In this document: piece by piece, positions 1 through 50,129 of the stretch
How positions within the stretch are numbered: position 1 is the stretch's first letter
Layout of the letters: the number at the start of each line of letters is the position of its first letter
NCBI GenBank assembly: GCA_937899835.1
Contig: CALCCE010000284.1
Coordinates: forward strand, 1-50,129
DNA from: an uncultured Flavobacteriales bacterium
Lineage (GTDB): Bacteria; Bacteroidota; Bacteroidia; Flavobacteriales_G; Salibacteraceae
Direction of reading: 5' to 3'
DNA: 50,129 nt
Notes under the pieces: generated by a model
Seen by the model: the letters and a program-made list of their open reading frames with translations, nothing else
Databases searched by the model: none
Told to the model about the DNA's origin: nothing
Translations under genes and position numbers: made by a program

Positions 1-20
1 GGTAAGTTGCAATTGGTACA

Positions 21-1256
21 TTAAGCCTCCAGGCGAGACCTTTTGCGCACCAACACTTCACGGTCTGCCGAAGATCGGGCCAAGGAAATGCCTTTGTCTA
101 AAGACAATTTGGCTTTGTTGTATTGTCCGTTGGCTGCGTACAACTCTCCCATCAAGGCATGGTAAAAATGCGAATGCTCCAAATCCAACTTCACGCCTTC
201 AGCAATGGCTTTTTGTGGACCTTGTGCTTTGGCCAAGGCATAAGTGCGGTTCAAGGCGGCAATCGGCGAATACTCAACTTGTAACAGGCGGTTGTAATAA
301 GATAGAATTTGCGTCCATTTCTGCGCTACCGTATCGGGTTGGGTATGCCAGTAGGCAATGGCGGCTTCAAGGTGGTATTTGGAAAGTTGGTCACCTTCTG
401 CCGCACGATTGAGGTACACCTCTCCCCTTTTCACCAGGTTCCAATCCCATAAATTACGGTCTTGCTCTTCGTAGAGTAAAATAGCTCCTTCAGGATTTAA
501 ACGGGCATCGAACCTCGATGCGTGAAAACACATGAGGGCCAACAGGGCCCGCACCATGGGCGTATCGCAGGCCGGATGTTGCAATAACAGCAAATTCAAG
601 CGCATGGCTTCCAGGCAAAGGTCTCTACGCAGGGTAGTATTGGTGACACTGGAGTGGTATCCTTCGTTGAATAACAGGTAGAGTGTAGCTGCCACTTGTT
701 CCAGGCGCGCGGGCAATTGATCGTCTGGCGGCATTTCCATGGCCATTTGGAGTGCTTTCAACTTCTGGCGCGCTCGGTAAAGCCGTTTGTTGGTCGACTC
801 TTTCGACTCTAAAAATGCCTCGGCAATTTCGTCAATACCCAAACCACAAAGAATGCGCAATGCCAAACCAATTTGTGCCGGTGCCGGGATTTCCGGATGG
901 CACACGGCAAAAATCATTTGCAATTGCTTGTCGCGTATCGACTCATCCGACCATTCTTCGGGTAAGACGGTAGATGGCTGATCGTGTAGTACCTCAGGAG
1001 TCACCTTTTGGTGAAACACTTGTTGCCTTTTGAGGTGCGTCAGGGCCTTGTTTTTCGCTACAGTATACAACCACGCGGTAGGATTGGCAGGCAGGCCTTT
1101 CTCCCTCCAGGTTTCACTGGCCTGTAAAAAGGTTTCGCTCACCACATCTTCGGCCAAGGCCATTTCGTGCAGGCCCAACTGCTTGGTCAATACCGCTACC
1201 ATCTTGGAAAACTCGGTACGAAACAGCTGGGGCAAAATCTCCTGAGGAAGTGACAT
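21..1256 (-). CDS. ECF42-type RNA polymerase sigma factor with C-terminal TPR-like extension (locus 1)
   Basis: A 411-residue sigma factor, about twice the length of an ordinary ECF sigma. Residues ~10-85 carry region 2 (AEDVVSETFLQA, then the AWLYTVAKNKAL segment). Residues ~120-170 carry region 4 (ILCGLGIDEIAEAFL followed by NKRLYRARQKLK). The rest is the DUF6596 plus helical repeat extension with the NEGYHSS motif, which is typical of ECF42 factors. Those factors have no anti-sigma partner and are encoded with DGPF/YCII proteins; the C-terminal extension is reported to control activity. Here it is the last gene of a minus-strand cluster SRPBCC, YCII, YCII, sigma. A terminator-like hairpin at 1337-1369 separates it from the YCII genes, so it may have its own promoter or depend on readthrough. 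A second factor of the same architecture lies at 43109-44335. Start is ATG at 1256. Confidence 0.93.
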   Translation of the reverse strand: MSLPQEILPQLFRTEFSKMVAVLTKQLGLHEMALAEDVVSETFLQASETWREKGLPANPTAWLYTVAKNKALTHLKRQQVFHQKVTPEVLHDQPSTVLPEEWSDESIRDKQLQMIFAVCHPEIPAPAQIGLALRILCGLGIDEIAEAFLESKESTNKRLYRARQKLKALQMAMEMPPDDQLPARLEQVAATLYLLFNEGYHSSVTNTTLRRDLCLEAMRLNLLLLQHPACDTPMVRALLALMCFHASRFDARLNPEGAILLYEEQDRNLWDWNLVKRGEVYLNRAAEGDQLSKYHLEAAIAYWHTQPDTVAQKWTQILSYYNRLLQVEYSPIAALNRTYALAKAQGPQKAIAEGVKLDLEHSHFYHALMGELYAANGQYNKAKLSLDKGISLARSSADREVLVRKRSRLEA

Positions 1257-1336
1257 GTTGCGCTAATTTATAAATGCGAATTCATAAACCCTGTTGTACC
1301 TGCTTCTTTTAAACAGGAGGTGCCCAGAAACGATAT

Positions 1337-1369
1337 AAAAAGGCTGCCCCTGCGATAGAGACAGCCTTT
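1337..1369 (-). terminator. Rho-independent terminator-like hairpin after the first DGPF operon
   Basis: Arms 1339-1346 and 1362-1369 are perfect inverted repeats of 8 bp (AAAGGCTG / CAGCCTTT) with a 15-nt loop. On the minus strand the second arm runs into a short T tract. It lies between the YCII gene and the sigma gene, so it would limit transcription from the SRPBCC-YCII-YCII genes into the sigma gene. Confidence 0.6.
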
Positions 1370-1406
1370 GATAACTTATTGACTAGCGAACAAAGTTCGC
1401 TATTAC

Positions 1407-1748
1407 CTAAAACTTCACGGGAATCATCGGGCGAACTTCTACACGGCCACCCACTTCTAAAACGGGACAACCGTGCGCAATGGCTACCGCATCGTCGATG
1501 GTGGCAGTTTTAACCACAATGTTGCCGCCTACCATTTCTTTCACTTCAGCGTAGGGCCCATCGGTAACCACACCACCGGGTTGGATCAATTTTCCGGTGT
1601 GTTCCAAACGTGCAGTACTCACAAAAGAGCCCTCACGGACCAGGCCGCCAATCCAACTTTGCCATTTTTTCACGCTGGCAGCGATTTCTTCTGGGGTGGG
1701 TTGGTAATCGGAGCTCTCGTAGTGGAAAAGCATCATAAACTCGTTCAT
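1407..1748 (-). CDS. YCII/DGPF-domain protein
   Basis: A 113-residue protein of the YCII-related (DGPF) family: a small dimeric alpha/beta fold often encoded beside ECF42 sigma factors, with no settled biochemical function. It begins MNEFMMLFHY and carries TDGPYAEVKEMVGG (the DGPF signature with Y for F) near residue 62, then the usual IVVKTATIDDAVAIAHGCP helix and a VEVRPM end strand. The reading frame is open further upstream, but ATG at 1748 is chosen because the domain starts there and the upstream stretch overlaps the neighbouring gene. It is the third gene of the locus-1 operon, 41 nt after the preceding YCII-like gene. Confidence 0.9.
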   Translation of the reverse strand: MNEFMMLFHYESSDYQPTPEEIAASVKKWQSWIGGLVREGSFVSTARLEHTGKLIQPGGVVTDGPYAEVKEMVGGNIVVKTATIDDAVAIAHGCPVLEVGGRVEVRPMIPVKF

Positions 1749-1789
1749 AACTCTTGTAGATTTAGAATTGTAAATAAATAAAAATGGAT

Positions 1790-2146
1790 TCAAAGTTTGG
1801 GCAGTAGGAGCCGTCGAATTTCTACGATTCCTCCGCTTTGGTAGATGGGACAATCGGCAGCTAATTGCCGAGCCGAATTGGCATTTGCAGCACGTACTAC
1901 CATAGTGCCAGATATACTGGATTGAGGTTGTTGCAAGGGCCACACGTTGTGCAACCCTTGTTCGTTGCACCAAATACTGTTGTCGGCAAGTTGCCGAAAG
2001 GCTACAAACCTTCCCTGAGCTGCAATTCCACCAATCCAATTCTGCCATTGGTCTTCTTCATAACAGAAGGTTTCCACCGTTGGCAAGGCTGGGTTTTGAA
2101 ACAAAAGCATGTAAGCTTCTTGTTGGTAATGCTGGTTTCGGCTCAT
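1790..2146 (-). CDS. Degenerate YCII-like protein
   Basis: A 118-residue protein that aligns by eye with the YCII neighbour: YMLLFQNP at the N-terminus matches FMMLFHYE, WQNWIGGIAAQGRFV matches WQSWIGGLVREGSFV, and the end is VEIRRLL. The DGPF loop itself is missing (it reads NVWPLQQPQSSISGTMVV), so this looks like a diverged paralogue that kept the fold but lost the family signature. Its ATG overlaps the stop of the upstream SRPBCC gene as ATGA (2143-2146), which implies translational coupling. What it binds or does is unknown; a structural or heterodimer partner role for the intact YCII protein is an inference only. Confidence 0.8.
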   Translation of the reverse strand: MSRNQHYQQEAYMLLFQNPALPTVETFCYEEDQWQNWIGGIAAQGRFVAFRQLADNSIWCNEQGLHNVWPLQQPQSSISGTMVVRAANANSARQLAADCPIYQSGGIVEIRRLLLPKL

Positions 2147-2715
2147 GGTTGAAAGGTTTCTACCATGGCAGTGGATTCAAGGTTTTCGGTGTAAGCCTTA
2201 AACCGTTTCATTCCCAATTGATTCACTTCACTCATTTTGCCTTTCAGGCCAATGAGCATCGCAACAATGTTGGTTGGAAATTTCAGTCCTACCTCAAATT
2301 GCTGTACCACTTCAGTACCGTCATCCAAAGGTGTAAGGGAATAGTCGAACGAAGGGTAAGAGGTATATGGCGCGGTGATCTCACATTCGAAATACACCCG
2401 CTGGTTGGGTTCTAAGGCAGTGAGCACCTGCTTTCCTATACTTTCTTCGGCCACGCCTTCCCAATGAAAGGTGGCTCCCACAACTCCATCGGTACCCCGA
2501 ACCTCATTTTTTTGTGCCGGGTCTGCCACCAAAAAGGGCGACCATTGGCTAAAGTGGCCCAGGTACCGCAATTCATCGTATACCTCTTCCGGGCTGGCTT
2601 TTACTACCGAACGGGTTTGGATAGAAATTTGATTGGGAGCAATCAGTGCTAATACAGTTACTACTACGCCCAAGGCTCCAACGATAACTGCTACAGTGGT
2701 CATCATTTTTTTCAT
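2143..2715 (-). CDS. SRPBCC (START-like) family protein with N-terminal membrane segment
   Basis: About 190 residues from ATG at 2715. One hydrophobic segment (AVIVGALGVVVTVLALIA) follows the start, then a SRPBCC/polyketide-cyclase-type fold: VKASPEEVYDELRYLGHFSQWSPF is the classic opening strand and helix, and the domain ends with a long helix GLKGKMSEVNQLGMKRFKAYTENL. Such proteins bind hydrophobic ligands in a deep cavity; here it would be anchored to the inner membrane. The frame is open from 2757, but the putative -10 element (2756-2759) overlaps that upstream ATG, so a start at 2742 or, better, 2715 is preferred. It is the first gene of the ECF42 locus-1 operon. A second SRPBCC gene (42627) sits beside the other ECF42 locus. 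Confidence 0.85.
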   Translation of the reverse strand: MKKMMTTVAVIVGALGVVVTVLALIAPNQISIQTRSVVKASPEEVYDELRYLGHFSQWSPFLVADPAQKNEVRGTDGVVGATFHWEGVAEESIGKQVLTALEPNQRVYFECEITAPYTSYPSFDYSLTPLDDGTEVVQQFEVGLKFPTNIVAMLIGLKGKMSEVNQLGMKRFKAYTENLESTAMVETFQP

Positions 2716-2755
2716 GGTTTTGATTGTTGATTTGCGATTCATTTCCCTTATCACC

Positions 2756-2778
2756 ATCGAGTGGACATAAATTGGACA
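2756..2778 (-). promoter_or_regulatory. Putative ECF42-dependent promoter, locus 1
   Basis: On the minus strand TGTCC (2778-2774) is followed by exactly 14 nt and CGAT (2759-2756). The same TGTCC-N14-CG(A/T)T arrangement occurs at 41989-42011 and 46026-46048, each in front of a gene linked to an ECF42 sigma factor. Published ECF42 targets, as I recall them, have a TGTC-type -35 and a CG(A/T)-type -10, which fits. The site lies about 40 nt upstream of the preferred SRPBCC start. Confidence 0.6.
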
Positions 2779-2980
2779 ACTACCAGTAACTTTTTTTAAA
2801 AAAAATTATAAACCACTGAAAATCAGATACTAAAAATTTTAAAATAATTGAAAAAGAAATGAGCTATGCCGTTCAAAGATCATCTTTCAACCACTGCATA
2901 CAACCACATTTGGGCATCAAAGGGCTAAACCTAAGGCCTGAAAATTTGTTACTTTTCCGACATTAAATTTCAAGTTAAGC

Positions 2981-3391
2981 ATGAGTGAACAGCGAGAAAG
3001 GGTTGAAAAGACCGAATCGGAATGGAGGGCCCAATTGAGCCCGGATGAATACCGCGTTTTGCGGGAAGGAGGAACCGAGAGGGCTTTTACAGGAGCGTAT
3101 TACAACCACAAGGACAATGGCATGTATGAATGTCGTGCTTGCAACAACCCTTTGTTTTCTTCGGAAAGTAAGTTTGAATCGGGCAGTGGGTGGCCGAGTT
3201 TCGACCGTGCGGTGGAAGAAGGCCGCGTGGACTATTTAAGGGATACCAGCTACGGCATGATTCGTACCGAGATTTTGTGTGGCCGCTGTGGCAGTCACCT
3301 CGGCCATGTATTTCCCGATGGTCCTACGGCTACCGGGGAGCGTTATTGTGTCAATTCTCTTTCTCTTCAGTTTCAAAAAAAGGGAAGTTGA
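2981..3391 (+). CDS. msrB: Peptide-methionine (R)-S-oxide reductase MsrB
   Basis: A 136-residue single-domain MsrB, which reduces the R-sulfoxide of methionine in proteins using thioredoxin. Four zinc cysteines are present as CRAC (51, 54) and CGRC (100, 103). The catalytic cysteine is Cys123 in RYCVNSLSLQF. The SGSGWPSF and HLGHVFPDGP motifs are intact, so it should be active. There is no signal peptide, so it is cytoplasmic. The next gene starts 2 nt after its stop, so the two are probably cotranscribed. Upstream, TTTG (2945-2948) and TAAATTTC (2964-2971) resemble a Bacteroidota promoter, but the 15-nt spacing is short. Confidence 0.97.
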   Translation: MSEQRERVEKTESEWRAQLSPDEYRVLREGGTERAFTGAYYNHKDNGMYECRACNNPLFSSESKFESGSGWPSFDRAVEEGRVDYLRDTSYGMIRTEILCGRCGSHLGHVFPDGPTATGERYCVNSLSLQFQKKGS

Positions 3392-3393
3392 AC

Positions 3394-4257
3394 ATGCGCA
3401 ACCACTTGTTGATCTGGATTGGTATTGCTTTGTTTTGGCCCACCTTCCTCTCGGCTCAAAATGTGAAGGTAATCAGTTTGGATTTGGGTCCCGACCAGCC
3501 AAAAGACAGCCTCAACCATTGGAAAGCGCGTCAAAGAGGCTTGCCTCCTTTGGTGCGTTTTCATCAGGTGGACGTAATGGCCATACAAGGAGCACAAGCT
3601 CATCACCTGGAATTTGCCAAAAACGAATTGCGGGAATATGCTGCCTTGAAACCAAAAATGGAGCATCCCCTTCCTGCTGAACATACCGCTTTGCTCTACC
3701 GCAAAGAACGTTTTGCTCCTGAACAAAGTGGATTGTTTTGGCTATCGCTCACGCCCGATGAACCCTCCAAAGGATGGGATGCCCGGCAAAAAGTAACTTG
3801 TACCTATGCCCTGCTCTACGATCGGATGACCGAAAGTCGCTTTTGGGTACTGGCTACCCGATTAGATGCAGAAGGTGGTAAAGCGAGAGCCGAGAGTTTG
3901 AAGCTTATTCTTTCGAAAATTGATGCCTTTAATGCAGGCCCCGACCGGTATCCGGTAATGGTACTGGGCAACCTGCAATGCGCACCGGGAGACAATTCGC
4001 TCCTTCCTTTTAACGAACAAATGGTAGACGCCGGACAACTCGGAGAGTTTGCCTGTTACGGTCCGCAGGGCACGTACAACAACTATCAAATAGAGCAATC
4101 GCCAGGCTTCGATCAAAAGCGCGACTACGTGTATTGTAGCCGGCAAGGCTGGGTGGTAGAACGCTGTGCGGTACTAACAGACACTTACCGGGGCCGGCCA
4201 CTTTCCGACCATTATCCACTGTTTGTGGAATTTCGCCAGATTGCGGCAGCTTATTGA
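3394..4257 (+). CDS. Secreted endonuclease/exonuclease/phosphatase-fold protein, catalytic residues largely lost
   Basis: A 287-residue protein with a signal peptide (cut near ...FLSAQ, residue 22). The overall layout follows the secreted Bacteroidota EEP family: VKVISLDLGP, NHWKARQRGLPPLVRFHQVDVMAIQ, FWLSLTPDEPSKGWDA, a GPQGTYNNY loop, RDYVYCS and SDHYPLFVEF. The residues expected for metal-dependent catalysis are mostly replaced: Asn of the first motif is Asp30, the QE glutamate is Gly66, the first His of HxDH is Arg156, and GDFN reads GNLQ (Asn193, Gln195). Only Asp244 and the SDH (272-273) remain. It is therefore a likely pseudoenzyme or has changed chemistry. ATG 3394 is preferred over the longer open frame because it gives a proper signal peptide right after msrB. 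The gene ends 7 nt inside the convergent ABC gene. Confidence 0.85.
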   Translation: MRNHLLIWIGIALFWPTFLSAQNVKVISLDLGPDQPKDSLNHWKARQRGLPPLVRFHQVDVMAIQGAQAHHLEFAKNELREYAALKPKMEHPLPAEHTALLYRKERFAPEQSGLFWLSLTPDEPSKGWDARQKVTCTYALLYDRMTESRFWVLATRLDAEGGKARAESLKLILSKIDAFNAGPDRYPVMVLGNLQCAPGDNSLLPFNEQMVDAGQLGEFACYGPQGTYNNYQIEQSPGFDQKRDYVYCSRQGWVVERCAVLTDTYRGRPLSDHYPLFVEFRQIAAAY

Positions 4258-6107
4258 TAGCCTCTGGCCTGGAGCCGGAACAGTTCGGCGTAGCGGCCAT
4301 CCAATTCCATTAATTCTTGGTGGGCTCCCAATTCGAGTACTTGTCCTTGTTCTAAAAACAAAATGCGATCGGCCATGCGCACCGTGCTAAAACGGTGGGA
4401 AATCAGCACGGCAGATTTTCCTTCAATCAACTCTGTAAACCGTTGAAAGACCTCGTATTCCGCACGAGCATCCAAGGCAGAGGTCGGTTCATCCAAAATG
4501 AGCACCTGCGCTTCTCGCATGTAAGCACGGCCCAAGGCTATTTTTTGCCACTCTCCGCCCGATAATTCCACGCCATTGGCAAAGCGTTTTCCCAAGCGTT
4601 GTTCATAGCCTTCCGGCAAACGGTCGATCACCGAGTCGGCCAGGGATTTTTTAGCCGATCGTTCGATGGTGGGCAAATCGGTTCGCCGATCGATACGCCC
4701 TACTGCAATGTTTTCTCCGGCTTCCAATTGAAAGCGCACAAAATCTTGAAAAATCACGCCAATCGCCTGGCGCAGCTCTAAAGGGTCGTATTCCCGAAGG
4801 TCAACTCCATCCAGAAGGATGCGCCCTTCTGAAGGTTCGTATAAACGAGACAATAACTTTACAAGCGTGGTTTTTCCTGCGCCATTTTCCCCTACCAGTG
4901 CCAGTTTCTCGCCGGCCGCCAGATGAAAAGAAACGTGCCGCAAGGCCCATTGATCACTGTTTCGGTATCGGAAACCTACATTTTCGAAAACAAAGCCTTT
5001 GCGGATAGGTTGAGGAACGGATTGTGGCACTTGGGGCAGTGGCATCTCTGGCTCAATGGCCAAAAAGTCGAACAAGTCTTGTAAATAAAGGGCACCGTCG
5101 GCAATTCTCGAAAATCGGGTAAGAATGCCCTGCAACAAATTGCGCATCCGATTAAACGATCCCGCTAAAAAGGTAAGGTCGCCCACCGAAAGCACACCGG
5201 CAATGGTTTCCAGCACAATGAATCCATAGGCTCCGTAATAGGCCAAGGTGCCTACGCCCGACCAAAGGCTGCCCCACAACGCTCTGCGAATGGCCAGTTG
5301 TTGGTTTTGTTGGTAAAAACGGTGGGCCAATTCGCGAAAGCGCTGCGCCAGGAAACCGCTCAATCCAAAAATCTTCACCTCTTTGGCCGTTTCATCGCTG
5401 GCCCCTATGTAACGGAGATAGTCAAGCTCCCGGCGTTCGGGCGTCCAGCTACGCGAAAGCGAGTAAGAACGTTCGTTGAAATGGGTTTCACCCAAAAAAG
5501 AAGGCACTATGGCCACCAGTAAGATGAGCAACAACCAGGGGTTGAAGGCTACTAAACCAACGGATAAGAACAAAACGGTTACCAGGTCTTGCAGCTGGGT
5601 GAGCACCTGCGTCATCAGAATGGTACGCCCGGTAGTTTGTTTCCGGGCCCTTTCCAATTTATCGTAAAAGGTGGCATCTTCAAATTGTACCAAATCCAAA
5701 CGGGCAGCTTGTCGAATGAGCAATTCCGAAGTATGGTTGGCAAACAGATCGCCGAGCAAGCCATCCAATAAGGCCAAAATGCGATTGATGAACTCACTTA
5801 GCAGGGCCAGGCCCAACTCTACACCCACCCAAATCAGCACTTGCCGGGTGTCGGCTCCTTCCCCCTGGTTCATGAGTACAATCACCTGGTCGATGATCAA
5901 TTTACCCACGTAGAGCATAGACAGCGGAACCGCAGACCGCAATAACCGCAGGCTTATGTTGGCCAGGGTAATGGTTTTGCTGGTGGCCCAGATCATACGG
6001 AAGAAGGGCCTTAAATTTCCCAGGGCTTGCCACTGCTCCCGCACCGAAACTTTGGCCTCTTTTTCTACCGGTTTTTTGTTCTTTTTATGCTTTTTCCAAC
6101 TAAACAT
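4251..6107 (-). CDS. ABC transporter, fused permease and ATP-binding protein
   Basis: A 618-residue half-transporter of the type I exporter class. About six membrane segments occupy residues ~35-330. The ATPase domain has Walker A GENGAGKTT, Q-loop VIFQDFVRFQ, signature LSGGEWQKIALGRAYMR, Walker B VLILDEPTSALDA and switch His in ISHRFSTV. The LSGGEWQ variant is common in a Bacteroidota/cyanobacterial family of uncharacterised exporters; the substrate cannot be told from sequence. It should homodimerise in the inner membrane. No membrane-fusion or outer-membrane partner lies next to it. The 3' end overlaps the convergent EEP gene by 7 nt, leaving no room for a terminator between them. The upstream 139 bp is shared with the divergent S41 peptidase gene. 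Confidence 0.93.
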   Translation of the reverse strand: MFSWKKHKKNKKPVEKEAKVSVREQWQALGNLRPFFRMIWATSKTITLANISLRLLRSAVPLSMLYVGKLIIDQVIVLMNQGEGADTRQVLIWVGVELGLALLSEFINRILALLDGLLGDLFANHTSELLIRQAARLDLVQFEDATFYDKLERARKQTTGRTILMTQVLTQLQDLVTVLFLSVGLVAFNPWLLLILLVAIVPSFLGETHFNERSYSLSRSWTPERRELDYLRYIGASDETAKEVKIFGLSGFLAQRFRELAHRFYQQNQQLAIRRALWGSLWSGVGTLAYYGAYGFIVLETIAGVLSVGDLTFLAGSFNRMRNLLQGILTRFSRIADGALYLQDLFDFLAIEPEMPLPQVPQSVPQPIRKGFVFENVGFRYRNSDQWALRHVSFHLAAGEKLALVGENGAGKTTLVKLLSRLYEPSEGRILLDGVDLREYDPLELRQAIGVIFQDFVRFQLEAGENIAVGRIDRRTDLPTIERSAKKSLADSVIDRLPEGYEQRLGKRFANGVELSGGEWQKIALGRAYMREAQVLILDEPTSALDARAEYEVFQRFTELIEGKSAVLISHRFSTVRMADRILFLEQGQVLELGAHQELMELDGRYAELFRLQARGYQ

Positions 6108-6246
6108 CTAAGTGTAAAATGTACGTTTATTAACGCTCAAGCTAATTTTTATCACTTCACCCCTCCAACTATGCACTTCACCTTAATCAGTCGAACAAGA
6201 CCTGCATAAAATTGTATTCTTTGCGCTCAATTCCAAACCAACACTC

Positions 6247-8055
6247 ATGCAGAATCGAATGTTGCTTTCTTTCGCTCTAACCTTTTGTCTGCTTTGTATC
6301 GCCTTAGGAACCCAGGGACAGCAAACCATCACCTTCCACCTCGACCTCAAGAAGGCACTACAAAACGAGCATTCTTTTCAATCGGTGGGCCTTCGAGGAA
6401 GCCTGCCCCCACTTTCCTGGGAAAAGACTACCGATTTGACGGATGAAGACGGAGATGGCATCTACACCGGAACGTTCACATTTCCTGATCTATCCAAGGG
6501 GCGTAGGGTGGAATACAAATACGTATTGGACGGTGAAATGGAGTTCGATCCGGGCGATCCGCGGTGGTGGTTGAGCGGTGCTTCACTGGAAGGAGGGCCG
6601 AAAGACGAATGGAACCTCTACCGAGCCAAAACCGCCGAAGAGGTAGCCCAGTTAAAATTCAGTAGAGCGGAAGTGATGGCCGACCTTGCGATTCTTGAAG
6701 AGGCCCTGCGCACCTTGCACCCAGGTTTGTACCGCTACAATGATTCGTTGGAAATGGAGGAACGTTTTGCCCAGTTGCGCCAAGAGATATCGGAGTACAC
6801 CACCCCAGGAGAACTGTATGCTACCCTTTCTCGTTTCACAGCCACCATTCGGTGTGGCCATACCTATCCCAACTATTTCAACCAAGGGGCGATGGTGCAA
6901 CAAGTGGTATTGCGCCAGCCCGATAAACTCCCTTTTACGTTTCAGTGGTTTGGCGATCGCATGCTAACCATGGACAATGCCAGTGCCAACGAACAACTCG
7001 ATTTTGGTGCCGAAATACGCTCTATCAATGGTGTGCCTGTGGCTGAAATTCAACAAGCCATCTTGCCGATGATGAAAGCCGACGGCGGCAACGACGGCAA
7101 CCGCTTGCACCAAATGAACCTTACCGGCAAGGGCCGCTACGAAGCTTTTGACAGCTATTTCCCTCTCCTTTTTCCTCCCGTTGCGGGAAAGTTTGAGATC
7201 AATGCCAAACGACTGTCCGATGGTCAATCTTTCACCACTACGGTAGCAGCAATGAAGCGCACCGATCGCGCAGCTAAAATTGAAGAACAAAAAAGCGCCC
7301 CTGCTTCTAAAGCCCCCTGGCGGTTGGAATTTCTCGCACCCGATATTGCCTATTTAAGAATGGAAACCTTTTCTACCTGGGAATTTGATTTCGATTGGAA
7401 ACAATGGATCGCAACCGCATTCGATGAGATTCGGGAAAAAAACGTTGCGCACCTCATTGTTGACATTCGAAACAACGAAGGTGGCACTACCGAAGTGGTA
7501 AAAGTGCTTACGGAACAAATTGCCACCACCGAGTTGTCGTCAGAATTGGGTATGGACCGTACCCGAGCGACCGCTAAGCCTGCCAACTTGGCCCCTTATC
7601 TGGGTACCTGGGAAGACCTGTTCGAAACACAAAAGGGGAATTTTGAATACGTAGGCAACGGGTTTTACAAGTTCAAAACAGCGCGAATGTATGGCGGAAT
7701 GGTAAAACCGGTGAAAACACCCTACTCGGGAAAGGTGTATTTACTGATGGGGCCTTCCAACAGTTCAGCTACGTTTTATTTGTGCCGCACCTGGAAAAGA
7801 AACGGATTGGCAACTTTGGTGGGCAGTGAAACCGGCGGCAACCAACAAGGAACCAATGGAGGTTATCTGTACTTGCTTTATTTGCCCAATACCCATGTTG
7901 AGATCGATGTTCCGCTGATTGGTACTTTTCAGGCAGCAGGAGAGCCCGACCGCGGTCTGTTGCCGGACGTGGAAATTCAACTGTCAGTAGAGGATTACTT
8001 AGTTGGGCGGGATACTGCTTTGGAGAAAGTGCTGTCGCTGATTAAATCAGAGTGA
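6247..8055 (+). CDS. Secreted S41-family peptidase with N-terminal starch-binding-like/E-set domain
   Basis: A 602-residue protein with a signal peptide (about residues 1-24, ...GTQGQ). Residues ~27-120 form a beta-sandwich resembling CBM20/CBM48 or isoamylase-N modules (VGLRGSLPPLSWEKTTDLTDEDGDGIYTG, then YKYVLDGEMEFDPGDPRWW). The C-terminal part is an S41 (C-terminal processing/tricorn-like) peptidase core: IAYLRMETF, LIVDIRNNEGG, then MGPSNSSATFYL with the nucleophile at Ser506 or Ser507, and VGSETGGNQQG. A central PDZ-like stretch (ICGHTYPNYFN... EIRSINGVPVAEIQQAI) positions substrates. It probably acts in the periplasm or outside the cell on peptides; the fused domain could bind carbohydrate or simply be structural. 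The stop is 11 nt before the operator of the next gene. Confidence 0.88.
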   Translation: MQNRMLLSFALTFCLLCIALGTQGQQTITFHLDLKKALQNEHSFQSVGLRGSLPPLSWEKTTDLTDEDGDGIYTGTFTFPDLSKGRRVEYKYVLDGEMEFDPGDPRWWLSGASLEGGPKDEWNLYRAKTAEEVAQLKFSRAEVMADLAILEEALRTLHPGLYRYNDSLEMEERFAQLRQEISEYTTPGELYATLSRFTATIRCGHTYPNYFNQGAMVQQVVLRQPDKLPFTFQWFGDRMLTMDNASANEQLDFGAEIRSINGVPVAEIQQAILPMMKADGGNDGNRLHQMNLTGKGRYEAFDSYFPLLFPPVAGKFEINAKRLSDGQSFTTTVAAMKRTDRAAKIEEQKSAPASKAPWRLEFLAPDIAYLRMETFSTWEFDFDWKQWIATAFDEIREKNVAHLIVDIRNNEGGTTEVVKVLTEQIATTELSSELGMDRTRATAKPANLAPYLGTWEDLFETQKGNFEYVGNGFYKFKTARMYGGMVKPVKTPYSGKVYLLMGPSNSSATFYLCRTWKRNGLATLVGSETGGNQQGTNGGYLYLLYLPNTHVEIDVPLIGTFQAAGEPDRGLLPDVEIQLSVEDYLVGRDTALEKVLSLIKSE

Positions 8056-8060
8056 ATAGA

Positions 8061-8092
8061 TTTGGCAAAATATACCAATCGGTATATTTTTG
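8061..8092 (+). promoter_or_regulatory. Bacteroidota-type promoter of the tetR gene
   Basis: TTTG at 8061-8064, a 20-nt spacer, and TATTTTTG at 8085-8092 match the Bacteroidota housekeeping promoter (TTTG-N19/20-TAnnTTTG). The repressor palindrome fills the spacer. The expected transcription start lies within a few bases of the ATG at 8097, so the tetR transcript may be leaderless or nearly so. Confidence 0.65.
8067..8090. promoter_or_regulatory. Palindromic TetR-family operator O1
   Basis: The core TATACCAATCGGTATA (8071-8086) is flanked by AAAA and TTTT, giving perfect 10-bp arms around a 4-bp centre. It lies between the -35-like and -10-like boxes of the tetR promoter, so binding would block RNA polymerase and autoregulate the gene. 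A close copy with the centre inverted is at 8712-8727 before fabF. Confidence 0.8.
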
Positions 8093-8096
8093 TGCC

Positions 8097-8693
8097 ATGC
8101 TCAGTAAATCGGACCGTACCCGACAACACATCATAACCACCAGCGCGCTGCTTTTCAATAAAAAAGGTTACTCCGGTACCTCCGTTAGCGATATTACCCA
8201 GGCCGCAAAATTGACGAAGGGTGCGGTGTACAGCCATTTTGCCAACAAGGATGAACTGGCGCGCACTTGTTTCGATTTCAATGTTCAGTTCATCCAGAAT
8301 TGTGTCCGGAAGGCCGAACAAATTCCGGGTACCGCCCCGGAAAAGCTCAAAGCACTTTTAAACACCTATCGTGAAATATTTCCTGAGGTGCAGAAGCGCG
8401 GAGGGTGCGCCATTATGAATGCCACCGCCGAAGGTGGCGAGCACTTGCCCTTGCTCCAAGCGGGTATTCAAAAAAGCATTGATGTCTGGAAGCGCAGTTT
8501 AGAGCGGATTTTACGCCAGGGACAAATAGAAGGAACCATTTTGCAAAGTATAGAGGTTTCAGGCTACGCAACGGGAATCATTGCCATGGTAGAAGGAGGC
8601 ATTTTGCTGAGCAAAGCCTATGGCAACAGCGAGCCATTTATAGCAGTAATGACGCGTTTAGATCAACTTTTTTTAACCGAACTGTACACCTAA
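8097..8693 (+). CDS. TetR/AcrR-family transcriptional regulator
   Basis: 198 residues from ATG 8097 (the frame is open from 8052, but that would include the operator). The N-terminal helix-turn-helix is clear: RQHIITTSALLFNKKGYSGTSVSDITQAAKLTKGAVYSHFANKDELARTCF (residues ~9-60). The C-terminal ligand-binding domain resembles the TetR_C_6/7-type regulators with RGGCAIMNATAEGGEHLPLL, which in related proteins respond to small organic or acyl compounds. Two matching palindromes, one over its own promoter and one before fabF, indicate autorepression and control of the ketoacyl synthase gene. A link to sensing an acyl intermediate is an inference from that pairing. Confidence 0.92.
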   Translation: MLSKSDRTRQHIITTSALLFNKKGYSGTSVSDITQAAKLTKGAVYSHFANKDELARTCFDFNVQFIQNCVRKAEQIPGTAPEKLKALLNTYREIFPEVQKRGGCAIMNATAEGGEHLPLLQAGIQKSIDVWKRSLERILRQGQIEGTILQSIEVSGYATGIIAMVEGGILLSKAYGNSEPFIAVMTRLDQLFLTELYT

Positions 8694-8711
8694 AAAAATT
8701 TTAACTCAAAA

Positions 8712-8727
8712 TGTACCGATTGGTATA
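8712..8727. promoter_or_regulatory. TetR-family operator O2 in front of fabF
   Basis: TGTACCGATTGGTATA matches the reverse complement of the O1 core in 15 of 16 positions (the second base differs). It lies 23 bp upstream of the fabF ATG. TATATTAT (8724-8731) overlapping its right edge could serve as a weak -10 element, which would make this a repressor site as well. Confidence 0.75.
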
Positions 8728-8750
8728 TTATCAATAAAACCCAATGATCC

Positions 8751-9992
8751 ATGATTCGAGAAGTAGTCATCACCGGTATGGGAGCCCTCACTCCTATCGG
8801 AAACAATTTGAATAACTTTTGGGAAGGACTCCAAACGGGAAAAAGTGGGGCCGGTCCAATTACCCGATTCAATGCGGAGAAGTTCAAGACCCGCTTTGCC
8901 TGTGAACTGAAGGGGTTCAAAGCCGAAGATCATTTCAACCGCAGAGAGCAGCGCACCACAGACCCTTACACCCAATATGCCTTAGTAGCAGTAGACGAAG
9001 CAGTGAACCATGCTGCAATTGACTTCGAAGCACTGAACCGCAACCGAATCGGGGTCATTTGGGGAAGTGGCAATGGGGGTATTTACACTTTTCAAGAGCA
9101 AGTGACCGAGTTTGCCTTGGGGGATGGTACTCCGCGCTACAATCCTTTCCTCATCCCCAAAATGATTGTTGACATTGCCGCTGGTATTATTTCCATTAAG
9201 TACGGATTGCGTGGGCCCAATTATGCTACCGTTTCTGCCTGTGCCACCTCTTCTACTGCCATCATCGATGCATTCAACCTCATTCGGTGGGGCAAGGCAG
9301 ATGTGATGATTACCGGAGGGTCGGAGGCACCGATTGTAGAAGCTTCCGTTGGTGGTTTTAATGCCTCAAGGGCGCTTTCTACCCGAAACGATACTCCTCA
9401 TAGTGCCAGTCGACCTTTTGATGTAGACCGAGACGGTTTTGTAATGGGTGAAGGCGCTGGAGCTTTGGTGCTGGAATCCAAAGAACACGCAGAAAAGCGA
9501 GGTGCTAACATTATTGCCAAAATAGTAGGAACCGGAATGGCGGCCGATGCCTATCACCTCACAGGTACTCACCCAGAGGGAGAAGGTGCTCTGCTGGGGA
9601 TGCAAGAAGCACTTCGGGAAGCAGAATTGGCACCAAGTGATTTGGATTACATTAACCTGCACGCCACCTCTACTCCGGTGGGCGACCCAAGTGAATTGAA
9701 AGCGGTGGAACGTTTGTACAACGGCAAGCCTGCACCACGAATGAGTGCTACCAAGTCGATGACCGGGCATTTGTTGGGCGCAGCAGGTGCTGTTGAAGCC
9801 ATAGCAAGTACATTGGCGGTGCAGTATGGCTGCATCCCTCCTACCATCAACACGCGGAATTTAGACCCGGAACTACCTGGGGATATCGATATTACTATGG
9901 GAACGGCAGTACATGCACCCGTAAATTATGCCATGAGCAACACCTTTGGCTTTGGCGGTCACATTGCCAGTTTGATTGTAGGCAAAGCATAA
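8751..9992 (+). CDS. fabF: Beta-ketoacyl-ACP synthase II (FabF-type)
   Basis: A 413-residue thiolase-fold condensing enzyme that extends acyl-ACP with malonyl-ACP. The catalytic triad is intact: Cys164 in SACATSSTA, His304 in LHATSTPVGD and His340 in GHLLGAAGAVEA, at almost the same positions as in E. coli FabF. It starts MIREVVITGMGALTPIG, as usual for the family. Unlike a housekeeping fabF it is not next to acpP or rnc; instead it follows a tetR gene and shares that gene's operator, so it is probably a second, conditionally expressed copy or part of a specialised acyl-chain route. Sequence alone cannot separate FabF from stand-alone KS enzymes of secondary lipid pathways. Confidence 0.93.
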   Translation: MIREVVITGMGALTPIGNNLNNFWEGLQTGKSGAGPITRFNAEKFKTRFACELKGFKAEDHFNRREQRTTDPYTQYALVAVDEAVNHAAIDFEALNRNRIGVIWGSGNGGIYTFQEQVTEFALGDGTPRYNPFLIPKMIVDIAAGIISIKYGLRGPNYATVSACATSSTAIIDAFNLIRWGKADVMITGGSEAPIVEASVGGFNASRALSTRNDTPHSASRPFDVDRDGFVMGEGAGALVLESKEHAEKRGANIIAKIVGTGMAADAYHLTGTHPEGEGALLGMQEALREAELAPSDLDYINLHATSTPVGDPSELKAVERLYNGKPAPRMSATKSMTGHLLGAAGAVEAIASTLAVQYGCIPPTINTRNLDPELPGDIDITMGTAVHAPVNYAMSNTFGFGGHIASLIVGKA

Positions 9993-10038
9993 CACCATTG
10001 TTTGTGGAAAACGGGGTGCAGCATCCCTATGGTAAAAG

Positions 10039-10560
10039 ATGCGTACTGTTTTCCTCGGCTTTTGCCTCACCGTGTGTTGCCTGATTGTAAAGTGTCAAAA
10101 CCCCGATGTAGTTGTTCTTGAGGATACTTCAAGCACAGACACAACCATTTATTTCACCCCCTACGGGTTTGGCGGCACCACTACCAGTGTGGGTCCGTGG
10201 GGAGAAATTGCGGGCAGCAAGCAAGTAGAGTTGAGGGCCGGTGTAGGTGTTTTTCATTCCATCACGGGCTGCACCGGCTGGATCACTTCTGGCGCAGGAA
10301 TCGGAGCCAGTTATTTGCCTGGATCCAACTGGTGGGGACTTTCGGCAACTGGCTTTTACAACCCTATCTTCTTAAATTTAGCGGCCGACGTAGGAGCCTA
10401 CCGCAGTTGGCGAAATCCAGTTTGGTATTTCCGCCCTCGGATGGGTATTCGCACCTTTTATTTCACCATCGATTACGGATATACCTTTATCGAAAGCGCT
10501 GTTCGTTCACAAATAGGCCGCCACAGCATTAGGCTACAAATCAATTATTTAAAGTGGTAA
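10039..10560 (+). CDS. Exported beta-strand-rich protein, tandem paralogue A
   Basis: A 173-residue protein with a signal peptide (MRTVFLGFCLTVCCLIVKCQ). The mature part alternates glycine/aromatic strands (VELRAGVGVFHS, GWITSGAGIGASYL, WWGLSATGFYNPIFLNLAADVGAYRSW, VWYFRPRMGIR, HSIRLQINYLKW) as in small outer-membrane beta-barrels. I do not recognise the family. The next gene encodes a clear paralogue with the same ending (RLQINYLK plus one residue), so the pair arose by local duplication. It starts 46 bp after fabF on the same strand and could be cotranscribed with it; a link in function is not established. Confidence 0.75.
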   Translation: MRTVFLGFCLTVCCLIVKCQNPDVVVLEDTSSTDTTIYFTPYGFGGTTTSVGPWGEIAGSKQVELRAGVGVFHSITGCTGWITSGAGIGASYLPGSNWWGLSATGFYNPIFLNLAADVGAYRSWRNPVWYFRPRMGIRTFYFTIDYGYTFIESAVRSQIGRHSIRLQINYLKW

Positions 10561-10606
10561 AAACTGCTGAAAGGAATTGACGCTACGATAAGTGGCACGA
10601 TGGCCA

Positions 10607-10639
10607 TTTATATACCAATGACCTGCATTTGTAGCTTTG
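10607..10639 (+). promoter_or_regulatory. Possible promoter between the tandem paralogues
   Basis: TAGCTTTG (10632-10639) is a full match to TAnnTTTG. TTTA (10607-10610), 21 nt upstream, is a three-of-four match to the -33 box. It would give a leader of about 75 nt for the second paralogue. Confidence 0.35.
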
Positions 10640-10719
10640 ATAAAAGCGATTACAGAATAAGTGGTGGGCATGACTCATTTCCATTTTATGGAATATTAAT
10701 TGCACTATCGTTGCAAATG

Positions 10720-11244
10720 ATGGTGCGTCTTCTTTTATTCTCCTCCATGTTGTTCTTCAGCGTGCTTGCCACCAATGGCCAAATTCCCAGCGTAATAGTT
10801 GAAAGTGATACCACCTATGCCGATACAATTATTCGTGTATACGATTACCGTAGCCCCACTGGTTCTACCAACTTTGGGCCTTGGGCAGAGATAGGTGGCT
10901 ACCTCCGTGCAGATTTGCGGGCCGGAATTGGTCTGCACCATTCGGCCACCGCGAGTGCAGGTTGGGTTACTGCTGGCGGAGGTGTTGGTGTCAATTATTT
11001 GCGAGAGGTTAATTGGTGGGGAGTTTCTGCTACCGGCTGGTACAATCCCTATTTCTTAAACCTGGCGGCCGACCTTGGCGCCTACCGTTCCTGGGAAAAT
11101 TCGGTGTGGTATTTTCGCCCTCGGATAGGCATTCGGTTCTATTTTATGGCAGTTGATTATGGTTATTCTTTGGCAGATGCGGCCGCTCGGCCTCATATAG
11201 AACGCCACACTATTCGTCTACAAATCAACTATTTAAAGCTATGA
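10720..11244 (+). CDS. Exported beta-strand-rich protein, tandem paralogue B
   Basis: 174 residues from ATG 10720 (the frame is open from 10600, and another ATG is adjacent at 10717). The chosen start, MVRLLLFSSMLFFSVLATNGQ, gives a signal peptide that lines up with that of paralogue A. The mature part repeats the same pattern: FGPWAEIGG, RAGIGLHHS, WWGVSATGWYNPYFLNLAADLGAYRSW, VWYFRPRIGIR, TIRLQINYLKL. The best-conserved half runs from WWG to the C-terminus. Probably a small outer-membrane barrel; function unknown. Its own promoter may lie at 10607-10639. Confidence 0.78.
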   Translation: MVRLLLFSSMLFFSVLATNGQIPSVIVESDTTYADTIIRVYDYRSPTGSTNFGPWAEIGGYLRADLRAGIGLHHSATASAGWVTAGGGVGVNYLREVNWWGVSATGWYNPYFLNLAADLGAYRSWENSVWYFRPRIGIRFYFMAVDYGYSLADAAARPHIERHTIRLQINYLKL

Positions 11245-11473
11245 ACATTGATTTTCGGAAGGTATGAACATGCGTTCTGAAAAGTTTCTGTCATTTTTCG
11301 ACAACAATCTATGCTTCTCGCGCGTTGTTTTTCTGTTCTCTCAAACGCTTTCTATGCAATAACACTACTTAATCGAATACTCCAACCCTCAGAAAGGTAC
11401 TTTTCAACTTAGCCCCAGTTTGGCACGATACTTGAAGACAATCTTTCGGAGACCAACCTAAAAACTACCGATC

Positions 11474-11617
11474 ATGGATTTGCGTAAAAAATATCAAGAA
11501 GGAAAACAAGTTGCTATTGAACTGATGCGTGCAGGAGATTTGAAAGCTTACATTGAAAAATTGAAAGAGCTTGAAAACTATAAATGGCAATTGATTTCTC
11601 TACCTGCTCCCAAGTAA
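11474..11617 (+). CDS. Small protein, 47 residues, charged and helical
   Basis: An ATG at 11474 opens a 47-codon frame: MDLRKKYQEGKQVAIELMR, then AGDLKAYIEKLKELENYKW and QLISLPAPK. The amphipathic heptad-like spacing suggests one or two helices. No signal peptide or membrane segment is present. Support for it being real: it fills an otherwise empty gap, codon use looks native, and a strong terminator (11679-11711) follows 61 nt after its stop while no other gene ends there. Such short helical proteins with a proline-containing end are seen in Bacteroidota, but I cannot name a family. Confidence 0.6.
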   Translation: MDLRKKYQEGKQVAIELMRAGDLKAYIEKLKELENYKWQLISLPAPK

Positions 11618-11678
11618 GTAGAATTCCATAAGATTTTTCGACTGAAATTTTCTTTCCAGGAAATTTCGGCAACCTATT

Positions 11679-11711
11679 AATCCATTCCGTATTTTCGGAA
11701 TGGATTTTTTT
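11679..11711 (+). terminator. Strong Rho-independent terminator
   Basis: Arms 11679-11689 and 11696-11706 pair over 11 bp (AATCCATTCCG / CGGAATGGATT) with a 6-nt loop. An uninterrupted T run follows on the plus strand to 11711. It closes the transcript of the 47-residue gene. Confidence 0.85.
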
Positions 11712-11772
11712 GTTCCTCCAGTCTGAACAAAGGCCTTGAGTTTGCTGTTTTTACAGCATCCCTGACAACTGA

Positions 11773-12738
11773 ATGGTGATGAATGATTTGTGGAAAAAGA
11801 GTAGCCTGGTAGCGGCAGGTTGGTACAATATTCTCGCAGGAGCGGCCCTACTTCTGTTTCCCAACGCCCTAGCGCATTGGGCAGGTTTGCAAGAAGTACT
11901 CCACCCTTTTGTTATACAAGTGGTAGGATTGTTGATCGGCTGCTTCGGTTTCGGTTTCCTTTTGGCAGCAAGAGCTCCACTCACCCACTGGCCGGTGGTA
12001 CTTGCAGGGCTAACCTCCAAAATACTTGCCCCCATTGGTTTGGCTTACTACGTTAGCCAAGATGCTGTTCCAAGTGTGCTTTTATTGTTTTCACTTCCCA
12101 ATGATATTATTTGGCTGTTGCCTTTCGGCTTGATCTTATATGAAGCATTTGAATTGGACCGCAGGAACAGAGAGCATTTGAATTACTTACACGAGGCCGA
12201 TTTGGATCTGTCGAAGTTCATGCACCGCACCAACAACGGACATACACTTGACCAATTGTCACGTCACCATCCAGTGTTACTGGTTTTCCTCCGCCACTTT
12301 GGCTGTACTTTCTGCCGTGAAACACTGGCCACTTTGGCACGAGACAAAGAACTGATCGAGAAAGTGGGCACTAAGGTGGTCTTAGTACACATGATTGATG
12401 AAAAGGATGCACGCAAGGAGGTAGTTCGCTTTGGTGTAGAAAACATTGCCCGAATAAGTGATCCCGAAAAGCAACTCTATGACGCCTTTGGTCTTCACAG
12501 GGGCTCGCTGAAACAGCTTTTCGGCTGGAAAATGTGGTTACGCGGTGCCGATGCTGGTGTTTTGAAGGGCCACTGGGTAGGTTTCGAAAAAGGCGATGGT
12601 TTCCAAATGCCCGGCGTATTTCTTTTGCAACATGGACAGGTTACCAAAGCCTACCGACACCACACCGCGGCTGACACTCCCGACTATCGTTTTTTGGCCA
12701 CTCCGGTAGCTCAAGATAAGGTGTCGCTCACTGGTTGA
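11773..12738 (+). CDS. Membrane protein fused to a SelL/AhpC-TSA_2-like redox domain
   Basis: A 321-residue fusion. Residues ~10-125 contain four hydrophobic segments (AAGWYNILAGAALLLF, HPFVIQVVGLLIGCFGFGFLLAA, WPVVLAGLTSKILAPIGLAYYV, LLFSLPNDIIWLLPFGLIL). From residue ~145 a thioredoxin-fold domain of the peroxiredoxin-like/SelL type follows, with VLLVFLRHFGCTFCRETLATLARD; the redox pair is Cys178-x-x-Cys181. In SelL proteins of other phyla these positions can be selenocysteine; here both are ordinary Cys codons. The domain end (DGFQMPGVFLLQHGQVTKAYRHHTAADTPDY) fits the family. Probably an inner-membrane thiol-disulfide or peroxide-handling protein; substrate unknown. Start 11773 or 11779. 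Confidence 0.85.
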   Translation: MVMNDLWKKSSLVAAGWYNILAGAALLLFPNALAHWAGLQEVLHPFVIQVVGLLIGCFGFGFLLAARAPLTHWPVVLAGLTSKILAPIGLAYYVSQDAVPSVLLLFSLPNDIIWLLPFGLILYEAFELDRRNREHLNYLHEADLDLSKFMHRTNNGHTLDQLSRHHPVLLVFLRHFGCTFCRETLATLARDKELIEKVGTKVVLVHMIDEKDARKEVVRFGVENIARISDPEKQLYDAFGLHRGSLKQLFGWKMWLRGADAGVLKGHWVGFEKGDGFQMPGVFLLQHGQVTKAYRHHTAADTPDYRFLATPVAQDKVSLTG

Positions 12739-12806
12739 GTTCGTTTTTCTGAAATTCAATTTCTTCCCTTCTCCCCCGAACTACGTTTCTTGTGGTCATT
12801 GGATTG

Positions 12807-13083
12807 TTATACAGGCGCTGTAGTGCTTTCTATTAAAGGTTCTTGCGCTCCCTCAGCTAAGGCTCTGTAAATCGATTGCATGCCAAAGCGATACCTAAAT
12901 GCTTTCTCTAAAGTAGATGTTGTACTGAGCTCGGAATTCGTAACCTCTTTATATTTCCACTTTTTGGAAAGTTTGTCCAAAAACCGAATTTGATCTCTGA
13001 AAATCTTCTGTGTTAACTTTTTGTTCGGATGTATTTTTCCAATTATGATTTCATCATTGTGCTTGTGTTTTAGCGAAAGCCAT
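12807..13083 (-). pseudogene. Small gene interrupted by a one-base frameshift near its start
   Basis: The minus strand holds a stop-free frame of 91 codons (13082 to the TAA at 12809-12807) with native-looking composition. It includes KLTQKIFRDQIRFLDKLSKK, ELSTTSTLEKAFRYRFGM and QSIYRALAEGAQEPLIESTT. It has no usable start in frame. An ATG at 13083-13081 is in another frame and stops after nine codons. Removing one base from the four-base A run (complement of 13068-13071) joins that ATG to the long frame as MAFAKHKHNDEIIIGKIHPN and onward. Either a recent frameshift or a sequencing/assembly slip in a homopolymer explains it. A rare start codon (ATT/ATA) is the alternative. I do not recognise the product; it is basic and helical. 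Confidence 0.5.
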
Positions 13084-13107
13084 TAAATTGAGGGAAAATT
13101 ATGCATC

Positions 13108-14046
13108 ATGCTATCCTCAAGTAAACCCAAATCCAAACGCAGTAGTAGGAAAAAGAAGAAAAAGAAAAAGGTGGTTTCCGATAGTGATTCGGGAGATGAT
13201 ACCGACCTTTTGTTGGAAGACCTTTCGGACTCAGAAACCGACTCTGATCTTGATATTGATGTGGATGATTCCTCAAACGATTCGGAGGAAAACCTTATCA
13301 GTATACTTGAGAAAGAGCGGTCAGCTTTTCGATCGAGAAAGGTAAAGCGCTTCAAAGAGCAACAAAAGAAAAAGCCCCGAAAAAAACGCAAGAAGCCTCC
13401 TAAGCGGAACACCATTTTTCAACCCGAAGACCAGGTGCAAGGACGCATCGGAGAACTATCGAGCAAGCTAAAAAGCCTGGAACGAGGCGAAAAACCTTCT
13501 GACTTCAACAAAATGTTTAACCCTAGTTTTCCTGCATTCGATAGCATGTCCGGAGGGCGTTTTAGACAGCAGAAAGCTTTTTTGTCAAAGTCGAAAAAGA
13601 AAAAAGACAAACAATTGGCCAGTAATCGAGTGGTTCGCCAAATGGACGAAATGGAGGATCGTGCGGATAAGGCAGTTCGGGTGTTGAGCAAAAACAACAA
13701 CAAAGGTTTTAAGCGATTGATCAGGCGTAGCCGGAAAAAGGACACTCCTCCTGAGTTTAGAAAAAAGGTGAAACAACAACTCACCATGCTTAGAAACAAT
13801 GAAATTGAGGATCTGGACGAAGATATGCTGGGGCAAGCCATGTTGGATGAAACCGTTTTTGAAGTTCCCGACGACATCGTGTCGTTAGTGCGGAAAAACA
13901 AAAAACGAAGGCGGTTCGAAGTAGAAGGTCTCGGCATGGATAGCGAGCAAATTCAAAATATGAAAGACGAAATTGGTTTCAAGCGAAAAAAGCGAAAACT
14001 CAACAGCGATGAGCTCGACCTGGATTTCGATCCCAATGACGAATAG
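13108..14046 (+). CDS. Block-charged low-complexity protein (alternating Lys/Arg and Asp/Ser/Glu tracts)
   Basis: A 312-residue protein of striking composition. Residues 6-21 are a basic run ending in seven lysines, 24-61 a Ser/Asp/Glu tract (SDSDSGDDTDL... SETDSDLDIDVDDSSNDSEE), and 71-100 a second basic tract (KKPRKKRKKPPKR). Weaker basic patches lie at 160-168, 200-222 and 263-270, acidic ones at 232-240 and 301-312. The middle has helical stretches without repeats. There is no signal peptide or membrane segment, so it is cytoplasmic. It resembles eukaryotic nucleolar chaperones only in charge pattern; homology is not claimed. Nucleic-acid binding or assembly is a fair inference. It precedes the DUF763 gene by 64 bp on the same strand. 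Opposite-strand open frames here are shadows of its Lys/Ser-rich codons. Confidence 0.8.
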   Translation: MLSSSKPKSKRSSRKKKKKKKVVSDSDSGDDTDLLLEDLSDSETDSDLDIDVDDSSNDSEENLISILEKERSAFRSRKVKRFKEQQKKKPRKKRKKPPKRNTIFQPEDQVQGRIGELSSKLKSLERGEKPSDFNKMFNPSFPAFDSMSGGRFRQQKAFLSKSKKKKDKQLASNRVVRQMDEMEDRADKAVRVLSKNNNKGFKRLIRRSRKKDTPPEFRKKVKQQLTMLRNNEIEDLDEDMLGQAMLDETVFEVPDDIVSLVRKNKKRRRFEVEGLGMDSEQIQNMKDEIGFKRKKRKLNSDELDLDFDPNDE

Positions 14047-14110
14047 GGTAAAATGATCTTTCAACAATAGGTTTTGCTTTCGTGTTAGTTGTCCAAACGA
14101 TCACACCACT

Positions 14111-15328
14111 ATGAAAAAGGCCGGTGTTGCCGACCTCCCCCTCCATCATGGCCGGGTACCATCCTGGCTGGCCCAGCGCATGAGTCGCTTGGGAGAAGCT
14201 ATTGTAGAAGCCATCGTATTGGATTATGGCACCTCTGAAGTACTCCGCCGATTAAGCGACCCTTTTTGGTTTCAAGCTTTCGGCTGTGTTTTGGGCATGG
14301 ATTGGCATTCCTCTGGCATCACCACCTCGGTAATGGGTGCGCTGAAACGGGCCCTCAACCACCGGTCGCACGAGTTGGGATTATACGTATGCGGAGGAAG
14401 GGGAAAACACAGCCGGGCTACTCCACGTGAGTTGCTGGAAGTAGCTAACCGAACCGGATTGGACGGCACCGCCCTGGTACACGCCAGTAAACTCAGTGCT
14501 AAAATTGACAATACGGCTATTCAAGACGGTTTTCAATTGTACTTACACAATTTTGTGGTGAGCAACACCGGAGAATGGGCCGTAGTGCAACAGGGCATGA
14601 ACGATGCTACTGCACTGGCCAGGCGTTACCATTGGCATTCGGCTCAATTGGAATCATTTGTAAGCGATCCGCATACGGCGGTGATGGGGCACAATCAAGG
14701 CGACATTATCAATGTAGTAGCGAAAGATGCTGCTCCTACCCGACAAGGCGTGTTGGACCTCACCACTGAAAAACCCGACTATCTGGTGCGCGAAGTACAA
14801 CGGCTCATCATGCCCCGGCACCATGAAGTGCGCCCCAAAGACGTGAACCTAAAACGATTAGGCAGTGTGTTGGCAGTAGCACAAGACAGTGAACTCCGCG
14901 ATTTTGAATCGGTGTTGATGTTGCCCGGTGTTGGGCCTCGCACGCTGCAATCATTGGTATTGGTGAGTGAAGTAATTCACGGTACCCCTTCGCGATTTGA
15001 GGACCCTGCCCGGTTTGCCTTTGCCCACGGTGGAAAAGATGGCAACCCGTTTCCGGTGCCTACCCATGTTTTTGACGAAACCATTGCACAGCTAAAAGAC
15101 AGTTTGGCCAAAGCGCGCCTTGAGCGCAGCGAAAAAAAGGCCGCCATCGATAGCCTTACTGGTTCGGCTCAACGTTTGGAGCACCAGTTTAAACCCACTG
15201 GAAATCTAAATGATTTGATCGAAGAAGAACGTAAAAACAGCTGGAAATATGGAGGTCGGACCATCAATGGGTTTGAAAAGGCTCCGAAGAAATCCAGTGG
15301 TGATCAGCTTAAGATTTCGTTTGATTAG
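14111..15328 (+). CDS. DUF763 family protein with helix-hairpin-helix motif
   Basis: A 405-residue member of the DUF763 family, found in archaea and scattered bacteria, function unknown. The hallmark opening MKKAGVADLPLHHGRVPSWL is present, followed by GLYVCGGRGKHSRATPRELL (residues ~90-109) and YLHNFVVSNTGEWAVVQQGMN (~144-164), a strongly conserved core. At residues ~270-287 LPGVGPRTLQSLVLVSE is a helix-hairpin-helix-type DNA-binding motif. The C-terminal tail (~325-360) is a charged helix. These features suggest a nucleic-acid enzyme or binding protein. It converges on the LytTR regulator gene with only 5 bp between the stops and follows the block-charged protein gene, its possible partner. 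Confidence 0.9.
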   Translation: MKKAGVADLPLHHGRVPSWLAQRMSRLGEAIVEAIVLDYGTSEVLRRLSDPFWFQAFGCVLGMDWHSSGITTSVMGALKRALNHRSHELGLYVCGGRGKHSRATPRELLEVANRTGLDGTALVHASKLSAKIDNTAIQDGFQLYLHNFVVSNTGEWAVVQQGMNDATALARRYHWHSAQLESFVSDPHTAVMGHNQGDIINVVAKDAAPTRQGVLDLTTEKPDYLVREVQRLIMPRHHEVRPKDVNLKRLGSVLAVAQDSELRDFESVLMLPGVGPRTLQSLVLVSEVIHGTPSRFEDPARFAFAHGGKDGNPFPVPTHVFDETIAQLKDSLAKARLERSEKKAAIDSLTGSAQRLEHQFKPTGNLNDLIEEERKNSWKYGGRTINGFEKAPKKSSGDQLKISFD

Positions 15329-15333
15329 GATTT

Positions 15334-16086
15334 TTACAACATCCGATTGCGCACCCGCAACAGTTCTTCTACCCTATTTTTGCGGGTTCTACTGACTAAC
15401 ACCTGATCTCCATTGGTCATTTCAAGGGTTCCACCGTCGGTACGTAGCCAGGCGTTCACATGATCGAGGTTGATCAAATGCGATTTATGCACCCGATAAA
15501 AGGAGGTGCCTTCCAGTATTTCTTCGAAGGTTTTGATGGTTCGGGCCACAAGCAGCTTTTTGCGCTCTTTTACAAGATGCACATGGGTGTAATTGCTATC
15601 GGCACTCAACCGAATGATATCTGATAGGTCGATGAACCGTGTTCCGGTAACCGTAGGTACACCGATCCGGCTAAATTTCCCGGTTTTATAAGATTCGATC
15701 AAATGGCTGTACTCAGGTTCCGGCTCTTCCACTTTTTTCTTTTCTAAGCGCTCGACCACCGATTCTAATTCTTCTGGCCCTATGGGCTTTAATAGATAAT
15801 CGAAAGCATTGAAGCGCACCGCCCGTATCGCATATTGGTCGTAGGCCGTTACAAACACGGTTTGAAACTGCGGTTTGGGCAGTTGTTTGAGCAAGTCAAA
15901 ACCGGAGCCTCCAGGCATTTCTACATCTAAAAAAACTAATTCAGGGTGATGGGCTTCTATCAGTTGCCTGGCTTCTATAATTCCATTCGCACTTCCTACC
16001 ACTTCCAAAGAGGGGCAAAACAATTGGATCATGGATTTTAGGCCTTCTATTGCTTCCGGTTCATCATCAATCAATAAGGTTTTCAT
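15334..16086 (-). CDS. LytTR-family response regulator
   Basis: 250 residues. A receiver domain (1-~120) has acidic pocket DDE at 7-9, phospho-acceptor Asp54 in LVFLDVEMPGG, and the FVTAYDQYAIRAVRFNAFDYLLKPI end. A LytTR DNA-binding domain covers ~150-245 (FIDLSDIIRLSADSNYTHVHL, FYRVHKSHLINLDHV). The ATG overlaps the end of the sensor kinase gene by 20 nt, so the two are translated together. It is expected to be phosphorylated by that kinase and to bind pairs of direct repeats upstream of its targets, which are not identified here. Confidence 0.95.
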   Translation of the reverse strand: MKTLLIDDEPEAIEGLKSMIQLFCPSLEVVGSANGIIEARQLIEAHHPELVFLDVEMPGGSGFDLLKQLPKPQFQTVFVTAYDQYAIRAVRFNAFDYLLKPIGPEELESVVERLEKKKVEEPEPEYSHLIESYKTGKFSRIGVPTVTGTRFIDLSDIIRLSADSNYTHVHLVKERKKLLVARTIKTFEEILEGTSFYRVHKSHLINLDHVNAWLRTDGGTLEMTNGDQVLVSRTRKNRVEELLRVRNRML

Positions 16087-19078
16087 AGCGGATCAGGTCA
16101 TTTTCAGTTAGTTGGGGGAGCAACAGCACTACTTGAGTACCGGTGGGCAATTGCTGTTTATAAAGATCCCGGGTTCGCATGCTTACTGGTTTGCGGTAGA
16201 GGGTCCGTAGTAAGCGAATGCGGTTTCTAATAAGTAGACGACTTCTTACCCTTCGATGGTTGCTTTCTTGGGGAGATCGACGGTAAGATGCCTCACGACC
16301 AATGCCATTGTCGGTAATGATGCAGCGCAACATTCCGTTGGCTATGTCCACTTCGATTTTTAGGTGTCCACCTTCTGGTTTGGGTGAAATACCGTGCCAA
16401 ATGGCATTCTCGGCCAAAGGTTGCAGCAACAACGAAGGCAGGAAGAGCCCCTCACCTTCTACGGTTTCAGAAAGTACAATTTCGTAACTCAGGCGACCTC
16501 CCATGCGGATGGCCTCCAGTTCGAGGTAGTTTTCCAAGGCGGCCAGTTCGTTTTCTACCGGTTGCAGCGGCACCTGACTATTGTCGAACACTTGCCGCAT
16601 GAGCCGCCCGAACTTGCTGAGGTAGCTCAAGGCTGTACGTCGGTCGTTGTGGGAGATGTATTGCACCACCGAATTGAGGGAATTGTATATAAAGTGAGGG
16701 TTCATTTGTGCACCAAATGCCTGCACCCTCGCATTGTTTAACGCCAATCGCAACCTATACCTGCGTTGAACCAGGTTCAAACGCAAGTAGAATCCTAGCA
16801 ATAATAAGGCCAGAAAAAACAGTAAAATACTGGTAATGAACCACCATTTTTCCCAAAAGGGAGGTAAGATCGAAAAGTGTAAAAGAGCAGATTTTACACT
16901 CCATACCCCATCGCTGTTGCAAGCTTGTACTTCAAAGGTGTATTTGCCATCGTTGAGCGAAGAAAAAATCACTTGACTTTCAGATAAAGTATCCCACTGG
17001 TTTTCTAAGCCCAAGAGTCGATAACGGTATTTAATGTGGCCCGCATTTCGATAAGCCGCTCCACGAAAGTGGACCTCCAAAAAATTCTGATGGTGCGCTA
17101 ATTCAGCACCCGATTCCAAAACCGTATCTCGTTGATTGACTTCCAGCCCGGTAATGTATACCGGCGGTGGTGTGGGGTTGCGCACCAACTGATGGGGAGC
17201 AATACAACATATTCCATTTTGGGTGCTGAGGACTAAAAAATCATTTATGTAATCACCGGAGTATACAGTTTTGGCTGGAAGGCCGTGGGATTCATTGTAA
17301 GCTTCGATTTTGAAGCTTCCATCAGATTGTGGTATTATGTGGGCTAACCCTCCGTTTGTTCCTACCCAAAAGCTATCATCATCGCCTTTAATCAGCACGT
17401 TGCAATTGTTCGAGGGCAAGCCGTCTGCAATAGTTAATTGTTTCAATACGCGATTGCCCTCCATCAAAAACAAGCCATGGGCCTGCGTTGCCAACCAAAT
17501 GGAATCGCTGCCTACGTGTAAACCATCTAGCACAAAAAATTCTGGAACATTCTGAATAAGCTCGGTCTGACCACGCAAAGCCCCTTCTCGATTTAGAATC
17601 AGGCCTTTATTTCGCGTGAAGATGTAATATAAGTTGGAGGTTTCGAGTGCTCGGTACAATCGATCTTTGTACTCGAAAGGATGCAGGTTGATAATTTCAT
17701 CCTCCACCAGTTTACCAAATGGGCTCACCGGCTTTACTAAGCCTTGAATGGGCCTATCAAGCCGGCAAAACAGACGGCTTTGTTGGGGGGTATTTCCTAC
17801 TGAAATATAAACGCCATTGTCATTATTATAGGCCAACCTCCCATCTTTTCGATTGATCCACAAGCTAAATCCTAAGGAAAGAAAGATGGCCCATTCTTCG
17901 CTTAAAGTGGCATTTTTTATCTCCATAGGAAGCACTGAGTGGGTTTTGCGGTTGGGATGTGCTTCTTGAAAGAAAATCTCGCTCAAGACACCATGGCTAT
18001 TGCAGAAATACACCTTCTTATTTTCTGCATCTAACAGTGCTTTTATAGCCTGGAACCTGGCCTTCCCCAAGCCTTCATTGAAGGTAAGGCTGTACTTGTT
18101 GGGAACATAATACAATCCATCACCTCGGGTAGCTACCCAAAAACCTCTTTCCTGATCTTGAATGATGCTTGTGACCGACTGGCCCTTGAAATAATGCTTA
18201 GGAGTAAGACTTAAATCTCCGCCGGGAAACACCTTTAATCCACCATTCAAAATTCCTACCCAAAAGTCGCCTTCATGATCTTCGTACATACTATAGGTAT
18301 GTGGGGCAGGATCATCCAACATTTTAGGTGGTGATTTGAAATCATAAGTAGCAATCATTTGGTCCATCATCAACCAAAACCGCTTTTTGTCTCTCGATTC
18401 CAGTGCATCTTTCCGGATGATGTTCGTACTAGGAATGAATTTGATGGCATGAGAATCGGTCTTTCCAGACACTTTGTCTTTGAAGCTAAAGTGCATTTTA
18501 CCATCATCATACGGTCCATAGTTCGCCTCCACCAATAATTCTCCGTTTTCTAATTTAGTGAGTCTGAAATGTTGAAAGCTATCTGTGGTCGCTTCAGGAT
18601 GTATTTGCCAAGCGCTGTCAATAACCGTGAGCCTTTTGCCACAAAGCACATCAGGTGGCCCCTCATCTTTGGGCAAAATTTTATAAATAACCGGATGAAC
18701 GAATGGGTTTATGCTTGAAATATCTTTGACAAAATCGGATTCGAACTTTCCATTGCGGTAAACGGCAATGTTGGGGAGGTAGGAATAAAACCAAATATCC
18801 CCATTGGGAGCTACTTCCCCACCAAAAATTTCACCTTCACACAAGCCGTCAGCTGCGGTGTAACTGGTAAAAGAGGTACCATCAAAACGGCTGACACCTA
18901 AATCGGTTGTGATCCACAAATAGCCTTGATGATCGGTGAAAAGCTGATAAATGGTATTGCTTTGCAGTCCATCAGCTACAGTATAGCGCTTAGAAACCAG
19001 TTCCGGCATTTCAGGCTGCACCTGTGAAAAGGCAGGAAAAGAAAGGAAAAGACAGAGGTAAAAAAGGACTCGCAACAA
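16067..19078 (-). CDS. Two-component sensor histidine kinase with beta-propeller sensor (Reg_prop/Y_Y_Y, LytS-type kinase)
   Basis: A 1003-residue protein. A signal peptide (VLFYLCLFLSFPAFSQ) leads to a periplasmic two-propeller sensor with Reg_prop repeats (YQLFTDHQGYLWITTDLGVSRFDG, IIQDQERGFWVATRGDGLYYV, VLIKGDDDSFWVGTNGGLAHI). Then come a Y_Y_Y domain (KYRYRLLGLENQWDTL), one membrane segment (WWFITSILLFFLALLLLGFYL), a His_kinase domain with phospho-His about residue 795 in QMNPHFIYNSLNSV, and an ATPase domain (ENAIWHG, DNGIGREA). Such hybrids usually sense sugars or other extracellular ligands. The first codon is TTG at 19078: no in-frame ATG lies between the upstream stop and the signal peptide. 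It lies 51 bp after the methyltransferase gene and may share its transcript. Confidence 0.92.
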   Translation of the reverse strand: MLRVLFYLCLFLSFPAFSQVQPEMPELVSKRYTVADGLQSNTIYQLFTDHQGYLWITTDLGVSRFDGTSFTSYTAADGLCEGEIFGGEVAPNGDIWFYSYLPNIAVYRNGKFESDFVKDISSINPFVHPVIYKILPKDEGPPDVLCGKRLTVIDSAWQIHPEATTDSFQHFRLTKLENGELLVEANYGPYDDGKMHFSFKDKVSGKTDSHAIKFIPSTNIIRKDALESRDKKRFWLMMDQMIATYDFKSPPKMLDDPAPHTYSMYEDHEGDFWVGILNGGLKVFPGGDLSLTPKHYFKGQSVTSIIQDQERGFWVATRGDGLYYVPNKYSLTFNEGLGKARFQAIKALLDAENKKVYFCNSHGVLSEIFFQEAHPNRKTHSVLPMEIKNATLSEEWAIFLSLGFSLWINRKDGRLAYNNDNGVYISVGNTPQQSRLFCRLDRPIQGLVKPVSPFGKLVEDEIINLHPFEYKDRLYRALETSNLYYIFTRNKGLILNREGALRGQTELIQNVPEFFVLDGLHVGSDSIWLATQAHGLFLMEGNRVLKQLTIADGLPSNNCNVLIKGDDDSFWVGTNGGLAHIIPQSDGSFKIEAYNESHGLPAKTVYSGDYINDFLVLSTQNGICCIAPHQLVRNPTPPPVYITGLEVNQRDTVLESGAELAHHQNFLEVHFRGAAYRNAGHIKYRYRLLGLENQWDTLSESQVIFSSLNDGKYTFEVQACNSDGVWSVKSALLHFSILPPFWEKWWFITSILLFFLALLLLGFYLRLNLVQRRYRLRLALNNARVQAFGAQMNPHFIYNSLNSVVQYISHNDRRTALSYLSKFGRLMRQVFDNSQVPLQPVENELAALENYLELEAIRMGGRLSYEIVLSETVEGEGLFLPSLLLQPLAENAIWHGISPKPEGGHLKIEVDIANGMLRCIITDNGIGREASYRRSPQESNHRRVRSRLLIRNRIRLLRTLYRKPVSMRTRDLYKQQLPTGTQVVLLLPQLTENDLIRYENLID

Positions 19079-19129
19079 ACTGAATGGGGCTTAGTGAGGT
19101 GCTCTGCCAGTAAAATACAAAAAGTTGAA

Positions 19130-19627
19130 TTAGGAACAGTAAAGGTAAACGGGTATCATTTCCCCCATGGGCGTGGCAAACTGATGAACTTCATGGTGCT
19201 CATACCCGGGTAAAGTGAAGGTGTGCACTACTATGCGAATTCCTGGAGGGAGCAGCTCTTCGAAACGAAACGACAGCATTCCCAACGAATAGCGGGTCAG
19301 GTAAAGGTAAATGACGTCTACTCCCTCCAATGGAGTTTCTAAATAAGAGGCGTGCCGTAATTCCACCCTTTCCCTTAGTTCGTCCTGCTGCAACATGGTT
19401 TGCGCTTCCGCAAACCGTTGATCATCCAATTCTACACCAACGGCCTTGGCGCCAAATTCTTCAGCTGCAATGCGCAACGATCGCCCATCACCACACCCGA
19501 GGTCCATCATGGTCTCGTTGGGCTGTAGTTGGGCTACTTGTAAACAGAATCGGATGAGTTCGGGAGTGGTAAAAAACTGAGGATCCCGGTAACTTTGATC
19601 GAAGTATTGGAGCGTACTGTCGGCCAT
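19130..19627 (-). CDS. Class I SAM-dependent methyltransferase
   Basis: A 165-residue small methyltransferase. Motif I is MMDLGCGDGRSLRIAAEEFGAKAVGVELDD (residues ~40-70); the acidic residue after motif II is in VDVIYLYLT. It resembles small Bacteroidota enzymes of the DOT1-like/methyltransferase-12 type that bind an unknown protein or small substrate. The start ATG (19627) directly follows the TGA of the preceding TonB_C gene with no gap, so it belongs to the same operon. Substrate unknown. Confidence 0.88.
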   Translation of the reverse strand: MADSTLQYFDQSYRDPQFFTTPELIRFCLQVAQLQPNETMMDLGCGDGRSLRIAAEEFGAKAVGVELDDQRFAEAQTMLQQDELRERVELRHASYLETPLEGVDVIYLYLTRYSLGMLSFRFEELLPPGIRIVVHTFTLPGYEHHEVHQFATPMGEMIPVYLYCS

Positions 19628-20353
19628 TCAATTCAAGATAAAGGTCACTGGAAAAGAGAGCCAGCTCCCCAGGGGTGCTCCTGCCTCATCCGTTGCAGGC
19701 GCTTGAGCAGGCAACAGAAGCGCCAGCCGCAAGGCTTCTACATCCAGAGCAAAACTGGCACTGCGTTCAAGCTGTGCCAACGTAGTTTTTCCATCTGCAG
19801 CGATCCAGGCTTTTACGACCACCATGCCCGAAAAACCTCCATCCCGGGCTGACTTTGGATAGTGTAACTGCTGCGCTACATGGTTGGCAACCGAAGTCTT
19901 GCTTTTGCCGCTTTGGGCGCCTGGCGATGGTGCTCCTACCGGCAAAACCGGTGGGGCAATGCCCTGCCAGGAAGCTTTGTTTTTGGGAACCAATGCAAAA
20001 TATCGGGGAGCTGCACTGGCAAACCATTGCAGGTAGCCATGGTACAAGTCAAATACAAAACTTCCGGAGCTCATGGTGCCGATAAGTGCCCGTTTGCCTG
20101 CTTGTTCATATTCCTGCAACAAAAGGATGGTATGACTGCCTTCCAAAGGAGTTGAGGTGCCACTAAAAACCAGGGACATTTTCCCGGATTGATTTTTAAG
20201 GATTTGAGCAAATCCCAATTTACCCTTTTTCACCGCCTTGTTCTTGGGTGCTTTTTCATCGCTGGCCAACCAAAACTCGTAAAGCGTGGCATCGGCTTGC
20301 GCAGGTATTTGTAAACCTGCAACCAACAAAAGCATAAGGGCTAAGATTCTCAT
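19628..20353 (-). CDS. Exported TonB C-terminal domain protein
   Basis: A 241-residue protein with a cleavable signal peptide (MRILALMLLLVAGLQIPAQA) rather than the TonB membrane anchor. The N-terminal half is a unique beta-rich region. The C-terminal ~90 residues are a TonB_C domain (LHYPKSARDGGFSGMVVVKAWIAADGKTTLAQLERS...). TonB_C normally contacts the TonB box of outer-membrane receptors; in soluble form it could act as a periplasmic adaptor. Its ATG overlaps the upstream gene's stop (ATGA, 20350-20353), and the methyltransferase ATG follows at once. Confidence 0.85.
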   Translation of the reverse strand: MRILALMLLLVAGLQIPAQADATLYEFWLASDEKAPKNKAVKKGKLGFAQILKNQSGKMSLVFSGTSTPLEGSHTILLLQEYEQAGKRALIGTMSSGSFVFDLYHGYLQWFASAAPRYFALVPKNKASWQGIAPPVLPVGAPSPGAQSGKSKTSVANHVAQQLHYPKSARDGGFSGMVVVKAWIAADGKTTLAQLERSASFALDVEALRLALLLPAQAPATDEAGAPLGSWLSFPVTFILN

Positions 20354-21120
20354 AGACTAAATTTAATCGGCATCATATATTCCACTCGAATGGCCTTTCC
20401 CCGGTGCATTCCGGGCTCCCACGCAGGCATTCCCCGAACTACACGGATGCACTCCGCCTCTACTCCACCAATGCCTCTGTATAGCCAAACATCGTCAATC
20501 GATCCATCTTCCATAACCACAAAGGAGACCAATACCTTTCCGGCAATGCCCGCTTTTCGCGCAGCTTTGGGATAATTTAAGTTTTGGCCCAGGTACTTGA
20601 ACAACTCCGCTTCTCCGCCAGGAAATTGTGGCATTTGGTCTACTAAAGTGAATATGTCAACTGGATCTTTTGAAGCCGTATCACTGGTGTCATTGGGTAG
20701 TTTGGGCGCTTCAATTTTCGGTTCTAACCGCATGGCCCTCACGGTCAACCAGTAGAAATCTACTTCATTAAAGAAGTCCATCGTGCCTTCTTTCGATTTA
20801 TAATAAAGCACGAATTTTTGGCCACTTTCAGGATCTATCAGCTTAAAGTAATAGGTCCCTTCTTCGGCCTCTTCACTATAGTTTTTGATGGTAAATTCCC
20901 CCTCGAACCAATCTCCCAGGTCTTTCGCAACCACTTTACCAACCGACTTGCCGGGCGACTTCTTTATCGTGATTGTACCGGATAGTTTGGTCTCCTTGAA
21001 ATCTTTCCCTCCGAGTGCTTTTTTTTGAATCACCTTGAGTTCGAAATCATAACCTGGATAGGCCATTGATGGGGAGATGCCCATCACGAAAAGCAATAGA
21101 AAACTGAGGAGTGTGCGCAT
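20350..21120 (-). CDS. Exported TonB C-terminal domain protein
   Basis: 256 residues from ATG 21120 (the open frame begins at a TTG at 21129). Signal peptide MRTLLSFLLLFVMGISPSMA, then a beta-rich domain of ~110 residues. The TonB_C domain has VDQMPQFPGGEAELFKYLGQNLNYPKAARKAGIAGKVLVSFVVMEDGSIDDV, the standard Bacteroidota form including the PQFPGG lead-in. No proline-rich spanning region is present, so it is not a classical TonB. It is the first gene of the operon TonB_C, TonB_C, methyltransferase, perhaps continuing into the sensor kinase pair. Confidence 0.88.
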   Translation of the reverse strand: MRTLLSFLLLFVMGISPSMAYPGYDFELKVIQKKALGGKDFKETKLSGTITIKKSPGKSVGKVVAKDLGDWFEGEFTIKNYSEEAEEGTYYFKLIDPESGQKFVLYYKSKEGTMDFFNEVDFYWLTVRAMRLEPKIEAPKLPNDTSDTASKDPVDIFTLVDQMPQFPGGEAELFKYLGQNLNYPKAARKAGIAGKVLVSFVVMEDGSIDDVWLYRGIGGVEAECIRVVRGMPAWEPGMHRGKAIRVEYMMPIKFSL

Positions 21121-21307
21121 GAGGGGCAAGATTTATTGGGGTTTTTCCGAAAATACGGATTAATTAAACCCGCACAAACAAGATGGTTCTGGTTTGCCCA
21201 TTTTGATGTAAACTCGTCGACGATAGCCGACCACTTATCTAATTCAACCAACACTTCACTGCTCGAAACGTAAGAAAATCACTGACCATTGTAGCTGGGC
21301 AACAACC

Positions 21308-21883
21308 ATGGAGGATGGCGAACTCATAACCAAACTGATTGAACGCAACGAAGCAGCGTTTGAATACCTGGTGCGCGAATACCAACGTCAGGTGTTTTCT
21401 ACCTGCTACAGTTACGTACAAGAAGAGTTTGCCGCCGAAGACCTCGCCCAAGAAGTGTTTATCGAGGTGTTTCGTTCCATCTCCAATTTTCGCCAGGATG
21501 CCAAGTTGAGCACCTGGATCTACCGCATTGCGACCACCAAATCGCTGGACCACATCAAAAAACAAAACCGCCAAAAGCGTTCTGCAAAGCTCAAGGTACG
21601 TCTTGGGTTAATGCCCACCGACATTGCCGATCCGGCCAATTCGAGCACTCCCGAAACGGAATTGGAAAACCAAGAGCGCGCTTTGGTGTTGAAACAAGCA
21701 TTGGACACGTTGCCAGACAAACAACGCATCGCGTTTACGCTGCAGCAGTACGACGGCATGTCGCAGAAAGAAATCTCGGAGAGGATGGGGTTGAGTGAAG
21801 GGGCGGTAGAGTCTCAGCTTTTTAGGGCAAAGAAATCGCTGCGCCAAAAATTAGAACGGTTTTACCGCAATCAAAAAGAATGA
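21308..21883 (+). CDS. ECF RNA polymerase sigma factor
   Basis: A 191-residue ECF sigma factor. Region 2 covers residues ~15-85 (AAFEYLVREYQRQVFSTCYSYV, AEDLAQEVFIEVFRSISNF, STWIYRIATTKSLDHIKKQ). Region 4 covers ~130-180 (LPDKQRIAFTLQQYDGMSQKEISERMGLSEGAVESQLFRAKKSLRQKL). It leads a plus-strand trio with a small membrane protein and a Spy-like protein, a common Bacteroidota arrangement for an envelope-stress or metal response. The upstream 180 bp separates it from the divergent TonB_C operon and contains the 10-bp palindrome TCGTCGACGA, for which I have no assigned role. Confidence 0.94.
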   Translation: MEDGELITKLIERNEAAFEYLVREYQRQVFSTCYSYVQEEFAAEDLAQEVFIEVFRSISNFRQDAKLSTWIYRIATTKSLDHIKKQNRQKRSAKLKVRLGLMPTDIADPANSSTPETELENQERALVLKQALDTLPDKQRIAFTLQQYDGMSQKEISERMGLSEGAVESQLFRAKKSLRQKLERFYRNQKE

Positions 21884-21951
21884 AAAAAAATGGAGTTTAT
21901 TGCAGGATTGTTTCCAAAATAGCTTCAAAGTCTTTGTAACCATTATTCATC

Positions 21952-22269
21952 GTGACACCAAAATCAATTGAACAAGAGGTCGAAAAGACCTTGAACAGCC
22001 TCCAGGACTTGCCTCACCTCGAGCCGGATGCTTTTTTCTACACCCGGCTCAAAGCCCGGATGGAAAACGAAATTATACGGCTACCGTTTTGGATGACAGT
22101 TCCTTTTAAACGATTTGCATTTGCCTGTTTCGGCTTGCTTTTAGTGGCCAATTCCTTCACTATTTTGCAATCCTTGCAATCGGGGACCCAGGAACAAATG
22201 AGTGCCGTGCATACCATTGAAGACTTGTCTCAGGAGTATTTCTCTACTGATTTCTCGTTATACCAATAA
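21952..22269 (+). CDS. Small single-pass membrane protein, likely anti-sigma partner
   Basis: A 105-residue protein with a cytoplasmic N-terminal helix region (residues 1-48), one membrane segment (FKRFAFACFGLLLVANSFTIL, ~52-72) and a short periplasmic tail. It lacks the zinc anti-sigma HxxxCxxC motif. Position between an ECF sigma gene and a Spy-like gene, and this topology, suggest it holds the sigma factor at the membrane; that is inference. The start is GTG at 21952 because no in-frame ATG precedes the conserved-looking part. The next gene starts 2 nt after its stop. Confidence 0.75.
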   Translation: MTPKSIEQEVEKTLNSLQDLPHLEPDAFFYTRLKARMENEIIRLPFWMTVPFKRFAFACFGLLLVANSFTILQSLQSGTQEQMSAVHTIEDLSQEYFSTDFSLYQ

Positions 22270-22271
22270 GT

Positions 22272-22784
22272 ATGTTGCAGTCTACACGTTTCCTATGGCT
22301 GCTGATTGCATTGCTTTTAGGATTAAACCTGGTTACACTGGGCTCGATTTGGCTGGCCCCTGCTTTGGAAAAGGAAAGCAAAACATTTCGGCCGCCCCAC
22401 ATTTTGATGGAACGCCTGGAATGGTCGGAGGAACAAACCCAAGCTTTTGAAGCGGCCCGGGCCAGGCATTGGGAGGGCTTAAGCATTTACCGGCAACAGG
22501 AAATCGCCTTACGAAAAGAACTGTTTAGCAACCTAAAGTCGCAGGACACGCTCAAAGTGGCACAAATCACCCGTGAATTGGGCCAACTGCGGGGCATCCA
22601 CGAACAGCAACTCTTCGCCCATTTTCAAGAACTACGCACCATTTGTAAAGGAGATCAGGTCAAGGAATTTGATTCTTTGATGGAAGAAATGGCCAGCATC
22701 ATAGGAATGCCTCCTCCACACCATCGTGGCCCGGGACCCAAAGGGCCTCCACATCATCGTCCAGGTGATGGTCCACCGCGATGA
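22272..22784 (+). CDS. Spy/CpxP-like periplasmic protein with His-Pro-rich tail
   Basis: A 170-residue protein anchored by an N-terminal membrane segment (WLLIALLLGLNLVTLGSIWLA). The rest is helical, with LEWSEEQTQAFEAARARHWEGL resembling the LTxxQ motif of Spy/CpxP/CnrX-type periplasmic sensors. The last ~25 residues are PPPHHRGPGPKGPPHHRPGDGPPR: four histidines in a proline/glycine tail that could bind divalent metal. As third gene of an ECF cassette it is the probable periplasmic stress or metal sensor. Its stop abuts the stop of the convergent polymerase gene with no intergenic base. Confidence 0.82.
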   Translation: MLQSTRFLWLLIALLLGLNLVTLGSIWLAPALEKESKTFRPPHILMERLEWSEEQTQAFEAARARHWEGLSIYRQQEIALRKELFSNLKSQDTLKVAQITRELGQLRGIHEQQLFAHFQELRTICKGDQVKEFDSLMEEMASIIGMPPPHHRGPGPKGPPHHRPGDGPPR

Positions 22785-24791
22785 TCACCGTGCTGTTATT
22801 AAATCTTTAAAATGCTGCAAGAGGTTTTCATCGTCTTGTAAACGCTCCTTCAAAACCTTACGGTTTTTCTTTTCTGCCTCCGGTAGAGCATTCAATTGTT
22901 CTTCAGTCCACACACGCATCAAAATAATGACCAGTTCACGGTCCTCCGCCTTGGTCAATCGTGGAAGAAAACAAGGTTGGGCCAGTGTCATCACCGCTGC
23001 TTGCCATGCTTCTTGCTGGTAATGAACGATCGCTAAATTCCGCATCAGCGCATAATGACACGGATGCGTCTCCAAAGCGGCCTGATAGATTTGCAAAGCA
23101 CGCTGCTGGTTGCCCTGGAGGCTATACACCCCGGCCAGATCGTTGCGTACTTCAGGATGGTAAGGATGCACCTTTTGTGCTCGCTGAAAAGCTGTCAAAG
23201 CCGATTCGGGATGCTGAAGATGAAACAGTGCCTGTCCTTCATACCATGCAATGGGAAGGGCACTGTGATCGCGGTTCAGGTAGTTGGTGTCTATCTGCTG
23301 TGCCATCCCAGCCATGGCTTCCCAGTTTTCGGTAAAGCGCAATTGATACAACACCAATGACTTTTTTTCCTCTTCGTGACGGTGCCATAACCAAAAACCG
23401 CCCCAACCGCCTATCACCAACAAAACCCATGGAATGCATTTTTTCATTCCCGAAAAACGTCCCCCTCCGTTCAATGAGCACGCTACTCCGATCCATAGCG
23501 CCAATAGGGCCGCTGTGTATGGCCGTTCTGAAGGAAAATAGACCGATGCAAGCACCGCAAAAGCACTACAGGCCAGCAGACTGGCCCACGCCCACACCCA
23601 CTCTTCGGAGCGCTCGGTGGCTCCTGTAGCGCCCACCGAGTATCCAATGGCTCCAATAAGCAGTGCCAGGAACAATACGCCTGCTACTATTCCCATTTCG
23701 GCGGCAAGCCCTAAAAAATCGTTGTGAGGACGCATAAACTGCAGTTGCCCCTGGTTGATGAATTCTGTACCTCCGATTCCTTTTTCACTCATGGCTACCG
23801 GCCACTGACCGGGCCCTACCCCCAGAAAAGGATGATCAGCTATCAATTGACGGGAGTTGTGCCACATCAAACCGCGGTCGAACCAGTGGCTGTCTTCTCG
23901 AATTTCGTGAAGGGCCTCCGGGTAATTGTCCGCCAATCCTACACCGTTATCCGCCTTCCACTGTATCCACCATTCTCCGGCAAAAACCGGCACCAGCAAC
24001 AAGATTATCAGTAGCAAAACCGGCCATATTCGTAGGATTTTAATTGGAAGGAAGGGCCTCACTTTGCAGAAATGCAGGATGCCAAAGAGTGTGAACACCA
24101 AGGCCATTGAAAACCCAACTCCCTGAGCAATACGACTGCCAAAGGCGGCCAGGGTAGCGAGCAGCAGCAAGAGCGCTACCGCAGCTACTGCTTTCCACGG
24201 CTTTCGGTCGGTGAGCATTACGATCCACACAAAGGGCTGCAACAAGACCAAGGCCATGGACAACACATTGGGGTTGGAGAAACCCGCTTCCACCATAGCA
24301 TCCAGCCGCAAAGGCGTGTAGATGTAGGTTTGATGGTTGATTTGCTGGAATTGCCACACGGCATATCCTGCGATCCAAAATGGGGGCAACACTGCCATAC
24401 GTGCCAACCAGGCGCGGGCGTGCTCACCAGTGAGTAATCGGGCATTGGTCCAACACAAAGCCAGCAAGAGCAACCAACGCAAGGTGGTAAAAACACCCTC
24501 GGGAGTTGTGCCATGGTACCACAACGAACCTACCACCAGCAGCGAGAAAGCTAGGGCCAGCATTTCAAAGGCAGTTGGCGGGGCTTTACCAAATACCGGC
24601 ATACCTGCCCATGGTCTTGCAATCAAAAGCCCATTCAGCACCACTAAGCCCGAGGCAAGGCCCAACCAACGAGGCAGTAGCACCTGATCCGTTAGGTTGA
24701 CATCTACTAAAAATAGGAGCACAATGAGCTGAAAACCCCACCAAAGGGCAGACCACCAGCTGGCATTCAGCCGATTGTTGCCCGAGTTCAT
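22785..24791 (-). CDS. O-antigen ligase/polymerase-like (Wzy_C) membrane protein with TPR tail
   Basis: About 668 residues from ATG 24791 (MNSGNNRLNASWW); the frame is open further upstream, but that would overlap most of an in-operon neighbour's end. About 12 hydrophobic segments cover residues ~10-480. The Wzy_C/WaaL signature is WHNSRQLIADHPFLGVGPGQWP and then QFMRPHNDFLGLAAEMGIVAGVLFL. The C-terminal ~190 residues are TPR repeats (ALTAFQRAQKVHPYHPEVRNDLAGVYSLQGNQQRALQIYQAALETHPCHY). It probably joins or polymerises surface polysaccharide. ATGA overlap (24788-24791) with the Wzz-like gene indicates a two-gene operon. Confidence 0.88.
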   Translation of the reverse strand: MNSGNNRLNASWWSALWWGFQLIVLLFLVDVNLTDQVLLPRWLGLASGLVVLNGLLIARPWAGMPVFGKAPPTAFEMLALAFSLLVVGSLWYHGTTPEGVFTTLRWLLLLALCWTNARLLTGEHARAWLARMAVLPPFWIAGYAVWQFQQINHQTYIYTPLRLDAMVEAGFSNPNVLSMALVLLQPFVWIVMLTDRKPWKAVAAVALLLLLATLAAFGSRIAQGVGFSMALVFTLFGILHFCKVRPFLPIKILRIWPVLLLIILLLVPVFAGEWWIQWKADNGVGLADNYPEALHEIREDSHWFDRGLMWHNSRQLIADHPFLGVGPGQWPVAMSEKGIGGTEFINQGQLQFMRPHNDFLGLAAEMGIVAGVLFLALLIGAIGYSVGATGATERSEEWVWAWASLLACSAFAVLASVYFPSERPYTAALLALWIGVACSLNGGGRFSGMKKCIPWVLLVIGGWGGFWLWHRHEEEKKSLVLYQLRFTENWEAMAGMAQQIDTNYLNRDHSALPIAWYEGQALFHLQHPESALTAFQRAQKVHPYHPEVRNDLAGVYSLQGNQQRALQIYQAALETHPCHYALMRNLAIVHYQQEAWQAAVMTLAQPCFLPRLTKAEDRELVIILMRVWTEEQLNALPEAEKKNRKVLKERLQDDENLLQHFKDLITAR

Positions 24792-25786
24792 GAAGTGGGG
24801 CGAAATAAGGCCTTGAGGTAATCTCCGTACAGGAATAAAAAGACCAATAGAATGGCGCCAGCAAACAAAGCATTGGCAGCCCAAACCAAGGACCAAAGCA
24901 GGGAGTTGAACAAACGGTAGCGCAGGTGGCCGCCAAGGAACTCCCGCAAACGAACGGGCTTGTTTTCCAAAATTAATTCACGCGAAATACGGTTTTGGTA
25001 CGACCGGTTTTCGAAATACTCAATGCGTTTGTTGAAAACATCAATCTGGAGCAAGGCATACTCGGATTGGTTCATCGCTTTTACGATTTCACGTTCCCGG
25101 TCGTTGAGTGGCTGATTGCGCTCAAAACCAAATACATTTTTTAAGGCTCGAAAGTCGTTGCCCATAATAAAGTTTAAGCCGCGCAGGCTGTCTTCCCAAA
25201 TGCGTTTTTGTTGGTAATAATATTCCAGCTGATCGGTACACACTTTTTGTTTGCGGTCGATCTGTCCCAGGTAATACGCACGGTTCAAAGCTTGGGTGCG
25301 CTTAAAAATATCCCGCAACACTTTCATCGCGAGGTCTTTGTCCTTGTCTACCAGCGAAAAAATCACCACATTTTCATCGGTACGCTCCACCGTGTAGGAT
25401 CGAAAAAGAAGGTCTAACGCAAAAAGGCGCGCTTCTATCGGATCAGCTTCTCGAATTTGATAATGCCCCACCAGATCGTATTCATCTATGATGGGGTGCA
25501 ATACCGTATCTGAAACGGCAAAGTTCAACAGGTTGTTGATTTCTGTGCTGGTGATCAGCTTTACCACGTCCTGCCGATGGTCTTCTTTCAGCAATAGCTC
25601 CGGCCGGGTAACCTTATTTCCTGTCACATAACAGTGAATACTGGCCTCGTAGCGGTTGACCCGAAGAAATTGCAGGAAAACAAATGCCATCACCCAGATG
25701 AGAAGCGTTCCCCAAAAGAGCTTTTTCCGGTGCTTGGCAAGAAAAGGAAAAATGGGTTCTGAATATTCGGTACCGTTAGGGGACAT
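24788..25786 (-). CDS. Wzz/chain-length-determinant-like membrane protein
   Basis: A 332-residue protein with one membrane segment near each end (LFWGTLLIWVMAFVFLQFL, ~18-40, and LLWSLVWAANALFAGAILLVFLFL, ~297-321). Between them lies a periplasmic domain with coiled-coil-like stretches (LNRAYYLGQIDRKQKVCTDQLEYYYQQKRIWEDSL). This topology matches polysaccharide co-polymerases that set chain length, although the usual C-terminal proline-rich motif is not obvious. Translational coupling with the O-antigen-ligase-like gene supports the role. No glycosyltransferases or flippase are nearby, so the rest of the pathway lies elsewhere. Confidence 0.75.
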   Translation of the reverse strand: MSPNGTEYSEPIFPFLAKHRKKLFWGTLLIWVMAFVFLQFLRVNRYEASIHCYVTGNKVTRPELLLKEDHRQDVVKLITSTEINNLLNFAVSDTVLHPIIDEYDLVGHYQIREADPIEARLFALDLLFRSYTVERTDENVVIFSLVDKDKDLAMKVLRDIFKRTQALNRAYYLGQIDRKQKVCTDQLEYYYQQKRIWEDSLRGLNFIMGNDFRALKNVFGFERNQPLNDREREIVKAMNQSEYALLQIDVFNKRIEYFENRSYQNRISRELILENKPVRLREFLGGHLRYRLFNSLLWSLVWAANALFAGAILLVFLFLYGDYLKALFRPTS

Positions 25787-25923
25787 AGATAGCGATGGGG
25801 TTAATCCGCTAAATTAAACGAATGCAACAAGTGAAAAGTCAACTTGGTAAAAAAGAATAGGCCGTTCAGAAAAAAAGCAAATCGTTCAATGAAAATTGAC
25901 GGCACCTCTTTTGTCTTGCTAAG

Positions 25924-26328
25924 TCAAAGACTACCGAACCAGTTTTTGGCTTCGTCTGGGTTGGCAAAGATGCCCACCTGGTAATTGTCGCCACCTTCAA
26001 TGGACGACTCGATGTTTTCTACCCCCAAACGGGCAAATACATCGTCTCCCGTCACCATAGCGGAGAAATATTTGTTTTGCGGAGACGCAGCAATTAATGC
26101 CGGTGTAATTTGACTGGAAACCCATTCCTGATCTTCATCGTCGAGCGCTCCCATAAACCGAGCGTCTACCATGAGCTTACCCGGTTTTTCTTGTTGATAG
26201 TAGGCCAACAATTTTTGGTTGGCCGATCGAAATTCTTCAGAGGTTCCGAAACGCTTATAGATGAGGAAACAAGCATTGGGGGTGTCCCATTTTCCGAATT
26301 GGACGTAATCGTCCTCATAGTGTATCAT
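25924..26328 (-). CDS. STAS/SEC14-like (SpoIIAA-like) domain protein
   Basis: A 134-residue soluble protein. KPGKLMVDARFMGALDDEDQEWVSSQITPALIAASPQNKYFSAMVTGDDVFARLGVENI resembles the SpoIIAA-like/STAS fold family found beside Bacteroidota regulators, with the central MVDxR strand. No enzyme residues are evident. It lies 47 bp downstream of the LytTR regulator gene on the same strand, so it may be the third gene of that operon and act as a signalling modulator. That role is a guess from position. Confidence 0.7.
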   Translation of the reverse strand: MIHYEDDYVQFGKWDTPNACFLIYKRFGTSEEFRSANQKLLAYYQQEKPGKLMVDARFMGALDDEDQEWVSSQITPALIAASPQNKYFSAMVTGDDVFARLGVENIESSIEGGDNYQVGIFANPDEAKNWFGSL

Positions 26329-26375
26329 TGTAGCGCGATTTGCTCCAAAATTCGGGATTTCCTGCTTTCAATGCA

Positions 26376-27095
26376 TCATTCTCCAAACAAGATTTTCAAA
26401 ACCTTGCTGCGGTAGCTTTTCCCGATGGGTACACGTTTTCCTTCCAATTCCAGTTGGTTTCCCGACTGACTCCGCACCCAATGTTTGTTGACAATGTAGG
26501 ATTTGTGGACCCTCAAAAACTGATCAGACGGTAAGCTTTCTTCCAATTTGCGCAGGGATTCCAAGGCGACCAGGCGTCCGGCTGTGGAGTGAAAGGCCAC
26601 GTACTCTCGCAACCCTTCGATGTAGACCAAATCACTCAATTTGAGACGGTGGGTTTTGTAGTCGGCTTTCACCGTGAGGTATTCTGTGGTAGTGGTAGCG
26701 GGAACTTCGGTAGAAGGGGGACTACTATGCTGCCTCTGCCCTTTTTCTCGGCTCACCTTATTGATGGCTTGCAAAAAGCGCTCGAAAGAAAAAGGCTTGA
26801 GCAAATAGTCGGAAACCTCCAATTGATAGCCTTCCAGGGCATATTCCGGATAAGCGGTAGTGAAGACCACCGAAGGCCTCTGGTGCAAGGTGCGCAAAAA
26901 GTCGTTGCCTTTCAATTCGGGCATTTGAATGTCGAGCAAAAGCAAGTCTACGCGTTGTTGTTGCAATATGGGCAATGCCTCCATGGGGTTCCTGCAAGTG
27001 CCCAACAGTTGGAGGGTGGGTACCCGGGCAACGTAATTTTCTAACAGGTCGCGCGCCGGTTGTTCATCGTCTACAATGAGGCAATTCAGGATCAT
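26376..27095 (-). CDS. LytTR-family response regulator
   Basis: 239 residues from ATG 27095 (MILNCLIVDDEQPARDLLENYV). The receiver has phospho-acceptor Asp55 in LLLLDIQMPELKG, and VFTTAYPEYALEGYQLEVSDYLLKPFSFERFL. The LytTR domain covers ~135-235 (YLTVKADYKTHRLKLSDLVYIEGLREYVAFHS, FLRVHKSYIVNKHWV, VPIGKSYRSKVL). The start overlaps the kinase stop as ATGA (27092-27095). The 21-bp-spaced repeat at 28280-28312, upstream of the pair and of the divergent Spy-like gene, is a good candidate target. Confidence 0.95.
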   Translation of the reverse strand: MILNCLIVDDEQPARDLLENYVARVPTLQLLGTCRNPMEALPILQQQRVDLLLLDIQMPELKGNDFLRTLHQRPSVVFTTAYPEYALEGYQLEVSDYLLKPFSFERFLQAINKVSREKGQRQHSSPPSTEVPATTTTEYLTVKADYKTHRLKLSDLVYIEGLREYVAFHSTAGRLVALESLRKLEESLPSDQFLRVHKSYIVNKHWVRSQSGNQLELEGKRVPIGKSYRSKVLKILFGE

Positions 27096-28156
27096 ACCAT
27101 CAATTTCAATTCTATTGAAAAAACCGTAGCAGTCGCTTCGATGTGTAACTGGTGCTGCTGCGGATAGCGCAACTCCAACCGCCTTTTCACATTGGCCAGG
27201 CCTACCCCACCGGTAGCATCTTTCACATCGGGAATTTTGGGTTTGCTGTTGGAGCATCGAAAAATCAACTCTGGCCCCTTGTCTTTCAATTCTATTTGAA
27301 TGAAGCCTTGCGGATCGGTTTCGATTTTGCTGTGCTTGAAGGCATTTTCTACAAAGGGCAATAGCAGCAGTGGCACTAGATCGCGTGATTGGTTCAAGCC
27401 ACTGGTCTCAAAACTCACTTGGGTGATATTTTGATCTTTGAGCAACTGCAACGCGATAAAACTACGAATGTAAGTAACCTCCTGGCCGACCTGTACCACC
27501 TGTCCGGCACTGTCGTAGAGCACATAGCGCAACAGCTCCGACAGGCGAAGCAGCATCTCCGGTGCCTTAGGCGAAGCAGTTTGAGTAAGTGAATAGATGT
27601 TGTTGAGCGCATTGAATAAGAAATGGGGATTGATTTGGGACCGCAAAAATTGCATCTCTGCTTCTAAGCGCTGGTTTTGCAATTGCATCTCCCGCTGCTC
27701 TCGGGCCCGGCGTTCGCGAGAAAAATAATAGATAGAGCTAACAAAAAGTACTGCGATGGCTGGCAAACTGGTGACCAGAAAGCGACCCAACCTGCGAAGA
27801 TTTAAGGAAGGAAATTCGGGGGGAGGACCGGGTAGTCTTCTTCTGCGGAGTATTTCTCGCACTTCTACATCAAAAATGGACCAATGATCGACCCAAAAGT
27901 TGACCAGCTGGTAAAGCAGCAAAAAGATGAGGACGGATACACCATAGAGCACTACGCGCTTTTTGCCCAGTAGTTCGGGCATCAGTTTTTCGGAATTCAA
28001 ATAGAAAAGCCCGGCCTGGGTGCCAATGAGCAACACGCCACGCAACAGGGCCAGGTGGGCCTCACGAAATTGACTGAATAACCATACCATGACGGTAAGG
28101 TAGGCCACCCACACCAAAAGGTGCCAGGTCCAGGACGGCAGAGAGGTACTGCGCAT
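27092..28156 (-). CDS. LytS-type sensor histidine kinase
   Basis: A 354-residue kinase with four membrane segments (~10-28, 38-54, 66-88, 127-145) and almost no periplasmic domain, so the signal is probably sensed within or at the membrane. A short coiled coil leads to the His_kinase domain with phospho-His178 in RSQINPHFLFNALNNIYSL. The ATPase domain has PFVENAFKHS and GGVGLANVKRRLELRYP. It is transcribed with its LytTR regulator. Its ATG is 244 bp from the divergent Spy-like/T9SS gene. Confidence 0.93.
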   Translation of the reverse strand: MRSTSLPSWTWHLLVWVAYLTVMVWLFSQFREAHLALLRGVLLIGTQAGLFYLNSEKLMPELLGKKRVVLYGVSVLIFLLLYQLVNFWVDHWSIFDVEVREILRRRRLPGPPPEFPSLNLRRLGRFLVTSLPAIAVLFVSSIYYFSRERRAREQREMQLQNQRLEAEMQFLRSQINPHFLFNALNNIYSLTQTASPKAPEMLLRLSELLRYVLYDSAGQVVQVGQEVTYIRSFIALQLLKDQNITQVSFETSGLNQSRDLVPLLLLPFVENAFKHSKIETDPQGFIQIELKDKGPELIFRCSNSKPKIPDVKDATGGVGLANVKRRLELRYPQQHQLHIEATATVFSIELKLMV

Positions 28157-28279
28157 GCATCAAAAATAGCGGATTTCAGGGCCTGAAATCAAGGGGTTCC
28201 ACCAAACCACTAAAAACTTCAACCAATACCGGTTTTCTATCAACAACCGGTCTTTCGGGCGGCTTACGCGGGGCGGGTT

Positions 28280-28312
28280 TCCGTTGGTTGAGACAATGCA
28301 GTCGTTGGTTGA
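28280..28312. promoter_or_regulatory. Putative LytTR regulator binding site (two direct repeats, 21-bp period)
   Basis: CGTTGGTTGA occurs at 28282-28291 and again at 28303-28312, exactly 21 bp apart. The first copy with its flank (TCCGTTGGT) fits the LytTR half-site pattern (T/A)(A/C)(A/C)GTTN(A/G)(T/G); the second fits at 7 of 9 positions. LytTR proteins bind two such 9-bp repeats separated by about 12 bp, which is this geometry. It lies between the kinase operon and the divergent Spy-like gene, so it could serve either or both. Confidence 0.65.
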
Positions 28313-28400
28313 AAACACTTGGAAACGGCACAGGAAGGCCCCTGCTTTGCCTTCATACAAGCAAAACCATTGAACAACATAATTCAAAAATGAAGCAACT

Positions 28401-29456
28401 ATGAAACGTTTTAAAATTGCCGGTTTAGCCTTGATGGTGTTCTGCGGAGCATTGGCCATTGCCGGCACCTCCAAATTGGACCGAAAGATGCACCAACGTT
28501 TGGCTTTTCTCACCGAAAAACTCGACTTGAGTGCCGAACAACAAGAACAACTTAAAGCCATCACTTCTGAATTTCATCCCCAGTTTGAGGCCTTGCGGGA
28601 GCAGGAATTTGAACATCCGGCGGATAAGATGGAAGCCGCTAAAAGCTTAAAAGAATCGGCATTTGAAACCGTTCGTGCCATTCTTACTCCCGAGCAGCAA
28701 GTAAAGTTCGATGCCCTAAAAGCCGAACGAGAAAAGCGCAAAGGTCCTCCTTGCGGAGACCGCCAAACCTGGAAAAATGAAATTGAGCCGGTGATTCTGG
28801 AAAAGCGGATTGCCTTTGACGCCCAGTTGAGCGCTACCGAACAGGCCACCCTGGCTGCGGTGCGCAGTCAAATGCCAGAGCGACCCAAACGTGAAAACCG
28901 CGGACAAGCCGGCGAACGCCCCTCGAAAGAAGAGCGCCAACAACGCCACCAGGAAATGCAAAGCATAGTTGCTCCCGTAAAAACGATTGTGGACAATCAC
29001 CGGGAAGCACTGAATGCCATTCAATTAGAAATCAAATCCCTCATAAAAGATAAGTGTGGCATGACAGACGGCATGAACGAGGCAAGGCCAGAACGTGGAC
29101 CTCGCAAAGGGAGAGCTTCTGATCCTGAAATGCGCCACATGGTGCGCTTTCTGTTGTTGGACCCGGGCACATCGACCACGGGTGCAGGCAATGCCGACCG
29201 CACGGTGCGGGTGTATCCCAACCCAGCAAGCGACAACGCCACCTTTACTTATCAGGTATTGAGCGATGGTCCGGTTTCGGTGGGCCTGCTCAACAAGGAT
29301 GGACAGGTGGTACTTCAGGTGTTTGAAGGCACACAGGCGGCCGGAGCATACGAAGTGAATCAGCCTTTGGGCAACTTAAAAACGGGTGAGATGTATTTCT
29401 TTCGGGTAGAAGATGTAGCCGGCAGCAGCACCGAAAAATTCATGGTCCTTCCGTAA
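28401..29456 (+). CDS. Spy/CpxP-like protein with T9SS C-terminal sorting domain
   Basis: A 351-residue secreted protein with an N-terminal signal peptide (FKIAGLALMVFCGALAIAG). Residues ~30-115 are helical with two LTxxQ-like motifs (LDLSAEQQEQLKAI, LTPEQQVKFDALKAERE), as in Spy/CpxP. A charged Arg/Glu-rich linker (KRENRGQAGERPSKEERQQRHQEM) follows, and a third such segment (QLSATEQATLAAVR). From ~269 the type A sorting domain VRVYPNPASDNATFTYQV... ends KFMVLP. Spy-like domains are normally periplasmic; this one should be exported through T9SS. It is divergent from the LytS/LytTR genes and probably controlled by them. Confidence 0.85.
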   Translation: MKRFKIAGLALMVFCGALAIAGTSKLDRKMHQRLAFLTEKLDLSAEQQEQLKAITSEFHPQFEALREQEFEHPADKMEAAKSLKESAFETVRAILTPEQQVKFDALKAEREKRKGPPCGDRQTWKNEIEPVILEKRIAFDAQLSATEQATLAAVRSQMPERPKRENRGQAGERPSKEERQQRHQEMQSIVAPVKTIVDNHREALNAIQLEIKSLIKDKCGMTDGMNEARPERGPRKGRASDPEMRHMVRFLLLDPGTSTTGAGNADRTVRVYPNPASDNATFTYQVLSDGPVSVGLLNKDGQVVLQVFEGTQAAGAYEVNQPLGNLKTGEMYFFRVEDVAGSSTEKFMVLP

Positions 29457-29482
29457 GCAACTTTGCAGAATTGATTCGGGTG

Positions 29483-29517
29483 AAGGGAGGCGTTCCAAGT
29501 TGGGCGTCTCCCTTTTT
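29483..29517 (+). terminator. Rho-independent terminator after the Spy-like gene
   Basis: AAGGGAGGCG (29483-29492) pairs with CGTCTCCCTT (29505-29514), with one G-T pair, around a 12-nt loop, and is followed by a T run. It lies 26 nt after the stop. Confidence 0.75.
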
Positions 29518-29579
29518 AATGTTGAATGGGTAGCAGATGACTTTCGCTTTTAGCTTTCCAAGCTTATCAACTGGAAGAA

Positions 29580-29610
29580 TTGCTTTTCACCCTCACAATC
29601 AATATGTTTG
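29580..29610 (+). promoter_or_regulatory. Bacteroidota-type promoter for the NTR-like T9SS gene
   Basis: TTG (29580-29582), a 20-nt spacer and TATGTTTG (29603-29610) match the TTG-N17/23-TAnnTTTG consensus in full. The start codon is 61 nt downstream, leaving a leader of about 55 nt. Confidence 0.6.
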
Positions 29611-29671
29611 AAACATTCTTATAGCTTGGCCGCTGTTTGTAACTTCCCTCTCCCAACTCCTCCGATTTATC

Positions 29672-30400
29672 ATGCTTAAGTCGACATTAATATTCTCATT
29701 TGTCCTGTTTTTCACCTTCCAAGGCCTCGCCTGCTCTTGTTTTCCGGGCACCCTCAATTTCTTCAGTAATACCCATCCTGATGCACAAATTGGAGTGATT
29801 CGGTTAGACTCTACCTATGTGGGCCAAAACCAAGGTGGCGATCCTATGCCCATGGCGGTGTTTACCCTTGTGGAGAATTACACCTTCGACTCTAAAGTTG
29901 CTGGGGATACGCTTTTGGTGTTTGGTCAAGACGGCATCAATTGCGCGGTAGGGTTTGGGCAATTCAATATTGGTGACACGCTGGTTGCCTCATTGGGGCT
30001 ACAGGATGGTATTTTATACATTCCCTTCTTTAGCAATTTTGGCGGCACCTGCGGCACGCATTACCTGCCTATTCAAAACGGACAATACAACGGTCTTTCT
30101 CTTTCCGCTATCCGCGAAATCACGTTCAGCACCATCACTTCAGTGCAAGAATTGGCTCCCGCCAATGCTTTGCACGTTTATCCTAACCCGGCGAGGGAAA
30201 CCATCACCATAGAAGGCAAGGTAACCGGTGAAGTAGCCCTGCGTCTATTGAATGCTGCCGGTCAAACGGTGGAATACCTCCCAGCCACGGCCTTTCGCCC
30301 GGAAGAAGCCCTTGATGTGTCGCACCTACCGCAAGGCATTTATTTCCTGCGTTTAGAAGGTCGCGCGTCCATGACCACCATCAAATGGGCCAAAATGTAG
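29672..30400 (+). CDS. Secreted protein with TIMP/NTR-like start and T9SS sorting domain
   Basis: A 242-residue protein. The signal peptide ends at ...FQGLA and the mature protein begins CSCFPG, the Cys-x-Cys start typical of tissue-inhibitor (TIMP)/netrin-like modules in bacterial secreted proteins. The pattern VGVIRLDSTYV, FTLVENYTF, DTLLVFGQDGINCAVGF, GGTCGTHYL gives further paired cysteines consistent with that beta-barrel fold. From residue ~165 a type A T9SS domain follows (LHVYPNPARETITIEG... LPQGIYFLRLEG). Probably cell-surface or released; whether it inhibits a protease is unknown. An intact promoter lies upstream. Confidence 0.78.
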   Translation: MLKSTLIFSFVLFFTFQGLACSCFPGTLNFFSNTHPDAQIGVIRLDSTYVGQNQGGDPMPMAVFTLVENYTFDSKVAGDTLLVFGQDGINCAVGFGQFNIGDTLVASLGLQDGILYIPFFSNFGGTCGTHYLPIQNGQYNGLSLSAIREITFSTITSVQELAPANALHVYPNPARETITIEGKVTGEVALRLLNAAGQTVEYLPATAFRPEEALDVSHLPQGIYFLRLEGRASMTTIKWAKM

Positions 30401-30536
30401 CTGCACTGCTCTGGAAATAATGCTTTGAAATAGCGTTTGGGAAGGGTTCCCGCATTGGTTTTTGGTAAGCCAATACCACTTTTTTTCTTGCCGTTAAAAT
30501 AGTTTTGCTTGGGCAGGCAACCCTATTGGGAGTATA

Positions 30537-33440
30537 TTGCATCACCATCCGTACCCTATTGGTACGTACCACCATGTCCACCAAAATCTGCTTCACTTGT
30601 TTTTCACTTTTCACTCCTGTTTCAACCGGATAGGCCACGCTTTGGCGTGGCTCGTTTTATTCACCACTCCCCTGTTCTGGACGGGATGTCAACAGCCCAG
30701 TCCGGACGATCAACAGGTCCAACAGTTTGTCGATTCGATCGAATATTATGCACAAAAGAAGCAATTCGATGTTGCGGAATCCTGGACACTCCAAGCGCTT
30801 CAACATTTTCAGCAAACTGGCAATACCGAACAAGAAGGTCGATTTTGGGCGCAACGCTTGTCTATAATGGTCAATCTTGGGCGAGGGAAGCAAGTGCGCG
30901 CTCTTTTTAGCGATAGTGTGGCCAACTGTTTTGAGGCATTGGAAAATGATAGTCTAAAGGCCGAACTCCTACTGTTGCGCGCCTGGAGTGAGCGCATCTG
31001 GGGCGACTTTGTACAAGCAGGCGCCACACACCGCGAAGGCTTGGTATACACTGCTTCCATTCCAGAAACCCGGGCACGTCTGCTCATGGGTTTGAGCGTT
31101 TGCGATCGGATTACCAATAGTTTTTACCAACACCGCCAACATTTGAACCAGGCTGCCCGGGCCATCGATCTGGTTCCGATGCCTAACCAACAACGCCTGC
31201 GGGTAGACCTCTACAGCTTTCAGGGCAAGGCTTTTGCCAGCGAAGGAAACTATCATGGGGCGGCAGAATATGGACGCGCCTGCCTGGAACAAGCCCTGAG
31301 TAGCGAATTGCCCATTCCCGAATATGCTTTGGGCACCTACCACCTCAACCTGGCACGCTACCTCTATAAAATCAATGACTCACTCGAAGCTGATTCGCTT
31401 TTGGCAAAAGCGGAGGTACTGTTTGAGAAGACAACTCCCGGCCCTATGGGTAAAGAGTTTTTGACGGTATACCGTATTCGTTTGGCCCAGGCACTTGACC
31501 ATCAACGGAACCACCAGGTGCAGGCTGCTATGGAAGATTTTATGAGGGTGGTGCCGCACCATTTGAAGAGCAATTTTATTCAAATGGAAAAACACCACCT
31601 GCAAGGCAGCTATTTTGCCCATATCAATCAACTGGATTCTATGCACCATCACTTTTTAGCAGCCCTGCGCCCCGATCGGGTTGCATCGGTACAAAGTCGT
31701 CTTGGGGTGCTCAACAGTTATTGCCGAGCCCTCCAAATACATCGTCAACCAAAAGAACTTCTGGAAATTTCGTCCCAAGAGCTGGCTTTTATTCAATTGA
31801 CCATTGGCACTTTGAAAGACTCTCGGCTGTTGGGCGATGCTGCTATGCCCTTGGCTAAACTCCAATTGTTCCGCGCCCGGGCATGGCAAAAGATGTATAC
31901 CCAAAAGCAAAAAGTGGCTTATCTGGACAGTGCGCTGGCTGCCAGTCGGATGGCCTTGCAATTGCAACACGGCACCATCCTTTCCCGCTTGAGTTACAGC
32001 CAGATGGGGGCCAACACCCGCCTGAAAGGATTATATGATCTCGGGTTTCAACTGTTGATGGAAAAATGGCGCCTTACCAAAGATGCCGCAATATGGTACG
32101 AAGCGCGGGACTTGGCCGATGCTGCCAACACTTTGCGCCTGAGCGGTCGGGTGGCGCTCGACCAATGGCGAAGCAACCTCAACGAGGCACTGCTTTTACG
32201 GGGCGACTCCTTGTGGAGCCAATTATCCGGGCTCAGACGTGCCATTTATAGACAAAAGCGAAAAGGGCAACCGACCGATAGCCTGCGGGTTGCTTTTCGG
32301 TCGGTACGCGTGCAACACGACCTCTACCAACAAGAATTATTGACACAACTGCCCGATTTTTCTGTTTTTTCAGCGCAAACCACTACTCGTAGCACAGAGA
32401 ACGATAAACTAATTCCCAAGGGAGCTTTGCTACAATGGTTGCAAACCGAACGCACGACTTACGCTTTAGTAGCAGGCCCACAGGGCAAAGCAATACTGGA
32501 ACTTGGCAACGATTGGCATCAACACCTCACTCCCTTTTTATCGGGCATTCAAAAAAACAAGAAAAATGAACTGGCCGAAGCGGGCTTTGCCCTGTATGAA
32601 CAGTTGATTGCCCCTTTGACCTCTACTCTGGCTGCTGCTAAGGCAGTGACGATTGTTCCATCCGGCGATTTGTTTTATTTGCCTTTTGGCGCACTGCCCA
32701 CCCAAGAAGTGAGTTTGCCGGAGCGTGCTTACACAAGCTGGCCCTTCTGGGTAAAAGATGTACACCTGCAGTATGCCTATCGTGCGGGTACTCTCCAACC
32801 CAGCACCTCGCATTCTGATACCTCCGCTTTAAAATTTTTGGCCCTGGCACCGGTTTTTATGTCCGATGAATCCGAGGAAGGGGCAGCCCTTCCTGCCTCG
32901 GAAAAAGAAGTGGAAAGCATGGCCAAAATGCTACGTTCCAAAGGCCACCAAGTGGAGTTGAAAACCAGAGAGGAAGCGACCAAGCGCAACTTTAAAAACC
33001 TTGCCAATCAGTTTGACGTTTTGCACGTGGCCTCACACAGCGTTTCACCCAAGGGCGACCCGCGTTTGTCGAGCCTGGCCTTTTCAAAAGAAAGCCCTGA
33101 CGAAGATGGGATGCTATACCTATCAGAATTGTATCGAATACCACTCCGAGCGCGCTTGGTGGTGGTAAGCAGTTGCGAAAGTGGTGCTGGTGAAGTAGAG
33201 GCTGGCGAAGGCCTCATCAGTTTGGGGCATGGCATGCTCAGCGCAGGGGCCGAAAATGTGTTGGTAGCCAATTGGAAATTATACGACGACCATACCCAAA
33301 CCTTGATGGAAGCTTTTTACCAGCAATGGCCCGAGCGCGGTGAGGCAATGGCCTTAGCGGCTGCCCAACGGCAGTTGTTGGAGCAAGCCCGCACCTCCGC
33401 CCCCAAAGTATGGGCAGGGTTCCGGCTCATGAAAAAATAA
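30537..33440 (+). CDS. TPR-CHAT protein, caspase-like peptidase fold, probable lipoprotein
   Basis: About 967 residues. The N-terminus holds a membrane/lipoprotein-like signal (IGHALAWLVLFTTPLFWTGCQQ). Residues ~60-520 are TPR-like helical repeats. The C-terminal CHAT domain has the caspase-type dyad: His834 in FDVLHVASHSVSPKGDPRLSSLAFS and Cys880 in LVVVSSCESGAGEVEAGEGLISLGHGMLSAGAENVLVANWKLYD (numbered from TTG 30537). CHAT proteases cut partner proteins on a signal; partners here are unknown. No in-frame ATG precedes the domain: the only nearby ATG, at 30574, is out of frame. Translation probably starts at TTG 30537 or, giving a shorter signal, TTG 30597. A strong terminator follows. Confidence 0.87.
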   Translation: MHHHPYPIGTYHHVHQNLLHLFFTFHSCFNRIGHALAWLVLFTTPLFWTGCQQPSPDDQQVQQFVDSIEYYAQKKQFDVAESWTLQALQHFQQTGNTEQEGRFWAQRLSIMVNLGRGKQVRALFSDSVANCFEALENDSLKAELLLLRAWSERIWGDFVQAGATHREGLVYTASIPETRARLLMGLSVCDRITNSFYQHRQHLNQAARAIDLVPMPNQQRLRVDLYSFQGKAFASEGNYHGAAEYGRACLEQALSSELPIPEYALGTYHLNLARYLYKINDSLEADSLLAKAEVLFEKTTPGPMGKEFLTVYRIRLAQALDHQRNHQVQAAMEDFMRVVPHHLKSNFIQMEKHHLQGSYFAHINQLDSMHHHFLAALRPDRVASVQSRLGVLNSYCRALQIHRQPKELLEISSQELAFIQLTIGTLKDSRLLGDAAMPLAKLQLFRARAWQKMYTQKQKVAYLDSALAASRMALQLQHGTILSRLSYSQMGANTRLKGLYDLGFQLLMEKWRLTKDAAIWYEARDLADAANTLRLSGRVALDQWRSNLNEALLLRGDSLWSQLSGLRRAIYRQKRKGQPTDSLRVAFRSVRVQHDLYQQELLTQLPDFSVFSAQTTTRSTENDKLIPKGALLQWLQTERTTYALVAGPQGKAILELGNDWHQHLTPFLSGIQKNKKNELAEAGFALYEQLIAPLTSTLAAAKAVTIVPSGDLFYLPFGALPTQEVSLPERAYTSWPFWVKDVHLQYAYRAGTLQPSTSHSDTSALKFLALAPVFMSDESEEGAALPASEKEVESMAKMLRSKGHQVELKTREEATKRNFKNLANQFDVLHVASHSVSPKGDPRLSSLAFSKESPDEDGMLYLSELYRIPLRARLVVVSSCESGAGEVEAGEGLISLGHGMLSAGAENVLVANWKLYDDHTQTLMEAFYQQWPERGEAMALAAAQRQLLEQARTSAPKVWAGFRLMKK

Positions 33441-33470
33441 GGCAACGCAACACTCGATCCACGACTCACA

Positions 33471-33509
33471 AAGGAGGACACTATTGTTTAGGTGTGTCCT
33501 CCTTTTTTG
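33471..33509 (+). terminator. Strong Rho-independent terminator after the CHAT gene
   Basis: AAAGGAGGACAC (33471-33482) pairs perfectly with GTGTCCTCCTTT (33495-33506) around a 12-nt loop, followed by a T run to 33509. It lies 30 nt after the stop. Confidence 0.88.
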
Positions 33510-33607
33510 TTGTTCCTCAATATGTCGAACGGCTTAAGTCTTCCTTCCGGTGAGGCGCTGTGCCTCAATTAAGGGCAAAAGACCCGCTCTATTTCCTCTA
33601 ACCTTGC

Positions 33608-35272
33608 TCATTCAACGATGAGTTTTTCGGCAAGTACTGTAGCGTCTTCTCCTTGTAGTTCTATTCGGTAGAGGCCCGCAGGAAAGGCCGAAACATCTAC
33701 CTGGGTAGGTCCTACACCGTTCTGCTGCCACACCAATTGTCCAACGGCATTGTAAAAAGAAATGCGGGTAACTGCTCCGTGGGGCAACGCCACTTGCACA
33801 TAATCGCTGCTGGGATTGGGGTAAACCCAGGCGGCCGTGTGCATGGCTGCTGACTCTGACTCGTTCTCGGTGCCAGGAACCACGGTTGCTCTGCGAAAGG
33901 AAACCAACTGACCAGCACAATCGAAAGCCTTGCCGTTGCCATAGCTTAAGTTGGCTGGCGCATACACCAACATGCTGCCTGGGGCATCGGGAAGAAACTC
34001 TATGATACCGGGTAGACGGGTTACGGGAGTTTGATTCCACGTAGTGGCTACTCCACAATCCGGAAGGGTGGTTTCGTACCGTACGATGCGCATATTGACC
34101 TGTCGATTGCTCACCCATTTATAACTGGCATACACCTCATTTCCGGTAGTACAATCTTCTACGATGCTATTGGCCTGATCGTGTTCGCCTACATTGAAGG
34201 AATGCGACCGAATGACATCTCCCCCTCCGTTGATTCGTAAGTAGACGGGATTGTACTCTCCCACCTGAAAGTGCTCGGTAAGCAACATAGAAAATTCATT
34301 GGTCCCCACAAGAGCCATGTCCTCTAAGGTCTGGCTGGTGATGCCGGGAATTTCATAGGTATTGTGCCACCCTACTGTTCCATTATAGAGATTGAGGTTC
34401 ATGGCCGTCACCTGATCGATTCTTCCACCGGTGGAGGAGTTGTTATAGGACACGATAGCGTCCAACAAAGCCGGAGACGAACGCCGTTCTACAATTTGAG
34501 GGTCGTTGATGGCATTAGCAGCCGTAAAGTGCCAGCCGATAAAGGGTACATGCCCGTTGCGCACCTCGAAAGAAAAGGCAAATACGCTTTGTGCCAGGCT
34601 GCCGGTTTCTAAGCGATTGCCCACCACTGCACAGAGTTTGTGTCCGTTTTGCTCCATAATGGTAGCATCGGTCATGTGGTGGTAGCTGTAGTTGCCCGAA
34701 CCGGGAAAATCCCTGGCCCACAACAAGGTACCACTTTCGGTAATCCGGGCCGCGGCCACTTCGTCCCCGGCATTTCCCACCACGATATAGCCCGGGTCGC
34801 GTGGATTGGTAATGGGTAGGATTTGAATGGCCTCCGAAGGTTGAGCAAATTCAATTTCACGGGCCCACAGCAAGGCCCCGGCATCGTTGACTTTCAGAAT
34901 CAGCATGTGTGCTGCCGCACTTTTCCCGGCAATGAAATACTCGCTGGGATTGTCGAGGCTTTGGCACACGGAATGCGCCTCATCGTTGCCATTGGGATCG
35001 CCAAAATGGTATTCACTAAGGGGAGCACCATCGGGCTCCATGAACAAGATGTGCGCATCGAGCATACCGTTGCTGTTGAGAATGGAGTTGATGGCGACCC
35101 AATTGCATCCCGGATTGAGCAAGGCGGTGCCTTTGGGCTCAATTACCGTAATGTCGAAACCATTGGGGTATTGGTGGTTGAAAGATTGTGCACCAAGAGG
35201 CCAGTTCGGTAAAACGCAAAGCCAAAGGCAAATCAAACCATGGTAAAACAAAGTTTTTCGATCGTAAATCAT
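33608..35272 (-). CDS. Secreted T9SS cargo protein, WD/propeller-like body
   Basis: 554 residues from ATG 35272 (MIYDRKTLFYHGLICLWLCVLPNWPLGAQ, a signal peptide); the frame is open for 64 more codons upstream, but they do not look like protein. The body repeats strands of the kind VGNAGDEVAAARITESGTLLWARDF and ILKVNDAGALLWAREIEFAQP. These are beta-propeller blades common in Bacteroidota secreted proteins with unknown roles. The C-terminal type A sorting domain is AWVYPNPSSDYVQVALPHGAVTRISFYNAVGQLVWQQ... ending KLIVE. No catalytic motif is visible. It lies 290 bp downstream of the propeller-LytTR regulator gene on the same strand. Confidence 0.85.
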   Translation of the reverse strand: MIYDRKTLFYHGLICLWLCVLPNWPLGAQSFNHQYPNGFDITVIEPKGTALLNPGCNWVAINSILNSNGMLDAHILFMEPDGAPLSEYHFGDPNGNDEAHSVCQSLDNPSEYFIAGKSAAAHMLILKVNDAGALLWAREIEFAQPSEAIQILPITNPRDPGYIVVGNAGDEVAAARITESGTLLWARDFPGSGNYSYHHMTDATIMEQNGHKLCAVVGNRLETGSLAQSVFAFSFEVRNGHVPFIGWHFTAANAINDPQIVERRSSPALLDAIVSYNNSSTGGRIDQVTAMNLNLYNGTVGWHNTYEIPGITSQTLEDMALVGTNEFSMLLTEHFQVGEYNPVYLRINGGGDVIRSHSFNVGEHDQANSIVEDCTTGNEVYASYKWVSNRQVNMRIVRYETTLPDCGVATTWNQTPVTRLPGIIEFLPDAPGSMLVYAPANLSYGNGKAFDCAGQLVSFRRATVVPGTENESESAAMHTAAWVYPNPSSDYVQVALPHGAVTRISFYNAVGQLVWQQNGVGPTQVDVSAFPAGLYRIELQGEDATVLAEKLIVE

Positions 35273-35542
35273 AGGATTTTGAATAAAGGATAACATGAAT
35301 GCATCCGATGGCTCCCCACCTATCTCTTCACCTTCATCAGGGCCCATTGAAAGCTGAAGGTTGGCCTTGGTTGCCACCGAACCCGGTGCTGGTGTAGAAT
35401 GGTAGCAACCGGAGCTATGTTTTGAAGGATTTCCAGCTCCTGATGCCCACTCATCAAGCGTCACTAAGGTGAAAAACCCAAGGGTTTAACAAGATGAAAA
35501 ACGACCTTTATGGATAAATGGAGCGGATTGATTGATCAATAA

Positions 35543-35561
35543 CGTTCATTGATGATGAACG
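35543..35561 (-). terminator. Hairpin just after the propeller-LytTR gene
   Basis: CGTTCAT (35543-35549) and ATGAACG (35555-35561) form a perfect 7-bp stem with a 5-nt loop, immediately after the stop codon region of the LytTR gene on the minus strand. The T tract is weak (TTATT), so it may be an attenuator or a processing end rather than a full terminator. The rest of the 290-bp gap 35273-35562 shows no gene or clear LytTR repeat. Confidence 0.4.
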
Positions 35562-35562
35562 C

Positions 35563-38196
35563 TCATGCCTCGGTTTGAGAAAAAGAGGTTAAAAAAGTGT
35601 GATAGGCTACTTTGTAAGTTGCCCCTACCGGAATGACGGTTTGTTCAATGGTGACTTCCGACTTTCCGGCGGCCGATACCTTGGAAAGGTTGACGAGGTA
35701 ACTGCGGTGGAGGCGCAAAAATTGGGGATCGGATTGCAACTCCCGCTCCAAGGTCTTGAGCGGCAAGAGCGCCAGGTGTTTTTTCTGAGTGGTAATGATC
35801 GCGCAGTAATTGGCCTCTGCTTTTATCCAGAGTATCTCCTCTTTGGGAATCTTCACTGTTTCCTGATTGATTTTCAGGGTTAGCAGGTTGGCAGTTGCGG
35901 ATTGGGGTACCCCCTTTCCCTTTGGCCTACCATCTGGCTTTGATTCAGGTGCTGCGGCCATTTTACTTATTGGCAGGTACTTCCTAAAAAAGAATCCAGC
36001 TACACCTACGGTTAGCAACACCAACAATGCTCCCCAGCTATAGATGGCCCACCCCTTGGCAGGCACTTTAAATTCGATTTCCAGCGGGTCGGACCACCCC
36101 GAAATGTTGCTTCTTACAGTGGCTGCTATGCGGTGTTCACCAGAAGACAAGTCTGCAAGGTGAATCAATGGACGCGAAGCATCTACCCAGGGGCCTCCAT
36201 CAATAGAGTAGCGATAATGCAAGTTGCTTTCGGTGAGTGAGATGGTGGCAATTTCAAAGGTGAGCCCCATGGACGGTTGCTCTTGCGTTGGTTGGGACGG
36301 TATTACCTTCAAATCGGCCAACACGGGTGGCGCTCGGTTGGGCAAGAGCAAGGTAGTATCCACTACTGAAATGCCTCCGGCACCGGCAATGTAGATCAAT
36401 TCCTGATCGAAAGCCACATCACTTACCAAATCAGCCAGAAGGCCACTGCCAGCATTCAGGTGCTTCCAGTTCCAATCTTCAGGTGGATCGCTTGGGTTGC
36501 TCACACTGTAAACACCGGTATTACTAGCCATCCACAATCCTCCTTCGGGGGCTTCTCGCACTTTGTTGATGTGGTTGGGAAAGTCTCCCTGACTTTGATC
36601 GATATGCGCCAATAATTTACCGTTATGGTATACGTAGGCACCCCACCCTGCCGTGGCCACCAATACTCTACCGGGGGCTATCTGTACCAAATCAGTGATG
36701 CTTTTTTGTGCGGTCTCTTTCAGCACCAGTGTACGCTCTTTGGTGGCCATGTTCACCTGATATATTCCTTTATTGGTACCACACAAAAAAACTTTGCCGG
36801 CAAGAGGAAGAACGGTATGAATCGGCGAAGGAGTTCGCAAGTAATGATGGTATAGTTGCTCTACTGCCTTGGTGTCCTTCCAATCGTAGTCTTCTTTCCA
36901 CTTCACAATGCCCATACGGTTGGCCACCCACAACTGCCCGTCCTCTGTTTTTAAAATTGTATTGATCGTAAAATTGTTGGCATGGAGGGGCTTCAACTTA
37001 CCATCTGGTCCATACCAGAAAAGGATTTTGTTGGCCAGCAGCAGCAAGCCCCCATTGTGAGGGAGCATTTGGCTGATTTGGCCTGGTTGAGGTTCCAAAC
37101 GATTGGGAACCACATGGAGTGCATCGCCCCTTAGATGCCCCATTAGGCCATAAGCCGCGCCAAACCATACCTGGTTCTGCCAGGAAACTAAACTGGATAC
37201 CGGAACATGCGGCAAGTGTTCGCTGGTGAAGTGGCGCATACCGGGCGATGGTGCATAAAAAAGCCCCTGGTTGATAGTCGCTACCCAGTAGCCATTTTCG
37301 TGGTCGGAACAAGTAGCCGCCAGACTAAGGCCCTGCAATACGGGCGCAGAAACTTCGTTGGTGCCAAAAGTCCAATAACGCAAGCCGTGCGAGGTACCAA
37401 TGGCCACTTGATCGGGAAAAGGACCATGCGAAACGGTTTGGATGACTTCACCTTCGGGTAAATCCAACTGATGCAACACCTCGTTTTGCCGGTTCAGGCA
37501 GTAAAATCGGTGCTGAAGGCCAACCAACATGCGCCCATTTTTCTGCAACCAACGGGAATGCCCGGTTCGTTCTTTTGCAAAAGGAAGCTTCTCACCTGTA
37601 TTGCGTGTAAAATTGTGAACGAACAAAGGAGTACCTCCCGCCATCACCTCGTTGTTGTTTTCCCACAAGCCACAGAGGTGTCCAATTTTTTTCTCGACTG
37701 TTGTTTCTACTTTGCCATCTGGATAAATACGTGCTAGAAAACCTCTACTACCGCCAAGGTAAACGCTACCGTCAGCGGTTTCGCAAAAAGCTTTGAAATG
37801 ACGGGGTGGTACCGCATGCTGAAGCGATGGTGTGTTTTCGGGGTTGTAGAATTTTCCTTCGTAATAATAGCAAGGAATGCCGTTGTAGGTCAATATCCAA
37901 ATCCTACCGCGCGAATCTTCATGCAGTTGAAGCACCTCGTTGTCGGTGAGCCCATCTTGCACCGTGAAGGTGACGAACTGTTGTCCATCGAAGCGACACA
38001 CGCCAGCATCGGTACCCACCCAAATGTAACCTTGAGCATCCTGGATAACCGAATAGGTCGTGTTGCTGGGCAATCCGTTTTGAATGTCGTAATGGCGGTT
38101 GAAATGCGTGGGTGCAATTGCACGTAAAGCAGGGGCATTAAGACTACACCAGCTAATAAGTAGTAAAAGGCAAGTACTCCAAAAAATGGACCTCAT
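35563..38196 (-). CDS. Membrane-tethered one-component regulator: beta-propeller sensor, Y_Y_Y, TM, LytTR
   Basis: 877 residues from ATG 38196 (a TTG in frame two codons upstream is less likely). A signal peptide (STCLLLLISWCSLNAPALRA) precedes Reg_prop repeats (YSVIQDAQGYIWVGTDAGVCRFDG, LHEDSRGRIWILTYNG, REAPEGGLWMASNTGVYSV) and a Y_Y_Y-like module (LHYRYSIDGGPWVDASRPLIHLADLSSGEH). One membrane segment follows (GWAIYSWGALLVLLTVGVAGFFF). The cytoplasmic end is a LytTR DNA-binding domain (LTLKINQETVKIPKEEILWIKAEANYCAIITT, FLRLHRSYLVNLSKV). There is no kinase or receiver domain, so an outside signal would pass directly to a DNA-binding domain held at the membrane. Targets may include the adjacent T9SS gene. 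Confidence 0.9.
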   Translation of the reverse strand: MRSIFWSTCLLLLISWCSLNAPALRAIAPTHFNRHYDIQNGLPSNTTYSVIQDAQGYIWVGTDAGVCRFDGQQFVTFTVQDGLTDNEVLQLHEDSRGRIWILTYNGIPCYYYEGKFYNPENTPSLQHAVPPRHFKAFCETADGSVYLGGSRGFLARIYPDGKVETTVEKKIGHLCGLWENNNEVMAGGTPLFVHNFTRNTGEKLPFAKERTGHSRWLQKNGRMLVGLQHRFYCLNRQNEVLHQLDLPEGEVIQTVSHGPFPDQVAIGTSHGLRYWTFGTNEVSAPVLQGLSLAATCSDHENGYWVATINQGLFYAPSPGMRHFTSEHLPHVPVSSLVSWQNQVWFGAAYGLMGHLRGDALHVVPNRLEPQPGQISQMLPHNGGLLLLANKILFWYGPDGKLKPLHANNFTINTILKTEDGQLWVANRMGIVKWKEDYDWKDTKAVEQLYHHYLRTPSPIHTVLPLAGKVFLCGTNKGIYQVNMATKERTLVLKETAQKSITDLVQIAPGRVLVATAGWGAYVYHNGKLLAHIDQSQGDFPNHINKVREAPEGGLWMASNTGVYSVSNPSDPPEDWNWKHLNAGSGLLADLVSDVAFDQELIYIAGAGGISVVDTTLLLPNRAPPVLADLKVIPSQPTQEQPSMGLTFEIATISLTESNLHYRYSIDGGPWVDASRPLIHLADLSSGEHRIAATVRSNISGWSDPLEIEFKVPAKGWAIYSWGALLVLLTVGVAGFFFRKYLPISKMAAAPESKPDGRPKGKGVPQSATANLLTLKINQETVKIPKEEILWIKAEANYCAIITTQKKHLALLPLKTLERELQSDPQFLRLHRSYLVNLSKVSAAGKSEVTIEQTVIPVGATYKVAYHTFLTSFSQTEA

Positions 38197-38202
38197 GGGC
38201 AA

Positions 38203-38666
38203 AAGTGGCGGATGGTACCGATAAAATTAAGCTTTAAAAGCAGGCTCCACTACCAACGAGCAATACTTTTGTATGAAGGTTGGATTTCTTTTTGTGGCGG
38301 ATGACCTCGCTTGTTGAAACGCACCTCTCTTCTACCCACCTTATGTTTTGAAGCATTGTTGTTGATGTCTGTTTCATGAATAGATGCGACTTAAAGTCTT
38401 TTTGAACCTTGATCCCGGTGTTGGACCTTGTAATTGGACCAACATTCAAAGTGATCAAGTCTAAGGTTCGCTTTTCACTTTTTTGTGTCCTGTGCGCAAC
38501 TTCTCAGGAACCGGCAGGTGTGCACCGTAAGGTGTTCCAACATCCGGGCATATTGAATAAGATAGCGTTCAGTGACAGTCCAACGGTTTGCTCAAGACCA
38601 AAATTATGGAGAGAAAACGCTGCGAATGAAGAAAACGTATTTTGAGCTGTTTGGCAGGTTTTCAGC
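38203..38666 (+). other. Intergenic stretch without a supported gene
   Basis: 464 bp between the divergent-facing ends of the LytTR regulator start and the HMG-CoA synthase stop. Short open frames on both strands have unlikely protein composition. TTGGACC is repeated at 38421-38427 and 38434-38440, and the second copy runs into CCAAC, making a small imperfect dyad. I see no terminator, RNA or promoter I can support, apart from weak AT-rich boxes just upstream of 38196. Confidence 0.5.
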
Positions 38667-40163
38667 TTACTCTCCCCATTTGTAATACCGCGCCCCAGCT
38701 TTATATTCAGCCTCACTTACACGGTCAAGGCTAAATTCCTGAGTCGGGATTCGAATACTTTCCGAAAGTTGATCCCGGTGTATTTTTTCATACGATGGGT
38801 AATCGATTTCAACTCCTTCGGATAGCTTTTGAAATACCTTGAAATCAGCGACTACCGATTTCCAGGATTCCTGCACCTTGCCTTGAAACACTTTCGATTT
38901 AGATCCGCTTCCGTATCCAAAAAAGCCGAAGGTATGGTCGGTTAAATCGCTTCCTTCCTCTAAGTCGGCTTCGAACGAGCTCATCAACGCCAGGAAAATA
39001 GAACTGGCATAGATATTTCCCATCAATGAAGAAGCGCGCTCCGCTTTTTCCAATTTTTGGGTGGCGAAGTTGCGGTAGGCTTCGGTTTTCGTAATGGCCC
39101 TCAGAAATTGCCCGCGGGCTTTTTCGTAGGTCTTTTCATCTTGAAAATCCGATCGTTGTGGCGCTTTTAGTTCAGCGTCATCCCAGGTGTTTTGCTTTTT
39201 TCTGGCGTGCATAAACAGCTCTGAAGCGATACGCTTTGCATGAAATGCGTAGGGTAAATGAAAGATCAGTCGATCCCAATCCCCAAAAAAGTTCGCTTCT
39301 GATTGGTTCTCCTCCAGCTGTTGCTCGCAAAAATGTTCATAAGCTTCTCGGATTCTATTTTGATAGGTCCAATTCGAATACTGTCCATCAAAAACCGGGG
39401 TTTCCTTGAACACCTGGATGGTATCTTCATTTGCATCTAAAAACCCATCCACCTGGAGGGACTCCGGTAATTTCTTGAGAACATCTTCCGCGGATTCGGA
39501 ACTGTTCTCCATTAAATCCAATACTTCACGTAAAATTTCTTTTTTCGAATACACCCTTCTGGGTTTAAAGAAATCATGCACCCCTTGGGTGGCGACCCCA
39601 ACCACATCGTCAATGGCGATCAATCGGGGATTCTGTTTTACCAGCATGGCAATGGCACCCGCTCCTTGGGTATATTCTCCGCCCGAATTGAGTTCATATT
39701 TGGCAAAGTCGGAAGCGACCACAATGGCCTTTCTATTTTTACCACCCCTTACCCAGTCCAAGGTATTGTGCAAAGCATCCACCGCACCTATGCAAGCAAA
39801 GGTCAGGTCGACTACATCGCAATTCCGCAAACAATGGACACCGTGCTTTTGCTTGTACTTTCTGCGCAGCATTTCCAGCACATAGGTGGCCGTGGGTTTG
39901 GCACCATCCAATGCCGATTCTGTCCCGAGGTATATACGACCAATTTCTTGCGGCTTCAATTGATTTCTTTCCATCAATTCATAGATGGCATTGGCCGCCA
40001 TGGTTGCCGCATCTTCGTGAAGATCGGGGATGCGCATTTGCTGAAGCCCAAGTCCTTTGTTTAGTTTTCCATACTCTAAGTCCCTTTCAATTGCCAGTTT
40101 CTCGATATTCAAATAGAGTTTGGGGACATAAAGGGCCATATCACAAATTCCTACCTTCGACAT
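38667..40163 (-). CDS. Hydroxymethylglutaryl-CoA synthase
   Basis: A 498-residue thiolase-fold enzyme that condenses acetyl-CoA with acetoacetyl-CoA in the mevalonate route to isoprenoids. The catalytic Glu82 is in YLGTESALDGAKP, the nucleophile Cys124 in DLTFACIGAVDAL, and the general-base histidine in LIFHLPYAFHAKR. The start MSKVGICDMALYVPKLYL fits the bacterial family. At ~50-100 residues longer than many bacterial HMGS proteins, it has insertions (around SAEDVLKKLPESLQVDGFLDANED) typical of Bacteroidota relatives. No other mevalonate genes lie beside it. A role in polyketide beta-branching is possible for HMGS-like enzymes, but no PKS is nearby. Confidence 0.88.
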   Translation of the reverse strand: MSKVGICDMALYVPKLYLNIEKLAIERDLEYGKLNKGLGLQQMRIPDLHEDAATMAANAIYELMERNQLKPQEIGRIYLGTESALDGAKPTATYVLEMLRRKYKQKHGVHCLRNCDVVDLTFACIGAVDALHNTLDWVRGGKNRKAIVVASDFAKYELNSGGEYTQGAGAIAMLVKQNPRLIAIDDVVGVATQGVHDFFKPRRVYSKKEILREVLDLMENSSESAEDVLKKLPESLQVDGFLDANEDTIQVFKETPVFDGQYSNWTYQNRIREAYEHFCEQQLEENQSEANFFGDWDRLIFHLPYAFHAKRIASELFMHARKKQNTWDDAELKAPQRSDFQDEKTYEKARGQFLRAITKTEAYRNFATQKLEKAERASSLMGNIYASSIFLALMSSFEADLEEGSDLTDHTFGFFGYGSGSKSKVFQGKVQESWKSVVADFKVFQKLSEGVEIDYPSYEKIHRDQLSESIRIPTQEFSLDRVSEAEYKAGARYYKWGE

Positions 40164-40551
40164 ACTTACTTATAATTCAATGGATTAGAAAATTAGCTTG
40201 ATTGATTGTATTCTTTTACAAGGTCTAAGGCGTTGTGATTCTACCTCGGTGCGCTATCGAAATGCGCGTCAAAAGAAATACAGAACAGACGGAGCATAAT
40301 ATTGTTTGGAGATGGTTTTTCGTACGTTTTGGTAAAATTCAATTGGCCTGCTCGACTTGGGCGCCAAAGTACGAAAAGCCCTTGAGTAACGCTGTGCCAT
40401 TCTATCGCACCAAGTTTTGTTCACTGAAAGATCAGGTAGTTCATCTGTTGGCTACTAAAAAGGGGATCGAAAGAAGCTGACTCAGTAAGGGTTGCCATAG
40501 CTGGTTTTGCTGGTGGTGTGAATAGGAGGATCAGAAGACTTACCTTCTCCA
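40164..40551 (+). other. Intergenic stretch without a supported gene
   Basis: 388 bp upstream of the HMG-CoA synthase start. The longest open frame (81 codons, plus strand) has no family resemblance and poor composition, so I reject it. On the minus strand TTG, then 23 nt, then TAATTTTC could be a weak promoter for the HMG-CoA synthase gene. Nothing else is evident. Confidence 0.5.
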
Positions 40552-40974
40552 TCAATAGCTCAGCATTTCGAACCTTATTTTGTATTTCGGATCTACTTCA
40601 TAAGACGCAATAGCTCGATTTATTTGCAACTCCATGTTGGCCGGATCGGCTCCTATGACCTCTAAATAGTTATGGATTCCTTTGGGGGCTTCGTAGTAAA
40701 GGCACGGATTTTCCCAATGGTTATTTCGAAACTTCTCCCAAACTGCTTGGGTCTTGGTTTTGTGCTTGTTGAAACAGTGGAGCAGTACAAAATCATCGGC
40801 CTTTGCCTGAAATCCATGCTGCACAAAGTGTTTTCCGTGCATCACTTGAAATAAGATTTGATCATCTACCCAAAAGTCGATCTGTGGATTGGGCAATCCC
40901 TGGTTTAGAAAACGGTGAATATCACTCGCCTTGATGGCCGTTAAAGACCGATTACGATTAAAAAATGAAAACAT
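40552..40974 (-). CDS. Conserved-looking hypothetical protein
   Basis: A 140-residue soluble protein (MFSFFNRNRSLTAIKASDIHRFL) with a balanced composition and a pattern of strands and helices: QIDFWVDDQILFQVMHGKHFVQHGFQ, DFVLLHCFNKHK, CLYYEAPKGIHNYLEVIGADP. I do not recognise a family and see no catalytic motif, signal peptide or membrane segment. ATG at 40974 is preceded by AT-rich sequence. It precedes nothing obvious in an operon; the next minus-strand gene upstream (41129-41827) ends 154 bp away. Confidence 0.65.
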   Translation of the reverse strand: MFSFFNRNRSLTAIKASDIHRFLNQGLPNPQIDFWVDDQILFQVMHGKHFVQHGFQAKADDFVLLHCFNKHKTKTQAVWEKFRNNHWENPCLYYEAPKGIHNYLEVIGADPANMELQINRAIASYEVDPKYKIRFEMLSY

Positions 40975-41128
40975 TTATAACTCTTATTCATTGGGGATTT
41001 ACCGTTTTTCGGTTTGGTCAAGGGTGGTGGTGGAAATGGCGAGAAAGATGATGAGGGGTGTGAGAGGCTGCATGGTGTGGTATTCTTCAAGCTTCGTGGA
41101 AGGAATCGATTTTCAAGCGGTGGGGTCG

Positions 41129-41827
41129 TCAAACCCTTTCAAACATATAAAGTGTATCGGATATGGTTTTACTAAACGCCTCCTCTTTTTGATCATACCA
41201 GAAAAAGCCTTCTTCCAACTTATGGGCATGAGCAACGGTCCATTGGAGCAGCGTTTCTATTTCTGTTTTCTTCAGGCTTTTAAAAAATTTGTTCCTGCCT
41301 TTTAATTCCTGGTAATGGACAGCAAGAAAGTCCACGTAGTTTCTAAAGCCTTGTGATGCCACATGGAGGTCCCATTGCTGGAGCATCCCGTCGAGGTCAT
41401 TTGTTTTCTTATGAATTTCCACAAAGTTTTCGGCATCAAAATACGGGGCACAATTAATGTCATAGCTCCACCAAGCCTTTAGAAAATTGGTTATTGTTTC
41501 CTGTTCCACCGGTTCCCAGGTTTTCCATTCGCCATGGTCCAACTTTCCAAGCACCACAAAAGTAGCCACCCCAAGTTCTCGGGTAGCTGCCAGTTCAAAA
41601 ATCCGAGGCAAGTAGTGCTTGAAGTCGTTCAACTCTCCCCAGGTGGTCATCGCTTTGAACGCATACCTGGAGAGCTCTTCGTCTCCCAGTAACCGTAATG
41701 GTTTTGAATGCAGGATAGCCTTATCCTTCTCTGAGACCGTCAGCGGACTCCCGGTGGTTAACCTGAACGGATACTTTTCAAAGGCCTGGTACAATTCCTT
41801 TGTCGCTGCGCTTAATTCTTTGGTCAT
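41129..41827 (-). CDS. Conserved-looking hypothetical protein, helical
   Basis: A 232-residue, mostly helical soluble protein (LSRYAFKAMTTWGELNDFKHYLPRIFELAATRELGVATFVVLGKLDHGEWKTWEPVEQETITNFLKAWW). The regular spacing of short helices and Trp/Tyr-containing turns resembles alpha-alpha repeat proteins, but I cannot assign a family. There is no signal peptide. It is divergent from the barrel/SRPBCC operon at 42036; the 208 bp between them carry the putative ECF42 promoter pointing the other way. Confidence 0.7.
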   Translation of the reverse strand: MTKELSAATKELYQAFEKYPFRLTTGSPLTVSEKDKAILHSKPLRLLGDEELSRYAFKAMTTWGELNDFKHYLPRIFELAATRELGVATFVVLGKLDHGEWKTWEPVEQETITNFLKAWWSYDINCAPYFDAENFVEIHKKTNDLDGMLQQWDLHVASQGFRNYVDFLAVHYQELKGRNKFFKSLKKTEIETLLQWTVAHAHKLEEGFFWYDQKEEAFSKTISDTLYMFERV

Positions 41828-41988
41828 TGTTTCAGGTGGTATACTACATTTTCAACGCATCAGTCCTTCTTAAGCAGGTCTCCTCTAAAGTTTCCTTTTC
41901 TGAATTTGTTGATCCTGCAGGTATTATAAGATTGACGGTGCCGAACAAGATACACATTGTCCATCACCAGCGTTCCATTGGCTGCGCC

Positions 41989-42011
41989 TGTCCTAATTCC
42001 CGTTGCTCGTT
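41989..42011 (+). promoter_or_regulatory. Putative ECF42-dependent promoter, barrel/SRPBCC operon
   Basis: TGTCC (41989-41993), 14 nt, then CGTT (42008-42011), the last part continuing as CGTTTGA. The -10 side is identical to that at 46026-46048 (CGTTTGA) and the spacing is the same. The start codon at 42036 is 24 nt downstream. Confidence 0.6.
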
Positions 42012-42035
42012 TGATACTATGCCAAAACGTAGATC

Positions 42036-42614
42036 ATGTCAAAAACGAGTATTGCCATTCTATTCCTGTTTTCGCTGATTATGGCACAGGGAGTGGCCCA
42101 AACCACCCGAACCTGGATAGGAATTGAAACCGACCCCATCACCACTGCTTTTGGCGCTCGCACCCTTTCGGCAGTGGTAGAGCCTCCCAAGGTGGCGCAT
42201 TGGTCTTTGTTCCTCAATGTGGTGCGTGCCGATTTCCCCGGTTGGATGGATGACTTTTTGAACCCTCAAAACCAGGACAAGGGCTTTGAAAGCAGGGTAA
42301 ACATCGGGGGTGGCTTCGCGGTAGATTACTTTCTCAACGAAGATCGCAAAGGCACCTACTTTGGTTTGGTCCAACTGTTTTTCGAAAATAAAGTCAGTAG
42401 AAACCAAGCCTCCCAAACCCTACTAACCCACAACCTTATTCCCAGAGTGGGGTACCGGTGGTATCCTTTTTCCAAGGCCAACCTGTACCTCAATCCATTT
42501 GCAGGCTTGCGCTACGAATATGCCCCGAGGGGTGACTTTTCGGTGGACGGAACTGCTTTTGAGGCCGCCGGCTTTCAGCCGTTTGGCACCCTGCACCTTG
42601 GCTATCACTTTTAA
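42036..42614 (+). CDS. Exported outer-membrane beta-barrel-like protein
   Basis: A 192-residue protein with a signal peptide (MSKTSIAILFLFSLIMAQGVAQ). The mature part alternates amphipathic strands (WIGIETDPITTAFGARTLSAVVE, SRVNIGGGFAVDYFLNE, TYFGLVQLFFENKV, LIPRVGYRWYPFSKANLYLNPFAGLRYEY) and ends with an aromatic strand closing in Phe (FGTLHLGYHF), as outer-membrane barrels do. Family unknown. The SRPBCC gene starts 12 nt after its stop, so they form an operon behind a putative ECF42 promoter. Confidence 0.78.
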   Translation: MSKTSIAILFLFSLIMAQGVAQTTRTWIGIETDPITTAFGARTLSAVVEPPKVAHWSLFLNVVRADFPGWMDDFLNPQNQDKGFESRVNIGGGFAVDYFLNEDRKGTYFGLVQLFFENKVSRNQASQTLLTHNLIPRVGYRWYPFSKANLYLNPFAGLRYEYAPRGDFSVDGTAFEAAGFQPFGTLHLGYHF

Positions 42615-42626
42615 CAATTCCATACC

Positions 42627-43115
42627 ATGCACCAAACACACGTAAGTACCCATGGCGGTATCACCGTCATCAGCTCCGAAATTGAAATTAAAGCAAGAAA
42701 GAACAAAGTATGGGAGGTGCTGCGCGACATTGGCGGAATTGCCCAATTTCACCCTTTGGTGAAAGCATCCAAAACCCTATCACACACCGCTTCTGGCTTA
42801 GGCGCCAGGCGCTACTGTGCCTTATTGCCCATGGGCTCCATGGAAGAAGAGGTAATTGCGTGGCACGAGGGCCAATCTTTTGTGATGGAGGTAGTTGGCG
42901 GCCAACTGCTTCCGCCTCATAAGTTCATGAAAGGGCACATCGAATTAAGCGACAACTACGATTCCACCAAGGTGCGGTTCTCCTTTTCCTACCAATTAAA
43001 ATATGGTGTATTGGGCCGTTGGATGAATGCCTTGTTGATCCAACCTCAATTCAAAAAAGCACCACCACAATACGTTCAAGGGTTGAAAGCCTATGTGGAG
43101 AACACCGCTCATTGA
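42627..43115 (+). CDS. SRPBCC (START-like) family protein
   Basis: A 162-residue SRPBCC protein: ISSEIEIKARKNKVWEVLRDIGGIAQFHPLVKASKTLSH is the first strand-helix-strand; GLGARRYCALLPMGSMEEEVIAWHEGQSFVMEV the central sheet; and the C-terminal helix is GVLGRWMNALLIQPQFKKAPPQYVQGLKAYVEN. No membrane anchor, unlike its counterpart at 2143-2715. It resembles proteins that hold hydrophobic molecules, and the ligand is unknown. The last 7 nt overlap the end of the convergent ECF42 sigma gene, which places both operons in one locus. Confidence 0.88.
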   Translation: MHQTHVSTHGGITVISSEIEIKARKNKVWEVLRDIGGIAQFHPLVKASKTLSHTASGLGARRYCALLPMGSMEEEVIAWHEGQSFVMEVVGGQLLPPHKFMKGHIELSDNYDSTKVRFSFSYQLKYGVLGRWMNALLIQPQFKKAPPQYVQGLKAYVENTAH

Positions 43116-44335
43116 TCCATCTTTTGAGCAATCAATTGCTTCTCCTGGTCGGATTTGGACAGTTGGAAGGCTTGTTGGAAATAGGGCTGCGCTTTGGAAG
43201 ACAAGCCCAATTCTACGTAGCATACGCCTATGGCGGTATGATAGTGTACATGCTGCTGAAGTGCCGGCTCCTTTTTCAACTGGAGCAAATCCATCAGAGC
43301 TTCCTCCCGGTTGATTCCATAAAACCTGGCGATGGCCTTGTTCAGCGAAAGCAAGGGGCTGGGCTGTAGTTTTTCCAAAATTTGATATTGTCGGTAGATA
43401 GCGGCCCAATTGGTAGTGGCAAAATCCTGAGCCAGGCAATGTTCGGCAGCAATGCCCGCTTGTAAATGATAAGGGCTTACCTCCTCGGATTGTATGGCTT
43501 CACTCAAGTATTCCATCCCCTCCCCGATCAGGCCCTGATCCCAAAGCGCCCGATTTTGATCGGAAAGCAAAACCAAAGTGCCCGCCTCGTCTACGCGGCT
43601 TTCGAAGCGGGCCACGTTGAGCAACATCAACGCGAGCAGCGCTTTGGCCCTGGTTACCTCCGAATATAGTCGCACGATTTCTTTGGTCAACCGAATGGCT
43701 TCAAAACACAAATCCATGCGAATGACTTTTTCGTGGTGAGCCGAATAATACCCTTCATTAAAAAGTAAATAAAGGGTGGTAAAAACGGCATCCAAACGTG
43801 CATTCAAGGCTTCTTCTGGCGGAAGATCGAAAGTCACCTCGCCTGCTCTAAACTTTTGTTTGGCCCGGTACAAACGCTTGTTTACGGTAGCTTCGTTGGT
43901 GAGCAAAGCGTGGGCAATCTCACCGATGCTGAGGCCACAAAGTATTTTTAGCGCTAAGGCAATTTGCGAAGCCACCGGCAAGGAGGGGTGACAGCAGGTA
44001 AAAACCATGCGCAGCGTGCTGTCTTCCTCCAGGGACTCGTTTTCGAAAAGCGTACCGATTTCAACGTTGGGGAGCACTTTGGTTTCGAAGGTTTGGTGGC
44101 GCCTCAAAAAATTGATGGTTTTCTTTTTGGCCACGTCCATCAGCCACCCTTCAGGATTATCAGGAATGGCATGAACGCTCCATTTTTCCATGGCTTCCAC
44201 CAAGGTTTCCTGTAAAATGTCTTCGGCAATTTCTACTTCTCTCAAGCCGAAATACCGCACCAGGATGGCCAGCATTTTGGCATAACTGTACCGAAAGAAG
44301 TGTTCGGCCAATTGCTCCTTCGAAGCTTCAGTCAT
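43109..44335 (-). CDS. ECF42-type RNA polymerase sigma factor with C-terminal TPR-like extension (locus 2)
   Basis: 408 residues from ATG 44335 (a TTG in frame two codons upstream is less likely). Region 2 includes AEDILQETLVEAMEKW and GWLMDVAKKKTINFLRRHQ; region 4 includes ILCGLSIGEIAHALLTNEATVNKRLYRAKQKFR; then DUF6596 with FNEGYYSAHHEKVIRMDLCFEAIRL and TPR-like helices to the end. Same architecture as the factor at 21-1256. It is the last gene of a five-gene minus-strand operon. Its ATG overlaps the stop of the YCII gene by 8 nt (ATGACTGA), so sigma synthesis is coupled to that of its DGPF partner. Confidence 0.93.
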   Translation of the reverse strand: MTEASKEQLAEHFFRYSYAKMLAILVRYFGLREVEIAEDILQETLVEAMEKWSVHAIPDNPEGWLMDVAKKKTINFLRRHQTFETKVLPNVEIGTLFENESLEEDSTLRMVFTCCHPSLPVASQIALALKILCGLSIGEIAHALLTNEATVNKRLYRAKQKFRAGEVTFDLPPEEALNARLDAVFTTLYLLFNEGYYSAHHEKVIRMDLCFEAIRLTKEIVRLYSEVTRAKALLALMLLNVARFESRVDEAGTLVLLSDQNRALWDQGLIGEGMEYLSEAIQSEEVSPYHLQAGIAAEHCLAQDFATTNWAAIYRQYQILEKLQPSPLLSLNKAIARFYGINREEALMDLLQLKKEPALQQHVHYHTAIGVCYVELGLSSKAQPYFQQAFQLSKSDQEKQLIAQKMDQ

Positions 44336-44657
44336 CGGCAACCATGGGTCTTACAAAAATCTCAAAATACTGCAACAGCGGAGATGCGTTGGCCATGGCG
44401 GTAGCGTGCGCCAAATCCCGGGCCTTTAAAATGATAAATCCGGCAATGATTTCCTTGGCTTCTAAAAATGGACCATCTGTCACAATGGAGTCTTTCGCTT
44501 GAATGTGGGCTCCTTCCCTTTCCAGGCGGTTGTCGTCCACATAATAAGCACTAATGGTGTCCACCCAAGCACGGTACTCCTCTATCCTTTTTTGCAGTTG
44601 CTCAGGCGAATAGTCCAAGGCTTTTTTCCCTTTCAACAAGAGTAAATAGTGATTCAT
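44328..44657 (-). CDS. YCII/DGPF-domain protein
   Basis: A 109-residue DGPF protein with an intact signature (IVTDGPFLEAKEIIAGFIILKARDLAHATAMANASPL) and a typical YFEIFVRPM end strand. The N-terminus MNHYLLLLKGKKALDYSPEQLQKRIEEYRAWVDTI matches the family. It overlaps the DUF2461 stop by ATGA (44654-44657) and the sigma start by 8 nt. This is the canonical ECF42 partner; the catalytic role of DGPF proteins is unsettled. Confidence 0.92.
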   Translation of the reverse strand: MNHYLLLLKGKKALDYSPEQLQKRIEEYRAWVDTISAYYVDDNRLEREGAHIQAKDSIVTDGPFLEAKEIIAGFIILKARDLAHATAMANASPLLQYFEIFVRPMVADD

Positions 44658-45313
44658 GTCAACGCCTTTTTAAGAAATTGATTCAGTGGATAAATCGCCT
44701 TGAAGTGCTCCATGAGCACCGTATTGAGTTGATCGGAGTTAAGGTAAGGAGCCAAATCGAATTGGCGCATGGCATAAAATTGCTTGTTGGCAATGAGCTT
44801 GGTTTTTTCCAAAACAGGCTGTAGGTCCTTATCGATCCGTTTGGCACGATTGCCCTTCAATTCACCGAAGTGGTGCACAAAGGGCGCGGCAGAAACAATG
44901 CTTACAAACCCCTGCGTATCGTCTGCAATGGCCTGCCGGATGCGTTTCAAATCCGCTCCGCTTAGGTTCATCAATCCACCTCCGGCGTGAACGCGGTGTG
45001 CCCCAATGCCCAAATAAAAGCCCGGCAATTTGGATTTTTTGCCTCCGGGAGCAAAACTGGCCTTCATCAGAAGGTTGTAGGGTGTTTTGTCTTTCGAAAA
45101 GCGGACATCCCGGTTGATTCGAAACAGGGCATCTTTGGGGTTGGGAGCGATGGCAGCTTCCAATGCTGTAAGTTCTGAAATTAAAGAAGCTACCAAATCC
45201 GTGAAAGGCAATTTTACTTCCTTTTCGTAGGTGGCTTTGTTTGCATGAAACCACGCTTTATGGTTGTTCTGTTCCAGGCCTTCAAAAAAGGCCACATAGG
45301 GTGCTGCAATCAT
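44654..45313 (-). CDS. DUF2461 family protein
   Basis: A 219-residue member of DUF2461 (TIGR02453): FFEGLEQNNHKAWFHANKATYEKEVKLPFTDLVASLISEL opens the domain. DALFRINRDVRFSKDKTPYNLLMKASFAPGGKKSKLPGFYLGIGAHRVHAGGGL is the core with the RDxRFSKDKTPY motif. Function unknown; found in bacteria and fungi. Both ends overlap neighbours by 4 nt (ATGA at 44654-44657 and 45310-45313), so it is translated as part of the DGPF operon. Confidence 0.92.
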   Translation of the reverse strand: MIAAPYVAFFEGLEQNNHKAWFHANKATYEKEVKLPFTDLVASLISELTALEAAIAPNPKDALFRINRDVRFSKDKTPYNLLMKASFAPGGKKSKLPGFYLGIGAHRVHAGGGLMNLSGADLKRIRQAIADDTQGFVSIVSAAPFVHHFGELKGNRAKRIDKDLQPVLEKTKLIANKQFYAMRQFDLAPYLNSDQLNTVLMEHFKAIYPLNQFLKKALT

Positions 45314-45648
45314 CCTTCGGTGGTTAATGTTTGAAGTGCTTTTTCAGCCAGCGGTTCCCACTGATCCTGGTGGGTGTAGGGCACCTCGAACCAGCCGTAC
45401 AATGGCGCCCTTTTGGTAAAAGGGTTAAACACCCGAATTTCGAAATCTTGCGTTTCCGGATCAAACTGCTTTCCGAGTTTGAACACCATTTTTTGCTTTC
45501 TTGAAAAGAAGGCAAACACTTTGCCTTCGTAGGTAATGGCCTCAGAGCTCATCATTTTTCCGGGCGCTACCAGCGGTACTTTTTCACAGAATTCCGTGCG
45601 GATTTCCAGGAAACGTTCCCGTTCAGCTTGCTTGATCACATCCTTCAT
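45310..45648 (-). CDS. TfoX/YjbR-like small protein
   Basis: A 112-residue protein resembling the YjbR/TfoX-N superfamily: MMSSEAITYEGKVFAFFSRKQKMVFKLGKQFDPE, then VPYTHQDQWEPLAEKALQTL, the usual closing helix. Enzymatic activity is not expected. It starts 1 nt after the stop of the upstream YCII gene and its stop overlaps the next start. Confidence 0.75.
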   Translation of the reverse strand: MKDVIKQAERERFLEIRTEFCEKVPLVAPGKMMSSEAITYEGKVFAFFSRKQKMVFKLGKQFDPETQDFEIRVFNPFTKRAPLYGWFEVPYTHQDQWEPLAEKALQTLTTEG

Positions 45649-45649
45649 A

Positions 45650-45979
45650 TCACATCGATTTTAAAGGATGAACGATCACCCGACCTCCGTTTTGGAGGAT
45701 GGGGTTGTGCTGGCACAACTTAGCCGCTTCGTCAATATCCTTTGCCTGAATGACCATTACTCCCCCTAATTTATTCTTTTGCGTCAAAAATGCCCCTTGG
45801 TCATCGATCGACTCTTGGGTGACTTGCCGACCGGTGGCATTCTCCACCAGCAAACCAGACTTAAAGTGCTGGCCCGCGTTCAGCACGTCCATAAATTTTC
45901 CATACGCTTCGTAATGGGCGCTCATTTCGCTGGGATACTCAGGCGCTCCGCCAAAAAAGAGGATGACAAATTCTTCCAT
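45650..45979 (-). CDS. YCII-like protein, DGPF motif altered
   Basis: 109 residues from ATG 45979 (MEEFVILFFGGAPEYPSEMSAHYEAYGKF). It aligns with YCII proteins through the N-terminal strand, VTQESIDDQGAFLTQKNKLGGVMVIQAKDIDEAAKLCQHNPIL and the VIVHPL end. The signature loop reads DDQGAF in place of TDGPF. The frame is open upstream, but the domain and the promoter spacing favour 45979. It heads the five-gene ECF42 locus-2 operon. Confidence 0.85.
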   Translation of the reverse strand: MEEFVILFFGGAPEYPSEMSAHYEAYGKFMDVLNAGQHFKSGLLVENATGRQVTQESIDDQGAFLTQKNKLGGVMVIQAKDIDEAAKLCQHNPILQNGGRVIVHPLKSM

Positions 45980-46025
45980 GGTTCTTTGTTGTTTGGTAAA
46001 ACAATACGTGTTTATAGCAATGTCA

Positions 46026-46048
46026 AACGGGCAACAAAAAATAGGACA
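46026..46048 (-). promoter_or_regulatory. Putative ECF42-dependent promoter, locus-2 DGPF operon
   Basis: On the minus strand TGTCC (46048-46044), 14 nt, then CGTT (46029-46026) continuing as CGTTTGA. It lies 47 nt upstream of the YCII start. Spacing and both boxes agree with the sites at 2756-2778 and 41989-42011. Confidence 0.6.
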
Positions 46049-46160
46049 GGCTTTGCTTGAGCTTTTTAGAACTCCTGGTAATCTCCTGGTTTTGATCCTT
46101 GTAAATACCTTTGTTTTCCAAGCGAAATCGACACGGTAAAGCCCTGACGACTTTTCAATC

Positions 46161-46664
46161 ATGAACCACTATAAATCCATCGCCCTACTCGTTCTGCTTT
46201 GGGGTATTGCAAGTGGCCTGGGGCTGAAATACAGCATCCCCATGATGAAATCGATCAACGACACGGACTTGATGGTTTTGTCTGCAACCATACCGGTCAT
46301 GTTCTTTCCCGGTACCCTGGTTTTTGCCTGGAAACGCCCTATTTGGTGGGTAGTCGTGGTACAGCTGCTCATTTCCTTAGTGGCGGCCGTCATTTCCGGT
46401 TATTTCATCGATACGGTACTCAGAAATCTGCTTTTGGGCGTATTATCTTCCCTCATTTTATTTGTGGCTTCCCGGTTAGCGAAGAATCTCAAAGCGCAAC
46501 TCATTCTTTCGTTTGGCCTGGCTTTTCTATTCTTTACGGCAGCCAACATTTATGGCCACCAATTGAATGCAAGCGGATTAGGGGTGTTGGCAAAAGTGAT
46601 TGTTTCCATGGGGCTGAGTTTTGGGGTGTGCCTTTGGGGAATGATGCGGTGGATGCGGTGGTAG
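46161..46664 (+). CDS. Hypothetical integral membrane protein
   Basis: A 167-residue protein with about five membrane segments (SIALLVLLWGIASGLGLKY, LMVLSATIPVMFFPGTLVFAW, PIWWVVVVQLLISLVAAVISGYFI, LLLGVLSSLILFVASRLA, LILSFGLAFLFFTAANIYG, LAKVIVSMGLSFGVCLWGMMRW). No family recognised. It is divergent from the ECF42 locus-2 operon; the 181-bp gap holds that operon's promoter. Confidence 0.75.
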   Translation: MNHYKSIALLVLLWGIASGLGLKYSIPMMKSINDTDLMVLSATIPVMFFPGTLVFAWKRPIWWVVVVQLLISLVAAVISGYFIDTVLRNLLLGVLSSLILFVASRLAKNLKAQLILSFGLAFLFFTAANIYGHQLNASGLGVLAKVIVSMGLSFGVCLWGMMRWMRW

Positions 46665-46709
46665 CATACCCTTTCAAAGGTCTACCTTCCCTAAGGCAGT
46701 TAGTCCGGC

Positions 46710-47201
46710 TCAAGCATCCATTTTTTTACCTATAACCGTCATCGTCCAACGGTTGTGTTCCGCATCGGGTAATTCGTCGGGATGATCAAAAGCAAAGTAG
46801 ACGCCATTGGGCAACTTCAACTCGATGTACCCTGCCTTAAAAGTAGTTTTAGTGTAATCGCACTTCAATTGATTGAGTGCTTCCATGGTGCTCAACAGGG
46901 GGAGACTTCCACTGGCGTTTGATAAAATCCACCAATTGGAGATGGTGATGCTTTTGCCACCATCAATGTCTGGAACGTAATCAGTGAAAATGCCACTCAA
47001 GTTATGGTCATCATCAAAGTGTAACTCAATGTTGCCGTATCTCCAGGTGCTTGAGGAAGCTATCGTTTCGCCATTCAACCATTCTTCAGGTGGCAACCCA
47101 TGGTGTAGGAGTTCCTGTTTGGATTCTCCGAGTCGAAGAAAACCAAATTTTCCGGTTCGTATAAAATCTAGAAAATCTACTTCCATGTTAGTTGTACTCA
47201 T
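46710..47201 (-). CDS. Hypothetical soluble protein
   Basis: A 163-residue beta-rich protein: FGFLRLGESKQELLHHGLPPEEWLNG, then STWRYGNIELHFDDDHNLSGIFTDY, then AGYIELKLPNGVYFAFDHP. The pattern of a short helix-loop followed by WRYGNIELHF recurs in small bacterial hypothetical proteins, some linked to toxin immunity, but no toxin is adjacent and I make no functional call. Confidence 0.65.
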   Translation of the reverse strand: MSTTNMEVDFLDFIRTGKFGFLRLGESKQELLHHGLPPEEWLNGETIASSSTWRYGNIELHFDDDHNLSGIFTDYVPDIDGGKSITISNWWILSNASGSLPLLSTMEALNQLKCDYTKTTFKAGYIELKLPNGVYFAFDHPDELPDAEHNRWTMTVIGKKMDA

Positions 47202-47287
47202 GCCTCTTTATTTCTGAGTCAACAGGATTAAATGTGGCCGTTTTCAGTTGTAGACCAGCCTCAAATTTGTTAGGCCACACTTCCTGC

Positions 47288-47899
47288 TTATTCCTTTTTA
47301 ATTGTCCCAAAGTGCCTTTTGTTCATGGCCTTTATATAGAACTCGATGGGCGGTAAACCCGCTGTGGCTCTTCTGGTGTTCAATTGATCGGGCGCTATCA
47401 CTGGCTTGGGAGTATATGAAGTAGAATCTTCGTTAAGGGTCAACTGGGTACCGTAAATCTGCGGTTGCCCTTGGTTCACTTTAATTCTATCGATCAAGTA
47501 AGCGTAGTCTTGGAATGATGCATTACCATTTTCAGCGGCCACTTTCATCTTTTCGAGTACTGCCAGTTGAAAGTCAACATGCTGGTCCTGGTGCTGAACC
47601 AGCATCCAAAAGTGGTGTGAACCTGCTTTGCCAGCAAGGTCATACCCAACGAATCCATACTGATCAAAAATGGCTTTCAGTTGAATGCCGTGAAGACTAT
47701 CCGTTTTTCTCATTTGGCTGTTGGCCTGGTCGATGCTAATGGTGTCACTTTGCCCATTCCGAATGGCACGTACGATTCCTCTACACTGCTGATCAGCCGT
47801 TACCATAGCGTCCAACCGGTGGATGAGGTTGGAGTCCAATTGAGCGCTTAGACCAATGGATATCATCAATAGTAGACAAAGTGAAATGATAGGCTTCAT
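47288..47899 (-). CDS. Exported DUF6624-like protein
   Basis: A 203-residue protein with a signal peptide (MKPIISLCLLLMISIGLSAQ). The core YGFVGYDLAGKAGSHHFWMLVQHQDQHVDFQLAVLEKMKVAAENGNASFQDYAYLIDRIKVNQGQPQIYGTQLTL carries the histidine-rich helix and the NQGQPQIYGTQ motif of DUF6624. Function unknown. It stands alone; a cysteine pair is not present. Confidence 0.82.
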   Translation of the reverse strand: MKPIISLCLLLMISIGLSAQLDSNLIHRLDAMVTADQQCRGIVRAIRNGQSDTISIDQANSQMRKTDSLHGIQLKAIFDQYGFVGYDLAGKAGSHHFWMLVQHQDQHVDFQLAVLEKMKVAAENGNASFQDYAYLIDRIKVNQGQPQIYGTQLTLNEDSTSYTPKPVIAPDQLNTRRATAGLPPIEFYIKAMNKRHFGTIKKE

Positions 47900-48321
47900 A
47901 AACTTGGGGTCAACCGTTAAATAACATGATAAGTCTATTTTTCGAATTGCCCAAGCTTCAGTATCGAACGTTGTAGAACGTTTTCACTTTCGTATAACAC
48001 AAAATATCAATAGGATTTTATAGATGGTTGAATCGTTTAGCATACAATGGCGCAAAAATTCAAAACATAGGAGTAAACCAATCGAACTACCCTCCTAAGA
48101 ACAGTCCAATTTTCGAAGTGATTAAAGCGCTTGCAGTAATTCCAAACGCATCAAGAGCAACTCCATTTCCAGCGCAGTATCAAGCAAGGGCCTTACCCGA
48201 TATTCGAATAGGCCCTTGCAAATGGTTTTATTTCTTATGAGGTAGTGAACGCTGGTGCTTTGGGATAGGTCCTACACTTTACAGCATAACCTAAGCTGAT
48301 AAAATTACGGGAAAATACAGC
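47900..48321 (+). other. AT-rich intergenic stretch without a supported gene
   Basis: 422 bp between the divergent-side start of the DUF6624 gene and the arsM stop. A 70-codon open frame on the plus strand has unlikely composition and no domain. The only structure I see is the nested palindrome at 48184-48219, described separately. Confidence 0.5.
48184..48219. repeat. Nested inverted repeat (possible bidirectional terminator or cruciform)
   Basis: GCAAGGGCC (48184-48192) pairs perfectly with GGCCCTTGC (48211-48219). The 18-nt loop ends in a second perfect palindrome, TATTCGAATA (48201-48210). There is no T run on the minus strand after the hairpin, so its role as the arsM terminator is uncertain. 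Confidence 0.55.
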
Positions 48322-49122
48322 TTATTTTTCTGCGTAAACGCCCAAGCTAATGATGGCATATTCACTTTCTCTAAAAGCGGCCAACTCAGCAGGAGAAACG
48401 TAGTGCAGAAAAACCTGATCGGGTACATCGATCTCCCTTTCTTTTGTAATGGTGATGTTTTTAAATCCTGCCTCAGCTATTACTTCCAGGTATTCTTGTT
48501 TTTCCATAGCCCCCGAAATACAACCTGCATACATTTCTACGGCATCTCTAATGCCTTTTGGCAAATCTCCTTTCAGCACAATATCGGACATGTTGAAGTG
48601 TCCATTTGGCTTCAGTACCCGGTAGGTTTCCTGATAGGCCTTCAACTTGCTGGGCACAAGGTTCATCACACAATTGCTCACCGTAACATCAATGGAATTT
48701 TCGGCTAAAGGCAGGGCTTCAATTTCTCCAAGCAAAAAGTCAACGTTGGTGTACCCTAACTTTTCTTTGTTTTCGTTGGCCTTGGCAACCATGGCCTCTG
48801 TCATATCAACCCCAATTACGTGCCCGCTTTCGCCAACGAGGTTTCGGGCTACAAAAACATCATTGCCCGCTCCGGAACCCAGATCTAAAACCGTATCGCC
48901 TTTCTTGATTTGGGCATCTCGGGTAGGCAACCCACAACCCAAAGCATAATCGGCTTCTTCTTCATATCCATCTACGTTTGCATAGCTTTCGCTCAAGTTC
49001 CAACTTTCATTTTTAATCTCCTGGGTGGGCGAACCACAAGCAGGACCACAGCCGCACCCTGGACCTGATTTTACTACTTCGGTGTAGGCTTTCTTTACTG
49101 CGTCTTTAATTTTTTCTGACAT
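48322..49122 (-). CDS. arsM: Arsenite methyltransferase ArsM
   Basis: A 266-residue SAM-dependent enzyme that methylates As(III) to volatile or less reactive forms. SAM motif I is DLGSGAGNDVF (80-90). The arsenic-binding cysteines expected for ArsM are present: Cys63 in ALGCGLPT, Cys151 in SNCVMNL and Cys201 in YAGCISGAM. A Cys-rich N-terminal cluster GPGCGCGPACGS (Cys23, 25, 29) adds possible thiol ligands. The end (FHYVSPAELAAF...) fits the family. It lies 73 bp downstream of a SigZ-type sigma gene, both on the minus strand, and both carry the same promoter element. Confidence 0.95.
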   Translation of the reverse strand: MSEKIKDAVKKAYTEVVKSGPGCGCGPACGSPTQEIKNESWNLSESYANVDGYEEEADYALGCGLPTRDAQIKKGDTVLDLGSGAGNDVFVARNLVGESGHVIGVDMTEAMVAKANENKEKLGYTNVDFLLGEIEALPLAENSIDVTVSNCVMNLVPSKLKAYQETYRVLKPNGHFNMSDIVLKGDLPKGIRDAVEMYAGCISGAMEKQEYLEVIAEAGFKNITITKEREIDVPDQVFLHYVSPAELAAFRESEYAIISLGVYAEK

Positions 49123-49160
49123 GGTATTTTCGCTAATAAGTAAATATCTTCTGAATTCGT

Positions 49161-49193
49161 TTAATAGACGCTGGTGGTAAGAAAAGACGCAAA
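49161..49193 (-). promoter_or_regulatory. Putative SigZ-dependent promoter of arsM
   Basis: On the minus strand TTTGCGTCTTTT (49193-49182), 11 nt, then CGTCTATTAA (49170-49161). The element at 49777-49809 before the sigma gene has the same boxes with the same spacing. CGTCTA is a typical ECF -10. The arsM start is 39 nt downstream of the -10 box. Most of this promoter lies between the two genes. Confidence 0.72.
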
Positions 49194-49195
49194 AC

Positions 49196-49753
49196 TTAAG
49201 GATTGTCTCCTAAAAAGTTTTTCGACCCGGGTTTAGGTTGACAATCCACCACTCCCCCATAAACATCGGTTGTAATTTGGCAACAGCGCAAATAGTTGGC
49301 TTTCAACATTTCGCGTCCTCTTTGTACTCGTGATTTTGCTCCGGAGTAGGAAATATCCAATTGCATGGCAAGCTCTTTTTGAGAGACATTTTTAATATCA
49401 GCCAATAGCAAGGCTTGCTTATACTTGTCTGGAATCTCCTCCATCAACGGATAAATGCATTGGGCCAATTCAGCCGTAAGGTCTTCATTTTCATCAGGTC
49501 CATCTTCTGTATCTTGAAACAGCTCATCAAAGTTATTTTTCCGAAAGTGAGAGATTATTTCGTTTCGGGTGATCTGATATATCCAGGAAACGAGTTTCGT
49601 TTTATCTCGAATGGTATCGCTCTTTGTAAAAACCTTGACAAAAACGTCTTGCACAATATCTTTGGCCAGATCCTCATTTTGCACTTTGCTCTGGACAAAA
49701 GAGGTCAAACGATCATTCATACTTGTCCAAGTTGGAAATATTTCATTCATCAT
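49196..49753 (-). CDS. SigZ-type ECF RNA polymerase sigma factor with cysteine-containing tail
   Basis: A 185-residue sigma factor. Region 2: VQNEDLAKDIVQDVFVKVFTKSDTI, LVSWIYQITRNEIISHFRK. Region 4: IPDKYKQALLLADIKNVSQKELAMQLDISYSGAKSRVQRGREMLK. The C-terminal tail NYLRCCQITTDVYGGVVDCQP carries Cys157, Cys158 and Cys171, as in SigZ relatives, and could sense thiol-reactive metal(loid)s. No anti-sigma gene is adjacent. Gene order sigma-arsM and a shared promoter point to an arsenic-response unit. Start ATG 49753; a second ATG directly follows. Confidence 0.9.
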   Translation of the reverse strand: MMNEIFPTWTSMNDRLTSFVQSKVQNEDLAKDIVQDVFVKVFTKSDTIRDKTKLVSWIYQITRNEIISHFRKNNFDELFQDTEDGPDENEDLTAELAQCIYPLMEEIPDKYKQALLLADIKNVSQKELAMQLDISYSGAKSRVQRGREMLKANYLRCCQITTDVYGGVVDCQPKPGSKNFLGDNP

Positions 49754-49776
49754 ATCTGGAATTGATTTACCTGATA

Positions 49777-49809
49777 TTTATAGACGTGCTTGATGAAAAA
49801 AGACGCAAA
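49777..49809 (-). promoter_or_regulatory. Putative autoregulatory SigZ promoter
   Basis: On the minus strand TTTGCGTCTTTT (49809-49798), 11 nt, then CGTCTATAAA (49786-49777). Identical 12-nt upstream box and spacing to the arsM site at 49161-49193. The sigma ATG is 24 nt downstream. Confidence 0.72.
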
Positions 49810-50129
49810 GTTTTTCTATATCAAAGAAATAAAAATGATGTCTAAGGAGGCACTCAAAAAACCTGTCCTGTTGTGAGGCCCTTAATACCACTGGCATCTC
49901 CGTTAATATAAAACATTGAAAATCAGTACGCACCACATTATTCAGATCACCAACGTTTTGCCGAACAAAGACATGAGTAACGGTAATAAAGGGACTCTTT
50001 ACCGTGCCTGAAAGTTCTTCTTGAGTGGTGCTCATCTAATCATATCAAGGGATCGGAATAACGTTTTAAAGCGTATCCGTTAAAATTGCATAGCCTGGAT
50101 TAACCGTCCTCCTATTATATGTTGAACCA
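49810..50129 (-). other. Window end, no confident gene
   Basis: The stretch upstream of the SigZ promoter contains one open frame on the minus strand (49778-50035, 85 codons) beginning MSTTQEELSGTVKSPFITVTHVF. Its first ~60 residues look plausible, but its 3' end runs through the SigZ promoter and has poor composition (FFDIEKLCVFFHQARL). It may be a decayed gene remnant or chance. No promoter, RNA or repeat is otherwise evident up to the window edge. Confidence 0.3.

Follow-up and report, generated by a model that had tools for sequence, protein, structure and literature searches.

A candidate self-contained ECF42 sigma factor circuit with two promoters in an uncultured Flavobacteriales bacterium

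Two loci encoding ECF42-type sigma factors

The window, which is the whole 50,129-nucleotide stretch of DNA analyzed here, carries two sigma factor loci, referred to as A and B (Table 1). SRPBCC and YCII proteins and a long sigma factor with DUF6596 are encoded at both loci, and at locus B an operon for an outer-membrane barrel and an SRPBCC protein converges on the second sigma gene (sigB), as described in an earlier note on this DNA. These are the only two sigma factor genes with DUF6596 (PF20239) in the genome. The domains PF04542, PF08281, and PF20239 are found in both sigma factors, with the PF08281 match of SigA being below the curated cutoff, and TPR_8 is found in SigB. In both proteins, about 200 residues (DUF6596/TPR) extend the C terminus, and YCII/DGPF genes lie upstream of both sigma genes. 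A Pfam search for anti-sigma families among the operon proteins of both loci gave no match; ECF42 operons lack a cognate anti-sigma gene. The promoter sites have TGTC and the 23-nt offset of ECF42, but their -10 element, TGAC or TGAT for locus B and GGTG for locus A, differs from CGWC. SigA and SigB are assigned to ECF42 as probable members on the basis of domains and gene neighbors.

The barrel protein belongs to no family found in a Pfam search. Its AlphaFold2 model is confident (mean pLDDT, 88.7), and Foldseek matches of low similarity were obtained with OprF-N, NspA, OmpA, and OmpW. The 3' ends of the SRPBCC gene and sigB overlap tail to tail by 7 bp, and the corresponding overlaps in the other four loci of the sigB clade measure 4 to 23 bp. 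This arrangement leaves no room for a terminator between the two genes, so overlapping convergent transcripts are likely at their 3' ends. The sigB operon starts 69 nt from TGTCC with a YCII gene; the Tamlana sigB operon opens at that place with a glyoxalase/VOC-like gene (L047:122-540), and glyoxalase-like proteins are among the targets of Sinorhizobium meliloti RpoE10 (PMC6180224).

Table 1. Genes and predicted promoters of the two ECF42-type loci in the window
Feature	Position	Strand	Remarks
Locus A
SigA, second ECF42-type sigma factor	21..1256	-	PF20239, E 4e-33; clade other than that of SigB in the tree
YCII/DGPF protein	1407..1748	-	PF03795
YCII-like protein	1790..2146	-	PF03795 just below cutoff
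SRPBCC protein, first sigA-operon gene	2143..2715	-	PF10604; syntenic in L109 and L142
Candidate sigA operon promoter (site A)	2750..2778	-	TGTCCAATT at the A-type position; degenerate -10 GGTGAT
Locus B
Predicted barrel/SRPBCC operon promoter	41989..42017	+	-35 TGTCC(TAAT), 41989-41993; extended CGTT, 42008-42011; -10 core TGATAC, 42012-42017
Small outer-membrane beta-barrel, 192 aa	42036..42614	+	N-terminal signal-like helix, then about 8 strands
SRPBCC protein (Polyketide_cyc2), 162 aa	42627..43115	+	PF10604, E 4e-13
SigB, ECF42-type sigma factor with DUF6596/TPR C-terminal extension	43109..44335	-	PF04542, PF08281, PF20239, TPR_8; first ATG at 44335
YCII/DGPF protein	44328..44657	-	PF03795
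DUF2461/TIGR02453 protein	44654..45313	-	PF09365, E 4e-53; TIGR02453
TfoX-N-like protein	45310..45648	-	PF04993, E 8e-5, below curated cutoff
YCII/DGPF protein, first sigB-operon gene	45650..45979	-	YCII match at 45680-45928
Predicted sigB operon promoter	46020..46048	-	-35 TGTCC(TATT), 46048-46044; extended CGTT, 46029-46026; -10 core TGACAT, 46025-46020

The promoter motif of Bacteroidota ECF42 loci

The earlier note had proposed TGTCC-N14-CGWT as a shared promoter element and had taken CGWT for its -10 side. The element is present in intergenic DNA upstream of both sigma operons (2756-2778 and 46026-46048, both minus strand) and of the barrel/SRPBCC operon (41989-42011, plus strand), as that note had described; with a fourth match within a gene (6298-6320, minus strand), the window contains 4 matches, compared with 0.62 expected. 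Throughout the 6.9-Mb genome, the pattern occurs 72 times and its reversal 59 times, which is no clear enrichment, and a regulon is therefore not predicted by the pattern as written. Upstream of ECF42 genes, the pattern does occur in 21 of 125 loci (shuffled mean, 0.45), but a better box lies 4 nt further on. In 20 of these 21 loci, the same TGTCC also has the better-conserved YGWY directly after CGWT (N18), and the sole exception is site A of the window. The operon walk over the 125 loci missed site B of the window, which has both CGWT and YGWY. Among 112 gene-proximal TGTCC sites, YGWY is found at offset 23 in 72 and CGWT at offset 19 in 18. This offset profile rules out CGWT as the -10 box and places the true box 4 bases further; what was read as CGWT corresponds to a weakly conserved CRTT, the 4 bases just upstream of the true -10 core.

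A dyad scan, which counts word pairs and uses no prior motif, was run on 83 Bacteroidota ECF42 loci and the two window loci (85 in total), with each operon walked upstream. The top dyad, TGTCC-N17-TCGT, overlaps TGTCC-N18-CGTC and occurs in 20 loci, compared with a shuffled maximum of 7. The Bacteroidota ECF42 promoter based on the 125 loci reads TGTCC-N18-YGTYAT, with 23 nt from the start of TGTCC to the start of the -10 core. TGTCC-N18-YGWY is present upstream in 70 of the 125 loci (shuffled mean, 0.85), and the distance from TGTCC to the first gene is usually about 50 to 80 nt. The three mapped promoters of Sinorhizobium RpoE10, an ECF42 sigma factor, read TGTCGG...CGTC with an equal offset of 23 (PMC6180224).

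A conserved pair of predicted promoters at locus B

The sigB operon site reads TGTCCTATT-N14-TGACAT, and the barrel operon site reads TGTCCTAAT-N14-TGATAC. TGTCCYAWT-N14-TGAYA occurs at exactly two sites in the 6.9-Mb genome, both at locus B, and its reversal occurs at none. Since the pattern was partly derived from these two sites, the genome count cannot by itself serve as independent evidence. An independent test is provided by conservation among the loci of the sigB clade, which consists of SigB and homologs from Tamlana (L047), a Flammeovirgaceae MAG (L048), Roseivirga (L049), and G309 (L170). The clade has an SH-aLRT support of 100, and 100/100 in a second tree, and its members come from distant families. 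The sigma operon site TGTCC...TGACAT is present in all five loci. The converging SRPBCC operon is also preceded in all five by TGTCCTA and, at the same offset, TGACAT, TGATA, or AGACAT, with the site of the window's barrel operon having its counterpart before the convergent operon of L047, L048, L049, and L170. With a scoring matrix built from the five sigB-operon promoters alone, the convergent-operon sites score 18.3 to 27.0 and are the sole other strong site in each locus; the remaining positions of the same loci score no higher than 14.3, and the background no higher than 12.8 over 171,936 positions. The weakest of the ten sites is the barrel site of the window (TGATAC). The pairing sample is small, with only five sigB-clade loci found. 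The converging operon of L048 and L170 has the SRPBCC gene without a barrel homolog, and a barrel is encoded in the other three loci. The two-site uniqueness and the 5/5 pairing bear out the proposal that the barrel/SRPBCC operon and the second sigma operon share a promoter, and the barrel and the lipid-binding-type (SRPBCC) protein very probably belong to the SigB circuit.

Candidates for further members of the regulon in the genome were rejected. A loose pattern matches six sites, versus ten for its reversal, and the two sites inspected lie within a long open frame (C22) and within a probable gene (C122). The more distant barrel homologs have no linked ECF42 or SRPBCC gene within the 3 kb read. 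In Roseivirga, a third B-type site, TGTCCCAATTAACTCCTGTGGATTGACAT, is present at L212:1501-1529 (G420:C77:325581), between genes that read from their translations as a TraB-like protein and a membrane LytTR-type regulator, and may represent an additional target there.

Residue 73 and the -10 element

At residue 73 of SigB (counted from LPM), all five clade members have lysine, and 114 of the 120 other sigma factors have asparagine. K73 aligns with N88 of Mycobacterium tuberculosis SigH, which contacts a -10 T in the solved complex (PMC6411747), and it is at the corresponding base that the sigB clade has A instead of T. SigH belongs to another ECF group, and for SigB the link is a correlation only, with exceptions. 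R73 occurs together with A at that base in L118 (TGATAT), and sigma factors with Q73 have CAT in place of YGT. A strict one-to-one rule is weakened by the occurrence of A with N73 in L151, L167/L271/L272, and, doubtfully, L281, and by R73 with CGTC outside Bacteroidota. L118 was rejected as a member of the sigB clade, as the tree places it elsewhere, with a single clade not being rejected by the test (p 0.31). The association between residue 73 and the -10 base thus appears to be a correlation from a handful of clade-level events.

Variant promoters were also seen elsewhere among the loci. In L171, whose sigma factor has Q73, the -10 variant CATTAT is shared by a pair of linked target sites at -449 and +1244 from the sigma start; the relatives of L171, L182 and L287, have CATTGG. 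In L167, L271, and L272, a promoter TGTCC...TGACTT lies downstream of the sigma gene, and in L167 and L272 it is followed by an apparent YCII gene, which suggests that the target follows the sigma gene in this clade.

A broader proposal is that the sigB clade is an ECF42 subfamily in which the -10 element moved from YGTYAT to TGAYAT along with N73K in the sigma2 site that contacts the base, insulating it from the standard paralog in the same cell, and in which the convergent overlap (4 to 23 bp, 5/5) gives antisense transcription to sigB and a damped response. This combination is tentative and, taken as a whole, unlikely.

One regulon or two circuits

We consider it likely that locus B is a self-contained ECF42 circuit with two promoters and that locus A is a second circuit, probably largely separate. 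SigB, with its activity probably gated by the TPR extension, would direct RNA polymerase to the two TGTCCTAWT-N14-TGAYA promoters. The first would drive the YCII-TfoX-DUF2461-YCII-sigB operon, amounting to autoregulation, and the second would drive the barrel-SRPBCC operon, which converges on sigB and shares a 3' overlap with it. The circuit at locus A would follow the pattern usual for ECF42 in Bacteroidota (TGTCC-N18-YGTYAT).

The state of site A bears on the second half of this reading. It is possible, though somewhat unlikely, that locus B functions as proposed and that the locus A promoter has decayed or is read by another factor, with sigA autoregulation through site A lost. Two of the six bases of GGTGAT do not fit YGTYAT, and the SigA relatives L109 and L142, which share the SRPBCC-YCII-sigma order, have TGTCCAAT-N15-CGTCAT. 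However, site A retains TGTCCAATT and a distance of 63 nt to the ATG at 2715, and its motif score of 14.6 exceeds those of loci without the motif, which are mostly under 7. In S. meliloti, the rpoE10 operon carries the motif, yet it is seemingly not autoregulated. At the position that is A in the B clade, site A has kept T, in line with A-type recognition, although the box is degenerate. It contains two overlapping TGTCC words (TGTCCAATTTATGTCC), with the usual spacing holding only for the first.

A single ECF42 regulon spanning the two loci, in which CGWT would be the -10 box and the sigma factors could cross-talk, had been the model of the earlier note and is now improbable. TGTCC and CGWT at N14 are common to all three sites, and SRPBCC, YCII, and ECF42 sigma genes occur at both loci; however, the -10 core is not CGWT, SigA falls in a separate 46-row clade, and the -10 cores of the relatives differ (CGTCAT versus TGACAT). 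In addition, site A has no TGAYA and scores 11.9 with the B matrix, compared with 18 to 29 for the B sites. The separate clades, the different -10 cores, and the box of site A leave one joint regulon unsupported and make two circuits the better description. Specialization of the two sigma factors by a -10 difference, which the earlier note had also raised, survives in spirit, with the difference being YGTYAT versus TGAYAT and not CGAT versus CGTT. Against insulation of the two circuits, the -35 elements are alike at A and B, and the box of site A is poor for either sigma factor.

Although SigB binding to the shared site is a prediction, it is very improbable that the site belongs to another regulator instead of being an ECF42 promoter, since it agrees with mapped ECF42 promoters in both spacing and position and lies ahead of the ECF42 operons of most of the 125 loci. 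Two largely separate circuits, with both locus B promoters read by SigB, remain the preferred reading.

Comparison with known ECF42 systems

ECF42 sigma factors, their YCII neighbors, their control by the TPR extension, and an unlinked second target operon have been published previously (PMC8999054, PMC6180224). The Bacteroidota motif, the TGACAT subclade, and the conservation of a tail-to-tail overlap between target gene and sigma gene are new here, with the reservation that the motif may stand in the main ECF42 papers or the 2021 reclassification. In the literature searched, neither the TGACAT promoter pair of the sigB clade nor its conserved convergent overlap was found.

ECF42 sigma factors are widespread, and a clean regulon of two promoters, in which SRPBCC and often also an outer-membrane barrel recur as partner, would provide a concrete handle on their role in Bacteroidota. 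If the proposed reading is true, two paralogs with different -10 boxes in one genome constitute a natural test of ECF specificity change.

The motif of Streptomyces ECF42 is TGTCGA/CG(A/T)C, whereas here the -35 element is TGTCC and the -10 element is YGTYAT or, for the sigB clade, TGAYAT. Sven_0747 of Streptomyces venezuelae and other ECF42 sigma factors with DGPF/YCII neighbors have the same architecture, in which sigma2-sigma4 is followed by about 200 aa of TPR extension; their genes also adjoin YCII genes, with no anti-sigma gene seen, as here (PMC8999054). RpoE10 of S. meliloti recognizes TGTCG...CGTC with the same 23-nt offset as here, and no outer-membrane barrel is reported among its targets. 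Its second target operon lies elsewhere and is not convergent on the sigma gene, unlike the barrel/SRPBCC operon of locus B (PMC6180224).

Follow-up and report, generated by a model that had tools for sequence, protein, structure and literature searches.

The locus raises the question of what a SigZ-type ECF sigma factor controls, and what it responds to, when its neighbouring gene encodes an arsenite methyltransferase (ArsM) and the same promoter-like element stands before both genes. The two genes lie close to the end of the window, which is the whole stretch of 50,129 nt analysed here (Table 1). In the usual account of arsenic resistance genes, ArsR represses them. No description of SigZ, or of any ECF sigma factor, controlling arsM was found in the open-access literature searched.

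Table 1. Positions of the features discussed, numbered from the first nucleotide of the window.
Feature	Position	Strand	Details
Putative promoter of the sigma gene	49777..49809	-	TTTGCGTCTTTT-N11-CGTCTATAAA; 23 nt to the sigZ ATG
Second putative promoter copy, before arsM	49161..49193	-	TTTGCGTCTTTT-N11-CGTCTATTAA; 38 nt to the arsM ATG
SigZ-type ECF sigma factor, 185 aa	49196..49753	-	Sigma70_r2 and r4_2, short C-terminal extension
C-terminal tail of the sigma factor, residues 157-185	49199..49285	-	predicted beta-hairpin with C157, C158 and C171
arsM, arsenite methyltransferase, 266 aa	48322..49122	-	NF008823, 326.7 bits (cut-off 263)
ECF42-like sigma	43109-44341	-	DUF6596/TPR tail; same window
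Two YCII-domain proteins	44328-44657, 45650-46162	-	with the ECF42-like sigma (43109-46162)

The two copies of the element match the pattern TTTGCGTCTTTT-N11-CGTCTATWAA with zero mismatches and have the same orientation as the genes. The -35-like part of the sigZ copy is TGCGTCTTTT and its -10-like part is CGTCTATA. A CGTC-type -10, the ECF form, is present in both copies (CGTCTATA and CGTCTATT), and the arsM copy starts 2 nt past the sigma stop codon. The initial annotation had described a duplicated, equally spaced element with an ECF-like -10 box, 24 nt before sigZ and 39 nt before arsM; both exact copies and the box are confirmed, and the measured distances of 23 and 38 nt agree. No chance copies are expected, as judged from 100 dinucleotide shuffles of the window. 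In pattern searches used to define the regulon genome-wide, the exact pattern was found twice in the whole 6.9 Mb, before sigZ and before arsM only. The next best sites have two mismatches, and a looser core, TGCGTCYTT-N11-13-CGTCT, returns the same two sites and no others. The detectable regulon in this genome is thus sigZ and arsM. The region from the end of the sigma gene to the arsM copy occurs once in the genome, and its interpretation as a repeat or mobile element was rejected. An open reading frame at 49778-50035 (minus strand), which overlaps the sigZ promoter copy and is without a family match, is taken as spurious, and a hairpin at the 3' end of the sigma gene was dropped (fold z-score -0.63, with no terminator there).

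The element is a signature of SigZ-type loci well beyond this genome. When 392 Bacteroidota genomes were scanned with a strict pattern, 17 matches were obtained against 5 for the reversed control. Matches were present in 9 of the 18 genomes that encode a close homologue of SigZ, against 4 of the 374 that do not (Fisher p = 6e-11); of these four genomes, one has its match at a SigZ gene that runs off the contig and another has it before an arsM. The comparison was then made across 96 SigZ-type loci, drawn from the Bacteroidota loci and a further 80 in named genomes, with about ten other phyla represented. Within 1.5 kb, 55 of these loci contain a total of 71 matches to TGCGTCY-N14/15-CGTC, 66 of them on the strand of the sigma gene, against 2 matches for the reversed pattern and a mean of 0.33 for shuffled sequence. 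No match was found around the control set, a small one of 12 other ECF loci met in the same scan. An alignment of 20 copies gave two conserved blocks at a near-fixed spacing with a free spacer. The element is conserved before sigZ in Aquimarina, Flagellimonas, Vicingaceae, L010, L011 and others, and the core TGCGTCYTTT-N11/12-CGTCTATA marks SigZ-type loci across bacteria. The search for conservation in related loci that the initial annotation had proposed thus found the element kept across phyla, where it behaves as an autoregulated SigZ-type promoter, in line with the suggested link of the sigma to itself and to arsM. Very probably the element serves this sigma family as its promoter, and its pattern of conservation, that of a sigma-dependent promoter, points to transcription by the sigma itself.

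The best curated families for the window sigma are the two SigZ models, although its scores fall just below the cut-offs (TIGR02959, 164.6 against 168.65; NF007215, 182.7 against 212). Its Aquimarina orthologue passes TIGR02959. In a quick tree, a branch with support 97 parts the 96 SigZ-type sequences from the 12 other ECF factors, with the window sigma in the SigZ-type clade. The genome encodes another SigZ-type sigma (L018, G000:C96:34760-35230), which is 37% identical and has a four-cysteine tail; neither the element nor a recognised arsenic gene was found near it.

The tails of SigZ-type sigmas share a common plan consisting of a CC pair, a turn with a conserved glycine and, in most cases, a C-x(0-2)-C at the end. 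The window sigma has the CC straight after region 4 and the conserved turn glycine (C157, C158 and G166). C157 is one of two invariant residues among 55 aligned sequences, and the conservation of C158 and G166 is 90% or higher. The window sigma, whose tail ends in VVDCQPKPGSKNFLGDNP, does not have the terminal C-x(0-2)-C seen in most relatives. AlphaFold predicts a beta-hairpin (strands 158-162 and 168-173) right behind region 4.2, with pLDDT 80-91 for the block and a low-confidence 55 for the last five residues. C171 would be placed opposite C157 and C158 in this hairpin, as judged from the register of the strands rather than from a distance. The initial annotation had counted three cysteines in the tail. 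All three are real and Cys99 is the only other cysteine in the protein, but the trio is not a family feature, as C171 is particular to the window sigma and a few others and is not conserved among SigZ relatives. Direct sensing by exactly C157, C158 and C171 as a family trait is for this reason rejected. Given the invariant C157 and the predicted beta-hairpin, sensing by cysteines of the tail is a plausible hypothesis for the window sigma, and it is kept at that strength because C171 is not conserved and the terminal pair is missing.

The regulation of arsM at this locus differs from that of its closest relatives. C63, C151 and C201 of the window ArsM occupy, in alignment, the positions of conserved cysteines in arsenite methyltransferases of known structure (5evj, 8xt7) and are taken by us to be the conserved arsenic-binding cysteines. 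Among the 29 Bacteroidota arsM genes most closely related to that of the window, 27 adjoin arsR, and neither the element nor a SigZ gene accompanies any of the 29. At the window arsM there is no adjacent arsR, and ArsR (HTH_5) had no match on the contig; the initial annotation's description of a sigma-linked arsM without ArsR is borne out at the locus. ArsR-type genes are found on other contigs of the genome, one of them in an arsR-arsI-arsC operon from which the element is absent. The genome has a single arsM, and acr3 was not found in it. In an arsM tree made with a quick method, the window sequence and that of Aquimarina form a pair (support 100) inside a clade of 32 ArsR-linked Bacteroidota sequences, and 17 other SigZ-linked arsM form a separate clade (support 100). 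Because the window and Aquimarina genes are far from most sigma-linked arsM in this tree, arsM has probably come under SigZ control at least twice, with ArsR being replaced in the present lineage. The same type of sigma-arsM pair was found elsewhere only in Aquimarina sp. Aq78, with the element in the same place before arsM; at E <= 1e-42, none was found in 395 genomes sampled from the class besides the window itself.

Arsenic genes accompany SigZ far beyond this lineage. Arsenic-type genes were found within 1.5 kb of 44 of the 96 SigZ loci and of 0 of the 12 other ECF loci (p = 0.0014). The genes were named from NF008823, NF041414, TIGR00832, PF03773, PF10865 and NF040505, and outside the window the calls lean partly on homology to a few queries; they comprise arsM (18), arsI (15), ArsP_1 permease (6), DUF2703 (4), arsC (2) and acr3 (1). 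The remaining 52 loci have no recognised arsenic gene within that distance. Curated assignments for 109 genes flanking SigZ gave 12 ArsM, 10 ArsI and 3 ArsO. The orders sigZ-element-arsM or element-arsM-sigZ occur in Ignavibacteriota, Lentisphaerota, Pseudomonadota, Chloroflexota, Myxococcota, Planctomycetota and Bacteroidota. The link between sigma and arsM is supported, but had been understated, as it extends to arsI, ArsP_1, DUF2703, ArsO-like genes and an acr3 operon.

Not all of the SigZ family is tied to arsenic, as other loci contain PhzF, PatB C-S lyase and unrelated genes. Flagellimonas, which has the nearest sigma relative after Aquimarina, has PatB C-S lyase behind the element and no arsM. 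A neighbouring SigZ clade (L060, L067, L026, L100 and L020) is found beside PhzF isomerases and has lost all but one of the tail cysteines, hinting at a changed signal or a loss of sensing. Four other sigmas (L013, L014, L019 and L176) form a SigZ branch starting with MKxECCNI and are followed immediately by genes for a thioredoxin-like protein and an ArsP_1 permease; the strict element is absent at these loci. This cassette may be mobile, since it is also present on a mobilizable Arenibacter plasmid. In Bacillota, Cyanobacteria and Chloroflexota (L069, L099, L053 and L094), genes for DUF2703 proteins follow the SigZ element, a position that suggests a role in arsenic or thiol stress.

Three kinds of regulation can be compared with the locus. 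ArsR-regulated arsM genes and ars operons have in common with it the enzyme family, the purpose of arsenic detoxification and a dedicated local regulator, but ArsR represses, whereas the window arsM would be under positive control by a sigma and has no adjoining arsR. ECF42-type factors likewise have a C-terminal extension and no anti-sigma factor; they differ in that the extension is of the DUF6596/TPR type and is unlinked to arsM. An ECF42-like sigma with two YCII proteins is present in the same window, and this YCII-protein neighbourhood is the one described for ECF42. Two different anti-sigma-free ECF systems are thus found within 6 kb.

The third comparison is with CorE and CorE2 of Myxococcus xanthus (ECF238, formerly ECF44), which sense Cu and Cd/Zn, respectively; they are ECF factors without an anti-sigma that have a short cysteine-bearing C-terminal extension and control metal-handling genes (PMC3107203, PMC8999054). 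The CorE extension has four invariant cysteines (181, 184, 192 and 194), with a C-x-C in the linker between sigma2 and sigma4 (PMC3107203, PMC8999054). SigZ-type tails have instead the CC, hairpin and C-x(0-2)-C, of which the window sigma has the CC together with C171. Membership of the CorE-like group (ECF238/ECF44) was rejected for the window sigma, whose cysteine pattern differs. CorE nevertheless serves as a precedent for metal gating by a cysteine tail without an anti-sigma factor. The best match of the window sigma remains the SigZ family (B. subtilis SigZ; TIGR02959 and NF007215), in which the tails of relatives are of the CC-x4-D-x2-G-x2-D-Y type. No function is listed for B. subtilis SigZ in the table of a 2023 review (PMC10141391). 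One plasmid-borne sigZ in Priestia lies beside an aldo/keto reductase gene with no arsenic gene near.

The nature of the two copies, the signal and the means of gating can each be read in another way. Duplicated sequence by itself would also fit a repeat, a transposon remnant or the operator of a repressor. This is highly improbable, considering that the genome has two copies only, that conservation is confined to two blocks with diverging spacer between them, that the element tracks SigZ genes on the sigma strand across phyla and that its -10-like CGTC has the ECF form. A different matter is whether the sigma, controlling itself and arsM, senses general thiol or redox stress caused by electrophiles or another metal, with arsM being one of several detoxifying functions that the family controls. 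The element before PhzF, PatB C-S lyase and other genes in relatives, the closest kin in Flagellimonas without arsM, the missing terminal cysteine pair and plasmid SigZ genes near aldo/keto reductase or glutathione S-transferase genes all speak for such a signal and make it a serious possibility. It is held to be rather unlikely, in view of arsenic families being the commonest beside SigZ across phyla and of a detectable regulon here that consists entirely of sigZ and arsM.

It is also conceivable that the sigma serves both promoters in trans with no gate in its own tail, and is controlled by its level alone, through autoregulation and degradation, or by an unlinked anti-sigma factor. The promoter suggests autoregulation, confidence in the predicted end of the tail is low, and relatives differ in their tail cysteines. 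The initial annotation had stated that there is no anti-sigma gene; this agrees with the absence of anti-sigma domains from the 25 commonest Pfam families among 109 genes flanking related SigZ genes, but the upstream view stops at the contig end (50129), only 376 nt from sigZ, and an unlinked partner may also exist. Control without a gating tail is nonetheless judged unlikely, given the invariant C157, the strong conservation of C158 and of the turn G166, the lack of anti-sigma domains among the common neighbours and the example of CorE, a sigma gated by a tail of this kind (PMC3107203).

The reading that we prefer, and regard as probable, is that a SigZ-type ECF sigma and its two promoters form a self-contained regulon at this locus, triggered by arsenicals, in which arsM has been taken over from ArsR. 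Arsenite, methylarsenite or a similar thiol-reactive compound would enter the cell and act on the sigma, which would be gated, most likely, through the Cys-Cys hairpin tail behind region 4.2 without an anti-sigma partner. The activated sigma would bring RNA polymerase to both promoters, yielding more sigma and inducing arsM, and ArsM would methylate the arsenical. In the lineage of the window, the sigma would have taken over an arsM that ArsR controls in related Bacteroidota. The model is weakest at the sensing step because the window sigma is without the terminal cysteine pair. Arsenite and methylarsenite are candidate signals, as are other thiol-reactive compounds; arsenite is uncertain because some SigZ relatives have the element before PhzF or PatB C-S lyase.

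It is quite possible, if somewhat doubtful, that SigZ-type sigmas in general include widespread one-component activators that sense arsenicals, the tail binding As(III) or methylated arsenicals and switching on arsM, arsI, arsP or acr3 from TGCGTCYTTT-CGTCTATA, as an alternative to ArsR. A sigma family that can be recognised by its promoter and is linked to arsenic in many phyla would represent a second regulatory logic for these genes, positive and self-amplifying, and would offer a likely function for SigZ-type sigmas that have none. The promoter signature may be used to find new arsenic genes, with DUF2703 and unnamed permeases already located behind the element. The locus itself would be a clear example of a conserved enzyme whose regulator has been exchanged.
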